From: Candidatus Acididesulfobacter guangdongensis
GTDB lineage: Bacteria; SZUA-79; Acidulodesulfobacterales; Acidulodesulfobacteraceae
Assembly (NCBI GenBank): GCA_004195045.1
Contig: SGBC01000004.1
Location: forward strand, 1 to 64,000
Direction: 5' to 3'
Length of the DNA stretch: 64,000 bases
The notes beneath the pieces were generated by a model. That model did not search any database. It saw nothing but the letters and a program-made list of their open reading frames with translations, and was not told where the DNA came from. This document shows, piece by piece, positions 1-64,000 of this stretch (within the stretch, counting starts at the first letter, position 1; the number at the start of each line of letters is the position of its first letter). A program made the position numbers and the translations under genes.

Positions 1-666
1 AGGTGCTCCATTACTATTATATCCGGCACCGCCAGGATATCCACCATTACCACCACCACCGTTACCACCACCACCATAGCCACCATAGCCACCACCATAG
101 TAGTAGCCGAATGTGTAGCTAGTGCTGTTATCGCCATTACTGTAGCCACCACCGCCACCACCAACTGAACTGCCGCCACCACCACCAGGAGCCATTATAA
201 CGCCACCACTAGATACAACAGCACTTGAGCCGCCACCACCGCCGCCTAATACACCACTCCAACCGCCAGAATATCCGCCGTTACCGCCACTGCTGTAGCC
301 CCAACCGCCAGAATATCCGCCGTTACCGCCAGAATATCCGCCGTTACCGCCTACATATACATTTAAAATTTCGCCAGGAGAAACATTCAATAATTGATCA
401 GATAATTCGCCACCATAGCCGCCGTCACAGCCGTTGCCACCAGCTAAAGTCACTCCTACAACAGTAACACCTGAAGGAACAGTCCATTGATAAAAACCAG
501 GACTTAACCAAGTTTGTGTATATTTCGCAGCCGGTGTTGCTCCATTATCCGGTATAACCATCGGCGGGGCGCTCGGTACCGGCGCCGCATAAGCCACATA
601 CTCAAGCCCCCCGCCCTGGCTTCCTATGCCTATATTGATTTTTAATTTATTAAATGATAAATTCAA
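1..666 (-). CDS. Glycine-rich domain protein, partial at left edge
   Basis: The minus strand is open from the window edge up to an in-frame stop at 709-711. Read leftward, it gives a segment resembling WTVPSGVT-VVGVTLAGG followed by long Gly/Tyr/Asn/Ser-rich runs, including repeats of GGNGGYSGG. This is the look of the glycine-rich domain found in phage tail-fibre-like and surface proteins, where a short beta-rich lead precedes a polyglycine mesh. The start is uncertain: TTG at 666, GTG at 597 and ATG at 561 are all in frame and none has a clear Shine-Dalgarno. The upstream end may therefore be a truncated gene. The Gly-rich 3' part continues outside the window. Its position beside integrases suggests element cargo, but that is inference. 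Confidence 0.6.
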   Translation of the reverse strand, partial: MNLSFNKLKINIGIGSQGGGLEYVAYAAPVPSAPPMVIPDNGATPAAKYTQTWLSPGFYQWTVPSGVTVVGVTLAGGNGCDGGYGGELSDQLLNVSPGEILNVYVGGNGGYSGGNGGYSGGWGYSSGGNGGYSGGWSGVLGGGGGGSSAVVSSGGVIMAPGGGGGSSVGGGGGGYSNGDNSTSYTFGYYYGGGYGGYGGGGNGGGGNGGYPGGAGYNSNGAP

Positions 667-704
667 ATAATATAATATTAACTTATACTTATAAGGAGGT
701 CTTA

Positions 705-986
705 ATGCTTAAAAAATCGTTACTGTCTTTAGCGGTTGTTTTATTTTTATCCTCATTATTTATTCCTGGAGCATTCGCATTTACCAGGCGGAATTGTATG
801 CCTAACGGTAAATTAAATGTAAATTGTGCGAATCTTATGAACTTCTCTCAACTTGAAAAACTTAAAGTAGAACTTTACCAGAAACAAAAAAATAATCCAA
901 CATTACAAAACAAAAAGAACTTAACAGAAATAAGATTGATTATTTCAAAAAAGTTTCCTAAATATTACAATAAGGAACATTATTAA
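705..986 (+). CDS. Small secreted protein of unknown function (93 aa)
   Basis: The ATG at 705 follows a strong AGGAGG (about 694-699), so I prefer it to the upstream in-frame ATG at 654, which would add 17 residues lacking signal-peptide character. Residues 1-24 form a classical signal peptide (MLKKS basic start, a hydrophobic stretch, and GAFA before the mature part). The mature protein of about 70 residues has two cysteines (NCMPNG, VNCAN) and then a Lys/Gln/Asn-rich helical tail. The cysteines could form one disulfide in the periplasm. I do not recognise the family. It is divergent from the glycine-rich gene and convergent with the first integrase. Confidence 0.6.
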   Translation: MLKKSLLSLAVVLFLSSLFIPGAFAFTRRNCMPNGKLNVNCANLMNFSQLEKLKVELYQKQKNNPTLQNKKNLTEIRLIISKKFPKYYNKEHY

Positions 987-995
987 TAATCATTC

Positions 996-2003
996 TTACC
1001 CCCACACCTCATCTACCGCTTTTTTAAGCGTATATGGCGCTAAGTGGGCGTAGCGCATAGTCATCTGGGGCGTCCTGTGTCCTAATAGCTCGCCGGTTAT
1101 ATATAAGGACGTCCCGCTCATGACCATCTTCGAAGCGAAGACGTGGCGTAAGTCGTGTACCCTTAAACCATTTAGTCCCGCCCGCTTGCAAGCGGTCTTA
1201 AACGACTCCCTGAAATTGCTTAATTTCTTTCCCCGGTAACTAAATACGTAAACGTATTCCCGATTTATTTCTTCTAAAATCCTTTTTAAAGCTCTTGATA
1301 CCGGAATATATCTGTCATATTTGGTTTTCGTCCCTTTAATAGCTATTACATCGTTCTTTAAATCAACGTCGTCCCATTTAAGGTTTAAGGCTTCGCCCTT
1401 CCGGCAGCCGGTATAAATTAGAAAAGTTATTAAGTCCCGGGTTAATTTATTCGTAGCTCCATTAATGAGCTTCTCTATATCGGAATCGGATAGGGTTTTT
1501 AACCTGGACAGCTCATTTAATTTTTTTATGCCGGAAGTCGCATTCTTTTCTATATATCCCCTGCGTACAGCAAAGTTTAACAGATTAGATAAAACCGCAA
1601 GTTCTATATTGGCCGTCCGGAAGGATATCTCTTGCTCTCTTTTCCCTGTGTTCGAAGACCTCTCTAAAATCTCTTTTTTTCTGAAGGATAAATATTTTTC
1701 TATCATGACGGAATCAATTTCGCTTACCTGAATGTCTTTGAAGAACTTAAAGACGTGCTTTAAAGCATTCTTTTTCCTTTCGACCGTCGCAGTAGATAAT
1801 AGCGCGCTCGAAGAGGACAGGTATTCTTCCCAGAGTTCTTTAAGGTTGATAAGTTTTTGAGATGATTTTGCGGGCGTGGCCGACTTTATGAGTTGTTCAA
1901 CGAGTATTGCGGTATTTTCATCTGCCGTGCCGCATGAGCCGGAATAATGAATTCCGTTTACTTCAAATGAATAACAATAGTTTTCTCCTTCTTTGATTAG
2001 CAT
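996..2003 (-). CDS. Tyrosine recombinase / phage-type integrase (335 aa)
   Basis: This is a site-specific DNA recombinase that would catalyse integration and excision of a mobile element. Residues about 50-155 form the core-binding (SAM-like) domain and 165-330 the catalytic domain. The catalytic set is complete: Arg201 in TGCRKGEALNL, a Lys in the beta-hairpin KGTKTKYDRYIP, His283 and Arg286 in HDLRH, His309 in GHRT, and the nucleophile Tyr318 in MRYAHL. The N-terminal 45 residues look like a short arm-binding beta domain. Its catalytic core is almost identical in protein sequence to the integrase at 3780-4823, but the N-terminal half is different. An SD-like GGAGAAA lies just before the ATG. 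It has no tRNA next to it. Confidence 0.93.
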   Translation of the reverse strand: MLIKEGENYCYSFEVNGIHYSGSCGTADENTAILVEQLIKSATPAKSSQKLINLKELWEEYLSSSSALLSTATVERKKNALKHVFKFFKDIQVSEIDSVMIEKYLSFRKKEILERSSNTGKREQEISFRTANIELAVLSNLLNFAVRRGYIEKNATSGIKKLNELSRLKTLSDSDIEKLINGATNKLTRDLITFLIYTGCRKGEALNLKWDDVDLKNDVIAIKGTKTKYDRYIPVSRALKRILEEINREYVYVFSYRGKKLSNFRESFKTACKRAGLNGLRVHDLRHVFASKMVMSGTSLYITGELLGHRTPQMTMRYAHLAPYTLKKAVDEVWG

Positions 2004-2144
2004 AAAATTTCTCCTTTTTAAGATATTTTTATATAAATTAAATATCTTTTTTTCCGGAAAAATTTTACAGGTTTTGTGAAATTAATTTCGAGGAACCGCT
2101 AAAAATGAAAAGACGTTCTTTTAAAAATCAATTATTTAATCGAA

Positions 2145-2174
2145 TTGCTTAATTTTTAGACGGTTTGATATAAT
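2145..2174 (+). promoter_or_regulatory. Sigma-70-type promoter for the small ORF at 2224
   Basis: TTGCTT (2145-2150) is followed after 18 bases by a perfect TATAAT (2169-2174). It is directed rightward, about 50 bases ahead of an ATG that has a strong SD (GGAGG at 2214-2218). The region lies between the divergent integrase and the small ORF. It is called from sequence only. Confidence 0.5.
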
Positions 2175-2223
2175 ATAGAAATGTTGTATAATTAATATAA
2201 TAATATTAATTATGGAGGTAAAA

Positions 2224-2509
2224 ATGGATGCTATTATTGAAATTTTAGAAAAATATCGTAAAATATTTCTAAAGTTAAAAAAAAAATAAAAACCACTCTT
2301 CTTTTGATAAATTCAAAAAAAAATTAATCAATGAACTTAAAAGTAAGAATAACAAATCATACTTGTCAGATGAGATAAATAAATTTATAAGTGATATAGA
2401 AAGTGCAGATGATTTTTATATGATACTTGGATTAATCGATAGTTTAAAATCATTTATTTATAATCAAGAACATATTATAATTACTCCCCAAAAACTGGAC
2501 TCACTCTAA
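2224..2509 (+). pseudogene. Small ORF interrupted by a frame change in an A10 run
   Basis: ATG at 2224 with SD GGAGG opens a reading frame (MDAIIEILEKYRKIFLK...) that stops at 2287-2289, right after ten A residues (2277-2286). Removing one A would join it to a second open frame ending at 2509, giving a charged helical protein of about 94 residues (…SSFDKFKKKL… and …SDEINKFISDIESADDF…). The downstream part has no good start of its own. This could be a decayed gene, a sequencing error in the homopolymer, or expression by slippage on the A run. The tail overlaps the convergent gene at 2481-2807. The function is unknown. Confidence 0.45.
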
Positions 2510-2807
2510 GGTGTGAACAATTTTTCCCTATCATATCAGAAAGATTGCGGGCAATATACATAGCCAAAGAGTTTCCTTTGTCCTTACCCTTTCCGCCTAC
2601 CGGCATGTCTATAGCCTCGAAATCTTTCGGATATTTTTCTTTGAAAAGTATGGCTAGCTGATATATAGTCAGGAAAGAACGGCCAAAAGGATGGTCCGCT
2701 TTATCTTTTCTGTCTTTTCTGTAAGGCTTAGATTCGTCGACTAAAATTTCCCTAACTTTACTTTCCATTTTTAAATCGATCCAAAAATTTGCTTCACTCT
2801 TACCCAT
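2481..2807 (-). CDS. Hypothetical protein (108 aa) downstream of nuclease candidate
   Basis: I do not recognise this family. The protein starts with a Lys/Asp/Glu-rich section (KPYRKDRKDKADHPFG), then has a predicted helix (SFLTIYQLAILFKEKYP) and a second helix after a glycine/lysine loop (GGKGKDKGNSLAMYIARNL), ending LRVSPVFGE. There is no signal peptide and no membrane segment, so it is probably cytoplasmic, and its basic loops would allow nucleic-acid binding. It lies 54 bases downstream of the PD-(D/E)XK candidate on the same strand, so the two probably share a transcript and possibly a function. The SD is weak (GAGAG before the ATG). Confidence 0.55.
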   Translation of the reverse strand: MGKSEANFWIDLKMESKVREILVDESKPYRKDRKDKADHPFGRSFLTIYQLAILFKEKYPKDFEAIDMPVGGKGKDKGNSLAMYIARNLSDMIGKNCSHLRVSPVFGE

Positions 2808-2861
2808 TTTACTCTCATCGATTAATAATTTGTTATCCGCCGATATGAAACGGCGAGATAT

Positions 2862-3527
2862 TCAAGGGCTTGCAAAATAACATATAAACAAATCCCTAAA
2901 CGGATTATATTTTTTTTTAATTCCAAAAAATTTACCGTTTATCAAATTATACATACTCCCGTTTTTATTTTTTTTATCCAATATAAAGATAAATAAAGCA
3001 TATTCTAAATTACCTACATCTGCAACTTCTTTTTCAATTTCGATAAGTTTCTCTACGTCGTATTCTATCTTTTTAATAAAATTGCCGTCTCTTTCTCCAT
3101 TGGACCTGCGTAGTTTAATTTCTATAATAGCGTTAAATTTATTAAAAGCGAATCCCTTACTAGGCAGTTTCATAATTTTATCCTGAGTCCTTAAGTCCGC
3201 GGTTTCAATAATTACGATATCCGACCTGTATTTTAATTTTCCTTCGTTCCCATACCATCTGACTTCCGTATGCAGCGGTATAGATTGAGAATTATCTTGC
3301 GTCGGGCTTACGCGATTAAACGAATGATTGCGCATAAATTCGTTGAACAAAAAACATCTGGCATCGCTTTCTGTAAGATATTTATCTGGATATTCTTCAA
3401 AATCTGATCCTACAGCCGTTATCGAATGCATAACGTCTATTATAATGTCTTTTGTATTTTTTTCTAAATTATCGTTTAACGATGTACGCCATTCATATCC
3501 CGTTCTAATATTTTTCATCATATACAT
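2862..3527 (-). CDS. PD-(D/E)XK-like nuclease candidate (221 aa)
   Basis: The middle of the protein has the pattern expected of the PD-(D/E)XK nuclease fold: an N-terminal helix with acidic residues (SDARCFLFNEFM, about residues 54-65), a strand with Asp103 (KYRSDIVIIE), then a strand with Glu136-x-Lys138 (NAIIEIKLRR), and a basic/acidic helix after it (KKIEYDVEKLIEIEKE). That spacing suits a metal-dependent DNase such as those of restriction and other defence systems. This is motif-level inference without a homology search. The start is supported by GAGG six bases ahead of the ATG. It is followed by the 108-residue unknown and sits between two integrases. It could instead be a non-catalytic member of the fold. 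Confidence 0.5.
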   Translation of the reverse strand: MYMMKNIRTGYEWRTSLNDNLEKNTKDIIIDVMHSITAVGSDFEEYPDKYLTESDARCFLFNEFMRNHSFNRVSPTQDNSQSIPLHTEVRWYGNEGKLKYRSDIVIIETADLRTQDKIMKLPSKGFAFNKFNAIIEIKLRRSNGERDGNFIKKIEYDVEKLIEIEKEVADVGNLEYALFIFILDKKNKNGSMYNLINGKFFGIKKKYNPFRDLFICYFASP

Positions 3528-3614
3528 ATTTTACCTCGCTTATAAAAAATAAATTTTTATTTTATTATCGGTCGCCGTTTTATGACAATATTTTTAAAAT
3601 AAATAAATATAGAG

Positions 3615-3779
3615 TATTTATATTGAGTCCTTATTCTACGTCGGTTTCTGATGTTTCAGAAGTTTTTATAAATTCTTTTAGAACATGCCGTCAAACGTTC
3701 CCCGACGTAATACCATAAAGAAATATGTTACGAATTCTATGTCTGCGTATTCGATTTTTTCATTATAAGTATAAAACGA
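3615..3779 (-). other. Possible gene remnant downstream of the second integrase
   Basis: Directly after the integrase stop, the minus strand stays open in the same frame (…YNEKIEYADIEFV… then MVLRRGTFDGMF) for about 29 codons, stops, and then continues in another frame as KEFIKTSETSETDVE. There is no start codon with an SD. It looks like decayed coding sequence, but the stretch is too short for certainty. It also contains a widely spaced inverted repeat, ACGTCGG (3638-3644) and CCGACGT (3702-3708). Confidence 0.25.
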
Positions 3780-4823
3780 TTAATCTTCTTTATCGTCCTT
3801 ATTCCAGACATCGTCAACGGCCTTGCGTAAAGTGCTTGGGACTAAATGGCTATACCGCTTTGTCATCTGCGTCGTACGGTGTCCCAGGAGCTCCCCCGTA
3901 ATAAATAGCGACGTTCCGTTCATTACCATTTTGCTTGCGAAGACGTGCCTTAAATCGTGAATGTGCATATCCTTTAATCCGGCATTTTTACACGCCGTAT
4001 GAAAAGAACGCTTAAAATCGGTCAATTTTGCTCCGTTTCGGTTAAATACGTATAAAACGTCTTGGACTTTTTCAATGCGGCTCAAAAGCTCTTTTAAGGG
4101 CTTTGATATCGGAATATACCTGTCATACTTCGTCTTAGTCCCTTTAATGGCTATGACGTCGTTCTGCATGTCCACGTCGTCCCATTTTAAGTTAAGAGCC
4201 TCGCCCTTCCGGCAACCGGTGTAAATTAGAAAAGTGATTAAATCCCTTGTAAGTTTGTTCGTAGCTCCGGCGATGAGCTTATCGATATCGGAGTCGGATA
4301 GGGTTTTAAGGCGGGATAGTTCGTTAAGTTTTTTAATGCCGGCAGCGGGGTTTTTGTCAAGGTAGCCATTTAAGATACAAAAAGAAAAGAAGTTGCGCAA
4401 GATTTGCAATTCGTGATTAATTTCTTTAAAAGATATATCCTGCTCTCTTTTTTCTAAATTCTTCGGCATAGCTAAGATTTCTTTTTTTCTTTTAAGTTGA
4501 TAATTTTTTAAATCAAGCTGCGTAATATCTTTTATATTTTTTTCATAAAAGAAAATAAAATGCTTGCTTCGCGACAGATTAGATTTCAAAGTAGATTTAG
4601 CTACATTTAAAGATTTGACGTATTCTTCCCAGGCTTCTTTAAACCTTTTTTCTACTTTGTATTTCTGCGGGATATTGAATTTATTCCGTATCGTGTCCGC
4701 CTGGAGAGCTGCCGCTATTTCCTGCGCAAGTTTTTTGTCTTTAGTCTTAGTTGACATCTGATAACGCTTATTATCGACTTCAAACTCAGTCCAATATATA
4801 TTTCCGCGCTTATAAATTCTCAT
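3780..4823 (-). CDS. Tyrosine recombinase / integrase next to tRNA-fMet (347 aa)
   Basis: This is a complete site-specific recombinase. A short N-terminal arm-type domain (MRIYKRGNIYWTEFEVDNKR, 1-50) is followed by the core-binding domain (about 60-155) and the catalytic domain (165-340), with Arg205 (TGCRKGEAL), Lys in KGTKTKYDRYIP, His289/Arg292 (HDLRH), His315 (GHRT) and Tyr324 (KRYSHL). It starts 121 bases from the 3' end of the tRNA-fMet gene and reads away from it, the classical place for the integrase of an element inserted in a tRNA gene. Residues about 163-238 are nearly identical to the integrase at 996-2003, while the DNA carries many synonymous differences. Confidence 0.94.
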   Translation of the reverse strand: MRIYKRGNIYWTEFEVDNKRYQMSTKTKDKKLAQEIAAALQADTIRNKFNIPQKYKVEKRFKEAWEEYVKSLNVAKSTLKSNLSRSKHFIFFYEKNIKDITQLDLKNYQLKRKKEILAMPKNLEKREQDISFKEINHELQILRNFFSFCILNGYLDKNPAAGIKKLNELSRLKTLSDSDIDKLIAGATNKLTRDLITFLIYTGCRKGEALNLKWDDVDMQNDVIAIKGTKTKYDRYIPISKPLKELLSRIEKVQDVLYVFNRNGAKLTDFKRSFHTACKNAGLKDMHIHDLRHVFASKMVMNGTSLFITGELLGHRTTQMTKRYSHLVPSTLRKAVDDVWNKDDKED

Positions 4824-4844
4824 AAAAAAGTGTAGGGATTTTTG

Positions 4845-4881
4845 TAGGTAAAATTTTCATATTTTTGCATAATTTTACCTA
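4845..4881. repeat. Inverted repeat between integrase and tRNA
   Basis: TAGGTAAAATT (4845-4855) and its exact complement AATTTTACCTA (4871-4881) flank a 15-base T-rich spacer. It lies in the integrase promoter region, between the gene start and the tRNA 3' end. It may be an arm-type recombinase or excisionase site or an operator. TTTTTG repeats surround it. Confidence 0.45.
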
Positions 4882-4944
4882 TTTTTTGCATTTTTGTCAA
4901 ATGTAGCAAATTGATGTGAAAGGCTTTAATTCAGTAGTTTTGAA

Positions 4945-5021
<77 letters not shown>

Positions 5022-5380
5022 GTATAATTGCATTCGGTTGATTTATAATCATAACACTAATTCAGCATTGTTGTCAACACTAATTTTATTTTAAATTGAT
5101 TATTTTCATCTTTTTGTTATTTCATATTAAAAATTTTACATAAAAACTTGACAACATTTGTTTGGTTGTAGTAATATACATAAAAATATGTCCTTGTTTC
5201 GTTTAGATATAATTTAATACTATTATTAAATTAATTATATTTTGATACGTTCTATAGCTATGCCGCGATATTTATTTAGTCGTTTTATTAATCTGCGCTG
5301 TTTAAAATATTCGTGGATAGAAATATAGCATTAAAACAAAATTTATAAATTTATAAATTTAAATTGAGAGGTTTTCGTAT
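5022..5380 (+). promoter_or_regulatory. Intergenic region with a near-consensus promoter
   Basis: No gene is seen in this 359-base gap. TTGACA (5148-5153) and TAATAT (5172-5177) are 18 bases apart and point rightward, which would give a leader of about 195 bases before the LysM/NlpC gene. A GAGAGG element at about 5366 serves as its ribosome binding site. I see no riboswitch fold by eye. Confidence 0.45.
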
Positions 5381-6664
5381 ATGGTCTATGAAATTAAAAA
5401 TAAATTTATAATTTTAATTAGTTTTATAATATTTTTAGTTTTCTTTATATTATATTTTAGTCCGAACAATGCCTCTGCCGATGTTGTTTACATTACCGTT
5501 CAGCAGGGTTACACGTTAAGCCAGATTGCTTCCAAATACAATACGTCGGTTTCATCTATAATGTCCGAAAACGGTTTATCCAATTACAATATATATCCGG
5601 GTCAGAAATTAAAAATAGTTTCCGGCGGTTCTTATGCTCCCCAGCCGCCAGCGGTTACATACGGTCATTATACCGTCCAGTTCGGAGATACTCTTTCTTT
5701 AATAGCTCAAAAATATGATACATCCGTAAGCGAATTAAGAAGATTGAATCATCTTTATTCCAATGTAATAAGGCAGGGCGCTGTTTTAACGGTACCTATC
5801 GTTCATAATAGCGTTTCCGTTGCCGATGTTGTTTACATTACCGTTCAGCAGGGTTACACGTTAAGCCAGATTGCTTCCAAATACAATACGTCGGTTTCAT
5901 CTATAATGTCCGAAAACGGTTTATCCAATTACAATATATATCCGGGTCAGAAATTAAAAATAGTTTCCGGCGGTTCTTATGCTCCCCAGCCGCCAGCGGT
6001 TACATACGGTCATTATACCGTCCAGTTCGGAGATACTCTTTCTTTAATAGCTCAAAAATATGATACATCCGTAAGCGAATTAAGAAGATTGAATCATCTT
6101 TATTCCAATGTAATAAGGCAGGGCGCTGTTTTAACGGTACCTGAAAGTTATAAAGTCGCATATAACAATAAAATTAATCAAGATAGGGGTTATAGCAGTA
6201 ATTACGGCAATAAAAAAACGGTTTCTTTTAAAGTAATAGACAAAAATGTTTGCAATAATTCCGATAGCAGACTTAATAGCTATAAAAATAATGATTATTT
6301 AGGAAAAAAAATAGTTAAAATAGCATTTAAATATAAAGGAGTTCCGTACGTTTGGGGAGGAACCACGCGCAGCGGTATGGACTGTTCAGGGTTCGTCCAG
6401 CATGTTTTTAAAAAGTTAGATATAAACCTTCCAAGAACTGCTCTAGAACAGTCGAGAGTCGGAAAATATATTCCAAAAAATAAATTAAAACCGGGCATGC
6501 TGTTATTTTTCAGAACGTATGCTCCGTATATTTCGCATGTTGGCATATATATAGGACACGGCAAATTTATTCAGGAGAATTCCGGCGTAGGGAAGGTCAC
6601 GGTAAATAGTCTATCAAACGAATATTTTGCAAGAACGTACGCTTTTGCTAAAGTTGTTAAATAA
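5381..6664 (+). CDS. LysM-repeat NlpC/P60 peptidoglycan endopeptidase (427 aa)
   Basis: This is a cell-wall hydrolase that would cut peptide stems of murein in the periplasm. Residues 8-33 form a signal peptide or membrane anchor. Four LysM peptidoglycan-binding modules follow as two identical pairs (about residues 32-139 and 147-254; motifs YTLSQIASKYNTSV and DTLSLIAQKYDTSV). A low-complexity linker leads to the NlpC/P60 domain (about 305-427) with nucleophile Cys335 in MDCSGFV and His386 in SHVGIY. The two LysM pairs come from a perfect 322-bp DNA duplication. Family members usually carry one to three LysM modules, so one copy may be a recent gain. Confidence 0.93.
   Translation: MVYEIKNKFIILISFIIFLVFFILYFSPNNASADVVYITVQQGYTLSQIASKYNTSVSSIMSENGLSNYNIYPGQKLKIVSGGSYAPQPPAVTYGHYTVQFGDTLSLIAQKYDTSVSELRRLNHLYSNVIRQGAVLTVPIVHNSVSVADVVYITVQQGYTLSQIASKYNTSVSSIMSENGLSNYNIYPGQKLKIVSGGSYAPQPPAVTYGHYTVQFGDTLSLIAQKYDTSVSELRRLNHLYSNVIRQGAVLTVPESYKVAYNNKINQDRGYSSNYGNKKTVSFKVIDKNVCNNSDSRLNSYKNNDYLGKKIVKIAFKYKGVPYVWGGTTRSGMDCSGFVQHVFKKLDINLPRTALEQSRVGKYIPKNKLKPGMLLFFRTYAPYISHVGIYIGHGKFIQENSGVGKVTVNSLSNEYFARTYAFAKVVK
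5476..6142 (+). repeat. Perfect 322-bp direct duplication inside the LysM gene
   Basis: Bases 5476-5797 and 5821-6142 are identical, with a period of 345 bp (115 codons) and a unique 23-base spacer. The reading frame is kept. Absence of even synonymous changes means a very recent duplication, ongoing homogenisation, or an assembly artefact. Confidence 0.95.
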
Positions 6665-6728
6665 AATGAAATGCGCTTTATTTATTTTTCTTGATATATG
6701 TAAAATTTAAACGAGGATTTCTAAAATT

Positions 6729-7598
6729 ATGTTTAATTTTAATAACTGGTATGCTCCAAACCCTATTGTAAAAATAGGTCCTCTTCCTGTTCACTGGTAT
6801 GGCGTGCTAATAGGGATAGGATTTATTGTAGGTATAGCTATAGCATATTATCGTGCAAAATCATGGGGAGAAGACCCTGAAAATATTATTAATATTATGG
6901 TTTTTGCTATCCCGCTGTCTATTATTTTTGCGCGTTTATATTATGTCGTTTTTGCATGGGGTTATTACGCTAAAAATCCTATATCCGTATTATACATATG
7001 GGACGGAGGACTGGCGATATACGGCGGAGAAATAGGCGGTTTAATAGCTCTTTTTATTTATACTAAAGTTAAAAAACTGAATGTATGGCTTTACATAGAC
7101 ACATTTGCGCCAAGTCTGCTTTTAGGGCAGGCAATAGGGCGATGGGGCAATTTCATTGACCAGCAGGCTTTTGGATATCCTGTAAAGTGGGGATTGCCTA
7201 TTGCAAAAGCGTTACGCCCTGTAAATGCTTATGCTCCGAAAGACTTTAAAAAATCTCTTATTTTCGGTCTCTGGGGTTATCCTTTTCAGCCGTCATTCCC
7301 AACAAACCTGACTATGTACCGTTATTTTGAACCTTCATTTTTTTACGAGTCAGTGCCGGATTTTTTCGGTTTTATTTTCCTGATGTGGTTATCACGCAAA
7401 AAACCGAAAGTAGCAGGTAAGATATTGATAGGATACCTGATATGGTACGGCACCACAAGATTTTTTACGGAAGGAACTAGGATAGACAGTCTATGGCTTG
7501 GAAATACAATGAGAATTTCACAAATAGTAAGTATGTTTGCGGTTATAGGGGCTGTTGCAGTCGTTATTTATCGTCATTATCATTATAAAAACGTGTAG
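6729..7598 (+). CDS. lgt: Prolipoprotein diacylglyceryl transferase Lgt
   Basis: Lgt transfers diacylglycerol from phosphatidylglycerol to the lipobox cysteine of prelipoproteins in the inner membrane. The 289-residue protein has about seven hydrophobic segments. The family signature is present as GRWGNFIDQQAFG, together with the N-terminal PLPVHWYGVLIGIGF, the YIWDGGLAIYGG loop carrying conserved Gly/Tyr residues, and a C-terminal RFFTEGTRID. The length is normal. It follows the LysM hydrolase by 64 bases and has an SD-like GAGGA before the ATG. At least one lipoprotein client is in the window (the fusion protein at 54754). Confidence 0.96.
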   Translation: MFNFNNWYAPNPIVKIGPLPVHWYGVLIGIGFIVGIAIAYYRAKSWGEDPENIINIMVFAIPLSIIFARLYYVVFAWGYYAKNPISVLYIWDGGLAIYGGEIGGLIALFIYTKVKKLNVWLYIDTFAPSLLLGQAIGRWGNFIDQQAFGYPVKWGLPIAKALRPVNAYAPKDFKKSLIFGLWGYPFQPSFPTNLTMYRYFEPSFFYESVPDFFGFIFLMWLSRKKPKVAGKILIGYLIWYGTTRFFTEGTRIDSLWLGNTMRISQIVSMFAVIGAVAVVIYRHYHYKNV

Positions 7599-7837
7599 TT
7601 TTAAATGGCTATTATAGTCATTATAAACTAATTTTATAACTTGGTTTATTCCACTTATTCTTCCTCTATTGTTATGTTATTTTTTTATTTTGGTATTTCC
7701 TGTGTATATTGCGTATGTTGTGTAATATTGTGTGCTATTGCTTGTATAGCATTCTTAGGTATGCTCTTTAAAAATAATTTTTTAACTGGTTATTAATCAT
7801 ATATAAAACACAATACTAAAGCAAGTAATAATAGACC

Positions 7838-8812
7838 TTGGAAACCAATAATAGTATCTATAAAATAGAATATTTATGTGCCGGCGTTATTTTTTCTATG
7901 ATGCCGATTAACGTATATTATAGTTATGAATGTGATGCTGTTAATCCCACTATTGTATGGAATATAGAATTTAATAATGAAATATATTTATTAAATAATG
8001 AATCATTCGGAGGACAATCTGCCGATAATAGAGAAAGGATTTATACTAAAAACATTCGCGGTTCTTTATGCTCCGAAGGGGATGAATATTTAATTTATAA
8101 TAAAGCGGGGATACCTATTGAGTTTGAATACAATGGAAAAATTTATAAATTAAAGATAGACGCTGCAACAAGAAATAAAATTATTGCAATAACAAATAAT
8201 ATTTATAATCAATATAAAAATGTTGAAAATATTGCGGCTGAAAGTGTAGCAAAAGGTAAAATAGAAATATTGGTAAGCAGACTTTCTAACCGGAGATATA
8301 CCGTCCTGAATTTAATTTTAAAAGAAGAAGATTTGTTATTTGACATTGAAGGTGTAGAATATTTTTTAACTGAACATGAAAAATTAATAAATTTTGCAAT
8401 AAAGAAAATATTTGAAAATCATTTAGCCATTATTAAAGATTCAGATAAATTTTATGATTATATTTTTGCGAATTACAATAGATTAGAAAAAGCCGGATTT
8501 AATTTTTACAACATTTTATTGGCATTAATCAATTATACGCTTCAATATGATATTTTCGACGACGAAAATTATATTATTGATTATCTCGGATTCAGGATTA
8601 AGTATTTTAATGAGTTAGAAAGCAAATTAAATTCTGATTATAAATCGGAGATTCCTTGCTGTATTTCTGTTTACGATAAAGAAGAAAATATGTATGAAAA
8701 TGGCGTAAAGCTCCGCGAAATATCTATTTCCCTGCAATATTTGATATATGTATTTAATTTAATAAATAATATCAAATTTCTCTGTCTAATAGACATACCA
8801 ACCCCAAATTAA
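7838..8812 (+). CDS. Hypothetical protein (324 aa), TTG start
   Basis: I do not recognise this gene. The frame from TTG at 7838 is open for 324 codons, which is significant in this AT-rich DNA, and codon use looks coding. The N-terminal third is rich in aromatic and beta-branched residues (probable beta structure), residues about 105-160 contain a helix with repeated Asn/Ile, and the C-terminal half is helical and acidic (EHEKLINFAIKKIFENHL, then DDENYIIDYLGFRIKYFNEL). There is no signal peptide and no convincing membrane helix. The SD is weak. The gene ends 16 bases before a copy of the dispersed palindromic element, which could have trimmed its 3' end. Confidence 0.55.
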   Translation: METNNSIYKIEYLCAGVIFSMMPINVYYSYECDAVNPTIVWNIEFNNEIYLLNNESFGGQSADNRERIYTKNIRGSLCSEGDEYLIYNKAGIPIEFEYNGKIYKLKIDAATRNKIIAITNNIYNQYKNVENIAAESVAKGKIEILVSRLSNRRYTVLNLILKEEDLLFDIEGVEYFLTEHEKLINFAIKKIFENHLAIIKDSDKFYDYIFANYNRLEKAGFNFYNILLALINYTLQYDIFDDENYIIDYLGFRIKYFNELESKLNSDYKSEIPCCISVYDKEENMYENGVKLREISISLQYLIYVFNLINNIKFLCLIDIPTPN

Positions 8813-8828
8813 GCCGCATCTTATATCT

Positions 8829-8947
8829 TTAATCCTGCAATAGAAAGTTATCTGCTCGGAAAAGGTGTCAGATTAATTTTTTTGCAAATATTTTCTTTGT
8901 TAATTGAACTACCTCATATGCAAAAAAATAAAATCTGACACCTTTTT
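8829..8947. mobile_element. Dispersed palindromic element, rearranged copy
   Basis: The copy begins with the family end TTAATCCTGCAATAGAAA (8829-8846). It then has AAAGGTGTCAGATT (8861-8874), whose complement AATCTGACACCTTT lies at 8932-8945. The arms continue inward (TTTTTTTGCA against TGCAAAAAAA), giving a hairpin stem of about 26 bp with a loop of about 30 bases. The terminal inverted repeat on the right has decayed. No protein is encoded. Gap 8813-9135 otherwise holds a second hairpin at 8968-8995 and direct repeats before otsB. Confidence 0.65.
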
Positions 8948-8967
8948 CTATAATACTATAAATACAT

Positions 8968-8995
8968 ATCTGCTGAACTTTTTGGCGCAGCAGAT
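8968..8995. repeat. Short perfect hairpin
   Basis: ATCTGCTG (8968-8975) and CAGCAGAT (8988-8995) form an 8-bp stem with a 12-base loop. No T-tract follows, so a terminator role is doubtful. Confidence 0.4.
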
Positions 8996-9025
8996 AAATT
9001 AAGGTATATTGTATATAATATTATG

Positions 9026-9109
9026 GCTAATTATGTGTTACAATATAAAAATAAACAACAATAGCATTTAATGGTTAGTTAATAGCTAATTATGTGCTAT
9101 AATATAAAA
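9026..9109 (+). repeat. 25-bp direct repeats upstream of otsB, each with a -10-like box
   Basis: Bases 9026-9050 and 9085-9109 match at 23 of 25 positions (GCTAATTATGTG…ATATAAAA). The second copy contains TATAAT at 9099-9104, about 30 bases before the otsB ATG. They may be duplicated promoter or operator elements. Confidence 0.4.
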
Positions 9110-9135
9110 TGATTTATAATTATTAATGGTAACAT

Positions 9136-10146
9136 ATGATTAATATATTAGATAATTTCAAAAATGTAGGACAGGAAATAAAAAATTTTAAACCAGATAT
9201 ATTAGTTTTTTGCATTGACTTTGACGGAACTTTAACTAAGATTTACAAGAGTCCCTTTGATGCAGTGTTAGAAAATAATTATAAAAAGATTATTGAACGT
9301 ATAATAAATATTGAAAATGTATTTTTTTGTATAGTTACCGGAAGAGAGATATCCGATATCATCAAAATAATATCCATAGACAATAATATTATATATTCCG
9401 GCAATCATGGTTTTGAGATAAAAAGTTTTTATAAAAGAATTAGATTGGACTTCATATATGACGGTTTAAAAAATTATCTGCCTGTTTTAAAAGATATCTT
9501 TAATAAAGTAAGTCAAATTCCGATAAAAAATTTAATTATTGAAAATAAGAAATATTCAATAAGTCTGCATTACCGTATATTGCCGCACGAAGATATTAAA
9601 CTTTTAAAAGATGCTGTAGCATCCGTTATGGATTCAAATATAGATTATAAGCGTATGTTTGAATTAAAAAAGGGAAAGAAAATTATAGAAATAAGACCAA
9701 AAATTCAATGGAATAAAGGAAAGGCATGCGATTTTATTGTCAAAGGGTTAATAGCGGAGCTGAGTTGCAATTTAACTTATAATTCACATAAACTGTCAAA
9801 TAAACAATTAGATACTAATATCAATAACAATGTTAGTTCTGACAATAATGCGAATACCGAAAGTAAAAACGGAATAAAAAATATTTTGAAAATTTGCATG
9901 GGTGATGATTTAACTGATGAAACCATGTTTGATAAAGGAGATAAATATTCATTCGAGTTTAATCCAAATTTAGGAGTAAACTCAGATTTAGAGTTAAATT
10001 CAAATTCAGATTTAAAAAAAATTAATGTAAAGTCTATAAATTGTATTATAGGAGAAAAAAAATCAGCCGCGGACTATTACATACACAATTTTAGACAAAC
10101 TTACAAAGTACTTGAAAATGTAGCTGATTGTTTTGTTAAGCTATAA
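9136..10146 (+). CDS. otsB: Trehalose-6-phosphate phosphatase (HAD family)
   Basis: It would hydrolyse trehalose 6-phosphate to trehalose, an osmo- and stress protectant. HAD motifs are in order: DFDGTLTK with nucleophile Asp28 and acid Asp30, CIVTGRE (motif II), the cap segment with GNHGFEI, KGKKIIEIRP followed by WNKGKA (motif III lysine), and MGDDLTDETMF (motif IV). The length of 336 exceeds the usual 240-270 residues because of an Asn/Ser-rich insertion (about residues 216-250) and a second Asn-rich loop before the C-terminus, which look like low-complexity expansions. No trehalose-phosphate synthase is in the window, so it must be elsewhere. Confidence 0.9.
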   Translation: MINILDNFKNVGQEIKNFKPDILVFCIDFDGTLTKIYKSPFDAVLENNYKKIIERIINIENVFFCIVTGREISDIIKIISIDNNIIYSGNHGFEIKSFYKRIRLDFIYDGLKNYLPVLKDIFNKVSQIPIKNLIIENKKYSISLHYRILPHEDIKLLKDAVASVMDSNIDYKRMFELKKGKKIIEIRPKIQWNKGKACDFIVKGLIAELSCNLTYNSHKLSNKQLDTNINNNVSSDNNANTESKNGIKNILKICMGDDLTDETMFDKGDKYSFEFNPNLGVNSDLELNSNSDLKKINVKSINCIIGEKKSAADYYIHNFRQTYKVLENVADCFVKL

Positions 10147-10289
10147 AACATTTGCATAGTTATGATAGTTATATTATGTGTAGTTTTATGTATTTATAGT
10201 TATATATATAGTTATATATTTTATTATGATAAGTATAATAAAATAGCTGTTAGAATAATTGAATTATAATTATAATAGGAGAATCAACC

Positions 10290-11354
10290 ATGAGTAAACT
10301 TTTTAAGCCCATAACGTTTAAAAATCTAACTATTAAAAATAGAGTAATGATGGCACCGATGTGTATGTATTCGGCTAAAGACGGTGTTGTATCCGATTTT
10401 CATATGGCGCATCTCGGCGCTAGAGCAGTCGGGGGTGTAGGCCTAATTATGGTCGAAGCGACCGGCGTTAGCCCTGAAGGCAGAATAAGTCCTTATGATG
10501 CCGGCATCTGGGATGAGAAGCATGTTAAAGCATTTAAACCAATAGTTAGTTTTTGTCAAAATTTTGGCGCTGCAATGGGTATTCAGCTAGCGCATGCAGG
10601 CAGAAAGGCTTCAACGGATGCACCATGGCTTGGCGAAAAAGCCTTATCCCCCAAGAATGGCGGATGGCAAACGCTTGCTCCAAGTGCTATCCCGTTTAAT
10701 GATGAGTCGCCCATTCCAAAGGAAATGGATTTTAATGACATAAAAAAAGTAATTAACGATTTTACGAATGCAGCAAAAAACGCAAATGATGCGGGATTTG
10801 ATGTTATTGAAGTTCATGCTGCGCACGGTTATCTTATTAATGAATTTTTATCTCCGGAATCCAATAAAAGAACCGATTTATACGGAGGCTCGATTGAAGG
10901 AAGAGCAAGACTGCTGCTAGAAATAATATCAAATATTAAAACTGTCTGGCCCGAAAATAAACCGATTTTTGTAAGAATTTCTACTATTGATTGGATTGAA
11001 GGCGGTGTTCAGCTGGAAGATTCGGTTAATCTTGCAGATATGCTTAAAAAAGTCGGCGTATCTTTAATTGATTGCTCTTCCGGCGGCATATCCCCTTATG
11101 CTAAAATGAATATATATCATGGATATCAGATAAAATTTGCAGAGGAAATAAAAAAACAGGCATGCATTCCTGTTTCCGCCGTTGGTCTAATTACAAAGCC
11201 GGAGTTTGCGGATTATCTTGTTACTTCAGATTTAGTTGATATGGTTGCATTAGGAAGAGAACTTTTAAGAAATCCATATTGGACATTGAACGCTGCGTAC
11301 AAGTTAGGCGTCGATATTGAATGGCCGAATCAGTATAAAAGAGCAAAATTATAA
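10290..11354 (+). CDS. Old-yellow-enzyme family NAD(P)H:flavin oxidoreductase (NamA/YqjM-like)
   Basis: This is a cytoplasmic FMN-dependent ene-reductase that reduces activated C=C bonds with NAD(P)H. The TIM-barrel sequence runs over its whole length of 354 residues. The YqjM-subfamily marks are the early cysteine in MAPMCMYS (Cys25), QLAHAGRKAST, VHAAHGYLINEFLSP, the NKRTDLYGGS signature and the C-terminal ALGRELLRNPYW. A good SD (AGGAGAA) precedes the ATG. The physiological substrate is unknown. Neighbours do not suggest a pathway, so a general detoxification role is likely. Confidence 0.92.
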   Translation: MSKLFKPITFKNLTIKNRVMMAPMCMYSAKDGVVSDFHMAHLGARAVGGVGLIMVEATGVSPEGRISPYDAGIWDEKHVKAFKPIVSFCQNFGAAMGIQLAHAGRKASTDAPWLGEKALSPKNGGWQTLAPSAIPFNDESPIPKEMDFNDIKKVINDFTNAAKNANDAGFDVIEVHAAHGYLINEFLSPESNKRTDLYGGSIEGRARLLLEIISNIKTVWPENKPIFVRISTIDWIEGGVQLEDSVNLADMLKKVGVSLIDCSSGGISPYAKMNIYHGYQIKFAEEIKKQACIPVSAVGLITKPEFADYLVTSDLVDMVALGRELLRNPYWTLNAAYKLGVDIEWPNQYKRAKL

Positions 11355-11516
11355 TAAAATCAGCAAGTATTGTTATGTGCGTGTGCAATCCACATATGTA
11401 TAGATATCATTGATTTAAAAATAGCGGGAGAATGGCATTAAAAATAGTATAAATAATATATATTTACTTAAAAAGATAAATAATAAAATATTATCAGGAG
11501 AGCTTTATAAAATACG

Positions 11517-11603
11517 TGGTGCCGAAGGGGGGAATCGAACCCCCATGGGATTGCTCCCGCCGGATTTTGAGTCCGGTGCGTCTACCAATTCCACCACTTC
11601 GGC
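11517..11603 (-). tRNA. tRNA-Leu (anticodon CAA)
   Basis: This is an 87-nt class II tRNA with a long variable arm. The acceptor stem GCCGAAG pairs with CTTCGGC, and the 3' CCA is encoded. The anticodon stem CCGGA/TCCGG carries the loop CTCAAAA, giving anticodon CAA (reads TTG). D-loop and T-loop sequences (GGTAGACGC; GGTTCGATTCC) are typical of tRNA-Leu. Confidence 0.96.
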
Positions 11604-11997
11604 ATTTAATCTATAATTTGGCTCGATTATTAATTTTACAATATAAACAGATTTTATTCAATAAAAATTAAGTAAAAATTCAATAAAAATTAAATATATT
11701 TATTTTATAAAATTATAATAATATTATTTGCATTTTATATTGCATTGTATTATATTTTAATTTATATTATTATAATAAATATAACAACGGTGGTTAAATG
11801 TGTTGCGTGCTGCCTGTCACTTTTGTTTTGCCGTGCTTAATAATTTCAAAAAATTCGGTAAAACAGTCTATCAAGAGTCTGATAAGCGATTATGCAAGTT
11901 AAATATTTATTCACCAAATATTTTAATACAAATAATTAAACAATTATTATATATAACTGCACATTTATAATGTACCATAGATTATAATTATAATACG
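11604..11997. other. 394-base intergenic region without a clear gene
   Basis: It is very AT-rich. It contains a duplicated ATTCAATAAAAATTAA motif near 11656-11690. A 34-codon ORF (11798-11902, starting MCCVLPVTFV) follows a GGTGG spaced only four bases away. That ORF is too short and weakly supported to call a gene. I see no tRNA or terminator here. Confidence 0.4.
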
Positions 11998-12621
11998 ATG
12001 AATGATTTTAAAAGTATTAAAATGGACGATTTTCATAAGATTATTGACGATACTTACGATTTTGACGACTCAGATTTATTCGATAAAAATAGTTCATTTG
12101 GCAAAATAGGCAGCGGCGGAGGCAAAATAAAAAATAAAAATCATAATAAATTATTAATATTAGCGTATCTTTTTGTTTTAATTATAATATGGTCTGCCTT
12201 TTTTATGAATTATGTTTCGTATAGCAATAAAATCTCTCAATACAGCAAGGAGTCGTCTATAATAAGCAGCAGCATCAATAAAAATTCGGCTCTGTTAGAA
12301 AAACTAAAAAACAATCTGAATTTTTTTAGAAATATTAAAAATAGTCAGGTTAATATAGCAAATCTTCTATATAACATTTCAATTCATAAATTCTCTGCCG
12401 GAAAATTAACATCGGTGCTTATTAAGAGCGGAAAAGTATATTTAAAATTTATAGTTTATAAAAATAATTTTCTAAACAGTCTGAATAATTTGATGGGTTA
12501 CAAGGTCTATTTAAATATGAATAGAAATAAAATTTTTACCGGAAGATTTAAAATAGTTTCTTTAGTTAAGACCGGCAAAGATAAGTTTAAGGCTTTGCTT
12601 ACAAGCAATAATAATAAATGA
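11998..12621 (+). CDS. Hypothetical single-pass membrane protein, PilN-like layout (207 aa)
   Basis: The protein has an acidic N-terminal tail with Asp repeats (residues 1-35), a Gly/Lys linker, one transmembrane helix (about 49-71, LLILAYLFVLIIIWSAFF), a predicted coiled coil (about 75-115) and a small C-terminal alpha/beta domain ending SNNNK. This inside-tail, membrane, coiled-coil, ferredoxin-like order resembles PilN/PilO-type pilus or secretion alignment proteins, but I see no diagnostic motif, so the resemblance is only in architecture. The ATG has no clear SD. It stands alone, between tRNA-Leu and the convergent mdh. Confidence 0.6.
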   Translation: MNDFKSIKMDDFHKIIDDTYDFDDSDLFDKNSSFGKIGSGGGKIKNKNHNKLLILAYLFVLIIIWSAFFMNYVSYSNKISQYSKESSIISSSINKNSALLEKLKNNLNFFRNIKNSQVNIANLLYNISIHKFSAGKLTSVLIKSGKVYLKFIVYKNNFLNSLNNLMGYKVYLNMNRNKIFTGRFKIVSLVKTGKDKFKALLTSNNNK

Positions 12622-12679
12622 TAATAAAATATTATAAAGATAATAAAAGAAATAATAAAATCAAAGGTAAACTGATTTA

Positions 12680-12726
12680 AAAAATAATAAAAAAAGCAAT
12701 TATAATAATAACTTACTATAATTGCT
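12680..12726 (-). terminator. Intrinsic terminator of the mdh transcript
   Basis: AGCAATTATA (12695-12704) and TATAATTGCT (12717-12726) form a perfect 10-bp stem. On the minus strand it is followed by a long T-tract (the A-run at 12680-12694 on the plus strand). It is placed about 110 bases beyond the mdh stop codon. Confidence 0.75.
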
Positions 12727-12837
12727 CAAAGTTTGAAATGCTTGTCTGTTGATTATTCTATTTTTTTTATTCTATTCTACTATATCTATCAATCAGTCTA
12801 TCACTATCACAATCTATCTTTTTTGTTCAACAAAGCT

Positions 12838-13770
12838 TTATTCAATAAAGCCTTCTTTTCTTAAATCATCAATCGCATTCTTTATTACGCCGGCCGATTG
12901 TTTCAGACCTTTAATTTCTTCTTCCGTCAATTCAGGTTTAATAATTGTTTCTATCCCGTCTTTTGATAGAATAGCCGGTACGCCTGTATATATGCCGTTT
13001 ATGCCGTAATAATCTTCAAGATATACGGAAAGAGGCATAATTTGGCGCCTGTCTTTAACCATTGATTCGATAATTTCAGCCATAACTACTGCAGGTGCGA
13101 ATATCGTGCCGCCCTTTAATGCAATAACTTCTGCGGCGCATGTTCTCGAATATTCGGCTATCTCCTTAAGTTTTTCCAAGTTGTAACCGGGTAAGTCTCT
13201 TAACGGAATACTGTTGACGCTGGCGAGAGAAAAAATAGGGGTCATACTGTCCCCATGTTCTCCGAGAAACATTATGTCAACATCTTCAGGACTAAGATCG
13301 AAATAAGAACCGACTGCCGAGCGAAGTCTGGTAGTATCTAACATTGTACCCATTCCAAAAACTTTTTTTCTTTCAAATCCTGAAGTTTTATAGGCAACAT
13401 AAGTCATTATATCAACAGGGTTAGATACTACAAACAGAATACAATTTTTATTATATTTTATAATATTTTCTACAATTTGTTTCAATATATGGACATTTTT
13501 TTTGTTTAAATCAAGTCTTGATTCACCGGGTTTCCTTGGTATTCCGGCAGTTATAACGATTATATCGGCATCTTTTACGGATTCATAATCTGCAGTTTTC
13601 ACCCTTGTATAACCGGTCAGCGAAATTCCGTGAGATATATCAAGCATTTCTCCTTTAGATAAGTCTTTATTAATATCTATAAGAGTAACTTCTCTGACGA
13701 TATCTTTCAGTGTTAATGTGTAAGCAAGTGTAGCTCCTAATCTGCCCGCGCCTATAATACTAACTTTCAT
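12838..13770 (-). CDS. mdh: Malate dehydrogenase (NAD-dependent, LDH-like)
   Basis: It interconverts malate and oxaloacetate in the TCA cycle. The 310-residue protein has the Rossmann GAGRLG (residues 7-12), acidic LIDIN for NAD binding, GIPRKPGESR with Arg79 at the malate/lactate-discriminating site (lactate dehydrogenases have Gln), VSNPVDIMTYV, LDTTRLR, and catalytic His172 in GEHGDS. The substrate call rests on that arginine, and on family knowledge. AAGGGGG precedes the ATG. It is a single-gene unit with its own terminator. Confidence 0.92.
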   Translation of the reverse strand: MKVSIIGAGRLGATLAYTLTLKDIVREVTLIDINKDLSKGEMLDISHGISLTGYTRVKTADYESVKDADIIVITAGIPRKPGESRLDLNKKNVHILKQIVENIIKYNKNCILFVVSNPVDIMTYVAYKTSGFERKKVFGMGTMLDTTRLRSAVGSYFDLSPEDVDIMFLGEHGDSMTPIFSLASVNSIPLRDLPGYNLEKLKEIAEYSRTCAAEVIALKGGTIFAPAVVMAEIIESMVKDRRQIMPLSVYLEDYYGINGIYTGVPAILSKDGIETIIKPELTEEEIKGLKQSAGVIKNAIDDLRKEGFIE

Positions 13771-13861
13771 TAATAAACCCCCTTTTATTTTTTTGGTATA
13801 ATTATATATTATCGGTAATTTTAAATCAAGCTGCTTTTACTTTTTGCTTCTTGCCCTGTTT

Positions 13862-14479
13862 TTACTTTTCTATTCCGATTCTGGAAGGAATATTTCTATC
13901 ATAATAATGTTTTATTTCTTTCATTTCAGTCACCAGGTCGGCTGCGTCTATGATTTCTTGAGAAGCATATCTTCCCGTCAATATAAGCTCAATATCCTTT
14001 CTTTTATTTTTTATCAGGTTGATAATTTCATCTGTTTTTATAATTCCCATATGAACTGCAACATTAATTTCATCTAATACTAATATATGAATATCATTTG
14101 ACTGTGTTGCTATTTCATATGCTAAGTTAAAACCGTTTCTGTTTAATTCTAAATCTTTTTCCGGAATTTTGTTTTTGTTTATAAAATAAGGATTTCCAAA
14201 TTGATATATTTTAAAAAAAGGTTCGAGGCGCTCCTGAATTTTAAATTCACCTGTATATGACCCTCCTTTGAGAAACTGTATAATAACAGACTTAAGGTTG
14301 TGCCCGCTGGCTCTTATCGCCTGTCCTACCGCAGCAGTAGTTTTGCCTTTTCCGTTTCCGGTATAAACCTGTACCAAACCCAATTCAAATTTGGAAACAG
14401 AAATACCTTTAAACCAGTTGTTGTGGACAGATAAATCTTTATCAGAATTGCAGCCGTCCTTTTTTATATTTTCATCCAT
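13862..14479 (-). CDS. cobO: Cob(I)alamin adenosyltransferase (CobO/BtuR type)
   Basis: It transfers the adenosyl group of ATP to corrinoid cobalt to make adenosylcobalamin. The 205-residue protein contains the P-loop GNGKGKTT (residues 41-48) within VQVYTGNGKGKTTAAVGQA, followed by IQFLKGG, the VLDEIN Walker B segment and the conserved ILTGRYA near the C-terminus, all as in the CobA/CobO family. The length is normal. No other cobalamin genes are nearby, so it is an isolated salvage-type gene. It lies about 90 bases upstream of mdh on the same strand. Confidence 0.93.
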   Translation of the reverse strand: MDENIKKDGCNSDKDLSVHNNWFKGISVSKFELGLVQVYTGNGKGKTTAAVGQAIRASGHNLKSVIIQFLKGGSYTGEFKIQERLEPFFKIYQFGNPYFINKNKIPEKDLELNRNGFNLAYEIATQSNDIHILVLDEINVAVHMGIIKTDEIINLIKNKRKDIELILTGRYASQEIIDAADLVTEMKEIKHYYDRNIPSRIGIEK

Positions 14480-14498
14480 ATAATAAATAGTTAGGTTT

Positions 14499-14627
14499 TA
14501 CAAAAAAATAATAGAAACATTATAAATATAAATAATTCTCTCTATAAAAAATATAGAAACATTATAAATATAACTAATTCATTATAAATATAAATAATTT
14601 ATTTTACAAAAAAATTTATAGAAACAT
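14499..14627. repeat. AT-rich local direct repeats
   Basis: The unit TAGAAACATTATAAATATAA and variants occur two to three times, with TACAAAAAAAT at both ends of the block. It lies in the gap between the transglutaminase-like gene and cobO. No function is visible. Confidence 0.45.
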
Positions 14628-14630
14628 TAA

Positions 14631-16766
14631 TTATTTTTTAGCTATAAGTATCTGATCTGATAAATATTTAATTGTTTTATTAAATAATTTTCTTGCCGCA
14701 GGATAATCTTGTTGCGATATTTTATATCCGTTAACATTAAAAATACTGTGAAAAAAAATGTGATTATTTTTTACTATATAACCTGCAGAAAATGAGCCTA
14801 TTTTATTATAATAGTTAATATGCGCAGGTTCAAAAGACAGCCTATAGCCTGAGGGTATATTTAATTTAATAAGATTGCGCTCTGAAAAATTATATCCTAA
14901 TTTTAATGGATATTTTCTGTGTCTCAGAATAGAAATTTTAGATAATATTGTCCTAATCCTGATAGGAAGTCTGACAAGAAAAAATTTTTTATTTTCAGCA
15001 GTGTATTTTCTTGCTTTAAATGAGATATTCTCTATAAAATATTTGTCCATGCTGTTCGCATTTTTTATAGAATATTTAAGCAGTACAGCTTTTGGAGTTA
15101 TAGAGTTAATATTTTTCAATATTTTGCTTAATTTTTTTCTTTTAGATATTGAGGTAAAAACATATCTTTTATACATATCATATGCGCCCGTATAAGTTGC
15201 ATTTATCTTTGAAATCAGCGTACCGTTCTTATTTATTGAAGCATTTTCCTTAAGTATTATGCTGTTATAGGCAGGAGGGAATATAGGCGTTTTTGCAACG
15301 AGCCCTCTATTGTGCATTACTATAAGAACATTTCTCCCCTGGTCCATGTTAGGCAGGTCTCCAAATGTAGTAACGTTAGAAGTCGTATCTGCGAAGAGGA
15401 AAGAGCTGCCGTCTACTTTTACGATAGGAGAAAAGTGCATACCATAATGCTTATTACCGTGTTTAGTGTTATATGTATTTGCAAGTATAAATTTATTAAG
15501 CATTTTATTGATATTGCCGTTAACTTTTATTGCCGTTATTTCGTGGTCAAATACAAATGGAGTAGGCAGTGCTGGATTCATATCAGGGATCATAACCGTC
15601 GGAATTAAAACAGGATAGGCTTTTACTCCTATCGAACGCAGCATAGACATAAATAGGGTTGCATGGTCTTTACAGTCGCCAAGCCTATTTTTGAATATTT
15701 TATTAACATTGCTGGGTTTATATCCGTCAATTCCAAATTCGTAACCTACATATCTGATTTTCTTTGCTACAAAATTATAGATAGCTTTTATTTTGTAAGA
15801 TTCGCTTTTTTTTGAATATGTTATTTTTTTAATGAAATTTTTAAGATTTTTATCCGGCATTATCTGGTCTTTTGTAAGCGTCGAGTACCATTTTGCAACA
15901 TCGTTCCATGTTTTAACCGATGAAATCATGACATGCGGAACTATAAACGATTCTCCGGGTCCGAAATTTTCAGGGGTTATTTTTTTTCTGTTCGTTAATG
16001 TCCATTTTAAGATAATTTCTTTATTTGTTTTTTTTATTTGAGGTTTAGCATGCATTTCGTATTCTGCATATTTATAATACATATTGGCAGGGATTGAAAG
16101 CCTGTAAACAGATTTTTTTACAGGTGATAAACCGCCGAAATAGTCTTCTGTAAAAAAATTATCTTTCATGTAAGGCTTTACGGTAATTGTTTTGTATTTG
16201 TAATTTATTACGGAATTTTTCACAAGCTCCGGAAGCTGAATAGTTTTTAGCAATTGGTTTGAAAACATCGGGTCATTCATATTAAACGGAGCCGTTACTG
16301 TTTTTAAGTTTTTTAAATTAATATCTATTATTTTGCCGTTCGGTTTTATTATTTTAATAAAATAAATTTTTAATTTTTGATTTTTAAGAGAAAATGGAAA
16401 ACTTAGTTCCGAATATTTTTCTATTCCTTTTTTTGTTATAACTTTAATTTTTTCATGCTGAATAAGTATATCCCTAAATTTAGGAGTTATTCTTTCGCTT
16501 GTGTCATCCAGCAAAGTTATTGAAGAAGAAGGAATTTTAATATTTTTTGGTTTAATTTTAGCCGTTTGATAAGAAAACGCTTTTTGGGGCAAGAATAAAT
16601 TGAAAAATATTAATGTCGATGAGATGAAAACAAATAGCAATAAAATAAACAAGTTAGTTGCGCTATCGCTTTTGTAATTTACACCGTAAATTATTTTCTT
16701 TTTACTAGTTGATTGTTTTTTATCTTTTTTGCAGTATTTTTTATAAAAAGATATATCGTATTTCAT
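14631..16766 (-). CDS. DUF3857 / transglutaminase-like protein (711 aa)
   Basis: This is a probable exported protein with a DUF3857 domain followed by a transglutaminase-like cysteine-protease fold. Residues 1-32 are cytoplasmic and basic, and 35-60 form a membrane segment or uncleaved signal (LFILLLFVFISSTLIFF). A DUF3857-type beta region follows (about 75-290). The catalytic triad is visible as Cys in RLGDCKDHATLF (about residue 371), His in FDHEITAI and Asp in FADTTSN. The C-terminal beta-rich domain ends near residue 711. The biological substrate is unknown; family members are thought to act on periplasmic proteins or peptides. It is monocistronic, with tRNA-Leu upstream. Confidence 0.85.
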   Translation of the reverse strand: MKYDISFYKKYCKKDKKQSTSKKKIIYGVNYKSDSATNLFILLLFVFISSTLIFFNLFLPQKAFSYQTAKIKPKNIKIPSSSITLLDDTSERITPKFRDILIQHEKIKVITKKGIEKYSELSFPFSLKNQKLKIYFIKIIKPNGKIIDINLKNLKTVTAPFNMNDPMFSNQLLKTIQLPELVKNSVINYKYKTITVKPYMKDNFFTEDYFGGLSPVKKSVYRLSIPANMYYKYAEYEMHAKPQIKKTNKEIILKWTLTNRKKITPENFGPGESFIVPHVMISSVKTWNDVAKWYSTLTKDQIMPDKNLKNFIKKITYSKKSESYKIKAIYNFVAKKIRYVGYEFGIDGYKPSNVNKIFKNRLGDCKDHATLFMSMLRSIGVKAYPVLIPTVMIPDMNPALPTPFVFDHEITAIKVNGNINKMLNKFILANTYNTKHGNKHYGMHFSPIVKVDGSSFLFADTTSNVTTFGDLPNMDQGRNVLIVMHNRGLVAKTPIFPPAYNSIILKENASINKNGTLISKINATYTGAYDMYKRYVFTSISKRKKLSKILKNINSITPKAVLLKYSIKNANSMDKYFIENISFKARKYTAENKKFFLVRLPIRIRTILSKISILRHRKYPLKLGYNFSERNLIKLNIPSGYRLSFEPAHINYYNKIGSFSAGYIVKNNHIFFHSIFNVNGYKISQQDYPAARKLFNKTIKYLSDQILIAKK

Positions 16767-16852
16767 ATTGCTCCATTATTTCCATTATTAATTATTAAAT
16801 TATTATTGATTGATTAATATTTTTTAAATCGGTCGTAATTATTTTGTAATTA

Positions 16853-16939
16853 TGGTGCCGGAAGGGGGAATCGAACCCCCACAAGAGAAATCTTACACGG
16901 CCCTGAACCGTGCGCGTCTACCAGTTCCGCCATTCCGGC
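16853..16939 (-). tRNA. tRNA-Leu (anticodon CAG)
   Basis: This is an 87-nt class II tRNA with encoded CCA. The acceptor GCCGGAA pairs with TTCCGGC. The anticodon stem CACGG/CCGTG holds the loop TTCAGGG, giving CAG (reads CTG). A long variable arm and a normal T-arm (GGTTCGATTCC) are present. Confidence 0.96.
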
Positions 16940-17155
16940 AGTTTTTGCAATAATTTATAATAAAATTGAAAGGTTATTCTATCACTTTATTCTTTTAATT
17001 GCAGCTAAATTTTATTATACTATGGTTATTATAACTAAATTAAACATAATTTGGAATAATTATTTATAAATATTTTAATTATGGTAAAATAAATTGTATT
17101 CCGATGTTTTTATTATAATCCAAATAAATAAGTATAATAAATATAAAAAGTATTC

Positions 17156-19525
17156 ATGAAAAAAAATTTTATTAAAAAAAGCAAAGACGTATCTGAAGAT
17201 ATATCTAAAGAAGAGATTTTTGCTATATTTACGGAAGAACAATCCGTACCCTTGTCCATTTTAGATATTAAACACAAGTTCAATATCGGTTCACCCGGAA
17301 AACTTAAGAAAATTAAAGAAATTTTAGATTTAATGGTAAAGGACGGCGATATCTTATTTACTAAAGGGGAAAAATATGCATTAGCTAAAAGACTTCATCT
17401 GATTGAAGGTGAAGTAGTTTCAAAAAAAGATAATTTTTCATTTGTACGAAACAGCGCCGGCGGACCTGACATTTATGTTAAAAATTCTGATTTATCCGGA
17501 GCATTACCGAAAGATATCGTTTTACTGAGGGTAATTCCCGACAGTCCGCATTATTTAAAGAATGTTTCAAAATCAAATAAGAAAATCAGAGGCAGCGTCG
17601 TCAGGATTATAAAAAGACAATTAGAAAGTTTTATGGCAACGGTAAAATTGGATAAACATATAGCCTCCTTGACTCCGGTTTCGTCTAATTTTACCGATAT
17701 ATTTTATTCAGATTTGCATGGATTTAAGGACAGAAAATTGCTTAAAGACGGAATTATCGTCAAAGCTAAGCTGCTTGCACCGGAAGATTTTTCATCCAGA
17801 GCCGCATCGGTGGAAAAAATATTGGGAGATATTGACGGCAGCGGTATAGAAGAAGAAATTGTGATTAATAAATATAATCTGTACAAAGATTTTGACGAAG
17901 AAACATTAAGAGAATCCGATGCAATTCCTGAAAATTTTGAAGAAAGCGGTTTTTACGATAAGGAAAACAAATCTAAGCGGGTAGATTTGACGAACCTTCC
18001 TTTTATTACTATAGACGGAGAAGATGCCAAAGATTTTGACGATGCCGTTTATGTTGAATTAACCAACAAAAAAAAAGATAAAACGGCAGGCAGATACAAA
18101 TTATATGTTGCGATAGCCGATGTTTCTTATTTTGTTAAATGCGGAAGCAAAATTGACGCTGAAGCTTATAAAAGAGGTAATTCTACCTATTTTCCTGGAA
18201 TAGTTTATCCGATGCTTCCGGAGAAACTGTCAAATAATTTATGCAGCCTTCTTCCTAAAACGAAGAGATTCGTCATGGTTTGCGAAATGCTTATAGACGG
18301 ACACGGCAAATTGCTTGAAAAAAAAGCATACGAGGGCATTATAAAAACGTACGACAGATTAACTTATAATGAAGTTTTTGAATTCATTTCAGGTTTAAAC
18401 AATAAAACAGATATACGGGATGAAATTTATTTAAAACTTAATCCTATCAAAGATATGCTTAAACAGATGATTGAATTGTCAGATATTTTAAGAATTAAAA
18501 GATTTAAAGAAGGAAGTCTTAATTTTGACCCTGTATCAAGCAAAATCATTATTGATGAATCCGGAAATGTACAAAAAATAGTTCAGGATGAAAGAAATTT
18601 TGCAAATGATTTAATTGAAGACTTTATGATAACGGCTAACTGCGCAGTATCCGAATTAATTGAAAGCAGGAAAGCGCCTTCACTGTATAGAGTTCATCAA
18701 AAACCTGACGAAGAAAAGATAAATGAATTTTTAAAAACTATAAAACCGTTCGGTTTTAATTTTTCTTTGAAATCCCTCGATTCCGGCAAGGATTATCAGG
18801 AAATGCTTGATTCCTTAAAAGGCAAGCCCATATCCCCTTTTCTTGAACAGGCATTTTTAAAATCGATGAAAATAGCGGTATATTCTAATGTAAATATTCA
18901 TCATTTTGGATTAGCTCTTGCATCATACACACATTTCACATCGCCGATACGCCGATACGCCGATTTGATTATTCATAGAATTTTAAAAATTGTTTTATAT
19001 TCTGAAGCGGACGGCAGCATCAAAAACAGCGCTCATCCATGGTTTAATAATGAATATCTTAAGTCCGCAGGGAGTTTTATATCGCAGAGAGAAAGATTTT
19101 CAACCGAAGCCGAAAGGGAGTATGTGGAATTTAAAAAAATGCAATTCTTAAAAAAAAATATTGCGGAAACATATAGCGGCTATATTACAAGTGTGACTAA
19201 TTTTGGCTTTTTTGTACAGATTATAGGGTATTTTATCACAGGTTTTGTCCACGTATCTACAATAGGCGATGATTATTATGAATACAATTATAATACTAAA
19301 ATCTTGAGAGGAAAGCATTCAGGCAAAATATTTAAAATTGGCGATGAAGTTGAGGTCGGCATATATTCTATTGACCTTCTAAAAAGAGAAATAGATTTGA
19401 GGCTTACGGAAAACAGCTTATTCAAAAAAGCCGTCAAAATAAAAAAAAATAACAGAACGAAACAGAATAAAACAGAACAAAATAAAACAGCGCGCAGCAG
19501 AAAACAAAAACAAAAACAAAAATAA
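17156..19525 (+). CDS. rnr: Ribonuclease R (3'-5' exoribonuclease)
   Basis: It degrades structured RNA processively from the 3' end. The 789 residues give an N-terminal winged helix (about 18-80), two cold-shock domains (about 85-240), the RNB catalytic domain with DGEDAKDFDDAVYVE (the metal-binding aspartates) and the FTSPIRRYADLIIHR block, then an S1 domain (about 690-770, SGYITSVTNFGFFVQI). A Lys/Gln-rich tail ends the protein, as is usual for RNase R. There is no clear SD before the ATG. The stop codon shares one base with the start of the next gene (TAATG), so the two are translationally coupled. Confidence 0.96.
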   Translation: MKKNFIKKSKDVSEDISKEEIFAIFTEEQSVPLSILDIKHKFNIGSPGKLKKIKEILDLMVKDGDILFTKGEKYALAKRLHLIEGEVVSKKDNFSFVRNSAGGPDIYVKNSDLSGALPKDIVLLRVIPDSPHYLKNVSKSNKKIRGSVVRIIKRQLESFMATVKLDKHIASLTPVSSNFTDIFYSDLHGFKDRKLLKDGIIVKAKLLAPEDFSSRAASVEKILGDIDGSGIEEEIVINKYNLYKDFDEETLRESDAIPENFEESGFYDKENKSKRVDLTNLPFITIDGEDAKDFDDAVYVELTNKKKDKTAGRYKLYVAIADVSYFVKCGSKIDAEAYKRGNSTYFPGIVYPMLPEKLSNNLCSLLPKTKRFVMVCEMLIDGHGKLLEKKAYEGIIKTYDRLTYNEVFEFISGLNNKTDIRDEIYLKLNPIKDMLKQMIELSDILRIKRFKEGSLNFDPVSSKIIIDESGNVQKIVQDERNFANDLIEDFMITANCAVSELIESRKAPSLYRVHQKPDEEKINEFLKTIKPFGFNFSLKSLDSGKDYQEMLDSLKGKPISPFLEQAFLKSMKIAVYSNVNIHHFGLALASYTHFTSPIRRYADLIIHRILKIVLYSEADGSIKNSAHPWFNNEYLKSAGSFISQRERFSTEAEREYVEFKKMQFLKKNIAETYSGYITSVTNFGFFVQIIGYFITGFVHVSTIGDDYYEYNYNTKILRGKHSGKIFKIGDEVEVGIYSIDLLKREIDLRLTENSLFKKAVKIKKNNRTKQNKTEQNKTARSRKQKQKQK

Positions 19526-21213
19526 TGAAAATCATAGAGTTTTTTAAGTTTTTTAAAGCCGTAAAAAGAATTAGGGAAGTTTCTTTCATTTTTATTAAAC
19601 ACGGATTTTATCAATTTGTTATCTCTATCGGTCTTTCAAGATACTTCATTTTTAAAAAATATTTAAAAAAAACATATTATATTTCAGGTGCGGAAGAAGC
19701 GCCTCCGGAAGTGAGACTGAGAGTTACGCTAGAAGAATTGGGTCCGACTTTTATAAAATTGGGGCAGATGGCTTCTCAGGAAATTTCTATATTGCCGGCT
19801 CAGTATATAAATGAGCTTAAAAAACTGCAGGACAATGTCAGATTAACTTATGCCAAAAATTTTCAGATTAAAGAAATTATAAAAAGCGGCCTAGGTAAAA
19901 ATATTGAAGATATTTTTCTTGAATTTGACGAACTTCCTATCGCTTCAGCGTCTATCGCTCAAGTGCATAAAGCAGTTCTTAAAGACGGAACTAAAGTAGC
20001 CGTTAAAATCAAAAAACCCAATGCATCCAAAGTAATAAGAGAAGACTTAGACGTTCTTTATTTTATAGTGAAAATAGTTAGAGAACCTGCGAGAGAACTT
20101 TTCCATATAAACAATATTGATGAATTATACGATGAATTTTCTAAAAATATTAAAGCAGAATTAAATTTTCTGCAGGAAGCGGGATACACCGATAAAATCA
20201 GAAAGGCAAATATTAATACTGAAGCAGTCGTTATACCGAAAATATTCTGGGAATATTCGACTGATTCCATTTTAGTGGAGGAGTTTATAGAAGGTATTAA
20301 AATTTCAGACAAAAATGAGCTGCTGAAAAAAGGATATAATTTAAAAAAAATTCTTGATATTTTTTTAGAATATTTTTTTAATCAGATTTTTCTAATAGGT
20401 TTTTTTAATGCAGACCCGCATCCAGGCAATATTTTTGTGCTCAACGAATCGGAAATAGGGGTTATAGACCACGGATTAGTCGGCAATTTGACAAAAAATA
20501 CAAGACAGAAAGCTCTTAAGTATTTAATCGATTTTTTAAAAGAAGATTATGACGGAGCCGCTAATGATTTCATAGAGATTTGTTTAGCCGAATTAAGCGA
20601 AAAAGAAGAACAGGATTTTAAGCATGATTTAATGGAATTTATAGACAGCGTGTCTGTTAAACCTTTCAGAGATATATACAGTTCAGAATTATTATTAGAA
20701 ACTTTAAAAATTGCAAAAAAACACAATATTACGGTTCCTTCCGAATTAAATCTGTTGTTTAAGGCCCTTTTATCCATAGAATCAATTGCTAAGATATTAG
20801 ACCCTTCGTTTACATTTAATAAGCTGAATTTTTATGATTTTGCGGAAAGCAAAGTTTCCGGAAAAGAAAAAGTTAAATTTATTAAAGAATCGTTTTTCAG
20901 CAAGTTAAAAAGCTACGGAGATTTTATTGCAGATTTTCCTAAAAAAGCCGAAAAAATATTACGCAAAATGTCAGAAGATAATTTTTCGATAGAATTTATA
21001 CATAAAGGTCTTGACGGTCTTATCGACGGGATTGAAAAAGCCAGCAAACGGCTTATGATTGGACTTTTGCTTTCCGCTTTAATAATTTCATCGGCAATAT
21101 TAATGTTTTTAGGGAGCAGACCGGCAATGGGATGGATGGAAACAATGGGCACTGCAGGCTGGATTTTAGGAATGCTGTATCTGTTCGTATTACTGATAAA
21201 AGGATTAAAATAA
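19525..21213 (+). CDS. ubiB: UbiB/AarF-type ABC1 atypical kinase
   Basis: This is an ABC1-family protein-kinase-like ATPase, associated in other bacteria with isoprenoid quinone synthesis. The 562 residues include the family's KxGQ motif (TFIKLGQMAS), the alanine-rich nucleotide loop SASIAQVHKA, VAVKIKKP with the kinase lysine, the catalytic-loop equivalent FNADPHPGNIF, and IDHGLVG in place of DFG. Two C-terminal transmembrane helices (about 512-560) anchor it. The start codon overlaps the rnr stop codon. Whether the cell makes ubiquinone or menaquinone cannot be told from this window. Confidence 0.92.
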   Translation: MKIIEFFKFFKAVKRIREVSFIFIKHGFYQFVISIGLSRYFIFKKYLKKTYYISGAEEAPPEVRLRVTLEELGPTFIKLGQMASQEISILPAQYINELKKLQDNVRLTYAKNFQIKEIIKSGLGKNIEDIFLEFDELPIASASIAQVHKAVLKDGTKVAVKIKKPNASKVIREDLDVLYFIVKIVREPARELFHINNIDELYDEFSKNIKAELNFLQEAGYTDKIRKANINTEAVVIPKIFWEYSTDSILVEEFIEGIKISDKNELLKKGYNLKKILDIFLEYFFNQIFLIGFFNADPHPGNIFVLNESEIGVIDHGLVGNLTKNTRQKALKYLIDFLKEDYDGAANDFIEICLAELSEKEEQDFKHDLMEFIDSVSVKPFRDIYSSELLLETLKIAKKHNITVPSELNLLFKALLSIESIAKILDPSFTFNKLNFYDFAESKVSGKEKVKFIKESFFSKLKSYGDFIADFPKKAEKILRKMSEDNFSIEFIHKGLDGLIDGIEKASKRLMIGLLLSALIISSAILMFLGSRPAMGWMETMGTAGWILGMLYLFVLLIKGLK

Positions 21214-21267
21214 AAAAAATATATAATAAATCAATATTATAACTATAGATAGGAATATTATTTTATT

Positions 21268-22209
21268 ATGAAGGTATTTAATATTAATGAGTTAGATTAC
21301 GATTTCGACAATTCTGTTTTGACTATCGGAAGTTTTGACGGAATACATTTGGGTCATGCCAAATTAATTGAACTTACTAAAGAATCCGCTGAAAAATTAA
21401 ACTCAAAATCCGTAGTGCTTACCTTTCATCCCCATCCGATGAAAGCATTAAAGCCTGAAAAAAAAATACATTTGATTACTACTTTTGAAAAAAAAGTTGA
21501 ATTAATAGCAAAATTAGGCATTGACTATTTAGTATATATTCCTTTTAGCAGAGAATTTGCAAAAATGCCGCCTGAAACTTTTATCAGAGAAATTATATAT
21601 AAAAAGTTTAAACCTTTGAAAATAATTATAGGACACGATTTTGGTTTTGGAAATGCTAAAGCGGGTGACATTGCTCTTCTCAACAAATATTCTAAAGAAT
21701 TTTGTTTCAAAGTTCATGTAGTAGACCCTGTAAAAATTGGAGACAATATTGTTTCAAGTACTTTAATCAGACAGCTGATACTTCAGGGGGAAATTTCAAA
21801 AGTCAAAGCATATCTTGGAAGATATTATTCTGTACACGGAAAAGTTGTTAAAGGCAGCGGAAGGGGGAAATTTTTGGGTATTCCTACTGCAAATATTATT
21901 CCAGAAGAAGAGTTGTTTCCGAAAGACGGAGTATATGCTTCATTTGTCAAAATTAACGGTTCGGACTATAAAGCTATTACTAATATCGGTTCAAATCCTA
22001 CTTTTAATGATGATTCAAGAAGAATAGAATCCCTTATATTCAATTTTGACAGCGATATTTATGATAACGATATTGAAGTTTATTTTGTAGAGAGGTTAAG
22101 AGATGAAATTAAATTTAATTCAGTCAGCGATTTACAGGAAAAAATAAAAGAAGATATTAAATTTACGGAATATATATTTAAATCTCAGAAGCAGGAGGCT
22201 GTTATTTAA
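21268..22209 (+). CDS. ribF: Bifunctional riboflavin kinase / FAD synthetase
   Basis: It phosphorylates riboflavin to FMN and adenylylates FMN to FAD. The N-terminal nucleotidyltransferase domain (1-185) shows GSFDGIHLGHAKLI, TFHPHPM, GHDFGFGNAKAGD and SSTLIRQLI. The C-terminal riboflavin-kinase domain (190-305) shows GRGKFLGIPTANI, the PTAN motif and NIGSNPTF. The length of 313 is typical. It probably belongs to the rnr-ubiB-ribF transcript (54-base gap). A weak hairpin follows the stop codon. Confidence 0.96.
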   Translation: MKVFNINELDYDFDNSVLTIGSFDGIHLGHAKLIELTKESAEKLNSKSVVLTFHPHPMKALKPEKKIHLITTFEKKVELIAKLGIDYLVYIPFSREFAKMPPETFIREIIYKKFKPLKIIIGHDFGFGNAKAGDIALLNKYSKEFCFKVHVVDPVKIGDNIVSSTLIRQLILQGEISKVKAYLGRYYSVHGKVVKGSGRGKFLGIPTANIIPEEELFPKDGVYASFVKINGSDYKAITNIGSNPTFNDDSRRIESLIFNFDSDIYDNDIEVYFVERLRDEIKFNSVSDLQEKIKEDIKFTEYIFKSQKQEAVI

Positions 22210-22230
22210 AAATTGTTTAAAAACAATTTT
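22209..22230 (+). terminator. Weak AT hairpin after ribF
   Basis: AAAATTGTTT (22209-22218) and AAACAATTTT (22221-22230) are complementary and overlap the ribF stop codon. The stem is A/T-rich and the loop very short, and no clean T-tract follows, so efficiency is doubtful. Confidence 0.3.
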
Positions 22231-22337
22231 TAGTCAGAAAACTTTATTTTTAATAAAAATTGTACTATAATTACAAGAGTAGCGTTTTAATAATTAAATA
22301 ATTAAACGACACTGTAAATTATAATCGGGTTAGGACT

Positions 22338-23582
22338 ATGTTTAATATAAAATTAAAACATGATAAATTTTCTGTTAAAAATTTTTTTGTTAAAAATTTT
22401 TTTGTTAAAAATTTTATTGTCAAAGACAAGCTGTTATCAGCAGGCAGTTATATACGCAGTTATATAGCCGGCGCCATAAATTTTTTATCAAGGAAAAGAA
22501 ATTTTAAATTATCGGTGCTTAGCGTCTTAACTTTTAGCCTCTTGCTGATTATCGGCTTTCTTTCATATTCGGCTTATTTAATTTTTAATTTTGCCGGTAA
22601 TCAAAAAAATTCACTATATTCGTTAAAGCAGTCATCCGTTATATATTACAATAGCGGCGGTAAGTTCATCGGCGGATTTCATCCGTATATTTCAGGCGGT
22701 TTTCAGCATAGCGTTTTTTTTACTTTTGTTATGATTGCAGCGGGGTTGTCTTTTATTATAGTATCCTTAATGTTTTTATATTTTTACAAGTTAATAATCA
22801 GGCATGACGATTTGGAACTGAGTTTAAGTTCTATTGAAAAAAATGCACTTGAAGTGCCGGCTCTTATATTTCATGAAATTAAAAATAGTGTAAATGCATT
22901 ATCTATTAATTCTAAATTATTAAATTATAAACTAAATACTTTAGCATTTAATACAGATAAACATATTGAAAACAATAATAGTGCAGCCGATAATTTTAAG
23001 AACAGCTTTAAAGAAAGTTCGGAAACAAAGTCTGCATTCATTAAAATTGGAAGTATGATTGAATCTGAAACCGATAAAATAAATTTAACGATGGATAATA
23101 TAATAAAATTTTCTAAGTCTTTTAAACCGGATTTTGACCATGATGTATCTTTAGATGCTCTTATTCTTGAATGTGTTAACGATATTGATTCAAATTATCT
23201 TAATAACATTGTTAAGATCAACTTAAATATAGATAAGAATATCACTGTGAAAATGGACAGAAATCTTATGAAACAGGTTTTTTTAAATTTGATATCAAAC
23301 GCAATTCATTCTTATAATGGCAAACAAGGTTCCGTGAATGTATATACATCGTATTATTTTTCTAAAGCAATTATTATAATTGAAGATAATGGGACAGGAA
23401 TCAGTAAAAATAATTTAAAAAAAGTCTTCGAACCTTTTTTTACTACAAGAGAGAACGGAATAGGTTTAGGTCTTGCATTTGTCAAGAAAGTTCTTGATTC
23501 GCATGGTTTCGGTATAAGTATCGAATCCGAACAGGGTAAGGGAACTAAAGTGTCTATTGTTTTAGGCTGCGTTATTAATTAA
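22338..23582 (+). CDS. Sensor histidine kinase (two TM segments)
   Basis: This is the membrane sensor of the two-component pair with the next gene. The two transmembrane segments (about residues 54-80 and 128-152) frame a short periplasmic sensor loop. The HisKA box is FHEIKNSVNAL (phosphoacceptor His near residue 182), and the ATPase domain has NLISNAIHS (N box), DNGTGIS (G1) and GIGLGLAFVKKV (G2). The N-terminus carries three tandem VKNFF-type pentapeptides encoded by a 15-bp tandem repeat. The signal is unknown. Partnership with the NtrC-type regulator 79 bases downstream is inferred from adjacency. Confidence 0.92.
   Translation: MFNIKLKHDKFSVKNFFVKNFFVKNFIVKDKLLSAGSYIRSYIAGAINFLSRKRNFKLSVLSVLTFSLLLIIGFLSYSAYLIFNFAGNQKNSLYSLKQSSVIYYNSGGKFIGGFHPYISGGFQHSVFFTFVMIAAGLSFIIVSLMFLYFYKLIIRHDDLELSLSSIEKNALEVPALIFHEIKNSVNALSINSKLLNYKLNTLAFNTDKHIENNNSAADNFKNSFKESSETKSAFIKIGSMIESETDKINLTMDNIIKFSKSFKPDFDHDVSLDALILECVNDIDSNYLNNIVKINLNIDKNITVKMDRNLMKQVFLNLISNAIHSYNGKQGSVNVYTSYYFSKAIIIIEDNGTGISKNNLKKVFEPFFTTRENGIGLGLAFVKKVLDSHGFGISIESEQGKGTKVSIVLGCVIN
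22374..22418 (+). repeat. 15-bp in-frame tandem repeat in the histidine kinase gene
   Basis: Two identical units of GTTAAAAATTTTTTT and a third differing by one base (22374-22388, 22389-22403, 22404-22418) encode VKNFF-VKNFF-VKNFI ahead of the first membrane helix. Confidence 0.9.
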
Positions 23583-23661
23583 TCCGTTTCCGCCGTTCCT
23601 TTTATTATTTCAAATTATATTTTAATATTAAATATTAATAAATAAAGTTTTTTATATAAAA

Positions 23662-25092
23662 TTGAATATATTTATAGTTGAAGACAACGAAGCAGCACTT
23701 TTTGCGCTTTCGAATTATCTTAGAGAAGAAGGACATGAAGTTATTGAAGCCAAAGATTTTAAATCCGCATCTAAGATTTTAAACGATGCTAAAAAAATTA
23801 ATTTTATAGACGTAATAATAACCGACCTTAAACTGCCCGACGGTTCCGGCATTGAAATCCTCAGAACAGTAAAATCAAAAAATTATGATATAGATGTATT
23901 GATTACAACAGGTTTCAGTTCTGTCAAAACTGCCGTAGAGGCAATTAAATCAGGAGCTTATGATTACATAACAAAGCCTATTAATCTAGAAGAATTAGAT
24001 ATTATATTAAAAAGAATTGTTTCTAAACGCAGCTTGTTAAGCGAAATAAATGAACTTAAAATAAGGCTTGAAGACAAATTTAGTTTCGGCAATTTAATTA
24101 CAAAGTCAAAAAAAATGATAGAAATTATAAATACCGCTATTGCCGTGTCTAATACGCATTCTACCGTATTAATAGAAGGCGAATCAGGAACAGGAAAAGA
24201 ACTGCTTGCAAACATTATAGTTAATAATAGCGACAGAAAAAACAAACCATTTATTAAATTAAACTGCGCAGCTCTTTCTGAAACTATTCTTGAAAGCGAG
24301 CTTTTTGGACACGAAAAAGGGTCGTTTACAGGCGCAGATTCTCTTCATAAAGGCAGATTTGAAGTTTCAGACGGTGGAACAATTTTTTTAGATGAAATCG
24401 GGGAAATTCCTCTCAAGACGCAGGCCAAAATTTTAAGAGTTCTTCAGGAAAAAGAATTTGAGCGCGTCGGCGGGAATAAAACAATAAAAGTAGATGTAAG
24501 AATAATAGCCGCGTCCCAGGATATAGCCGATAAGGTAAAAAAAGGCGAGTTCAGGCAGGATTTATATTATAGATTAAATGTAATAAATTTAAAAATCATT
24601 CCTCTTCGCGAAAGGAAAGAAGATATACCTTTGCTTGTTAATAAATTTATAGAAGATTTTTCTAAAGAGATGGGTAAAAATATTAAAGGTGTAGACGAAA
24701 AAGTTTTAAATATTTTGTTAGATTATAATTATCCTGGAAATATAAGAGAACTTAAAAATATTATTGAATTTATGGTTGCAGTTTCTGCTGCAGATGCAGA
24801 AACTGTTGTCAGCGGCACTATTTTGCCGGCTTATTTAAAAGATTTAAAATATAGCGGCAATTTATCTAAAGATGAACAGGATGAAAAAAATGTCCATAAT
24901 AATATAAACGACGGAGAAGAAAATTATATAAAAATTCCGTTAAATATCCGTCTTGAAGACGCAGAAAATTTAATTATATATAAAACTCTAATGCAAAATT
25001 CAAATGATAAGGTAAAAACGGCAAAAGTCCTAAATATAGGGCTTAAGACATTATATAGAAAGCTGGAAACTATTAAAAACTTAAATATTTAA
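23662..25092 (+). CDS. NtrC-family sigma-54-dependent response regulator
   Basis: The receiver domain (1-120) has acidic EDNE and phospho-acceptor Asp in VIITDLKLPDGSG. The AAA+ sigma-54 activation domain (about 140-375) has Walker A GESGTGKE, the sigma-54-contact loop as GSFTGA, and Walker B GTIFLDEIGE. The C-terminal Fis-type helix-turn-helix is around 440-474 (VKTAKVLNIGLKTLYRKL). The length of 476 is normal. The start is TTG at 23662 with a weak SD, because the receiver begins directly at NIFIVEDNE. It would activate sigma-54 promoters when phosphorylated by the kinase at 22338. Its targets are unknown. Confidence 0.93.
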   Translation: MNIFIVEDNEAALFALSNYLREEGHEVIEAKDFKSASKILNDAKKINFIDVIITDLKLPDGSGIEILRTVKSKNYDIDVLITTGFSSVKTAVEAIKSGAYDYITKPINLEELDIILKRIVSKRSLLSEINELKIRLEDKFSFGNLITKSKKMIEIINTAIAVSNTHSTVLIEGESGTGKELLANIIVNNSDRKNKPFIKLNCAALSETILESELFGHEKGSFTGADSLHKGRFEVSDGGTIFLDEIGEIPLKTQAKILRVLQEKEFERVGGNKTIKVDVRIIAASQDIADKVKKGEFRQDLYYRLNVINLKIIPLRERKEDIPLLVNKFIEDFSKEMGKNIKGVDEKVLNILLDYNYPGNIRELKNIIEFMVAVSAADAETVVSGTILPAYLKDLKYSGNLSKDEQDEKNVHNNINDGEENYIKIPLNIRLEDAENLIIYKTLMQNSNDKVKTAKVLNIGLKTLYRKLETIKNLNI

Positions 25093-25175
25093 ATTATTAT
25101 AAATAATAATTATAATTGCAAAGTCAATGACGGCTCTGCAATGTGATGCAGCAGTATGTACGCATTTTACCTAAT

Positions 25176-26852
25176 TTATTTCTTTGTTTGATTTCTGAAC
25201 TTGACAGCCTCTTTTAAGTATTTTAATGTCAGCGGTGATTTTTTTGTCTTTTCCGATAATTCTAAGTACTTTTCGGCTTTATCGTAATTCTTCAGCATTA
25301 AATAGTCTAATCCCGTGTGTCTCAATACTGTGCTTGAATTTTTTAATTTTTTTAAAGCGCGTTTAAAATAAAGCAGCGCTTTATTATATTTTTTTAATCT
25401 TAAATAAACAAACCCAAGACTATCAGAGATATAAGGAGAATCAGGTTCTATCGACAGCGCCTTTTTAACTAATTTTTCTGCTTCAGTTATATTTTTCTTA
25501 TGCACTGCGAGATAATATCCTTTAAAATTGAGCGCATCTGCATCAGTCGGGTCTATAGCCAGCACTTTATCTATTATTTTTATTGATTTTTTATTATTAT
25601 GTAAAAAATGATAGTCGGAGGCTAATTGATAAAGCAACGATGTATTTTCAGGAAAATATTTTAATCCTTTATGCAGAATATTTTCAGCTTTTTTATATTG
25701 TTTGATTTCTTCTAAAGAAATTGCCGAAAAATAATATACTTTTAATTTTTTTTTTAATTTTTTATTATGTATTAGTTTATTGATTATATCATTTATTTTT
25801 GCATTATTTGTAGAATTTTTGTTTTTTTTATTAAGCGTTAAATATATTTCAATTTCCTGAAGCCTTGAGTTAATATAATGATGACCATATTTTATTGATT
25901 TAAGGTATTTTATGCTTTTTTTAAAATTATTTTGAAAATAATAAGAAGCGCCTATAAAAAAGTATGCATTATTTCTTATATTAATTTCTTTGCCTGTTTT
26001 TAATCTTGAAGTTGGCATTGAATGCAGCAGCCTAAAAAAATATTTTCTGCCTGCTCCATAATTTTTAACGGCATAATTTATAAGACCTGATTGATATAAT
26101 GCAAAATTACTCAAAGGATTATATCTTAAATATTTTTTAAGAATGTTTAGTGCTGAGCGTTCTTTTCCCGTTATCGTATAAATTGCGGTTAATTGAAAAT
26201 AACCTTCTTTAAAATAGGGGTTTAATTTGATAACTTCTTTCAGATTTTTTATTGCTTTTGCGGATTTATTTTCTAATATATAAATTTTTGACAATTCATA
26301 ATAAGAATCTATATCAGTCGGATAGTATAATTTGAGCAGATTTAAATATGCAGCGGCTGCCGTAAAATGTTTCTCGAATTTATAAATGTCGGCAATCAGC
26401 AATAATGCCTGCTTATCAGATGGGTGCTTTTTTAAAATGAAATTCAGGATGTCTAAAGATTTTTTAATTTTGTTTCCGCTTAAATATATTTTGGTTTTTA
26501 AGATGTAGCAGTTAGTTTTATATTTTCCGGAAGCTGTTTTGATTGATTTATTTATGTAATAGATAGCTTTTGTAAAATTTTTATTTTTTAAATATAATCT
26601 GGAAAGTTCATAGTATCCGGCAGCGCTGCGGGATTTTTTCAGCGCGCTTTTCAGGTTATATAGAGATTTGCCATAGTTTCCGTAATTTTCGTAAATGAAA
26701 CCTTTTATAACTTTTTGTATGTCTGATGAACTATAAGCATTTGAAGGCGATGCAAAGGCTGCTAAAACGGAAAATATCAATAATGCATTAGCAAGCAATA
26801 TTAAAGTTAAAAATAGATGCGAATGATTCATTATTGTAATTTTTTTGTTCAT
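25176..26852 (-). CDS. TPR-repeat exported protein (558 aa)
   Basis: This is a tetratricopeptide-repeat protein, likely a periplasmic or outer-membrane scaffold. I place the start at ATG 26852 (MNKKITIMNHSHLF), two bases after the tlyA stop codon, with AGGCGGA as SD. The longer frame to 26927 would run back inside tlyA. A signal peptide follows (LILLANALLIFSVLAAFA). About a dozen TPR units cover residues 50-550, with recurring patterns such as AIYYINKSIK, AIKNLKEVIKLNP and KALLYFKRALKKL. There is no catalytic motif. The partner is unknown. It is the last gene of the xseB-ispA-dxs-tlyA group. Confidence 0.85.
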   Translation of the reverse strand: MNKKITIMNHSHLFLTLILLANALLIFSVLAAFASPSNAYSSSDIQKVIKGFIYENYGNYGKSLYNLKSALKKSRSAAGYYELSRLYLKNKNFTKAIYYINKSIKTASGKYKTNCYILKTKIYLSGNKIKKSLDILNFILKKHPSDKQALLLIADIYKFEKHFTAAAAYLNLLKLYYPTDIDSYYELSKIYILENKSAKAIKNLKEVIKLNPYFKEGYFQLTAIYTITGKERSALNILKKYLRYNPLSNFALYQSGLINYAVKNYGAGRKYFFRLLHSMPTSRLKTGKEINIRNNAYFFIGASYYFQNNFKKSIKYLKSIKYGHHYINSRLQEIEIYLTLNKKNKNSTNNAKINDIINKLIHNKKLKKKLKVYYFSAISLEEIKQYKKAENILHKGLKYFPENTSLLYQLASDYHFLHNNKKSIKIIDKVLAIDPTDADALNFKGYYLAVHKKNITEAEKLVKKALSIEPDSPYISDSLGFVYLRLKKYNKALLYFKRALKKLKNSSTVLRHTGLDYLMLKNYDKAEKYLELSEKTKKSPLTLKYLKEAVKFRNQTKK

Positions 26853-26854
26853 AG

Positions 26855-27628
26855 TTATAATAGTCCGCCTGTCATTTTTACAAGATGGATGAAAAATTCC
26901 GTATTCCCTTTTTTTCCCTTTATGCACGATTTTTTTACTCCTAAACTTCTAAGTCCTATTGTTTTTGAAAATTCTATAATGCCGGATATTATGCTTTCGT
27001 AGATTGTTTCATCTTTAATAATGCCTTTTTTAAGAAATTTTTTATTTCCGGTTTCAAATTGAGGCTTTATTAATGCTAGAATTAGACCTTCGTCTTTTAA
27101 AAATTTTACTGTATGCGGCAGTACTTTTTCTAATGATATGAAAGATGCATCTATTACGCAAATATCTATTTTTTCTTTTATTTTGTCAACCCCTATATCT
27201 TTTATGTTTGTTTTTTCATAGTTTATTATATTTTCATTATTTCTTAGATTATAATCCAACTGTCCGTATCCGACATCTACGCAATAAACCAATCTGCAGC
27301 CGTTTTTCAGCAGACAGTCGGTGAATCCGCCGGTAGAAGCTCCAATATCTAAAGCGCAATAGCCGCCGACGTTTATTTTGAAGTCAGTTAAAGCCCCTTT
27401 TAGTTTGACCCCTCCTCTTGATACATATGGATTAGCCGGCTCAAGAACTTTAATATCGCTTGCAATATTTGTCGGTGTGCCGGGTTTAACGCATATTTTG
27501 CCGTTTACTAAGACTTTACCTTCGATTATCAAAGAAGAGGCTTTGCTTCTGGATAATGTTTGTCCCGCAATATTTTTTTCAGCTAACAGGATGTCTAATC
27601 TTATTTTTTCCACTTTTTGCTTGTACAA
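26855..27628 (-). CDS. tlyA: TlyA family rRNA 2'-O-methyltransferase (hemolysin A-like)
   Basis: An N-terminal S4 RNA-binding domain (about 5-65: RLDILLAEK, SRSKASSLIIEGKVLVNG) precedes an FtsJ-type methyltransferase domain with SAM motif LDIGASTGGFTDCLL and the catalytic-core segment VIDASFISL. This layout is that of TlyA, which methylates cytidine 2'-OH in rRNA. The start is TTG at 27628 or GTG at 27613. The GTG would place the N-terminus (EKIRLDILL) as in most homologues, and neither has a clear SD. The length is about 252-257 residues. It lies between dxs and the TPR gene. Confidence 0.92.
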   Translation of the reverse strand: MYKQKVEKIRLDILLAEKNIAGQTLSRSKASSLIIEGKVLVNGKICVKPGTPTNIASDIKVLEPANPYVSRGGVKLKGALTDFKINVGGYCALDIGASTGGFTDCLLKNGCRLVYCVDVGYGQLDYNLRNNENIINYEKTNIKDIGVDKIKEKIDICVIDASFISLEKVLPHTVKFLKDEGLILALIKPQFETGNKKFLKKGIIKDETIYESIISGIIEFSKTIGLRSLGVKKSCIKGKKGNTEFFIHLVKMTGGLL

Positions 27629-27720
27629 TATTGAATATCAATACGCTGTAATAAATTAAACCAAGTTTCCTGACGGCAGGTTTTTATAAAATAAATGAAT
27701 CTGCGATGATTATTCGCCGA

Positions 27721-29667
27721 TTATGCTGAAAATCCGATATTTATTATTTTATTCTTGTCAAAGAAGAATTCATTTATAATTACTTTAAAACCGTCTTCTG
27801 AAAATCCGGACAGAGAAAGTAATTCTTTTCTTGAGCCGTGTTCAATAAAATTATTGCCCAAAGAAACGATTTTATATTTAAAATTCAATACATCATTTGA
27901 TAAATTATCGGATTCAGATAATAATGTGATAATTTTTGACCCGAAACCTGAGAATTCAACATTTTCTTCAACTGTCATTATTTTTTTTGCGTATTTTATT
28001 TTATTTATAAGGTTATCTGATATAGGTGAAGCGAATCTGGCATTAATAAGACCTATAGGTTTTACAAGCTCGTTATTTTTATTATTATTATTAATTTCGT
28101 CCAATATTTTCTCAAGCATAGCGGTTTGTACTCCTATGCTTACGATAATGTATTCAAAGTGAGTAATCAAAGTTTCAAATTCACCTTCTTTAATTACGGC
28201 TATGTCATCAGTTTCCGGCAGTTCAAAATAAAGCATTTCGCTTTTAGGATATCTTATCGCAACAGGTTTATTGTAAGAAAGGGAGCTTTTAAGCATTTTT
28301 ATAAGTTCGTCGGAATCTTTAGGGCACATTATAACTAAATTAGGGATGTAGCCTAAGTACGATAAATCAAATATACCTTGATGGGTAGCGCCGTCTTCTC
28401 CGGCGATGCCGGCTCTGTCTATGCAAAAAACAACCGGCAGATTCTGCAGGCATACATCGTGAATTATCTGGTCGAGAGACCTCTGAAGAAATGTGGAATA
28501 AATAAAGAAAAAAGGTCTGAGCCCGTTTGCAGCGGCTCCGGCAGAAAATGTAACTGCATGTTCTTCCTGTATCCCGACATCAAAAAATCTGTCGGGATAT
28601 ATTTTAGCAAAATTAGAAAGACCTGTTCCTTCAGTCATAGCAGCGGTTATAGCTATGATATTTTCATTATTTTTAGCTAATTTAACCAAAAAATTGCTCG
28701 CAACCTCCCCAAGCGTTATATTTCCGGTTTTTTTGAGCATTATTCCCGTATTTTTATCAAATGCCGAAATACCGTGAAATAATGACGGGTTTTTTTCGGA
28801 AGGTCCATAACCTTTGCCTTTCTGGGTAACTATATGAAGCAGAATAGGTTTTTTTATTTTTTTAATATTTTCAAATGCACTAAGCAAATATTCTATATTA
28901 TGCCCATCTATTGGTCCTATATATGTAAAACCGAGTTCTTCAAATATAATTCCAGGACCAATCATGTTTTTAAACAATTCTTCAGTTTTAGAAGCCAGTT
29001 TTGCAAATTGTAAACCTAATAGAGGTATAGACTTTAAAAATTTTTCCGTTTCGTTTCTAAATTTTATGTAAATCTCTCCGGTTAAAATTTTATTAAGATA
29101 ATTTGAAAAAGCCCCTACGCTTTTTGATATTGACATTTCATTGTCGTTAAGTATTACTATGATGTCTTTTTTCATTGCGCCGGCGTGATTAAGACCCTCT
29201 AGCGCCAGTCCGTTAGAAATTGAGGCATCGCCTATTACGGCAATAATTCGTCCGTTGCCGTTTTTTTTTATTATATCATCGGCAACAGCCATTCCTAAGG
29301 CTGCAGATATAGAAGTGCCGGCATGACCCGTTCCAAAAAAATCATATTTGCTTTCGTTTATGGACGGGAAACCTGATAAACCGCCTAACTTTCTAATAGA
29401 ATGGAATTTATCACGTCTCCCTGTAAGCAGTTTATATGCATAAGATTGATGCCCTACATCCCAGATAACTTTATCATTTTTTTCTATATCAAATGATTTT
29501 AATATAGCAATAGTCAGTTCAACTACGCCCAGACTTGAAGCAAGATGTCCGCCGTTTGTCGAGCATACTGAAATAATTTCTTTGCGGAGCTCTTTGGCTA
29601 ATAGGTTAAGGTCTTCAGAATTTATTTTTTTAATATCGTTAATGTCATTTATATTATCTAATATCAT
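27721..29667 (-). CDS. dxs: 1-deoxy-D-xylulose-5-phosphate synthase
   Basis: This thiamine-diphosphate enzyme condenses pyruvate and glyceraldehyde 3-phosphate in the first step of the non-mevalonate isoprenoid pathway. The 648 residues contain DVGHQSYAYKLLTGR, FGTGHAGTSISAALGMA, the ThDP-binding VIGDASISNGLALEGLNHAG and NDNEMSIS, EEHAVTFSAGAAANG, and DRAGIAGEDGATHQG. The length is normal. It is downstream of ispA by 52 bases, so precursor synthesis and prenyl-chain elongation are likely co-expressed. Confidence 0.97.
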   Translation of the reverse strand: MILDNINDINDIKKINSEDLNLLAKELRKEIISVCSTNGGHLASSLGVVELTIAILKSFDIEKNDKVIWDVGHQSYAYKLLTGRRDKFHSIRKLGGLSGFPSINESKYDFFGTGHAGTSISAALGMAVADDIIKKNGNGRIIAVIGDASISNGLALEGLNHAGAMKKDIIVILNDNEMSISKSVGAFSNYLNKILTGEIYIKFRNETEKFLKSIPLLGLQFAKLASKTEELFKNMIGPGIIFEELGFTYIGPIDGHNIEYLLSAFENIKKIKKPILLHIVTQKGKGYGPSEKNPSLFHGISAFDKNTGIMLKKTGNITLGEVASNFLVKLAKNNENIIAITAAMTEGTGLSNFAKIYPDRFFDVGIQEEHAVTFSAGAAANGLRPFFFIYSTFLQRSLDQIIHDVCLQNLPVVFCIDRAGIAGEDGATHQGIFDLSYLGYIPNLVIMCPKDSDELIKMLKSSLSYNKPVAIRYPKSEMLYFELPETDDIAVIKEGEFETLITHFEYIIVSIGVQTAMLEKILDEINNNNKNNELVKPIGLINARFASPISDNLINKIKYAKKIMTVEENVEFSGFGSKIITLLSESDNLSNDVLNFKYKIVSLGNNFIEHGSRKELLSLSGFSEDGFKVIINEFFFDKNKIINIGFSA

Positions 29668-29719
29668 TTTTTTTATTTTCTTATAAGGTATTATTATATA
29701 TTATACATATTATTAATTT

Positions 29720-30685
29720 TTAGTTTACCCGTTTTGTTAAATAATACGAAAAATCTTTCAGCAAATTAAAATTTATATTTGTTTTGTCAAGACAGGAAAT
29801 CCCTTTTTCCGTATATTCCTCTACTAATTTTTTGGTTTCTTCAATGCCTATAATTGATGCGATATTTGATTTATTATTATTTTTATCAATCCCTACGGTC
29901 TTTCCTGTAATTTGACTGCTGCCTATTACATCAAGTAAGTCGTCTAACGCTTGAAAGGCAAGTCCTAAATAAGTTCCGTAATTTTTCAGAGCTGCTACCA
30001 GAGCATCATCCGCTCCTCCAAGGATTCCGCCCATAGCGCAGGCGGCTTTTATAAGGGCTGCAGTTTTTTTATCGTGTATTTCCGTCAGTATGCTGTTATC
30101 GATTGGAATACCTGAATTTGTTATGTCTAGAAACTGTCCTCCCACTAAACCTCCTGCGCCTGATAAAAAAGACAGTTCCTGAATTATTTTCAATATAGTA
30201 TCGCATTTAAAATATTTTATATATTCGTTGTCGGAAATAATTATAAAAGCTTCCGAAAGCAATGCGTCTCCTGCAAGAATTGCTGCAGCTTCGCCAAAAA
30301 CTATATGGTTTGTGGGTTTTCCCCTTCTTAAATTATCGTTGTCCATTGCAGGCAAATCGTCGTGTATAAGAGAATATGAATGTATAAGTTCTATTGAGCA
30401 TGCAAACGGAAGCAATTGAGCTTTATTTTTAAAACCCAAGCATTCTGCGGTTATAAGCAAAAAAATAGGACGAATTCTCTTGCCTCCTAAGGAGACGGTA
30501 TAATACATCGCATCGTTTATTGAAAAATCGGTAGAGATTTTTTTATCATTTCCAGAAATTTTGGCTAAGCTATTTTTTTTTGATAAATAGCTGCTGTCAT
30601 TATTATAATTTTTCTGAAAATACGCATATAAGAAATTATTAATAATTTCTTTGTTTTGTTCTATGTAATCTTCTATTAAATACAT
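29720..30685 (-). CDS. ispA: Farnesyl/geranyl diphosphate synthase (polyprenyl synthetase)
   Basis: It elongates allylic diphosphates with isopentenyl diphosphate. The all-helical family motifs are present: GGKRIRP, the first aspartate-rich motif HDDLPAMDND (two residues between the Asp pairs, the bacterial short-chain type), GEAAAILAGDALL, and the second motif QALDDLLDV. The 321 residues are slightly longer than E. coli IspA because of a 30-residue charged N-terminal insert (about 30-55). The chain length of the product (C15 or C20) cannot be decided by eye. It lies between xseB and dxs. Confidence 0.93.
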   Translation of the reverse strand: MYLIEDYIEQNKEIINNFLYAYFQKNYNNDSSYLSKKNSLAKISGNDKKISTDFSINDAMYYTVSLGGKRIRPIFLLITAECLGFKNKAQLLPFACSIELIHSYSLIHDDLPAMDNDNLRRGKPTNHIVFGEAAAILAGDALLSEAFIIISDNEYIKYFKCDTILKIIQELSFLSGAGGLVGGQFLDITNSGIPIDNSILTEIHDKKTAALIKAACAMGGILGGADDALVAALKNYGTYLGLAFQALDDLLDVIGSSQITGKTVGIDKNNNKSNIASIIGIEETKKLVEEYTEKGISCLDKTNINFNLLKDFSYYLTKRVN

Positions 30686-30797
30686 ATAAAGTTAAATTTT
30701 AATTTTAAGTTTAAGATTTAGTTTGCAAAACTCATTATTATTAATTATTATTAACTGCAACGCTGCCTGTAATAGTTTTTGCATTTTTAGACCTTTG

Positions 30798-30844
30798 TCA
30801 GACTTCTTTGAGTATCAGACTTCTTTGAGTATCAGACTTCTTTA
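30798..30844. repeat. 17-bp tandem repeat at the 3' end of xseB
   Basis: TCAGACTTCTTTGAGTA occurs twice exactly (30798-30814 and 30815-30831) and a third, partial time (30832-30844). The xseB stop codon (TCA on this strand, 30832-30834) lies in the third unit, so repeat slippage would not alter the protein. Confidence 0.85.
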
Positions 30845-31122
30845 GTGTTGTCATTATCAGCTATATTTTCTACCGTATCTATATTGTCTAAAGGTTTTGT
30901 TTTTATGCCGCCATTTTTATCGGACATTAATTCTTCAACTTTTTTTTCGGCAGCATCTAATTTATTAATACAATATTTAGAATATATAACCCCTTCCTCG
31001 TAAATTTTAAGCGATTCCTCAAGACCCAAATCGCCTTTTTCAAGATTAGCAACATTTTCTTCGAGTTTTTTCAAAGCTTCTTCAAAGCTTAATTTGTTTA
31101 AATCTTTAATGTTTATATTCAT
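30832..31122 (-). CDS. xseB: Exodeoxyribonuclease VII small subunit
   Basis: This is the small helical subunit that wraps the XseA catalytic subunit in exonuclease VII. The conserved core is clear: LSFEEALKKLEENVANLEKG, then LGLEESLKIYEEGV and AAEKKVEEL. The 96 residues are typical, with an acidic Asn/Asp-rich tail. It heads the isoprenoid operon, as in many deltaproteobacteria. Its partner xseA is about 30 kb away at 60856. The upstream gap (31123-31571) holds the complete dispersed element. Confidence 0.94.
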   Translation of the reverse strand: MNINIKDLNKLSFEEALKKLEENVANLEKGDLGLEESLKIYEEGVIYSKYCINKLDAAEKKVEELMSDKNGGIKTKPLDNIDTVENIADNDNTKEV

Positions 31123-31175
31123 AATTCTTTAATTATAATCTATTATTTATTAAATTAAAAGCGGGAAATTATACC

Positions 31176-31280
31176 TTAATCCTGCAATAGAAAATATTTA
31201 TGCATTTCTTTGCTCGGTTAAGCAACGGAAAAGGTGTCAGACACCTTTTCCTGGTAGATAACTTTCTATTGCAGGATTAA
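31176..31280. mobile_element. Dispersed palindromic element, complete 105-bp copy (MITE-like)
   Basis: The ends are a perfect 18-bp terminal inverted repeat, TTAATCCTGCAATAGAAA and its complement. The centre holds GGAAAAGGTGTC-AGACACCTTTTCC, itself palindromic. The left arm includes ATATTTATGCATTTCTTTGCTCGGTTAAGCAA, shared with the copy at 53901. No coding capacity. It lies in the gap 31123-31571 between divergent xseB and the membrane-protein gene. The outermost TTAA on each side could be part of the repeat or a target-site duplication. Confidence 0.8.
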
Positions 31281-31500
31281 AATTGTAATTTTAAATTTTC
31301 ATATAAACTGCACTGACGCAATTAAAAGCAGTGAATCACAATTTCATATTTATCGTATAATGCAAATTTATAAACAGACTGTATATAAAAAAGACAAAAA
31401 TTAAATAATAATTTATTGCATAAAATTTTAGATGTAATATAATATATATAAAAATATAATAAATAATAATTAACTATATAATAAATATACAATTTATTTA

Positions 31501-31527
31501 TTGACTATTTGTGTATTTATGTATAAA
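31501..31527 (+). promoter_or_regulatory. Possible promoter ahead of the membrane-protein/pilus run
   Basis: TTGACT (31501-31506) and TATAAA (31522-31527) are separated by only 15 bases, short of the optimum, so this is a tentative call. It sits 45 bases before the GTG start at 31572. Confidence 0.3.
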
Positions 31528-31571
31528 TTATAATAAATAATTTAACGTTATGTCATTGGAGGATTTAAGAG

Positions 31572-31904
31572 GTGGGATCATTAACTTTATTAAATTTTAA
31601 AAATCTGTTTTACATTTTTATATTATTTGGGGCTTTAATAATGCTTATCAATATGGTTATAGCTTCTTCTCTTAAAAAAAGGATTCCAGGAGGTTTTGTA
31701 GGAAAATGGCTTGCTATTATGTTCGTCTTTATGCTGTTTTTTTTCATAGCCGAAGCCGGAAGTTTCTTTTTTATTTCATATTTGACCAATATGGATCTGG
31801 CATATTTTCTTATTTCTTTAGTTCTATTTTTCGGTTCTATATTTGTAGCTATAGTTAACAGATTTATTTTTCACTTAATTAAAGAATTAGAGGTTCGAAA
31901 ATAA
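31572..31904 (+). CDS. Small membrane protein of unknown function (110 aa)
   Basis: The GTG start at 31572 has a strong GGAGG (31558-31562). Three transmembrane helices are predicted: residues 11-31 (FYIFILFGALIMLINMVIAS), 45-71 and 78-100. A short charged C-terminus ends KELEVRK. I do not recognise the family. Only four bases separate it from the DUF4388 gene, so the two are co-transcribed and perhaps functionally linked with the pilus genes downstream. Confidence 0.75.
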   Translation: MGSLTLLNFKNLFYIFILFGALIMLINMVIASSLKKRIPGGFVGKWLAIMFVFMLFFFIAEAGSFFFISYLTNMDLAYFLISLVLFFGSIFVAIVNRFIFHLIKELEVRK

Positions 31905-31908
31905 TATT

Positions 31909-32853
31909 ATGGATGTTAAAGGAAATATAACAAATCTAGAACTCTTTGATGTATTAAAATTTTTAGATATATCAAAAAAGACCGGTGTTTTAAATCTTCG
32001 TTTTGATAATTTTGCGGCTAAACTTTTCCTGAAAGACGGCTTGTTAAATTTTCTGTCTATTTCGGAAAATTCTATTCTTGAAAAATTTATAATGAAATAT
32101 TTGGATATCAGTAAAGAAGATTATTTTCAAATGCTTGAAAAGTACAGAACTTATTATAAAACTACGGCAGGATTTGACATATATTTTTTTAAACTTGGCG
32201 TTGTTCCGAAAGATAAAGAAAATGATTTTATTTCTAACTATATACTTGAAACCATAAACTATATTCTGTTTTTATCTAACGGCGAATTTTCTTTTGACGA
32301 GAAGCCTCTTCCGGAAGTTATAAATTTCGCATCTCCTATCAATCTTCTTCCGGTTCTGGTAGAAACAAAAAAAAGAAGGGACGAACTCGCCGTAATTTCT
32401 AAAGTTATACCTTCAAAGCAATATGTTCCTTCCGTTGTTACAAACAGGACCGGAAATTCAAGACCGTTAAGTCTTTCGCCTGCAATATGGAATGTTTTAT
32501 CCCTTATTGACGGAAAAAGAACGGTTAATCAGATTATTGCTCTTTCCATTGAGAATGATTTTTTTATTATAAAAACATTATATAATCTTCTGCAAAGCGG
32601 ATATATTCGCCTTGAGCCGCCTCAGAGCGCTAAGGCTGCCAATGTTGACATTGTAGATTCTATTAAAAAAATATTAAATGAACAATTAGGAAAAAAAGCA
32701 GATAAAATTCCTGTAGATTTCAGTCATGTCAGCACCGACAAGCAGTCTCTCACTAAACTTGTTAATGAAATAGAAAGATATGTGTACATGTTTATTGACG
32801 ATAAAAAAGCGGCTAAAATAGATTATCTTCTCAAGCAGCTGCTGACGGTCTAA
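31909..32853 (+). CDS. DUF4388 (PATAN) domain protein (314 aa)
   Basis: The N-terminal 130 residues match the DUF4388/PATAN pattern: MDVKGNITNLELFDVLKFL, KTGVLNLRF, KLFLKDGLLNF, ending with a GEFSFDE strand. The region about 185-240 is a winged-helix-like module (WNVLSLIDGKRTVNQII… LLQSGYIRLEPP). The C-terminus is helical. DUF4388 proteins are regulatory adaptors; in cyanobacteria, PATAN-domain regulators such as PixE bind the pilus motor PilB. The gene lies 1 kb upstream of pilB in one run with aroE, so control of pilus motors is a fair inference. There is no receiver domain. Confidence 0.85.
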   Translation: MDVKGNITNLELFDVLKFLDISKKTGVLNLRFDNFAAKLFLKDGLLNFLSISENSILEKFIMKYLDISKEDYFQMLEKYRTYYKTTAGFDIYFFKLGVVPKDKENDFISNYILETINYILFLSNGEFSFDEKPLPEVINFASPINLLPVLVETKKRRDELAVISKVIPSKQYVPSVVTNRTGNSRPLSLSPAIWNVLSLIDGKRTVNQIIALSIENDFFIIKTLYNLLQSGYIRLEPPQSAKAANVDIVDSIKKILNEQLGKKADKIPVDFSHVSTDKQSLTKLVNEIERYVYMFIDDKKAAKIDYLLKQLLTV

Positions 32854-32858
32854 ATTTT

Positions 32859-33752
32859 ATGGATGTTATTATTTCCGAAAATCTTAAAGATAAATATGTC
32901 TGTCCTTTAGTTTTAGGCATATTCGGACACAATATATCTTATTCCGTTTCTCCTCTCATTCATAATAAACTGGGGAATATTTTAAAATTAAATCTTTGCT
33001 ATAAAAAATTTGATATCGGTCCTGATTGCTTTACGGAGGCATTTAACGGCTTCAAGACTCTTAAATTGGACGGCGCCAATATTACAAAACCTTATAAAAT
33101 AGAGGTTGTAAAATATTTAGATAAATTGAGTCGGGAAGCAGAAATGATAGGAGCCGTAAATACCGTAAAATTGGAGAATAATATTTATAAGGGTTATAAT
33201 ACCGATAGCTGCGGTTTTATAAAAAGCGTTAAATATGAATTCAATTTTAATATAAATAATGCAAAAATTGTAATTATCGGAGCCGGCGGCGCTGCGAAAG
33301 CTGTTTTATATTCCGTGCTGAAAGAAGGTGCTTCAAACATATATGTAATAAACAGAAACCAAGAAAAAGCAGCTCAATTAGTTGAAACGGCGGCTAAATG
33401 GAGTGAATATAATAATTGGCTCAATATTCAATCGTTATCGTATTCCGATTTTCTTTCCGGTAAAATTAAAGACGCCTTTTATGACTGCAATTTAATTATA
33501 AATACCGCGACCCCGTCTGAAGAATCAGCCGGAACAATATTGTCGCTGCCTTTCAGTAAATTAAACAAAAATGCCTATGCGATAGATATTTCATACAATC
33601 CTCCTGAAACCCCGTTTATGTCAATTATGAAAGAAAATAAAATTAAAACCGCAAATGGATTTTCAATGCTTATTTTTCAAGCCATCGAGAGTTTTTATAT
33701 ATGGACGGGCAAAAAACCTGCTTTTGATTTTACCGTTAATGCTGTAAAATAA
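32859..33752 (+). CDS. aroE: Shikimate dehydrogenase
   Basis: It reduces 3-dehydroshikimate to shikimate with NADPH in aromatic amino-acid synthesis. Substrate-site motifs are NISYSVSPLIHN (S-x-S-P), DGANITKPYK with the catalytic lysine, and GAVNTV/NTDSCGF. The nucleotide site is IIGAGGAAKAVLY, followed by NRNQEKA. The length of 297 is slightly above average. It starts five bases after the DUF4388 gene. Its place ahead of pilB also occurs in other deltaproteobacteria, to my knowledge. Confidence 0.95.
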   Translation: MDVIISENLKDKYVCPLVLGIFGHNISYSVSPLIHNKLGNILKLNLCYKKFDIGPDCFTEAFNGFKTLKLDGANITKPYKIEVVKYLDKLSREAEMIGAVNTVKLENNIYKGYNTDSCGFIKSVKYEFNFNINNAKIVIIGAGGAAKAVLYSVLKEGASNIYVINRNQEKAAQLVETAAKWSEYNNWLNIQSLSYSDFLSGKIKDAFYDCNLIINTATPSEESAGTILSLPFSKLNKNAYAIDISYNPPETPFMSIMKENKIKTANGFSMLIFQAIESFYIWTGKKPAFDFTVNAVK

Positions 33753-33887
33753 AATTAAATAGAATTGCCGGCTAAATTAACTTTTTTTATGCCGATAAAA
33801 TTTTTATACAACAGACTGCATAATATATGGTAATATTATAAATTAGCTTATAACTTAATAATATATTAATATTTTATTGTTATCATT

Positions 33888-35714
33888 ATGGAATCTCAAA
33901 AACTCGGCGAAATTTTAGTAAAACACGGCAGTGTAAAAAAAGACGATATAAATAATGCTTTATTAATACAGGAAAAGATAAGAAATGGAATAAAAAAAGG
34001 CCAACAATTACAGGATGCTAAACTTGGAGAAATACTTGTTAAGAATAATATTGTTACCGCAAATCAGTTAGAACTGGCGCTTGAAGAACAGGGAAAAACA
34101 GGAGGCAGTATCGGTAGGCAGCTTTCAAAGCTAGGTTTCGTTAAAGATTCCGAACTTGTTTCGTTTTTATCAAAAGAGTTCGGCGCGGCTACCGTTAATC
34201 TTCTTTCCTCGGCAATACCGTCCGATGTTATCAAATTAATTCCGCCGGATACTGCGTTAAAATATCATGTGGTTCCGTATAAAAGACAGGGCAATACTTT
34301 ATATCTGGCAGTTTCTGATCCTACAAAGGTCACTGTGCTTGAGGATATTAAATTTTATACCGGACTTAATGTTGAAGTGGTACTTGCGGCGGAATCAGAA
34401 ATAAATCAGGCGCTATCGACCTATTATAATGCTTCAAGTATTTTGACTGAGCATAAAGACTATATTGATTCTATTTCTATTGAGGACACTAACGAAGAAA
34501 TTGATATTTCAGAATTACAAAGGTCTTCTTCCGAAAAACCTATAATCCAATTTGTTAATAAAGTTATATCAGATGGAATTAGAAGAGGCGCAAGCGATTT
34601 GCATTTTGAACCATATGAAAATAATATACGCGTGAGATTCAGAATAGACGGAAAACTTAATGAAATCATGACAGTTCCGGGACAGCTGAAAAATGCTATA
34701 AGTTCAAGAATTAAAATTATGTCTCAAATGGACATAGCCGAAAGAAGAATGCCTCAGGACGGCAGAATAAAAGTCAGGGTAGAAAGTAAAGAAGTTGATA
34801 TAAGGGTATCGTGCCTTCCCATATTGTACGGAGAAAAGATAGTTATGAGAATATTAGATAAGTCTTCTCTTCAGCTTGATATGAAAAAATTAGGATTTTC
34901 CGATAATCAGCTTAATGATTTTCAAGATGCTATTCATAAACCATACGGGATGATTTTAGTTACGGGACCGACCGGTTCAGGAAAAACAACCACTCTTTAT
35001 AGCGCTCTGAGCGATTTAAATAAAAAAACCGTTAATATTTCTACGGCGGAAGACCCTGTAGAATATAATATTTACGGTATTAATCAGGTACAGATTAATG
35101 AAGATATAGGTTTGACGTTTGCTCAGGCGCTGCGTTCTTTTTTAAGACAGGACCCTGATATAATAATGGTAGGTGAGATAAGAGATTTAGAAACTGCGGA
35201 AATCGCTATAAAGGCTGCTTTAACAGGTCATTTAGTTCTTTCAACTATTCATACCAATAATGCTGCGTCTACGATTTCCCGATTGATCAATGTAGGCGTT
35301 GAACCGTTTCTTGTGGCATCAAGCCTTAATCTCGTAATAGCGCAAAGACTCATAAGAAAATTATGCACAGAATGTAAAGAACCATATATACCCGATGACA
35401 GGATGCTTCAAGGTTTCGGCTTTGAAGACGGCATAATAAAACGTAACGTATTGTATAAAGCTAAAGGATGTTCTGCCTGTATGAACACGGGATATAAGGG
35501 CAGGATTGCAATATATGAAGTGCTTACGGTAACCGATGACATTAAAGATTTAATTTATAAGAATGCAAATGAATTTGAAATTGAAAATATAGCCGTTAAA
35601 AACCATGGAATGATTACTTTAAGCGAATCGGCAAAAGAAAAATTTATCTCGGGCATAACCTCTATGGAAGAAATATTGCAATATCTTAAAACAAGTAATA
35701 ATATAATTATATGA
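33888..35714 (+). CDS. pilB: Type IV pilus assembly ATPase PilB
   Basis: This is the hexameric cytoplasmic motor for pilus extension. Two MshEN-type N-terminal modules (LGEILVKHGSVKKDDIN and LGEILVKNNIVTANQLELA) precede the GspE/PilB N2 and catalytic domains. The latter show Walker A GPTGSGKTTT (about residue 361), the Asp box, Walker B IIMVGEIRD and the His box STIHTNNAAST. A tetracysteine zinc site (CTEC … CSAC) near residues 490-530 distinguishes PilB/GspE from PilT. The length is 608. Downstream pilT, pilC, pilS and pilR make the pilus assignment better than type II secretion. Confidence 0.95.
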   Translation: MESQKLGEILVKHGSVKKDDINNALLIQEKIRNGIKKGQQLQDAKLGEILVKNNIVTANQLELALEEQGKTGGSIGRQLSKLGFVKDSELVSFLSKEFGAATVNLLSSAIPSDVIKLIPPDTALKYHVVPYKRQGNTLYLAVSDPTKVTVLEDIKFYTGLNVEVVLAAESEINQALSTYYNASSILTEHKDYIDSISIEDTNEEIDISELQRSSSEKPIIQFVNKVISDGIRRGASDLHFEPYENNIRVRFRIDGKLNEIMTVPGQLKNAISSRIKIMSQMDIAERRMPQDGRIKVRVESKEVDIRVSCLPILYGEKIVMRILDKSSLQLDMKKLGFSDNQLNDFQDAIHKPYGMILVTGPTGSGKTTTLYSALSDLNKKTVNISTAEDPVEYNIYGINQVQINEDIGLTFAQALRSFLRQDPDIIMVGEIRDLETAEIAIKAALTGHLVLSTIHTNNAASTISRLINVGVEPFLVASSLNLVIAQRLIRKLCTECKEPYIPDDRMLQGFGFEDGIIKRNVLYKAKGCSACMNTGYKGRIAIYEVLTVTDDIKDLIYKNANEFEIENIAVKNHGMITLSESAKEKFISGITSMEEILQYLKTSNNIII

Positions 35715-35892
35715 CATAATAATATAATATGATAACATAATCGTATAATTGTATGATATGATAACATTTGATATTATTTATTTCATTTGAGATTTCTTAT
35801 TAGTTTATTTGCTTGTACGAGTTGTACGGTATGATACTATTTTATTTTAATTTAATTTTAAATTTTTTATTAATTTATTAAAGGATAAGAAA

Positions 35893-37110
35893 ATGTCATC
35901 AATAGCAGATTTATTAAAAACTACCGTAGATATGGGCGCTTCAGATTTGCATATAGCGGCGGGTTCGCCTCCCGTAATAAGACTGAGAGGTTCTCTTGCT
36001 CCCCTTAATTTTCCGTCGTTATCTCCTTCCGATACTCAAGGTCTTTGCTATAGCGTCATAACGGACGCGCAGAAGAAAAGATTTGAGGAGACGCACGAAC
36101 TTGATTTTTCATTTTCACAGAAAGGAGTATCGCGTTTCAGAGGCAACCTATATTTTGACAGAGGGTCGATTGCAGGCGCATTCAGGGTTATTCCTCACGC
36201 TATACCTTCAATAGACGCTTTAGGTTTGCCTCCAATAATAAAAGAAATTATAAAATCTCCGAGAGGTCTAATATTAGTAACCGGTCCGACCGGTTCCGGC
36301 AAAACTACTTCTCTGGCAGCTATGATAGATTCTATAAATGCAACGAGACACGAACATATCATTACTATTGAAGACCCTATAGAATATATTTTTCAGCATA
36401 AATCATGTTTGGTCAATCAGAGAGAAGTGGGTCAGGATTCGTATAGCTTTGTAGAAAGTTTAAGACATATTTTAAGGGAAGACCCAGATGTAGTTCTGAT
36501 AGGCGAAATACGGGATATGGAAACAATGGAAGCGGCATTGACTATAGCTGAAACAGGACATTTAACTTTTGGGACCCTGCATACTAATTCTGCCGTGCAG
36601 ACTATTTCCAGAATTATAGACATATTTCCATCAGACCAGCAGTCGCAGGTCAGGTCGTCATTATCGCTATCCTTAGTGGGTGTTATGTCTCAAACCCTTA
36701 TTCCTAAAATAGATAATCTTGGCAGAATTTTGGCTGCCGAAGTTATGATACCTAATGCCGCTATAAGAAATTTAATCAGAGAAAATAAAATTCATCAAAT
36801 ATATTCTCAACTTCAGCTCGGACAAGAAAAATACGGTATGCAAACTTTGAATCAGGCGCTTGCTTCGTTGGTGAACAACAGAATAATAAGCGAAACGGAA
36901 GCATATTCGCGCTCTTCGGACGTGGATGAATTAAAACAGAATATTAATTCCGGTTTGATATCTAAGGGCGGTTCCTTAAATAATAATATTTCTTCGAATG
37001 TCAATAATAACGCAGGAACAAAAGGAACGCAGCAGCAAAATCAAAACGGCAGTTCTTTTAACAAAACTAACGACGGATTGTTTTCCGGGATTGATTTTGA
37101 CAAATTATAG
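35893..37110 (+). CDS. pilT: Type IV pilus retraction ATPase PilT
   Basis: This motor drives pilus retraction and twitching. The N-terminal domain has GASDLHIAAGSPPVIRLRG. The ATPase domain has Walker A GPTGSGKTTS (about residues 130-139), Walker B VVLIGEIRDMETM, and the His box GTLHTNSAVQT, with the PilT AIRNLIRENK segment that helps retraction. No zinc cysteines. The 405 residues exceed the usual 345-370 because of an Asn/Gln/Ser-rich low-complexity tail (about 355-395). An SD (AAAGGA) precedes the ATG. Confidence 0.95.
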   Translation: MSSIADLLKTTVDMGASDLHIAAGSPPVIRLRGSLAPLNFPSLSPSDTQGLCYSVITDAQKKRFEETHELDFSFSQKGVSRFRGNLYFDRGSIAGAFRVIPHAIPSIDALGLPPIIKEIIKSPRGLILVTGPTGSGKTTSLAAMIDSINATRHEHIITIEDPIEYIFQHKSCLVNQREVGQDSYSFVESLRHILREDPDVVLIGEIRDMETMEAALTIAETGHLTFGTLHTNSAVQTISRIIDIFPSDQQSQVRSSLSLSLVGVMSQTLIPKIDNLGRILAAEVMIPNAAIRNLIRENKIHQIYSQLQLGQEKYGMQTLNQALASLVNNRIISETEAYSRSSDVDELKQNINSGLISKGGSLNNNISSNVNNNAGTKGTQQQNQNGSSFNKTNDGLFSGIDFDKL

Positions 37111-37231
37111 AGCAGTTGCATTTACGAATCATCGGACAGGTGTCGATATTAATATTTGATTGATTATATAATTATAATATGTTATTATATAATATAAGTA
37201 TATCATAAAATTATAAAGGGGTGGTAATTAT

Positions 37232-38458
37232 ATGCCTATTTATCAATGGAAGGGCAGAAAGAAAACAGGAGAATATATCACAGGTCAGATTGACGCAACA
37301 AGTCCGGAAATTGTCATCGATGAGCTTCATAAAAACAATATTTATCCTATTAATGTTGATAAAAAAAGCGAATTCCTGAGTATGCAGCTTACTGCTTCAA
37401 AGGAGATAAGTTCTAAAACCAAAATTAACGATGATGACCTGATAGTATTTACAAGACAGTTTTCTTCATTAGTGGATTCGGGAGTTCCTATTTTGCAGGG
37501 TCTCTCTATAATGATAGAACAGCAAAAGAATAAAAATTTAAAAGGCATCTTATCTAAAATTAAAGAAAATATAGAAAGCGGAGGAAGTTTATCAGACAGT
37601 TTCAGAAAATTTCCGCGTGTATTTAACGATTTATATATAAATCTTGTTGACGCAGGAGAAAAAGGAGGCGTTTTAGATAAAGTTTTCAGACGGTTATCCG
37701 TATATTTCGAAAAAACTCTTAAACTTAAAAGAAAAGTGAAGGGTGCAATGATATATCCTACAATAGTTCTGTCAGTTGCATTCGGAGTTATAGTTATCTT
37801 ATTAACATTTGTCATACCTGTATTCGCAAACCTTTTTGCAAGCGTAGGCGCAAAATTGCCGGCCCTTACTCAGGAGGTAATTAATTTCAGCGATTTCGTT
37901 AAATCGTATATATTATATATAATTATCGCCATCGGTGTAATAATTTTTTTAGTCAAATCATATTATAAAAAAGAAAACGGAAGACGAAATATAGACCGTT
38001 TGATACTTAAGATACCTCTGGTGGGGCTCTTATTAAAAAAAGTTTCCATCGCAAGATTTTCCAGAACCCTTTCGACAATGATTGAAAGCGGCGTTCCGAT
38101 TTTATCGGCATTAGGTATAGTGTCTAAAATAAGCGGAAATAAAATTATAGAAGAATCTTTAATTAAAGCAAAAGAAGATGTGGCATCCGGAGCCCCGCTT
38201 TCTGCCGCGATTAATAAAACAGGACTATTTCCTCCTCTTGTAATTCAGATGATAATGGTTGGAGAAAAAACAGGAAACCTCGATGCAATGTTGGCTAAAG
38301 TTGCCGACTACTACGACGAAGAAGTAGACAATGCTGTAACTAATCTGACTTCAATGATGGAACCTGCTCTTATAGTTTTTCTCGGGATTGTAGTAGGCGT
38401 TTTGGTTGTAGCTATGTATTTGCCTATATTTAATCTCGGAAATGCAATCAAAGGATGA
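37232..38458 (+). CDS. pilC: Type IV pilus inner-membrane platform protein PilC
   Basis: This is the GspF/PilC polytopic platform that couples the motors to the pilus. The N-terminus MPIYQWKGRKKTGEYITGQ is typical. Two GspF domains (about 70-195 and 270-395) each carry FTRQFSSLVDSGVPILQGL / FSRTLSTMIESGVPILSAL patterns, and membrane helices lie at about 172-200, 222-242 and 380-400. The length of 408 is normal. It follows pilT with SD AAAGGGG. Confidence 0.95.
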   Translation: MPIYQWKGRKKTGEYITGQIDATSPEIVIDELHKNNIYPINVDKKSEFLSMQLTASKEISSKTKINDDDLIVFTRQFSSLVDSGVPILQGLSIMIEQQKNKNLKGILSKIKENIESGGSLSDSFRKFPRVFNDLYINLVDAGEKGGVLDKVFRRLSVYFEKTLKLKRKVKGAMIYPTIVLSVAFGVIVILLTFVIPVFANLFASVGAKLPALTQEVINFSDFVKSYILYIIIAIGVIIFLVKSYYKKENGRRNIDRLILKIPLVGLLLKKVSIARFSRTLSTMIESGVPILSALGIVSKISGNKIIEESLIKAKEDVASGAPLSAAINKTGLFPPLVIQMIMVGEKTGNLDAMLAKVADYYDEEVDNAVTNLTSMMEPALIVFLGIVVGVLVVAMYLPIFNLGNAIKG

Positions 38459-38498
38459 TTTTTGCATCTTATTATTATATCTGTATCATACCTAACAT

Positions 38499-40340
38499 AT
38501 GGCAAATAAAAGCCTGAAAAGAAATTTTCATATTGAAGGCAGTAACATTTATGAAAAGCTGAAATTTGTCATAGTATTCAGATTTACTGCAATTTCATTA
38601 GCGGTTTTAATTTACCTGCTCATATTAATTAATCACGGTTCGGATCTATTTTTTTATACTGAATACGAAATTTTTATTTTTTTAGTTATCATAGTTTTCC
38701 TCACTGTTCTATATTCATTTATAAATTATTATATTAAAAAAAGGAATAAAGAAAAATATTTTGCTTTGTTTGGACTAATGCAGATTATTTTTGATTTTAT
38801 TTTGATATCCGTTTTTGTAATTTTAAACGGAGGATTGGAAAGCAATCTGATTTTCTTATATTATCTATTAGTTTTAATAGCAGGATTTATTTTTTTAGGT
38901 GCCGGTATTATTTTTTTTACGGTGGCTTCTTCTTTAATTATCGGTTTTATTGCCGACTTGCAGTTTTATTTCAATGTACCTGGACATTACTATTATTTGT
39001 ATGAGCCTGACAAACTGCTATTTGCGCTCAGTTTAAATATTTTAGGTTTATTGATATTCGGCTGGATTTTATATAAATTTTCCAATAATATAAAATATTT
39101 AAGTAATAAAGTGATAGAAATAGACGAGGTAATGAAAAATGCGGCAATATTTAACAAAGAACTTATAAATAGTTTTACGCAGGGCGTTATTGTTTTAAAC
39201 GATAAAAATAATATCGTATTTATAAATAAATCAGGAATGGATTTAATAGGTTCGGATGTATTTAATGACTCTATTGTCGGCAAAGCAGGCAGTTTTTATC
39301 ATTTTAATTTAAAAATAGATGGCATATTCAAAGACTTTCCGCTAAATATTTTTGATGAAGAGAAAGTCGGCGCTATCCGTTTTGAAGTTAAACACAATGG
39401 GAAAATTATAGGTTTTGCCTATTCTGAATTTAAAGACAATAAAAATCCGGGACGGCGTATTTTGCTTTTTAAAGATATATCATATATAAAAGAATTAGAA
39501 CTTGACTCAAAAATAAATGAAGGATTAATTGCTACCGGAAAATTAGCAGGCTGGCTTGCGCATGAAATAAGAAATCCATTGTCTGCAATTAATACTTCTA
39601 TTGATATTCTAAATTCTGATAATATAAGTTGTAACATAATAGATGCCGGAGACAATAATGCTGATTTCAGCAAATTGACAGGGATAATAAAAACAGAAAC
39701 TATAAGATTAGAGTCTTTAGTCAAAGATTTTCTCGGTTTTGTCAATAGTAAAACCGCAGCGTTTAATACAAACGCAATAGGCAGTTCAGTTAATTTTGAA
39801 CACTTTAATCTTCATGATTTTTCTGAATATATAATTTCCCAATTTAAGTCATCGGAAGATTATGATATAACAAACAGAATAGACAATAGAATTGATATGT
39901 ATTTTGAAAAATACCGCCTGCATCAAATATTTGTGAATATAATTGAAAATGCTGCCGCTTCGGTTAAATCAAGACATAAAAATAATTTAAGCAATAATAC
40001 AAAAGGTAAAATAAGAATAAGCGCCATGAAAATTTCAGGAAAGTTTTCGGCGGGACAGGACGAACATAGCGAAAGCGAACGGGAGAACAGCAAACAGAAG
40101 GCAGCCGGCGATTTCTTAATCATGAAATTTTACGATAACGGAGAAGGCATAGACGAAGATGTTATTAAAAATATATTTAAACCGCTGTTTACCACAAAAA
40201 AAAACGGCACGGGCCTTGGACTTTCAATAGTAAAATCAATAATCGATAATTTTAGCGGAAACATCAGTATAAAAAGCAAAAAAAATAAAGGTACGTTAAT
40301 TAATATTGCATTACCATTATATGAGCATAAAAAACGGTAA
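38499..40340 (+). CDS. pilS: Sensor histidine kinase PilS
   Basis: The N-terminal half has about six transmembrane helices (residues 25-195), as in PilS. A PAS-like domain follows (about 220-330, TQGVIVLNDKNNIVFIN), then HisKA with GWLAHEIRNPLSAI and an HATPase domain (N box INIIENAAAS, DNGEGIDED, GTGLGLSIVKSII). A charged Ser/Glu/Lys insert lies within the ATPase domain (about 520-545). PilS responds to pilin levels in the membrane in the model system and controls pilA via PilR. The reading frame overlaps pilR by 20 bases. pilA itself is not in the window. Confidence 0.9.
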   Translation: MANKSLKRNFHIEGSNIYEKLKFVIVFRFTAISLAVLIYLLILINHGSDLFFYTEYEIFIFLVIIVFLTVLYSFINYYIKKRNKEKYFALFGLMQIIFDFILISVFVILNGGLESNLIFLYYLLVLIAGFIFLGAGIIFFTVASSLIIGFIADLQFYFNVPGHYYYLYEPDKLLFALSLNILGLLIFGWILYKFSNNIKYLSNKVIEIDEVMKNAAIFNKELINSFTQGVIVLNDKNNIVFINKSGMDLIGSDVFNDSIVGKAGSFYHFNLKIDGIFKDFPLNIFDEEKVGAIRFEVKHNGKIIGFAYSEFKDNKNPGRRILLFKDISYIKELELDSKINEGLIATGKLAGWLAHEIRNPLSAINTSIDILNSDNISCNIIDAGDNNADFSKLTGIIKTETIRLESLVKDFLGFVNSKTAAFNTNAIGSSVNFEHFNLHDFSEYIISQFKSSEDYDITNRIDNRIDMYFEKYRLHQIFVNIIENAAASVKSRHKNNLSNNTKGKIRISAMKISGKFSAGQDEHSESERENSKQKAAGDFLIMKFYDNGEGIDEDVIKNIFKPLFTTKKNGTGLGLSIVKSIIDNFSGNISIKSKKNKGTLINIALPLYEHKKR

Positions 40341-41817
40341 AAAAATTCTTATAATAGACGACGAAAAATCTGTTTTAGATTCTTTGGAAATACTTTTAAA
40401 ATATGAGGGTTATGAAATAACGGCTTTATTGTCTGCAAGAGAAGCGTTAAAACTTATTGCCGATAATACAGATAGCACATTTAATTTAATTATATCTGAT
40501 ATTTCGATGCCTGATATAAGCGGCATAGATTTTCTTTGTCAGTTTAAAGACCTTTATCTTAAAAATATAAATTATTCTTATACGGCTCATCTATTGCCTG
40601 TCATACTTATGACGGCGTATTCCGATGTGAAAACAGCCGTAAATGCTTTAAAAGAAGGGGCGTTCGATTATCTCATAAAGCCTTTTGATACCGATGAATT
40701 TAAGATAACCGTTAAAAAAGCGGTAGAATATTTTTCCGTATATGACGAACTTAATAATCTAAAAAATAAATTAGTAGATAATGACAGATTAAGGGGAAAT
40801 ATAGTTGGGGATTCGGCGGCAATATCTAAAATTATAACCGAAGTAAATATTTTCGCAAAAAGTTTTTCCACAATGCTTATTACAGGTGAATCTGGAACCG
40901 GAAAAGAACTTGCGGCAAAACTTGCTCACGATATATATTTCAATAAGCGCTCCGACGGCAAACATGGAGGCGAATTTGTTCCGGTCAATCTATCCGCGAT
41001 TCCTGAAAATCTTATTGAAAGCGAACTTTTTGGTTACACTAAAGGTGCGTTTACCGGTGCAAATTATGATAAAAAAGGCATTTTGGAATATGCAGATAAA
41101 GGTACGCTGTTTCTTGACGAGATAGGCGATTTGCCGATGTCTGTTCAGGTGAAACTGCTAAGGGTTCTGCAGGAAAAAACCTTTAGAAAAATAGGCTCAA
41201 ATAAAGAATATTCTTTAGATATAAGATTTATTGCCGCAACTAATAAAGATTTAAACGAATTAATAAGACGAGGCGAATTCAGAGAAGATTTATTCTTCAG
41301 GCTTAATGCCATTCATATTGAAATGCCTCCCTTAAGAAAGCATAAAGAAGATATTCCCTTACTAGTTTCATATTTTATCGGCAATTATTCAAAAAAACTT
41401 AATAAAAATATTGCATTTATTAACCAGAATGCAGTTTCTATTTTAGCAGATTATGATTATCCGGGAAACATTCGCGAATTGGAAAATCTAATAGAAAGAG
41501 CATGTATATATTGCAGAACGGAAGAAATAACGGAAAATTGCCTTCCTGACAGTATAAAAAAAAAATCAAATAATATTATTTCAAAAATTAATGAAACAAC
41601 TTATGAAGATATTTTAAAAAAAATTATTTTTGTATTTAATGAAATTAATGCTAAAAATAAAATAAGTTTAGAAAAATTTATAGATGATATTGAAAAAAAT
41701 ATAATAATTGATAGAATGGAAAATAAAAAACAATCTAAAAAACTGTTGGCAAAAGAACTTGGATTATCCGCAAGGTCTTTAAGATATATAGTTTCTAAAA
41801 TTGCAGACAGAGGATGA
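40321..41817 (+). CDS. pilR: Sigma-54-dependent response regulator PilR
   Basis: This is the partner of PilS. I take ATG 40321 (MSIKNGKKILIIDDEK); a TTG at 40306 would add five residues. The receiver has LIISDISMPDISG, the AAA+ domain has GESGTGKE, the sigma-54 loop GAFTGA and GTLFLDEIGD, and the C-terminus has a Fis-type helix-turn-helix (KKLLAKELGLSARSLRYI). The length is 498. It overlaps the 3' end of pilS and, by ATGA, the start of truA, so the three are coupled. It would activate pilin transcription. Confidence 0.92.
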   Translation: MSIKNGKKILIIDDEKSVLDSLEILLKYEGYEITALLSAREALKLIADNTDSTFNLIISDISMPDISGIDFLCQFKDLYLKNINYSYTAHLLPVILMTAYSDVKTAVNALKEGAFDYLIKPFDTDEFKITVKKAVEYFSVYDELNNLKNKLVDNDRLRGNIVGDSAAISKIITEVNIFAKSFSTMLITGESGTGKELAAKLAHDIYFNKRSDGKHGGEFVPVNLSAIPENLIESELFGYTKGAFTGANYDKKGILEYADKGTLFLDEIGDLPMSVQVKLLRVLQEKTFRKIGSNKEYSLDIRFIAATNKDLNELIRRGEFREDLFFRLNAIHIEMPPLRKHKEDIPLLVSYFIGNYSKKLNKNIAFINQNAVSILADYDYPGNIRELENLIERACIYCRTEEITENCLPDSIKKKSNNIISKINETTYEDILKKIIFVFNEINAKNKISLEKFIDDIEKNIIIDRMENKKQSKKLLAKELGLSARSLRYIVSKIADRG

Positions 41818-42599
41818 TTAATTATCTTATAACATTGGAGTATGACGGGTCAAATTATCACGGCTGGCAAATCCAGAATAATTATTCTGCAGAAAATAAC
41901 AATGTAGAATTAAAAACAATATCCGGAGAAATTTTGAAAGCAATTAAAAAAATAACCGGAACAGACACTGAACTGTTTGTTTCAGGCAGGACAGACGCCG
42001 GGGTTCACGCATTAAATCAGGTGGCTAATTTCAAATTGCCTTTTTTACTTAATTTGGAAAAATTAAAATCAAGTTTAAACGGGGTGCTGCCGTATAACGA
42101 TATCTCCGTTAAAAGTATTGAACTTGTTCATAATTCCTTTCACGCAACTTTTGATACCGTATCAAAAACATATCTTTATAAATTAAATAACGGATTTAGA
42201 AGCGCGCTCTTGTCAAAACATTCATGGTATATTAAAGATAATCTTAATTTTAGTTTAATGAATCAGGCTTCTAATATGTTTGTCGGAAACTATAACTTTA
42301 TAAATTTTGCAAAATCTGATAAGAGAAAGTGTATCGAAGATTATTTCAGAAGAATAACCGAAATTAATATTCAAAAAAAAAATTACGGATTTGACATTTA
42401 TATAACCGGAGACGGTTTTTTAAGACATATGGTAAGAAGAATTGTCGGAGCTATAGTTCTTTGCGGGTTAGGCAAAATTAATATCGAACGTATAAATTAT
42501 CTGCTTAATGCGGGTAAAACGGCTGCTAATATTACTAAGGCTCCTCCGGAAGGTCTTTTTTTATATTCAATTAAATATAAACATAAATTTTTTTGTTGA
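41814..42599 (+). CDS. truA: tRNA pseudouridine synthase A
   Basis: It makes pseudouridine at positions 38-40 of tRNA anticodon stems. Motifs are LEYDGSNYHGWQIQ at the N-terminus, the catalytic SGRTDAGVHALNQVANF with the essential Asp, YLYKLN, and DGFLRHMVRRIVGA. The length of 261 is normal. The start codon overlaps the pilR stop (ATGA). A terminator-like hairpin lies 65 bases beyond the stop. Confidence 0.95.
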   Translation: MINYLITLEYDGSNYHGWQIQNNYSAENNNVELKTISGEILKAIKKITGTDTELFVSGRTDAGVHALNQVANFKLPFLLNLEKLKSSLNGVLPYNDISVKSIELVHNSFHATFDTVSKTYLYKLNNGFRSALLSKHSWYIKDNLNFSLMNQASNMFVGNYNFINFAKSDKRKCIEDYFRRITEINIQKKNYGFDIYITGDGFLRHMVRRIVGAIVLCGLGKINIERINYLLNAGKTAANITKAPPEGLFLYSIKYKHKFFC

Positions 42600-42663
42600 T
42601 ATTTATCATTTATTTATTTATAATTAGTAAATAAAGTTAACCATTACTAAAGTTTTATCTAAA

Positions 42664-42687
42664 AGTGGGTTTATCCCGCTTTTTTTA
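42664..42687 (+). terminator. Intrinsic terminator directly ahead of rimP
   Basis: AGTGGG (42664-42669) pairs with CCCGCT (42675-42680, one G-T pair) around a five-base loop, followed by seven T. It ends three bases before the rimP ATG, so it is either the truA terminator placed tightly against rimP or an attenuator for the rimP-nusA operon. Confidence 0.7.
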
Positions 42688-42690
42688 TTT

Positions 42691-43239
42691 ATGCATGATG
42701 ATTTATTGAAAAAAATTGACGAACTTGCGGAAGATATTGCAAAATATTATGGCTGCTATATTGTCGGGTCTTTATTTGTTTCTTCTCTAAAAAATAGAGG
42801 GGTTGCTTTGAGAATCTATGCCGATGCGGAAGGCGGAATAAGCATATCTCAGCTTACCGATATATCCAAAGAATTAAGCATGGTTTTAGATATTAAAGAA
42901 TTAATTGATTTCAAATATAATCTGGAAGTGTCTTCCCCGGGTATAGACAGAGTAATTTTTAAAATAAAAGATTATATAAGATTCAAAAATAAACGCGCTA
43001 AAATATCTTTAAACGAAAAAATTAGCGGAAGATTAAATTTTATAGGAAAAATTATTGATGTGTCAGATTTAATAAGCCAAACGGGTGAAAAAATATCGTT
43101 AGATTCGTTTAACGCAGACTTAAACAACGCCGGTTCGAATATTATAAATGCGAATATAAAAATATACGATGAAATAGACGATAAAAATTACGTTATATCT
43201 TTTTCAAAAATAAAAAAGGCAAATTTAATAGCAGAATAA
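42691..43239 (+). CDS. rimP: Ribosome maturation factor RimP
   Basis: It is needed for 30S subunit maturation. The N-terminal domain contains GCYIVGSLF and LRIYADAEGGISI, and the conserved VSSPGIDR motif follows near residue 90. The C-terminal SH3-like domain is longer than usual through an insertion around 115-150 (182 residues against the usual 150-160). No SD precedes ATG 42691, because the terminator T-tract occupies that place. It is the first gene of the nusA-infB operon. Confidence 0.92.
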   Translation: MHDDLLKKIDELAEDIAKYYGCYIVGSLFVSSLKNRGVALRIYADAEGGISISQLTDISKELSMVLDIKELIDFKYNLEVSSPGIDRVIFKIKDYIRFKNKRAKISLNEKISGRLNFIGKIIDVSDLISQTGEKISLDSFNADLNNAGSNIINANIKIYDEIDDKNYVISFSKIKKANLIAE

Positions 43240-43281
43240 AAATTTTAATTTTATATTTTATATAAGTTAAGGAGTTTAATT

Positions 43282-44577
43282 GTGGCGCAACTTAATACAG
43301 AGCATCTTTCTTTAGTTATAGATCAGGTCTCTAAAGATAAAAATATTGACAGGTCTTTAGTTATAGAAGCTGTTGAGCAGGCTATACTTGCAATTGCACG
43401 CAGAAACATCGGAAGCGGCTATGATTTAGAAGCTCATTATACTGAAGAAACAGGAGAAATCGAAGTTTTTATGTTTAAAGAGGTAGCCGAAGAAGTTAAA
43501 AACGACAAAACGGAAATTACACTTGAGGATGCTATTGAATACGATGCCGACAGTCATATCGGAGACAGTCTCGGTCTTAAAGTAGAAAAAAATATTTACG
43601 GAAGAATTGAAGCTCAGGTTGCCAAACAAATTATATTTCAAAAAATAAAAGAAGTCGAACATAAAAATATATTTGATGAATTTAATCTCAGAAAAGGCGA
43701 AATTGTAAACGGTCTTGTAAGAAAAGTCGAAAAATCAATGATAATTGTAGATCTCGGCAAAACAGAAGCTGTTTTACCTAAACAGGATCAAATATTTAGT
43801 GAAGTATATAAATCTCATGACAGAATAAGAGCAGTATTATCGGATATCAAAATGGAAAAAGGAGGTCCGAAGCTTATTCTTTCCAGAGCGTCGGATGAAT
43901 TTTTAATAAAACTTTTTGAATCTGAAATTCCTGAAATTTATGATGGGATAGTGAAGATAGTCAAGGTTGCAAGAGCTCCCGGTTTCAGATCTAAAGTTGC
44001 GGTTTACAGCAACAGCAGAGATGTTGACCCCATAGGTGCGTGCGTTGGAATTAAAGGTTTCAGAATACAAAACATTATCAATGAGTTAAGAGGAGAAAAA
44101 ATAGATATAATTGAATATTCCGATAATCCTGCTAAGTTGGCTTCAAATGCTTTAAGCCCTGCCGAACCGTCAAAGGTTTCGCTAAATAGCCAGGCTAAGG
44201 TTATCACCGTAATCGTCCCCGACGATCAGTTATCGCTTGCGATAGGAAGGCAAGGACAAAATGTGAGGCTTACGTCAAAATTAACGGACTATAAAATAGA
44301 TGTTGTTTCCGAATCTAAGTCTGCTAAGAAAGATATAGAAGGGTACAAAATGCTCATGGATATTCCGGGTATGGGGGATATTATAGCAAGGTCGCTTTAT
44401 CAGAGCGGTTATTCTACCGCTGAAATTATAGCAGGCGCAGATTCTGAAAAGTTGGCGAATGATTTATCCGTCGATATTAAAAAAGCGGATAAAATTATTC
44501 AATCGGCTCAGGATTTACTTAATCGTCTGCAATCAGATTTAGAACTTAAAGAACGGATAAACAGGGAAATTAACTAA
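43282..44577 (+). CDS. nusA: Transcription termination/antitermination factor NusA
   Basis: It binds RNA polymerase and nascent RNA and modulates pausing, termination and antitermination. The N-terminal domain (1-130, LVIEAVEQAILAIARR) is followed by S1 (about 135-200), KH1 (PIGACVGIKGFRIQNI) and KH2 (SLAIGRQGQNVRL), then one helix-hairpin-helix region (MLMDIPGMGDIIARSLY). The length of 431 lacks the two acidic repeats of E. coli NusA. The GTG start has SD AAGGAG. Its location behind a terminator allows autoregulation. Confidence 0.96.
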   Translation: MAQLNTEHLSLVIDQVSKDKNIDRSLVIEAVEQAILAIARRNIGSGYDLEAHYTEETGEIEVFMFKEVAEEVKNDKTEITLEDAIEYDADSHIGDSLGLKVEKNIYGRIEAQVAKQIIFQKIKEVEHKNIFDEFNLRKGEIVNGLVRKVEKSMIIVDLGKTEAVLPKQDQIFSEVYKSHDRIRAVLSDIKMEKGGPKLILSRASDEFLIKLFESEIPEIYDGIVKIVKVARAPGFRSKVAVYSNSRDVDPIGACVGIKGFRIQNIINELRGEKIDIIEYSDNPAKLASNALSPAEPSKVSLNSQAKVITVIVPDDQLSLAIGRQGQNVRLTSKLTDYKIDVVSESKSAKKDIEGYKMLMDIPGMGDIIARSLYQSGYSTAEIIAGADSEKLANDLSVDIKKADKIIQSAQDLLNRLQSDLELKERINREIN

Positions 44578-44580
44578 ACT

Positions 44581-47076
44581 ATGGCAGATAATAACGAAGT
44601 AATAAATGAAAGCAATGTTCAAGATTCCTTAAAAACTGAAGAAAGAAGAGTTTCTAAGGGAGTTATCAGGAGAAGACTGAGCAAAGTTGAATTAACCGGC
44701 GATGATAATTCTAAAAATGATAACTCTAAAGATATAAGCGAAGAACATCTGACATCTGATATGTCGGCAGGATCGTTATCTTCCCAATCTCAAGCAGAAG
44801 TTTCTCCTGATAATACGCAAAGCAAAGAAAACCCAGTTCATGATTTAAATAATCATGAATTTGTTCAAAACAAATTAAATAAAAATGAAGAAATAGGTGC
44901 GTTAAATATAAATATAAAGGCAGAAGGAGAGCAGAGCGGATTAGCAGACCTGAATGCTAAAAATAACAAATTCGGAACTGCGGGAAGCACTGAAAATTTG
45001 CAAAAGGAAAATAAAGATAATTCAGTGTCAAATGCGAACTTAAAAACAGAAAAGCCTGCCGTTTTACCATTGAATGCAGTTAAGGGTTTAGTCAATGGTT
45101 TAAAGGATGCTGCGGAATTAAATACACCTGAAAATAAATCATTAAAGAAAAATACCGTAAAAAAACAGAATGTAGTTAAACCTAAAAAAAATGAAAAAAT
45201 AATAGATCTAATTGAAGAAAAAGAATATGTAGCTCCAAGAAAACCCAGAAAAAGATTTAAGGCATATAAAGATTTTAATAAACATAACGAATATAATTCA
45301 ACGTTAATAACAGAAAAAAAACAATCTAAAAAAGTAATTAAAATAAGCAATGGAATAACCGTCAACGAACTTTCTCAGGCAATAGGCGTTAAAGCTTCCG
45401 AAGTTATCAAAAAGCTTCTGGATGTCGATATTATAGCTACAATTAATCAGATCATAGATATAGATGCAGCTTCGCTTATAACTTCCGAATATGGATATAC
45501 GGTTGAAAATGTCAGTTTTGATGAAGTCGTAGCGCTTGAGGAATCTCCTGATGCCGAAGAGTCCTTGGTTCCGAGAGCTCCGGTAGTAACAGTTATGGGT
45601 CATGTTGACCATGGTAAGACTTCTTTGTTGGATGCCATAAGAAAAACAAATGTTACGACCAATGAAGCAGGCGGTATTACTCAGCATATCGGCGCGTATA
45701 ACGTGAAAGTGGACGATTCGATGGTTGTTTTCCTTGATACTCCCGGACATGAAGCTTTTACCGAAATGCGGGCTAGAGGAGCAGGTATCACGGATATAGT
45801 AATTCTTGTAGTAGCCGCTGATGACGGTGTTATGCCTCAGACTATCGAAGCTATTAATCATGCTAAAGCAGCTAATGTTCCTATAATAGTTGCAATAAAT
45901 AAAATAGATAAACCCGGAGCTAATCCGGAAAAAATTAAAAACAGTTTAATGGAATACGGTTTAGTATCTGAAGAATTAGGCGGTTCTACTTTGTTTTCGT
46001 CAGTATCGGCAAAAACAGGACAGGGATTAAAAGAACTTCTTGAACTTATTATACTTCAGGCGGAAATATTAGAGTTAAAAGCTAATCCTAATAAACCGGC
46101 AAGAGGAACGGTAATAGAAGCGTCTCTCGATAAAGGAAGAGGTCCTGTTGCAACCGTGCTTGTTCAGAGCGGCACATTGCATATTAACGATAGCGCTGTA
46201 TGCGGTTTATATTTTGTCAAAGTAAGAGCAATGATGGACTATAACGGTAACAAATTAGAAAAAGCAGGTCCTTCTACTCCGGTGGAAATATTCGGATTAG
46301 AAGGCGTTCCCTCAGCCGGCGACAGTTTTATAGTTTTAAAAGACGAAAAAGAAGCTAAAAAAATAAGCATGGAAAGACAGCTGAAACGGAGAGAAAGCGA
46401 ATACAGATCATCAAGCAAAATGACGCTTGAGAATCTATATTCTAAAATAAAAGCAGGCGATGTGAAAGAACTTAAATTAATTGTCAAGAGTGATGTGTTT
46501 GGCTCCATGGAAGCTCTTATCCAATCGTTCAATAAGCTTTCTACAGATAAAGTTAAGGTTGTGATAATTCATAGCGGCGCTTCAGCTATTACGGAATCAG
46601 ATATTATGCTTGCAAAAGCAACGGGTTCTATCGTTATAGCTTTTAATGTGCGTCCTGAGCCTAAAGCTCTTACTTTAAGCGAAACTGAGAATATAGAGAT
46701 AAGATATTACAATATTATTTATGATGCGGTAAAAGATATTAAAGATGCAATGGAAGGTCTTCTCGCACCTATAGAGAAAGAGATTGTGGTCGGAAAAGCG
46801 GAGGTAAGAAGCGTATTTAATGTTCCCAAAATAGGTGCTGTTGCCGGATGTATGGTAACATCCGGGGTTGTCAAAAGAGCGGCAGGAGCCAGGCTTTTGA
46901 GAGATAATGTTATAATATACAGCGGACATATCGATTCTTTAAAGAGATTTAAAGATGATGTTAAAGAGGTGCAGTCAAATTTTGAATGCGGTATATCCCT
47001 TGAAAATTTTAATGATATTAAAATTAATGATGTTATAGAAATTTATGAAATTGAATATATAAAACAAACATTATGA
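44581..47076 (+). CDS. infB: Translation initiation factor IF-2
   Basis: This GTPase places fMet-tRNA on the 30S subunit. A low-complexity charged N-terminus (1-245) precedes the IF2-N domain ([22 protein letters not shown]). The G domain has [29 protein letters not shown] and NKIDKPGAN. Domains II-IV follow ([19 protein letters not shown] … [16 protein letters not shown]). The length of 831 is in range. It follows nusA by three bases and overlaps rbfA by four (ATGA). Confidence 0.97.
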
Positions 47077-47480
47077 TAGAAAGGAATAAAAGGGTTGCAG
47101 AATTGATTGCCCGCGAAGTTTCATTAGTATTAGAATTTAAAATTAACGATGACAGGCTTAAAAATGTTACAATTTTAAGGGCTGAGATATCGAAAGATCT
47201 TAGGTATTGTAAAATTTTTTTTAGTGTTATTGCTATAAAAAACGGAAATATTTATGATATGCAAGATAGTACATATTCTGATTATATAGAAAAGGAAGTA
47301 AAAAAGGTAATGAGCGGATTTAAAAGTTCAAAACATTTTATTAAAAAAGAAGTTTTTTCTAAAGTCTTGCTAAGATTAATACCGGATTTAAGTTTTGAAT
47401 ATGATCCTGGTATTGAACAATCATCGAGGATTCTTAAAATAATAAACGATAATAAGAAAATCACGGACGATAATTTGTAA
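47073..47480 (+). CDS. rbfA: Ribosome-binding factor A
   Basis: This is a cold-shock 30S assembly factor of KH-like fold. The sequence shows RVAELIAREVSLVLEF, then TILRAEISKDLRYCKIFFS and the C-terminal IPDLSFEYDPGIEQSSRI that matches the family's P-x-L-x-F-x-D pattern. The length of 135 includes a small insertion near residue 60. It overlaps infB by four bases. Confidence 0.93.
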   Translation: MIERNKRVAELIAREVSLVLEFKINDDRLKNVTILRAEISKDLRYCKIFFSVIAIKNGNIYDMQDSTYSDYIEKEVKKVMSGFKSSKHFIKKEVFSKVLLRLIPDLSFEYDPGIEQSSRILKIINDNKKITDDNL

Positions 47481-47529
47481 TATAATTTTTTTTATAATAA
47501 TTATTATAATAAAAGGACAAAAAATATAA

Positions 47530-48612
47530 ATGTATAGGCTAAACAATGCCGGAAGTTTTTCAGACAGCGCAGATGAAATATTTCATTTAATAGAGACGTC
47601 TAAAAAAATACTTGTTGCAACGCATGAAAATCCTGAAGGCGATGCGATAAGCTCTGCTATAGCTGTAGGGATGTTTTTAAAATCTTTAGATAAAGAAATA
47701 TATCTTTACGATAAAGACCCGATACCCTTAAATCTAAGGTTTTTGCCGTGGGCAAAGGAATTTTCTCAGAAACTTCCGGCGGAACCCATAGATTTACTCA
47801 TTGTAGTAGATTGCGGCGAGATTCAAAGAGTCGGCGACGGTTATGAAAACATGTTGACGATTAACAGAATAATTAACATTGACCACCACTTTACGAATAA
47901 TAATTTTGGGCATGCTAATTTTGTTATTCCGGATGCAAGTTCTACAGGGGAGGTACTATTCTACCTTTTTGCGGCATACGGTGCTAAAGAAAACAAAATA
48001 GAATATAAAATCGGCGAAGAATTACCGTACAAAGCTGAAGAAAGACACAGAGTGCTGTCTAAAATAAATAAAGATATGGCAATATGTCTTTATGCGTCGA
48101 TATTAACGGATACCGGTTCATTTAGATACGCTTCTGCTACAAAAAACGCTTTTTATATCGCTTCTGTCCTGAATCAATATGATATAGCTCCGGCTAAAAT
48201 CGCCGAAGAAATATATGAAACAAAACCTCTGGAACAGTATAAGTTGTTATCAAAAAGTTTAGCTACGCTCGAATTAGTTCAAGACGGAAAAATTGCATCT
48301 ATGATTGGTTCTAAACAAATGCTTAATGAAATATTTCAAGATAATGAAAATCAGCAGAAAGGCTTGGCTTTATTTGAAAACTTTGTTAATTATCCAAGGT
48401 CTATTAACGGCGTTGAAATTGCTATTTTTTTTAAAGAAGTTTCTTTTAATGAATACAGATTGAGTTTTAGAGCAAAAAGCTATGCGGATGTTTCTAAAGT
48501 TGCAGAAAAATATGGCGGCGGAGGTCATAAATTTGCGGCAGGATGCAAGGCAAGCGGAGATTTAAATAATCTTAAAAAGGATATATATGAATACTGCAGA
48601 AAAGTTCTCTAG
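47530..48612 (+). CDS. nrnA: DHH/DHHA1 phosphoesterase NrnA-like (nanoRNase / pAp phosphatase)
   Basis: It would degrade very short RNAs and possibly dephosphorylate pAp. The DHH domain shows THENPEGDAISS (motif I, with Glu where PDGD is common), VDCGE, INIDHHFTNNNFG and LTDTGSFRY. The DHHA1 domain ends in EKYGGGGHKFAAGC. The 360 residues are slightly longer than usual because of an insert near 155-180. The position between rbfA and truB is the conserved one for this gene. It overlaps truB by 26 bases. Confidence 0.92.
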   Translation: MYRLNNAGSFSDSADEIFHLIETSKKILVATHENPEGDAISSAIAVGMFLKSLDKEIYLYDKDPIPLNLRFLPWAKEFSQKLPAEPIDLLIVVDCGEIQRVGDGYENMLTINRIINIDHHFTNNNFGHANFVIPDASSTGEVLFYLFAAYGAKENKIEYKIGEELPYKAEERHRVLSKINKDMAICLYASILTDTGSFRYASATKNAFYIASVLNQYDIAPAKIAEEIYETKPLEQYKLLSKSLATLELVQDGKIASMIGSKQMLNEIFQDNENQQKGLALFENFVNYPRSINGVEIAIFFKEVSFNEYRLSFRAKSYADVSKVAEKYGGGGHKFAAGCKASGDLNNLKKDIYEYCRKVL

Positions 48613-49315
48613 ATCAGGGCTTTTAATAATAGATAAACCGGCAGATATTACATCTTTCGGGGTAGATAATTTTATAAAAAAAACATTGAATTGTAAAAAA
48701 GTAGGTCATGCAGGCACTATTGATCCGTTCGCCACAGGAGTTTTGCCTATTTTAATAAATAATGCTACAAAATTGCAAGACAAGTTTCTTGATATGCCAA
48801 AATCATACGAAGGAACATTTGAATGCGGGAAGTTTACCGATACGCTTGATGCGTCAGGTAAAATAATTATAGAAAAAGAAATTTCCGGTGACGATGTTGT
48901 TGGAATTTCAAACTATCTGCGGAATTTAAAGGGAGATATTATTCAAAAAGCTCCGTTATACAGTGCTAAAAAATATAAGGGCATAGCCTTCTATAAATAT
49001 GCAAGAAAGAATAAAAGCAATGAATTGCCGGATGAAATTATTAATAAAACATCAACGGTTCATATATATGAATTTGAAATCAAATCTGTTGAAGGATTGT
49101 TTATTAATTTTAGCTGCAGGGTTTCTAAGGGCACATATATAAGAGCTTTTGCGCAAGATATTCTAGATAATTTTAATTTACCGATTAACCTTATTTCTCT
49201 CAGAAGAACAAATGCAGGCGGATACGATATTTCAGATGCAATATCTTTTAAAGACCTTGAAAAAGGCAAAGATTTTATTGTAAGTAATCTGATTAATATA
49301 GATTCAAATCATTAG
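48587..49315 (+). CDS. truB: tRNA pseudouridine-55 synthase TruB
   Basis: It converts U55 of the T-loop to pseudouridine. Family motifs are SGLLIIDKPADITSF, the catalytic KVGHAGTIDPFATGVLPI with the essential Asp, and the later KSYEGTFECGKFTDTLDASG. The 242 residues suggest a short form without the C-terminal PUA-type extension. It starts inside the end of nrnA. A gap of 117 bases before rpsO may contain the S15 leader, but I see no clear pseudoknot. Confidence 0.95.
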   Translation: MNTAEKFSRSGLLIIDKPADITSFGVDNFIKKTLNCKKVGHAGTIDPFATGVLPILINNATKLQDKFLDMPKSYEGTFECGKFTDTLDASGKIIIEKEISGDDVVGISNYLRNLKGDIIQKAPLYSAKKYKGIAFYKYARKNKSNELPDEIINKTSTVHIYEFEIKSVEGLFINFSCRVSKGTYIRAFAQDILDNFNLPINLISLRRTNAGGYDISDAISFKDLEKGKDFIVSNLINIDSNH

Positions 49316-49432
49316 TTCTTATTTTTGCGATTCTATATTTACTGCGTTACTCAGTACAATTGTATATTAGGATTTATTTATTAAAAAAAATTAACATATA
49401 ATATTAAACTATTTTTTGGAGGAATTTATTAA

Positions 49433-49702
49433 ATGGCTATATCAAAAGAGGAAAAACAGTCAATAATCGGAAAATTTAAACAGCATGATTCCGATTCAGG
49501 TTCTGTTGAGGTACAGGTTGCGTTATTAACTTACCGCATAAATTTATTATCTGAACATTTTAAGAAGTTTGCTAAAGACCATCACTCAAGAAGAGGACTC
49601 TTAAAAATGGTTTCGAGAAGAAGGCATCTTCTTGATTATATTAAAGGAAAAGATGAAGCTAGATATAAATCTTTAATAGAATCTCTTGAGCTTAGAAAAT
49701 GA
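49433..49702 (+). CDS. rpsO: 30S ribosomal protein S15
   Basis: This is a primary 16S rRNA-binding protein of the central domain. The 89 residues are the normal length, with the conserved [35 protein letters not shown] and [14 protein letters not shown] segments. A strong GGAGGA lies before the ATG. It is followed by pnp as in most bacteria. Confidence 0.98.
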
Positions 49703-49779
49703 TTTTAAATTAATTTAACTATATTGCTGTTAAGTTTTTTTATATTCGGCAATAAAAGAGATGAGGATTAAATATTACG

Positions 49780-51861
49780 ATGATAAATAATTATATTGTT
49801 GAAAGCTTTGATTTAGACGGGAAAAAAATTACTATTGAAGCAGGAAGATTAGCTAAGCAGGCTAGCGGCAGCGCATTAGTCACTATCGGAAAGACTAAAG
49901 TGCTTGTTACTACCTGTGTAAATAAAAATATTAAAGAAGGTATAGATTTTATGCCTCTGACAGTAAATTATGTCGAGAAATTCTATTCCGCAGGCAGAAT
50001 ACCGGGAGGTTTTTTTAAAAGAGAAGGAAGGGCTACAGAAAAAGAAGTTCTTACTTCAAGATTTTTAGACCGTCCTATAAGACCGCTTTTTCCCGAAAAT
50101 TATTTTTTGGATACTCAGGTTATTGCAACCGTTGTATCGATGGATGAGGAAAATGACCCGGATATGGCAGCTATGCTCGGTGTTTCATTTTCGCTTATAT
50201 CTTCAGAGATTCCTTTCAATGGTCCTACCGCAGGTGTAAGAGTAGGAAGGATAAACGGAGAATTTATTGTTAACCCGACCTATCAGGAAATTGAAAAAAG
50301 CGATACGCACCTGGTAATAGCAGGTTCAAGCGATGCAATAACGATGGTGGAAGGAAGTTTTGACGAATTAGACGAAGAAGTGCTTCTTTCGGCAATAAAT
50401 TTTGGACATAATAAAATTAAAGAGTTGGCGGCATTTCAAAAATCTATTATCGATAAATTGGATATAAAGAAAATAGAAATTCCTTTACAGGATAAACCTG
50501 AAGAAATTATAGAAAAAATTAGAGAAAATGTATACGATGAATTAAAAAAATGTATATTGATAACCTCTAAACAGGAAAGGAATGAAGCTGTATCATCTCT
50601 TAGAGAAAAAACTAAAACATTATTCAGCGAAATTTATCCGGATAATGAAAATATAATATATGCTGTATTTGAAGATATTCAGAAAGATATATTAAGAAAT
50701 TTAATTTTAGACGAAGGCAAAAGAATAGACGGCAGGGGTTTAAAAGATATAAGACCGATAACCTGTTCCATAGATGAAATTCCAATGGCTCACGGTTCTG
50801 CGGTTTTCACTCGCGGAGAAACTCAAGCTTTAGTGGTGACGACATTAGGGACAAAATTTGACGAACAGATTGTGGATGCCCCTGAAAAAGAATCGTCTAA
50901 AAGATTTATGATACATTATAATTTTCCTCCGTTTTCTGTCGGAGAAGTCGCTCCGTTAAGAGGTCCCGGCAGGCGTGAAATAGGGCACGGTTCTCTCGGC
51001 GAAAAAGCACTGAGATATGTTATTCCTTCTAAGGACGAATTTCCTTATACCATAAGGATTGTTTCCGAAATTCTTGAATCAAACGGTTCTTCATCTCAGG
51101 CAACAATTTGCGGGGCTACTTTGTCTCTTATGGACGCAGGAGTGCCTATTAAATCACCTATAGCCGGTATTGCAATGGGACTTATAAAAGAAAATGAAAA
51201 AGTTGCAATATTAACTGATATTTTAGGCGACGAAGATCATCTCGGAGATATGGATTTTAAAGTTGCAGGAACAAGAAACGGTGTTACGGCTCTTCAAATG
51301 GATATAAAGATTGCCGGCGTAACCGACGATATATTGCGCAATGCTTTGGCTCAAGCGAAAGAAGGACGTATTACTATTCTTGATATTATGCTTAAAACGA
51401 TTAACGAACCTAAGAAAGAACTTGCTTCCAACGCTCCCCAAATCATAACAATCAGGGTTAAACCAGACAAAGTCAGAGAAATTATTGGACAGGGCGGCAA
51501 GGTTATTAAAGGGATAATTGAAAAAAGCGGAGCGAAGATAGATATTGATGATACCGGAAAAGTAAATATATATTCATCCGATAAAAATTCTTTAGATATT
51601 GCCGTTGCGATGATAAGCGACATTACTCAGGAAGCCGAGATAGGAAAAATATATTACGGAAAGGTCAGAAAAATAATGGATTTTGGCGCTTTTGTCGAAA
51701 TATTTCCTGGAACGGACGGTCTTGTTCATATATCTCAACTTGACGAAAAACGGGTTGAAAACGTATCCGATTTTCTAAAAGAAGGCGATGAAGTGAAGGT
51801 TAAGGTTATAGATATTGATAAAGCAGGTAAAATTAAACTTTCCATAAAAGCGGCTTTATAA
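49780..51861 (+). CDS. pnp: Polyribonucleotide nucleotidyltransferase
   Basis: This trimeric 3'-5' phosphorolytic RNase belongs to RNA decay. Two RNase PH domains are seen: the first with FYSAGRIPGGFFKREGR and DRPIRPLFP, the second with GRGLKDIRPI, HGSAVFTRGETQAL and the catalytic ILGDEDHLGDMDFKVAGT. A KH domain (IIGQGGKVIKGII) and an S1 domain (GKVRKIMDFGAFVEIFPG) close the protein. The length of 693 is normal. The SD is GAGGAT. Confidence 0.98.
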   Translation: MINNYIVESFDLDGKKITIEAGRLAKQASGSALVTIGKTKVLVTTCVNKNIKEGIDFMPLTVNYVEKFYSAGRIPGGFFKREGRATEKEVLTSRFLDRPIRPLFPENYFLDTQVIATVVSMDEENDPDMAAMLGVSFSLISSEIPFNGPTAGVRVGRINGEFIVNPTYQEIEKSDTHLVIAGSSDAITMVEGSFDELDEEVLLSAINFGHNKIKELAAFQKSIIDKLDIKKIEIPLQDKPEEIIEKIRENVYDELKKCILITSKQERNEAVSSLREKTKTLFSEIYPDNENIIYAVFEDIQKDILRNLILDEGKRIDGRGLKDIRPITCSIDEIPMAHGSAVFTRGETQALVVTTLGTKFDEQIVDAPEKESSKRFMIHYNFPPFSVGEVAPLRGPGRREIGHGSLGEKALRYVIPSKDEFPYTIRIVSEILESNGSSSQATICGATLSLMDAGVPIKSPIAGIAMGLIKENEKVAILTDILGDEDHLGDMDFKVAGTRNGVTALQMDIKIAGVTDDILRNALAQAKEGRITILDIMLKTINEPKKELASNAPQIITIRVKPDKVREIIGQGGKVIKGIIEKSGAKIDIDDTGKVNIYSSDKNSLDIAVAMISDITQEAEIGKIYYGKVRKIMDFGAFVEIFPGTDGLVHISQLDEKRVENVSDFLKEGDEVKVKVIDIDKAGKIKLSIKAAL

Positions 51862-51875
51862 CAGGTGCAAAAAAT

Positions 51876-53174
51876 ATGAGACAGGTTTATAAAGATATTT
51901 TAGAATCAGGCGCAACTGTTATAACTGAAAGGAAATCTTATTTTGATTCTATTTCTATCGGTTTTTGGGTAAAAACAGGCAGTTCAAATGAACCTTCCGA
52001 TATCAACGGCATATCGCATTTTATAGAGCATATGCTTTTTAAAGGAACAAAAAAACGTTCATATTTAGATATTGATAAAGAAATTGATATTATGGGAGGA
52101 GCGTTAAATGCTTTTACCGGAAACGAATTAACCTGTTTTTATACAAAAGTCTTGGCAAAAAACTATGAAAGAGCTATTGATTTGCTTACGGATATAATGT
52201 TTAATTCGTTGTTTTCCGCAAGCGAAATTGAAAAGGAAAAATCTGTCGTGCTCCAAGAGATCATGGGCGCTCAGGACGATCCGTACGATTATGTTCATGA
52301 CCTTTTTCATGAAGACTTTTACGGTAATTCTTTTTACGGAAATCCTATACTGGGAAATGCTGAAACGGTGCAGAGTTTTGACAAAGATAAGATTATTAAA
52401 TATTTTAATGAATATTATGTCCCTCAAAACATTATAGTATCCGTTGCCGGAAATATAGACCATAGTAAAGTGGTAGCCTCTATAGATTCGTTTATAAAAA
52501 AGTTTTATAAAGAAAATAATCAAAATAAATTTAATAATAGCGGATTGAAAAGCGGCAAAAACCATGATAGTTTAAATACTTTGAATAGCGTAAATAAAAA
52601 AATACCTAAAAATTACGGTGAATTTTTTCATAGCAAAGATTTAGAGCAGATTCATTTTATACTCGGATTCGACGGTATTAAGAAAACAGACAAAGAATAT
52701 TATGTCATGGAAATTTTAAATACAGTTCTCGGCGGTTCCGTCAGCTCACGGTTATTTCAAGAGGTGAGAGAAAAAAAAGGTTTGGCATATTCTATTTATT
52801 CCAGCAGCGTTTTTCACAGGACAGACGGCTATGTATTAATATATGCGGGGGTTGCAAAAGACAAATTTAAGACGGCAAAAGACGTTATTTTAAATATTGT
52901 TAATGAGTTGTCAGAAAACAAGATTAGTGCAGATGACATATCGAATGCAAAAAAACATGTATCGGACAGTTTTTTGCTTGGATTAGAATCGTCCAGCAAT
53001 TTAATGACCCGGAATGCTTTAAATGAAATATACTATAGCAAATATATTTCAAAAAGTCAGGTATTAAAAAAAATAGAAGCCGTAAATGATGACTCAATAT
53101 TTAATTTGACCAATAAAATATTTTCAGATAGAAATAAAGTATTGGTAACTGTTCTCGGTAAAGAGCATAGCTGA
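51876..53174 (+). CDS. M16 family zinc metallopeptidase
   Basis: This is a mitochondrial-processing-peptidase-like protease. The inverted zinc motif is HFIEHMLFKGT (HxxEH) near residue 48, with the third ligand Glu in the downstream EKEKSVVLQEI. The second M16 domain contains GGSVSSRLFQEVREKKGLAYSIYS. The length of 432 suits the single-chain bacterial type. It follows pnp by 14 bases, its usual place in deltaproteobacteria and Firmicutes. The in vivo substrate is unknown. Confidence 0.93.
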   Translation: MRQVYKDILESGATVITERKSYFDSISIGFWVKTGSSNEPSDINGISHFIEHMLFKGTKKRSYLDIDKEIDIMGGALNAFTGNELTCFYTKVLAKNYERAIDLLTDIMFNSLFSASEIEKEKSVVLQEIMGAQDDPYDYVHDLFHEDFYGNSFYGNPILGNAETVQSFDKDKIIKYFNEYYVPQNIIVSVAGNIDHSKVVASIDSFIKKFYKENNQNKFNNSGLKSGKNHDSLNTLNSVNKKIPKNYGEFFHSKDLEQIHFILGFDGIKKTDKEYYVMEILNTVLGGSVSSRLFQEVREKKGLAYSIYSSSVFHRTDGYVLIYAGVAKDKFKTAKDVILNIVNELSENKISADDISNAKKHVSDSFLLGLESSSNLMTRNALNEIYYSKYISKSQVLKKIEAVNDDSIFNLTNKIFSDRNKVLVTVLGKEHS

Positions 53175-53233
53175 TTTTATTATTATAAAACATTATAAAA
53201 ACAAAGAAATTATTTTATGTATATTATACTATT

Positions 53234-53800
53234 ATGAGTCAGGAAGATGTTCATTATCCAAAATCTTACGATATAACTTATAGAATCGGCTATGGTGTGG
53301 GATTTGCAGGAATTTTAATATTTGTTGCCGCCTATTTTTTCAGCAGTTCCGATTATATATTGCTGGGGCTTTCAATATTTGAAGCAGGGACGCTGCTTTC
53401 GGGAATATTTCTTCTTGTGTGGAGAAAAGAAGTTAAGATTTTTATTCTTTCATGTATTATTACAGGAATACTGCTTGGCGCTATTTCTTTTTATTTTATT
53501 AATTTTAATGATTTATTTAAAGATATCTTAATCATAATTTCAATCGGATTTGTACTTGCGGGCTTAGGCGGTTTATACGGTAAAGAAGCGCATTGTTTCC
53601 ATTTTTATGAAGGATGGATTTTATTGTGGTCATTTCCAATATTAATTCTGTTGAATATTATTGCTTATGCCGCAAATATTCAATTTTTCCCCTTCGTGCA
53701 TACCATTTTTAGTATATTATATTTGATTATTGCGGTACTTGCTTTTTCATTTTTAATTAAAAAAATAAAACAGCCGCTCATGCAGTATTGCAAAAATTAA
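53234..53800 (+). CDS. Polytopic membrane protein, DUF2301-like (188 aa)
   Basis: Six hydrophobic helices are predicted across 188 residues (about 20-42, 44-64, 71-92, 97-117, 128-150, 155-175). A conserved-looking cytosolic loop GKEAHCFHFYEGW resembles the DUF2301 family of integral membrane proteins, whose function is unknown to me. The assignment is by memory of that motif, so moderate at best. It is the last gene of the long plus-strand run, and a half copy of the dispersed repeat lies 100 bases after it. Confidence 0.65.
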   Translation: MSQEDVHYPKSYDITYRIGYGVGFAGILIFVAAYFFSSSDYILLGLSIFEAGTLLSGIFLLVWRKEVKIFILSCIITGILLGAISFYFINFNDLFKDILIIISIGFVLAGLGGLYGKEAHCFHFYEGWILLWSFPILILLNIIAYAANIQFFPFVHTIFSILYLIIAVLAFSFLIKKIKQPLMQYCKN

Positions 53801-53900
53801 TATAAAATATTATTGTCCATATACAAATCTATATATAAATATAAATAGATATAAACTATATAAAATAGATATATAAAATATTATAAATTATACATATACC

Positions 53901-53950
53901 TTAATCCTGCAATAGAAAATATTTATGCATTTCTTTGCTCGGTTAAGCAA
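53901..53950. mobile_element. Dispersed palindromic element, half copy
   Basis: Bases 53901-53950 match the left arm of the complete copy (31176-31225) with no difference that I can see: the end TTAATCCTGCAATAGAAA, then ATATTTATGCATTTCTTTGCTCGG and TTAAGCAA. The central palindrome and right arm are missing. The flanking ATACC on the left is also shared. It sits just upstream of the tetR promoter in the gap 53801-54128. Confidence 0.75.
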
Positions 53951-53958
53951 AAAATTTA

Positions 53959-53987
53959 TTGACTTATGACTATAAAGTCATTACAAT
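53959..53987 (+). promoter_or_regulatory. tetR promoter with a palindromic operator in its spacer
   Basis: TTGACT (53959-53964) and TACAAT (53982-53987) are 17 bases apart. The spacer contains the perfect palindrome ATGACT-ATAA-AGTCAT (53966-53981). A repressor bound there would block RNA polymerase, the usual arrangement for an autoregulated TetR gene. The first gene downstream is the TetR regulator at 54129. Confidence 0.6.
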
Positions 53988-54128
53988 ATTATAGTATCGG
54001 GCTATTTTTATAAATATGCTTTAATGGACGTAAAAAGCTGTAAAGCTATATGTAAAAAAAAGCATACTTTTTAACAAATTATTTATAAAAGCATTAGACA
54101 TAATAAAAATTAAGGAATGGCAGCATAA

Positions 54129-54743
54129 ATGACTGAAGAAGAAACAGGAAAAATAAATAAATTCGATTGTATTTTAGCGTCTGCAAGAAAACTTATTGAA
54201 CAAGAAGGTTTTTCTAATTTTACTATGGATAAGCTGGCTAGTAATGCAGGGGTTGCGAAAGGCACTATTTATCTTTATTTTAAAGACAAAAACGATGTGC
54301 TTGAAAATGTTTTAAAAAGCGGCTTTCAAATTATGTTTAGCAGGATGACTGATAAAGTAGAAAAAAAAGAAACCCCTGAAGAAAAAATTAAAACTTTAAT
54401 ATATGAAAACCTTTTATATATTGGCGAAAATAAATACTTTTTCAAAACAGTTTTTTTAGACGAGATGCACGTCGTATTTTTAAAAAAAACTTCTCAGGAA
54501 TCTTATAATTTGAGAAGAAGAAAATATGCAGTATTTATTTCTGAGATAATTATTAAAGGCATAGACGAAGGTATTTTTAAAAATCTATTAGACCCTTTAA
54601 AGGCTGGTTTTTACCTCATTTCCCTTATTAAAACTAATGCTATATATAATTTTAGAAATAATAAGGCTGAATTTAACGAAGATTTAATTAAATCGGAAGC
54701 AGCTGAAATATTTGATATTTTTATTGACGGAATCAAAAATTAA
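54129..54743 (+). CDS. TetR/AcrR family transcriptional repressor
   Basis: The N-terminal helix-turn-helix is typical: ILASARKLIEQEGFSNFTMDKLASNAGVAKGT followed by IYLYFKDKNDVLENVL (written here as two adjoining segments, residues about 11-58). The C-terminal ligand-binding domain (60-204) is all helical and variable. The length of 204 is normal. It is 10 bases ahead of the efflux genes and probably represses them and itself until an effector binds. The inducer cannot be predicted. Confidence 0.94.
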   Translation: MTEEETGKINKFDCILASARKLIEQEGFSNFTMDKLASNAGVAKGTIYLYFKDKNDVLENVLKSGFQIMFSRMTDKVEKKETPEEKIKTLIYENLLYIGENKYFFKTVFLDEMHVVFLKKTSQESYNLRRRKYAVFISEIIIKGIDEGIFKNLLDPLKAGFYLISLIKTNAIYNFRNNKAEFNEDLIKSEAAEIFDIFIDGIKN

Positions 54744-54753
54744 TTAAAGGATT

Positions 54754-55974
54754 ATGAAAATGAAAAATAAAATTATAAATTTTTTAGAATACAAAAATAT
54801 TATCGGTACTAATGAGAGATATAATCAAGGTTCTAAATTAAATAGAAACAATGACCAAAATTTGGCTTCGGTGCGTAAAATATATAAAAAAAAAATTAAG
54901 TATATTTCAGCAGCTTCTTTGCTTCTGTTGTTTATTCTGATTTCTGTTTTTACTTTAAGCGCATGTTCAAGTAAAAAGATAGCGGTTAAGCATAATATGC
55001 TTGTGACGGTAAAACACGTTAAAACCATGAATGCGCATGTATATATTACTTCACCGGGATATTTCATACCTTATAAAACAGCAGATGTTTCTTCCAGAAC
55101 TGCAGGTCAGATAGTAAAAATTTATGCGCATGACGGAAATTCAGTTCATGCCGGAGAAGTTTTGGCGGTTATAGACAGAACAAAAGCTCGTTATACGCTG
55201 AAGGCTCAGGAGGCTTTAATAAATAAAGACAAGGCAAATCTTTCACTCGCGCTGACCACTTTAAAACGAGATAAAATGCTATACCGAAAGGAACTTTTAA
55301 CACCTTTAGAATACGATGCCGCAATTTCAAACTATAAAATAGCGTTTTCGGTACTTAATTCCGCTAAATCAGTTCTAGGGTTTGACGCGAAGAATTATAG
55401 GGATACTTTAATAAAATCATTAATTAGCGGCGTAGTTTATAAAAGGGATATTAACATTGGAGATTATGTTGCCGTAAATAAAGTTGCTTATGAAATTGTT
55501 TCCCTTAAACCGCTTGAATTAGAATTTCATATTCCTCAGAGCCAGATTCCTCAGATTAAAATTGGACAGACTGTATCTGCAGAGGTAAAGGGTTTTCCGA
55601 ATAAAATGTTTAAGGGCAAAATATATTTCATAAGCCCTCAGCTTAATCCTCAGACCAGAATGATAAGAGTAAAGGCATTATTTAAAAACAATAAATTAAT
55701 CCTCAGACCGCAATTGTTTGCCAATGTCTATGTTGAGGTTAAAACAATTCGGGACGGTTTTTTTGTACCTGAAGCAGCTTTGAGAACAGGTTTAACCGGA
55801 AATTTTGTTTTTATATATAAAAATGGCAAGGCTTATCTGAAAAAGGTAAAAACCGGTATAACAAAGAACGGATATATACAAATTATCAAAGGTATAACTA
55901 AAAATGATTTTGTAGTAGTCAAAGGTTCAAATCTTGTACGGAACGGACAGACTGTCTCTGTTGCCGCTAAATAA
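54754..55974 (+). CDS. RND efflux membrane fusion protein (lipoprotein)
   Basis: This is the periplasmic adaptor of a tripartite pump. A lipobox LSAC (Cys near residue 71) follows a hydrophobic stretch, so the mature protein is probably an inner-membrane-anchored lipoprotein. The n-region from ATG 54754 is unusually long (about 50 residues); GTG 54871 would give a normal-length signal but has no SD. Biotinyl-lipoyl-like halves (GQIVKIYAHDGNSVHAGEVLAVID … LISGVVYKRDIN), a short alpha-hairpin and a beta-barrel (GFPNKMFKGKIYFI) follow. It is directly upstream of the pump. Confidence 0.92.
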   Translation: MKMKNKIINFLEYKNIIGTNERYNQGSKLNRNNDQNLASVRKIYKKKIKYISAASLLLLFILISVFTLSACSSKKIAVKHNMLVTVKHVKTMNAHVYITSPGYFIPYKTADVSSRTAGQIVKIYAHDGNSVHAGEVLAVIDRTKARYTLKAQEALINKDKANLSLALTTLKRDKMLYRKELLTPLEYDAAISNYKIAFSVLNSAKSVLGFDAKNYRDTLIKSLISGVVYKRDINIGDYVAVNKVAYEIVSLKPLELEFHIPQSQIPQIKIGQTVSAEVKGFPNKMFKGKIYFISPQLNPQTRMIRVKALFKNNKLILRPQLFANVYVEVKTIRDGFFVPEAALRTGLTGNFVFIYKNGKAYLKKVKTGITKNGYIQIIKGITKNDFVVVKGSNLVRNGQTVSVAAK

Positions 55975-56011
55975 TGATTCAGATAAATAAAATTTAAATA
56001 AATTCATTATT

Positions 56012-59000
56012 ATGAAAATTTCTGATATATCTATTAAAAGACCTGTATTTGCCGTAATGATGGTAAGTATTTTTGTTGTTCTCGGCATTTTTGGGTACTT
56101 TACCCTTGCAGTAGATTTATATCCTAATATTCAATTTCCTATCGTAAACATAACGACAACTTTGCCAGGCGCAAGTCCCAAAGAAATGGAGCTTGATGTT
56201 ACCAAGAAAATTGAAGATGCCGTAAATTCCGTTTCAGGCATAAAACATATCATGTCCACCAGCAGCGTTGGACAGTCTACCGTGACGGTTGAATTTCATT
56301 TAAACAGAAATATAGACCACAGATACGAAGTGGTAACAGCCGACGTAGATGCTATTCTGGATACGCTGCCTAAAAATATTAATACGCCTGTAATTAAAAA
56401 ATTAAATGTAAATTCTTCACCTATTTTATGGATTACCCTCAGCGGAAACCGCTCAAAAAGATTTTTGACATTTTATGCCGAAAAGGTTCTGGAGCGCAAA
56501 TTTGAAAGATTATCCGGTGTAGGACAGGTTATAGTCAGCGGCGCAAGAAACAGAAGAATGGAATTTTATATCAATAATAATAAACTTATAAGTCATAACC
56601 TTGGCGTAAATCAAGTAATAAGTGCTATAGAATCTCAAAGCGTTGCAATGCCGACCGGTAATTTAAAAACTAATACCAAAACATATTTTACATATTTAAA
56701 AGGCAGACTTCACAGTTCAAAAGCTTTTAACAATATGATAATAAACAGCGTGGGCGGTGTTCCGGTAAAATTTTCTCAGATAGGACTTGCAAAAAATTAT
56801 GAAGCTCCGGCTACTTCTATAACTACTTTCGACGGAAAACCGGCAGTGGGGTTAGGTATAACCATTAAAACACATGCGAATGCCGTAAAAGTAGCAGACG
56901 AATCGATTAGTTATTTGAATGAAATAAAATATTCGTTCCCTCCCGGCGTCCATGCTTCAATTGCGTATAACAGCGCAACGTATATTAAAAGGTCTATATC
57001 TTCTGTAGAATTTGATATTGTATGGGGCGCTATTCTTACGGTTCTAATCGTATTTTTTTTCTTGAAAGATATAAGGACTACATTGATTGCGGCTACTTCG
57101 CTTCCTGCCGCCGTCATTTCTACTTTCGGATTTATGCATATGATGGGTTTTGCTTTAAACAATATGACTATGCTGGGTCTGTCTCTTTCCGTAGGACTTT
57201 TAATAGACGATGCTATAGTTGTCATTGAAAATATATTCAGGCATGTGGAAAACGGCGAAGAACGGGTTGCCGCTTCCATGAATTCGATGAGCGAAATAGG
57301 CATCGCTATTTTAGCAACGACTCTGTCCATTGTTGCCGTATTTGTCCCGGTTGCTTTTATGCCGGGTATGATAGGTAAATTCTTCTATGAATTTGGTTTA
57401 ACGGTTGCTTTTGCCGTTCTTGTTTCATTATTCGTGTCTTTTACCCTTACGCCTATGCTCGCGTCAAAATTTGTAGTTCACAAAAAGAAACACGGAGCGC
57501 TTTTTACAGTTCTTGAGAACATGATGCGCAGGGTTACAGCTATATACAAAAATATGATAGGATGGAGTTTAAATCACCGGTTAATTGTGGTATTAGCCGC
57601 AATTTTAATATTTGTGGGCTCTCTGTATATGACTAAATATATAGGCAAAGAGATGATGCCGCCGTCTAATTCAGGGAATTTTCTTGTATATTTTCAAGCG
57701 CCTGAAGGAACAAGCGTCAGGGTTATGAAAAAATATTCTGCAAAACTTTACAAGGTTGTCGAAAAAACTCCTTTCCTTAAAAGTATTTTTATGGCAACAG
57801 GTTTTGGCGCGAACGGTTCAAGGTATAAAGGAATGTTCTTTGTTGCTATTAAAAGTAATAGAAATCTAAATCAGCAGCAGGTAATGGGAATATTACGAAA
57901 AAAAATAGCCGTAGTGCCCGGCGTTATTACTCAGGTAATGGATATGCCGACGGTTGGCGGCGCTTCTCAAAATGTTGCGCCTCTGCAAGTTATAATTATG
58001 GGTCCAAGCTTGAGCAGGATAACGGCTTATTCTGAACAATTAATGCATAAACTAAGAAAAACTCCCGGACTTATAGACGTAACTTCAAATATGCAATTTC
58101 ATCAGCCCGAGCTTTTGATACATGTTAAAAGAAATATAGCCGGTTCTCTTGGTGTGAGCGTTGCTTCTATAGGAGAAACTATAGATGCCTTAGTAGGCGG
58201 TGATATAAATATTTTTAAAAATTACAACTTTGTTTATGAAAATCACATATATAATCAGCAGATAAGATTATTCAGAAACGAAAGAAATAAACCCGGAGAT
58301 ATTAAAAATATATATGTTTCTAATAATGCCGGTAAACTTGTACCTTTAAGAGACCTTATAACCATAAAAAAAACGATAGGTCCTCAGGTAATAAACAGAA
58401 GGGATTTAGAAAATGCCGTCACTGTTTATGCTAATATGGCAAACCATGTACCGTTGGGGTTCGGAATAAAGAAAGCGACTGAATATCTTAGCAGAATAAT
58501 TCCTAAAAAATCTTTATATACCTACGAATTTTCAGGCATGGCTTCTAAGATGAAGCAATCTTTCGCTTCTATGGGCGGAGCGCTGCTGCTTGCTTTAATA
58601 ATTGTTTATATGATACTGGCATCTTTGTTTGACAGTTTTGTCGATCCTTTAGTTATTATGCTTTCCGTTCCATTAGCGTTAGTCGGCGCGATAGGAGCTT
58701 TGTTTTTAGCGCATAGAAACTTAAGCGTTATTGCGCTTATAGGAATAATACTGCTGCTCGGTCTTGTCGTAAAAAATGCTATATTATTAGTAGATTATAC
58801 AATTATTTTAATTAAAGAACGCAATTACAAAAGAAATGATGCAATAATTGAAGCAGGAAGCGTCAGACTGCGTCCTATTTTAATGACCACAATGGCTATG
58901 GTTTTCGGTATGCTGCCTATAGCTCTCGGCACAGGAGTAGGCGCTTCTTCAAGAGCTCCTATGGGCATAGATGTTATAGGCGGACTTTTAACCTCCATGT

Positions 59001-59074
59001 TTCTGACATTGATAGTCGTACCTGTTGTTTACTCTCTTGTTGATGATTTAAAGAAAAAAGCAAGACGAAAATAA
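56012..59074 (+). CDS. HAE1-type RND efflux pump (AcrB-like)
   Basis: This is a proton-driven inner-membrane multidrug exporter. The 1020 residues give 12 transmembrane helices with two large periplasmic loops. N-terminal ISIKRPVFAVMMVSIFVVLG, the porter segment DLYPNIQFPIVNI, the proton-relay aspartates in GLLIDDAIVVIENI, and the repeated GLVVKNAILLVDY in the second half are the family marks. No outer-membrane channel gene follows, so a TolC-like partner must be elsewhere. Regulation by the TetR gene upstream is likely. Confidence 0.96.
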   Translation: MKISDISIKRPVFAVMMVSIFVVLGIFGYFTLAVDLYPNIQFPIVNITTTLPGASPKEMELDVTKKIEDAVNSVSGIKHIMSTSSVGQSTVTVEFHLNRNIDHRYEVVTADVDAILDTLPKNINTPVIKKLNVNSSPILWITLSGNRSKRFLTFYAEKVLERKFERLSGVGQVIVSGARNRRMEFYINNNKLISHNLGVNQVISAIESQSVAMPTGNLKTNTKTYFTYLKGRLHSSKAFNNMIINSVGGVPVKFSQIGLAKNYEAPATSITTFDGKPAVGLGITIKTHANAVKVADESISYLNEIKYSFPPGVHASIAYNSATYIKRSISSVEFDIVWGAILTVLIVFFFLKDIRTTLIAATSLPAAVISTFGFMHMMGFALNNMTMLGLSLSVGLLIDDAIVVIENIFRHVENGEERVAASMNSMSEIGIAILATTLSIVAVFVPVAFMPGMIGKFFYEFGLTVAFAVLVSLFVSFTLTPMLASKFVVHKKKHGALFTVLENMMRRVTAIYKNMIGWSLNHRLIVVLAAILIFVGSLYMTKYIGKEMMPPSNSGNFLVYFQAPEGTSVRVMKKYSAKLYKVVEKTPFLKSIFMATGFGANGSRYKGMFFVAIKSNRNLNQQQVMGILRKKIAVVPGVITQVMDMPTVGGASQNVAPLQVIIMGPSLSRITAYSEQLMHKLRKTPGLIDVTSNMQFHQPELLIHVKRNIAGSLGVSVASIGETIDALVGGDINIFKNYNFVYENHIYNQQIRLFRNERNKPGDIKNIYVSNNAGKLVPLRDLITIKKTIGPQVINRRDLENAVTVYANMANHVPLGFGIKKATEYLSRIIPKKSLYTYEFSGMASKMKQSFASMGGALLLALIIVYMILASLFDSFVDPLVIMLSVPLALVGAIGALFLAHRNLSVIALIGIILLLGLVVKNAILLVDYTIILIKERNYKRNDAIIEAGSVRLRPILMTTMAMVFGMLPIALGTGVGASSRAPMGIDVIGGLLTSMFLTLIVVPVVYSLVDDLKKKARRK

Positions 59075-59121
59075 ATAATCAAATAATCTTTAAAAAATTT
59101 TTAAATTTTATCCCATCCTTC

Positions 59122-59153
59122 TTTAGGCGACAGCCTTAAATCTGTCACCTAAA
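59122..59153. repeat. Inverted repeat after the RND pump gene
   Basis: TTTAGG-C-GACAG (59122-59133) and CTGTC-A-CCTAAA (59142-59153) form an 11-pair stem with one mismatch and an 8-base loop. A clean T-tract is absent, so it could be a weak terminator, an mRNA-stabilising hairpin or an operator for the exporter gene at 59247. Confidence 0.45.
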
Positions 59154-59246
59154 ATTTAAAGAGTTGCCCGCAATACAATAATAGAGTTACAACAGGCGGG
59201 AGTAATGCACACAGCTAAGGTAAATTATTTTGTAATCTAAATTAAA

Positions 59247-60782
59247 ATGGTTGACGCATCTCATAAAAATTATAAATGGATAATTCTTGCCTTAGTTGTA
59301 GTGTCCTCGTTCATGGCTATTCTTGACGTGAATATTGTTACAGTGGGAATGCCTAAAATTATGTCTCATTTCGGCGTTGACATAACTGACGTTGAATGGG
59401 TTATGATTGCCTACACTATAACCTATTCTATCGTTATTTTGCCTATGAGTTTTATTAGGAGAAAGTATGGAATAAAATATCCTTTTATGTTTTCAATACT
59501 GCTCTTTACGATAGGTTCCGCGTTATGCGGGATTTCTCCTTCGTTTACAGATTTAATTATTTTTCGTATAATTCAGGCAATTGGCGGCGCAGGGCTTACC
59601 CCTACAGGGTTAAATCTTATAGCTGAAGTTTTCCCGCCTTCGGAAAGAGGGGAGGCAATGGGCATATGGTCAATAGGCGCAATGGTAGCGCCTGCAATAG
59701 GTCCTTTTCTCGGAGGCTATCTCGTAGATTATGTAAATTGGAGATGGATTTTTTATGTAAATGTTCCTATCGGCATTCTTGCATTGTCAGGCACAGCTAT
59801 TATTTTAGCATATGATAGACCTTTAATAGCATATAGCAAAAAATTTGATTATGTCGGTTTTGCTTTTATTTCTTTATGTCTAGGACTATTGTTATACGCT
59901 TTAAACGAAGGTCAGACATTCGGCTGGCATTCTCCTGTAATAATACAGTCTGAACTTATAAGCGGAATTACCTTTGTCTGTTTTCTTATAAATGAAATTT
60001 TTGTAACGACTCCGTTAATAAATTTAGAAATTTTTTCAAATTATAATTTTATTATATCTACTTTAGTAAATATGGTTAGAGCTATAGGTATTTTTGGGGC
60101 GATGTTTATTCTTCCGCTTTTTCTTGAAAATATTCTCGGCTATAATGCGATGCGCGCAGGTATATTAATGGCTCCCACCGCTATTTCGGTTGCTTTTGTT
60201 TCTTTTTTTTCAGGGAGAATAACGGACAGGATAGGTCCAAGATATCCTTTGGTAATTGGATTGCTAATTGTGGCGTATTCTATGTTTTTATTTAATAATC
60301 TATCGCTGAATACAAGTATGTATGCCATAATTATTAATCAAGTAATCAGAGGCATAGGAATAGGTCTGCTCAACGCGCCGGTTATGAGTGCTGCGTTAAA
60401 TTCAGTTAAAAAAGAACTTATTCCTGAGGCTTCAAGCCTTATACCTGCAACATTGCAGATAGGGGCTTCTTTCGGGATTGCTTTCATAGGGAATGAATTG
60501 GCAATAAGACAGGTTTATCACTTGAATCAATATGCAAGAGATGTCGATTATAATTCCCCTATTTATCATAATATGGTTAATTTTTTGCAGAGCGATATTA
60601 TAAATAAGGCTCCGTCCTATTTAAGATTTGGAATAGCATTTCCTTCAAACAAATTAGCTTTTTTCGATTATTTAATTCAGATGCTTTCTTCTATATCTTC
60701 TTACGGCGATGCGTTCGCAATTTTAGGATATATTACATTAGGCGGAGCTTTAATAGCTGTTTTTATCAAAAATAAGGTATAA
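59247..60782 (+). CDS. MFS drug exporter, DHA2 (14-TM, EmrB-like) family
   Basis: This is a proton antiporter for drugs or organic compounds. The 511 residues with about 14 hydrophobic helices show the DHA2 pattern: N-terminal WIILALVVVSSFMAILDVNI, motif C GAMVAPAIGPFLGGYLVD followed by WRWIFYVNVP, and a second-half motif A-like GRITDRIGPRYP. It normally works with an EmrA-like adaptor, and here the nearest adaptor is the RND fusion protein at 54754. It may be part of the same TetR-controlled cluster, though a 170-base gap with a hairpin separates it from the pump gene. Confidence 0.92.
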   Translation: MVDASHKNYKWIILALVVVSSFMAILDVNIVTVGMPKIMSHFGVDITDVEWVMIAYTITYSIVILPMSFIRRKYGIKYPFMFSILLFTIGSALCGISPSFTDLIIFRIIQAIGGAGLTPTGLNLIAEVFPPSERGEAMGIWSIGAMVAPAIGPFLGGYLVDYVNWRWIFYVNVPIGILALSGTAIILAYDRPLIAYSKKFDYVGFAFISLCLGLLLYALNEGQTFGWHSPVIIQSELISGITFVCFLINEIFVTTPLINLEIFSNYNFIISTLVNMVRAIGIFGAMFILPLFLENILGYNAMRAGILMAPTAISVAFVSFFSGRITDRIGPRYPLVIGLLIVAYSMFLFNNLSLNTSMYAIIINQVIRGIGIGLLNAPVMSAALNSVKKELIPEASSLIPATLQIGASFGIAFIGNELAIRQVYHLNQYARDVDYNSPIYHNMVNFLQSDIINKAPSYLRFGIAFPSNKLAFFDYLIQMLSSISSYGDAFAILGYITLGGALIAVFIKNKV

Positions 60783-60855
60783 TTATAATTTATAATATGC
60801 ATAAATATATAATTAAAACTGGTTCAATACGCTACTAACGCAATATGCTGTCAAA

Positions 60856-62391
60856 ATGAATGAATATACTAATACTATGATTGAAAATATTGATAGCGGT
60901 AAAATAATTTATTCCGTTTCTGAATTGACACTTTTAATTAAAGAAACAGTAGAAACTAAATTTTATTCAATATGGATTAAAGGTGAAATTTCAGGATTTA
61001 AGAGCAGTTATGCTTCCGGCTATTATTTCGATTTGAAAGATAGCAAAGCAAAAATATCATCTATAATTTTTAAATATGATATTCAAAGGTTAAACTTTAA
61101 AATTAAAGAAGGGATGTCCGTTATTGCGTTCGGAAGAATTAATCTGTACGAACCGAGAGGGACATACAGTTTTATTATATCCGATATTGAACCGGAAGGG
61201 TACGGTAAACTCGCATTAGCTTATGAGCAATTAAAAGAAAAGCTGCAGAATGAGGGTCTTTTTGATAAAGAACATAAGAGAAATATCCCTTTTCTTCCTT
61301 ATACTATAGGAATAGTCACATCTAAAAGCGGTGCCGTGCTGCATGATATTGTCAAAATTATAAGAAGGAGATTTGATAATATTCATCTGGTATTTGCAAA
61401 CGCTTCCGTTCAGGGAATCAATAGTTCAGCCGAGATAGCAAACGCTATAAAATTACTGAACCAATACAGTAAAAATGAACATAAAATAGATATTTTAATA
61501 GTAGGCAGAGGCGGCGGTTCATTGGAAGATTTATGGTCTTTTAATGAAGAAAAAACTGCATATGCTATTTATAATTCAGATATTCCGGTTATCAGCGCAG
61601 TCGGACATGAAACTGATTTTACTATTGCAGATTTTGTAGCAGACGTGAGAGCTTCTACGCCTTCTAATGCAGCTGAGATTGCAGTTCCCGTAAAAATAGA
61701 TTTGCTAAGCGCAATAAAAAAATTCAACGAAAGATTAAAATCGGCAGCCTTAAACATAATCAAAAATAAAAACAATACTATAAAATATTTGCATAGCAGG
61801 CAATACAATAAAAATCCGAAAAAAATAATTGAAGAGAAGTTTATATTAATCGACGACGTTATAAATGACCTGTTTAATGCAGAAAAAATAATTATAAATA
61901 ATTATAAACTTAAGGTAAATTCGCTGAATAAAAGACTCGAACTCAGACATCCGGCTCATATTTTAAAAGATAAATATTTAAGATTTAAAGAAATGCAAAC
62001 TCGGTTTAAATTGCGTCATCCTTATAAAATTATCAAAGATTATAAAATTATAATTGAAAAAAGTAATAAAATATTAAATGACGCTATGTTTAGAAAAATA
62101 TTCTATTTTAAGTCCATTGCCGGCGGCACGGATTTAAATAATGATAAAGCGATAAAAAATAGAATACTTACCGATAGAAACAGTTTGCGATTGTCGTATA
62201 ATACATTGCAGTCAATAAGCCCTTATTCTGTTCTAAAGAGAGGCTACAGCATAGCTCTCAGCGAAACTGATAAAATTATTTCTTCAATTACGGATGTAAA
62301 TATAAATGACAAGATTAAAATAATAATGAACGATGGTCTAATTAATTCAACAGTTATAAGTAAAGATAGTAAAATAAATAAAATTAGCTGA
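60856..62391 (+). CDS. xseA: Exodeoxyribonuclease VII large subunit
   Basis: This is the catalytic subunit that degrades single-stranded DNA. The N-terminal OB domain (WIKGEISGFKSSYASGYYFDL) is followed by the catalytic domain with TSKSGAVLHDIVKIIRRRF, RGGGSLEDLWSFNEE and SAVGHETDFTIADFVADVRAS. A long coiled-coil region (about 285-440, rich in Lys/Asn/Ile) and the C-terminal SPYSVLKRGYSIAL end the protein. The length of 511 is a little above average. The subunit gene xseB is about 30 kb away. Confidence 0.96.
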   Translation: MNEYTNTMIENIDSGKIIYSVSELTLLIKETVETKFYSIWIKGEISGFKSSYASGYYFDLKDSKAKISSIIFKYDIQRLNFKIKEGMSVIAFGRINLYEPRGTYSFIISDIEPEGYGKLALAYEQLKEKLQNEGLFDKEHKRNIPFLPYTIGIVTSKSGAVLHDIVKIIRRRFDNIHLVFANASVQGINSSAEIANAIKLLNQYSKNEHKIDILIVGRGGGSLEDLWSFNEEKTAYAIYNSDIPVISAVGHETDFTIADFVADVRASTPSNAAEIAVPVKIDLLSAIKKFNERLKSAALNIIKNKNNTIKYLHSRQYNKNPKKIIEEKFILIDDVINDLFNAEKIIINNYKLKVNSLNKRLELRHPAHILKDKYLRFKEMQTRFKLRHPYKIIKDYKIIIEKSNKILNDAMFRKIFYFKSIAGGTDLNNDKAIKNRILTDRNSLRLSYNTLQSISPYSVLKRGYSIALSETDKIISSITDVNINDKIKIIMNDGLINSTVISKDSKINKIS

Positions 62392-62411
62392 TTGTTAACA
62401 TAGTTAACAAT
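62391..62411. repeat. Perfect palindrome between convergent xseA and the ABC ATPase
   Basis: ATTGTTAAC-ATA-GTTAACAAT has 9-bp perfect arms starting at the last base of the xseA stop codon. No T-tract is seen on either strand. It may serve as a shared weak terminator. Confidence 0.4.
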
Positions 62412-62432
62412 AATAAAACAATAATAAATATC

Positions 62433-63602
62433 TTATTTCAATCTTGCATGTTTCTTTTTTATTATGTGTATTGCAGATTTTTTAAGAGAAATCGATACTG
62501 ATTTGCCTACTGATAAATTCATTATTTCATAGGCATGAAACGGCAGTAAAACTTTAAATTGAATATTATCAGCCAGATTTTCGGAAGTATCTATTAAAAT
62601 ATCCATCATACGCGAGGTAAAAACCGCAGACGTTATTTTTCCTCTGAAATGATTTTCTTTCACAGCTTTCGAAGGCGTTCTGTCTTCTCTCAGAATTATT
62701 ATATCTTCAGGTCTTATAACAAAATATACATTTTCATTTTCTTCAAATTCCTGCTGATAGTAGCTTTCGATATATTGCTCATTATTTAAGCCGTTATTTT
62801 TAAAATAAATCATTATATTATTATTTTCTTTATCTATCGCGGCGATTTTTCCTTCAAATATATTTTCCGTGCCGAGCAGATAAGCAGTGTCCATTGTTGA
62901 CGGTTTTTTTAGAATATCTTTTGGATTTCCTGAATCCTGTATATGTCCGTTATTTAAAATAAACATAGTGTCTGAAAGATTCATAACGTCTTCAATGTCA
63001 TGAGTTACTAAAAGTATTGTTATTTTAAGTTCTTTTTGAATATGTTTAATTAAACTTCTTACTTTTGTTTTAGAGATAATATCTAAATTAGAAAATGGTT
63101 CATCCATAAGAATAATTTCAGGGTTTGTAACAATAGCTCGGGCTAAACTGATTCTCTGTGATTGTCCCATGCTTATTTCATTGGGATACCTTTTTTCCAA
63201 TCCTGATATGCCTAAAATATCCATAATATTTAAAACTGTTCTTTTAATTGATGTTTCGTTATGTTTGCTTGAAAACAATTTTTCAATGTTTTTATTTAAT
63301 TTTAGCCCGAAAGCAATATTGTTCATTATATTCATATTCGGAAATAAAAGCGGTTCGTCCATTACAAGAGAGATAGAACGTTCGTAGGGTTCCATTTTAT
63401 TAATATTATTTCCTTTTAAAAGAATATCGCCGGAATCTTGCTTTATTAAACCGCAAATTATAGACAGGAGGGTGCTTTTCCCCTCCCCGGAATAGCCGAA
63501 TATTGAAGATATTTCGCCTTTTTTAATAGTCAAGGTTATATCTTTGAGTATTTTTTTATTCTTAAACGATTTGTTTATATTTTTAATTTCTAAAAAATTC
63601 AT
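62433..63602 (-). CDS. ABC transporter ATPase, molybdate/tungstate/sulfate (ModC/WtpC) type
   Basis: This is the ATPase of a binding-protein-dependent importer. The N-terminal nucleotide domain (1-235) has Walker A GYSGEGKST (36-44), Walker B IILMDEPFSNLD and the H-loop VTHD (His201). A C-terminal TOBE-type domain covers about 290-385. Two motifs are unusual: the Q-loop glutamine position is Asp82 (LVMDEPLLFP) and the signature is ISMGQ (143-147) instead of LSGGQ. The downstream permease end supports an oxyanion transporter. The exact ion cannot be told. Confidence 0.88.
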   Translation of the reverse strand: MNFLEIKNINKSFKNKKILKDITLTIKKGEISSIFGYSGEGKSTLLSIICGLIKQDSGDILLKGNNINKMEPYERSISLVMDEPLLFPNMNIMNNIAFGLKLNKNIEKLFSSKHNETSIKRTVLNIMDILGISGLEKRYPNEISMGQSQRISLARAIVTNPEIILMDEPFSNLDIISKTKVRSLIKHIQKELKITILLVTHDIEDVMNLSDTMFILNNGHIQDSGNPKDILKKPSTMDTAYLLGTENIFEGKIAAIDKENNNIMIYFKNNGLNNEQYIESYYQQEFEENENVYFVIRPEDIIILREDRTPSKAVKENHFRGKITSAVFTSRMMDILIDTSENLADNIQFKVLLPFHAYEIMNLSVGKSVSISLKKSAIHIIKKKHARLK

Positions 63603-63749
63603 TGAGTTATATTTTGAGTTTTATTAATTATGTTCAATATTTATTGAATATAGATATATAAAATAAAATAAAATAAGAAATATATAAATAAAAATAAATT
63701 TAAAGCTGCGATTTTTCTATATTCATCATCATTATTATTATATTCTATA

Positions 63750-64000
63750 TTATTTTGTACGCTTTGCCCTATAATAAAAAAACTTAAAAATACCGAGAGA
63801 TATAAAAGATATGAGCATTAATACGGCAGAAATCGCAATTGCCGCAGGATAATTTCCGTAGCTGGTTTTAACAAAAACTTCAATAGGCGCTGTTTCAGTC
63901 AGGTTTGGAATAACTCCGGAGACCATCTGTGTGGCGGCGTATTCGCCCATAGAGCGCGACCAGCTCATCGCTGCCCCTGCCAATAAACCGTTTAATGAAA
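63750..64000 (-). CDS. ABC transporter permease (ModB/WtpB-like), partial at right edge
   Basis: This is the C-terminal part of an inner-membrane permease whose start lies beyond the window. The frame stays open to 64000. The visible SLNGLLAGAAMSWSRSMGEY resembles the ModB/WtpB/CysT segment normally written as GAxLAWARxLGEFGA, followed by a final transmembrane helix (AIAISAVLMLISFISLGIF) and a basic end. It is 147 bases upstream of the ATPase gene on the same strand, so they form one transporter operon with a binding-protein gene expected outside. Confidence 0.85.
   Translation of the reverse strand, partial: SLNGLLAGAAMSWSRSMGEYAATQMVSGVIPNLTETAPIEVFVKTSYGNYPAAIAISAVLMLISFISLGIFKFFYYRAKRTK

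Follow-up and report, generated by a model that had tools for sequence, protein, structure and literature searches.

A putative IS1380-mobilised MITE with palindromic cargo in the intergenic DNA of Candidatus Acididesulfobacter guangdongensis

Introduction

Three short sequences sharing one inverted end lie in a 64,000-nucleotide stretch of the Candidatus Acididesulfobacter guangdongensis genome (the window, that is, the whole stretch of DNA analysed), and they raise the question of what kind of element they are and which enzyme could have moved them. A first-pass annotation of the window described them as MITEs or REP-type elements mobilised by a transposase elsewhere. The question was taken up here in the window's genome (2.22 Mb in 5 contigs, 99.2% complete) and in other genomes of its phylum.

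Three copies in the window

The complete copy carries a perfectly inverted 18-bp end, TTAATCCTGCAATAGAAA, at 31176-31193 and 31263-31280 (18 of 18 positions), exactly where the first-pass annotation had placed it, and, at 31227-31251, an inner GGTGTC-GACACC palindrome with 12-bp arms, GGAAAAGGTGTC-A-GACACCTTTTCC. The same 18-mer recurs without mismatch at 8829-8846 and 53901-53918; allowing up to three mismatches, the window holds four matches compared with 0.26 expected from dinucleotide shuffles (largest count 2). Target-duplication analysis, described below, sets the true ends 2 bp beyond the 18-bp repeats, and the complete composite element, in all probability an IS1380-type MITE with a short palindromic cargo, occupies 31174-31282 on the plus strand. 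Alignment to the module consensus divides it into a left module with its terminal inverted repeat (A-left, 31174-31225, plus strand, consensus positions 1-52, repeat at 31174-31193), the short form of the palindromic module B (31227-31251) and a right module with its own repeat (A-right, 31252-31282, plus strand, repeat at 31263-31282). The duplication analysis and the empty sites in relatives identify TTATA at 31169-31173 as the left target duplication and TTGTA at 31283-31287 as the right one; the empty site has TTGTA in two of the four relatives, and TTGCA and TTATA in the others. The complete copy folds into a strong hairpin (z -9.5). About three copies of TCAGACTTCTTTGAGTA form a short tandem repeat at 30795-30846, where the small minus-strand ORF adjoining the complete element has its 3' end.

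As had been noted, the two other copies share these ends and differ in completeness. The 8829 copy is a right arm (A-right without the left arm, 8827-8857, minus strand) joined to the inner palindrome in a complete version of 89-91 nt, the long form of B (8858-8946, minus strand), a near-palindromic inverted doublet that is 98% identical to the consensus and folds as one long hairpin. The 53901 copy is a left arm only (A-left without cargo and right arm, 53899-53955, plus strand, by module alignment). All three sites lie between ORFs, in agreement with the intergenic placement first described.

Copy number and modular build

The count of three copies holds within the window but is only its share of a much larger family: the genome-wide search that the annotation had recommended returned 138 matches to the 18-bp end at up to two mismatches, whereas a reversed control pattern returned none in the same genome search. 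One hundred of the 138 ends were listed, falling into 75 clusters, and the individual copies described here come from the stretches around those places. The element is a 'hitchhiker' transposon, short and non-coding, with copies at about 100 places in the genome.

Building a consensus, a further step proposed for these repeats, revealed a modular design of A-left (52-59 nt, carrying the left end), an optional B, and A-right (25-31 nt, carrying the right end), where B is either a 91-nt near-palindrome or a collapsed 25-nt hairpin. Copies take the forms A-left+A-right, A-left+B+A-right, A-left+B, A-right+B and single arms. The minimal form, A-left+A-right, measures about 80 bp (76 nt when counted across the 18-bp ends, inclusive). 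It is a candidate for the clean form that preceded insertion of B, although its junction differs from that of the B-containing form by about 5 nt on each side. Lengths range from 76 to 230 bp, with no coding capacity for a transposase. None of the 34 paired elements of the window's genome overlaps an ORF of at least 100 aa, while such ORFs cover 65% of their flanks.

Target duplications and true ends

For 39 paired elements (34 from the window's genome and 5 from relatives), the two flanks were compared over a range of offsets. Exact 5-bp duplications were present in 25 of the 39, against a mean of 1.2 and a maximum of 6 in 2,000 shuffles, and 32 matched at four or more of the five positions. 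The signal forms a single sharp peak at an offset of 2 bp outside TTAATCC on both sides, and beyond 5 bp the matches fall to background. The real ends are therefore inverted repeats of about 20 bp, CCTTAATCCTGCAATAGAAA, with a variable terminal dinucleotide (CC/TC/CT; GG/AA/AG/GA), flanked by 5-bp target duplications.

The link to IS1380 transposases

The CC ends together with the 5-bp duplication led to the IS1380 family being suspected before any IS1380 gene was searched for; IS1247, a member of this family, likewise makes 5-bp target duplications (PMC3281130). The prediction was tested by a PF13701 profile search across the phylum. IS1380 transposases were found in relatives, with four of five tested scoring above the cut-off of NF033539 and the fifth being a shortened reading frame. 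Most of these insertion sequences have ends that are variants of the MITE ends (CTTTAATCCTTCCATAGAAA, CCTTAATCCACCGTTAGAAA, CTTTAATCTTGCAATAGAAC, CCCTAATCCCGATTTAGAAA), and the duplications read from their flanks (GTTAA at L111, TTTTA at L095) are 5 bp long, the same length as those of the MITE.

The closest match comes from the relative G016. There, at L275, the contig boundary truncates an IS1380 transposase frame whose start has an exact 20/20 end about 110 nt away and whose protein fragment matches NF033539; at a second locus (L276), an end with two mismatches has the same spacing from an IS1380 gene. Among the complete IS1380 elements seen, none has the exact MITE end, the exact-end one being cut by the contig end, and the closest is that of G022, with ends CTTTAATTTTGCAATAGAAA and CTTTAATCTTGCAATAGAAC, a GTTAA duplication and 17/20 positions shared with the MITE (three differences) at each end. 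MITE ends and IS1380 genes co-occur in G016, G022, G002 and G006. No end of the MITE type lies near the members of a second IS1380 group (L094, L108, L109), which limits the candidate mobilisers to some of the IS1380 lineages.

A transposase gene with ends of this type was found in relatives, with the exact end in G016, but not in the window's own genome. That genome, 99% complete, yielded no IS1380 gene, intact or decayed, either with Pfam or with a profile built from seven local transposases, and the MITE is therefore orphaned there. Long pairs of ends in the same genome were considered as possible transposase carriers and rejected, since three of them (L059, L068, L069) hold ordinary genes and no transposase. 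A 1.55-kb pair of ends at L140 has ordinary genes inside and is a chance pairing.

At one locus (L107:1236-3008), two elements stand in tandem at one target: a complete IS1380, whose ends are CCCAAATCCCGATTTAGAAA, and a MITE, whose ends are CCCTAATCCCGATTTAG. Each is bordered by CTTTA, giving three copies of this pentamer, and the two seem to share the same target rule.

MAGs with the names LSA5, YF1, DS3, DBS and others also contain the exact 20-mer, and there is a single occurrence in a Clostridiales MAG; a collection of this size would be expected to give about 0.5 matches by chance. Five viral contigs match the 18-mer, with no paired end nearby. In G023, a genome of a different genus (L120), there are 32 matches to the minimal element, the best being 96% over 56 nt including the interior, which suggests either movement from one genus to another or a recent common source.

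The inner palindrome

Module B has a distribution of its own. Its short hairpin, AAAGGTGTCWGACACCTTT, has 44 sites in the window's genome (up to two mismatches), several of them outside any outer element and at least 13 without an outer end nearby. The 91-nt long form is present in at least 40 copies (40 candidates scored). Ten long copies without a listed end were checked. Seven have an outer arm or end; the remaining three are stand-alone copies with identical sharp boundaries, GGAAAAGG...CCTTTTCC, in unrelated flanks. The module is an inverted doublet that folds as one long hairpin (z -9.0). In the relative G021, a RAYT gene (L211) has AATAAAGGTGTCAGATTTATTTATT, which resembles the inner palindrome, on both sides, and the encoded protein scores just below the cut-off of the REP-associated tyrosine transposase model. 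The stretch around that gene (L211:519-2201), which belongs to another genus, has at least three AAAGGTGTCAGATTTATTT repeats per side, inverted across the gene.

The stand-alone copies, the inverted doublet and the likeness to RAYT-flanking repeats together indicate that B is probably a separate REPIN-type repeat that has become cargo of the MITE, a call held with less certainty than that of the MITE itself. It is possible, if doubtful, that B is instead another MITE in a state of decay, or a piece from inside the original IS1380-derived element that was later loosened. Such an origin would sit well with the lack of a visible target duplication at the three stand-alone long copies and with the restriction of the exact short hairpin to the window's genome, the longer palindrome GAAAAGGTGTCNGACACCTTTTC (up to one mismatch) occurring in no other genome of the phylum searched. 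The window's genome also has no cognate RAYT, its two Y1 matches being an IS605-type tnpA beside tnpB and a fragment interrupted by a stop codon. It fits poorly, however, with the common boundaries of the stand-alone copies, the doublet structure and the match of the core to RAYT-flanking repeats, and also with the finding that in other genera the corresponding place in the same MITE backbone is taken by a different palindrome (CTGGATTCCCGC...GCGGGAATGACA).

The IS605-type tnpA and tnpB pair (L031:253-3112) has two small ORFs upstream, which by eye look like a Phd/VapC-type toxin-antitoxin pair.

Empty sites and half copies

Six congeners were searched for the sequences flanking the three window copies, and all three sites, as the annotation had suggested checking, lack the element in close relatives. 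The 31176 site is cleanly empty in four of them (G001, G003, G005, G004), reading AAAAGCGG(G/C)AAATT(G/A)(T/C)AATTT as one continuous stretch that lacks the element and one of the two duplications. The 8829 element is missing from G001, a genome about 90-94% identical in those flanks that were compared. At 53901, the window's left arm stands in place of native DNA that the relatives G001, G003 and G005 keep, and about 45 nt of this native DNA is gone from the window. Ends at up to one mismatch number 115 in the window's genome versus 0-32 in the six congeners, which points to a lineage-specific burst. The annotation had reasoned that a family of only three copies, invariant among relatives, would speak against mobility; the 138 ends and the empty sites show the opposite.

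The loss of native DNA at 53901, together with the absence of a second target duplication at that site, makes this copy a deletion derivative, the deletion having removed the rest of the element along with neighbouring DNA. The earlier suggestion that the left arm can stand alone is not upheld by this copy. Many half copies break at the junction with B, and as a class they look like deletion derivatives and not free-standing left arms. Rather unlikely is an origin by one-ended transposition, in which IS1380 elements take adjacent DNA with them and no deletion follows insertion. This family is known to include transposable modules in which a single IS is combined with adjacent DNA (PMC3281130), and the recurrent breaks at the B junction would accord with it, but the 45 nt lost beside the broken end at 53901 fits deletion better.

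The element as a whole

Taken as a whole, the element is best explained, with a probability of about 0.9, as a MITE that an IS1380-family DDE transposase has moved in trans, with B as a probable RAYT/REPIN-type cargo. In the mechanism that we infer from the sequences, such a transposase would recognise the ends of about 20 bp (CCTTAATCCTGCAATAGAAA) and transpose the element into AT-rich intergenic DNA, making a 5-bp target duplication; it may since have been lost from the window's genome or have been supplied from outside. B would be an independent repeat, presumably moved by a RAYT, that entered the MITE at a single place and then spread mostly by hitchhiking with it. Of the two identities first proposed, the non-coding intergenic MITE moved in trans therefore stands, with its many copies, duplications and empty sites, and the REP-type one applies to the inner palindrome but not to the outer mobiliser, which is of IS1380 (DDE) type and not a RAYT.

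A REP/REPIN family moved as a unit by a RAYT (a Y1 tyrosine transposase), with the outer ends as part of the REPIN, is highly improbable, even though the palindrome resembles the repeats at relatives' RAYT genes and the L211 protein comes so close to the REP-associated model. Target duplications are not known from Y1 enzymes of the IS200/IS605 type, and the outer ends do make them, at 5 bp. These ends also match those of IS1380 elements and occur without the palindrome (the 76-bp form), just as the palindrome occurs without the ends. The window's genome has no RAYT, and a RAYT as mobiliser of the outer element was ruled out there, its own Y1 matches being of IS605 type. Functional regulatory or structural repeats under selection (terminators or protein-binding sites) are less probable still, since the strong hairpins and strictly intergenic placement that would suit them are outweighed by target duplications that a terminator role does not predict, by empty sites in four congeners, by copy numbers of 115 versus 0-32 between congeners and by the lack of conservation of the three tested orthologous positions across the genus.

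Relation to known systems and implications

The MITE family is new and of a known type, the IS1380-linked MITE, with an ordinary mechanism, an unusual nested cargo and a host without the transposase; a limited look at the open-access literature found no description of an IS1380-linked MITE. IS1380 insertion sequences (IS1247 and the G016, G022, G002 and G006 elements of the phylum) share its ends, C-C/T-(C/T)TAATCC... to TAGAA(A/C), and its 5-bp duplications, whereas the element of the window's genome is 76-230 bp long and without a transposase gene. Like other bacterial MITEs (PMC10969869), it is short, non-coding and intergenic, with inverted ends, target duplications and many copies, but it has for cargo a second palindrome that is also dispersed on its own. 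B resembles REPINs, in which REP doublets form hairpins (PMC3116915), in being an inverted pair with a spacer that folds as one hairpin and in having relatives that flank RAYT genes. It differs in that its own genome lacks a RAYT and most of the long-form copies examined lie inside or beside a MITE. Pneumococcal BOX elements have a modular boxA-boxB-boxC build. They too combine ends with an optional central module and lose modules independently (PMC3049150), but their sequence is unrelated, and for the present element a mobilising family can be named.

A probable mobiliser is thereby named for a repeat family that has abundant intergenic copies in an uncultivated bacterial lineage and for which no earlier description was found, and the family offers a clear case of MITE copies that remain while the transposase is absent from the host. 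In the REPIN model, movement of REPINs is tied to a RAYT (PMC3116915), and nested REPIN-like cargo would be a possible route by which REP elements persist and spread without one. More tentatively, the partnership, which would join two mobile systems of unrelated kinds, may have arisen repeatedly, an IS1380 (DDE) MITE backbone having gained different REP-type palindromes at a corresponding position in different lineages of the phylum; if this is true, REPINs travel as the cargo of DDE transposons and persist after their own RAYT is lost. The palindrome is of the GGTGTC type in the window's genome and in LSA5.bin80, and of the GGATTCCCGC type in other genera, which also have a second set of ends. 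In LSA5.bin80, MITE copies at two loci (L159, L154) carry GGTGTC- or GGCGTC-type cargo, so the composite also exists outside the window's genome.
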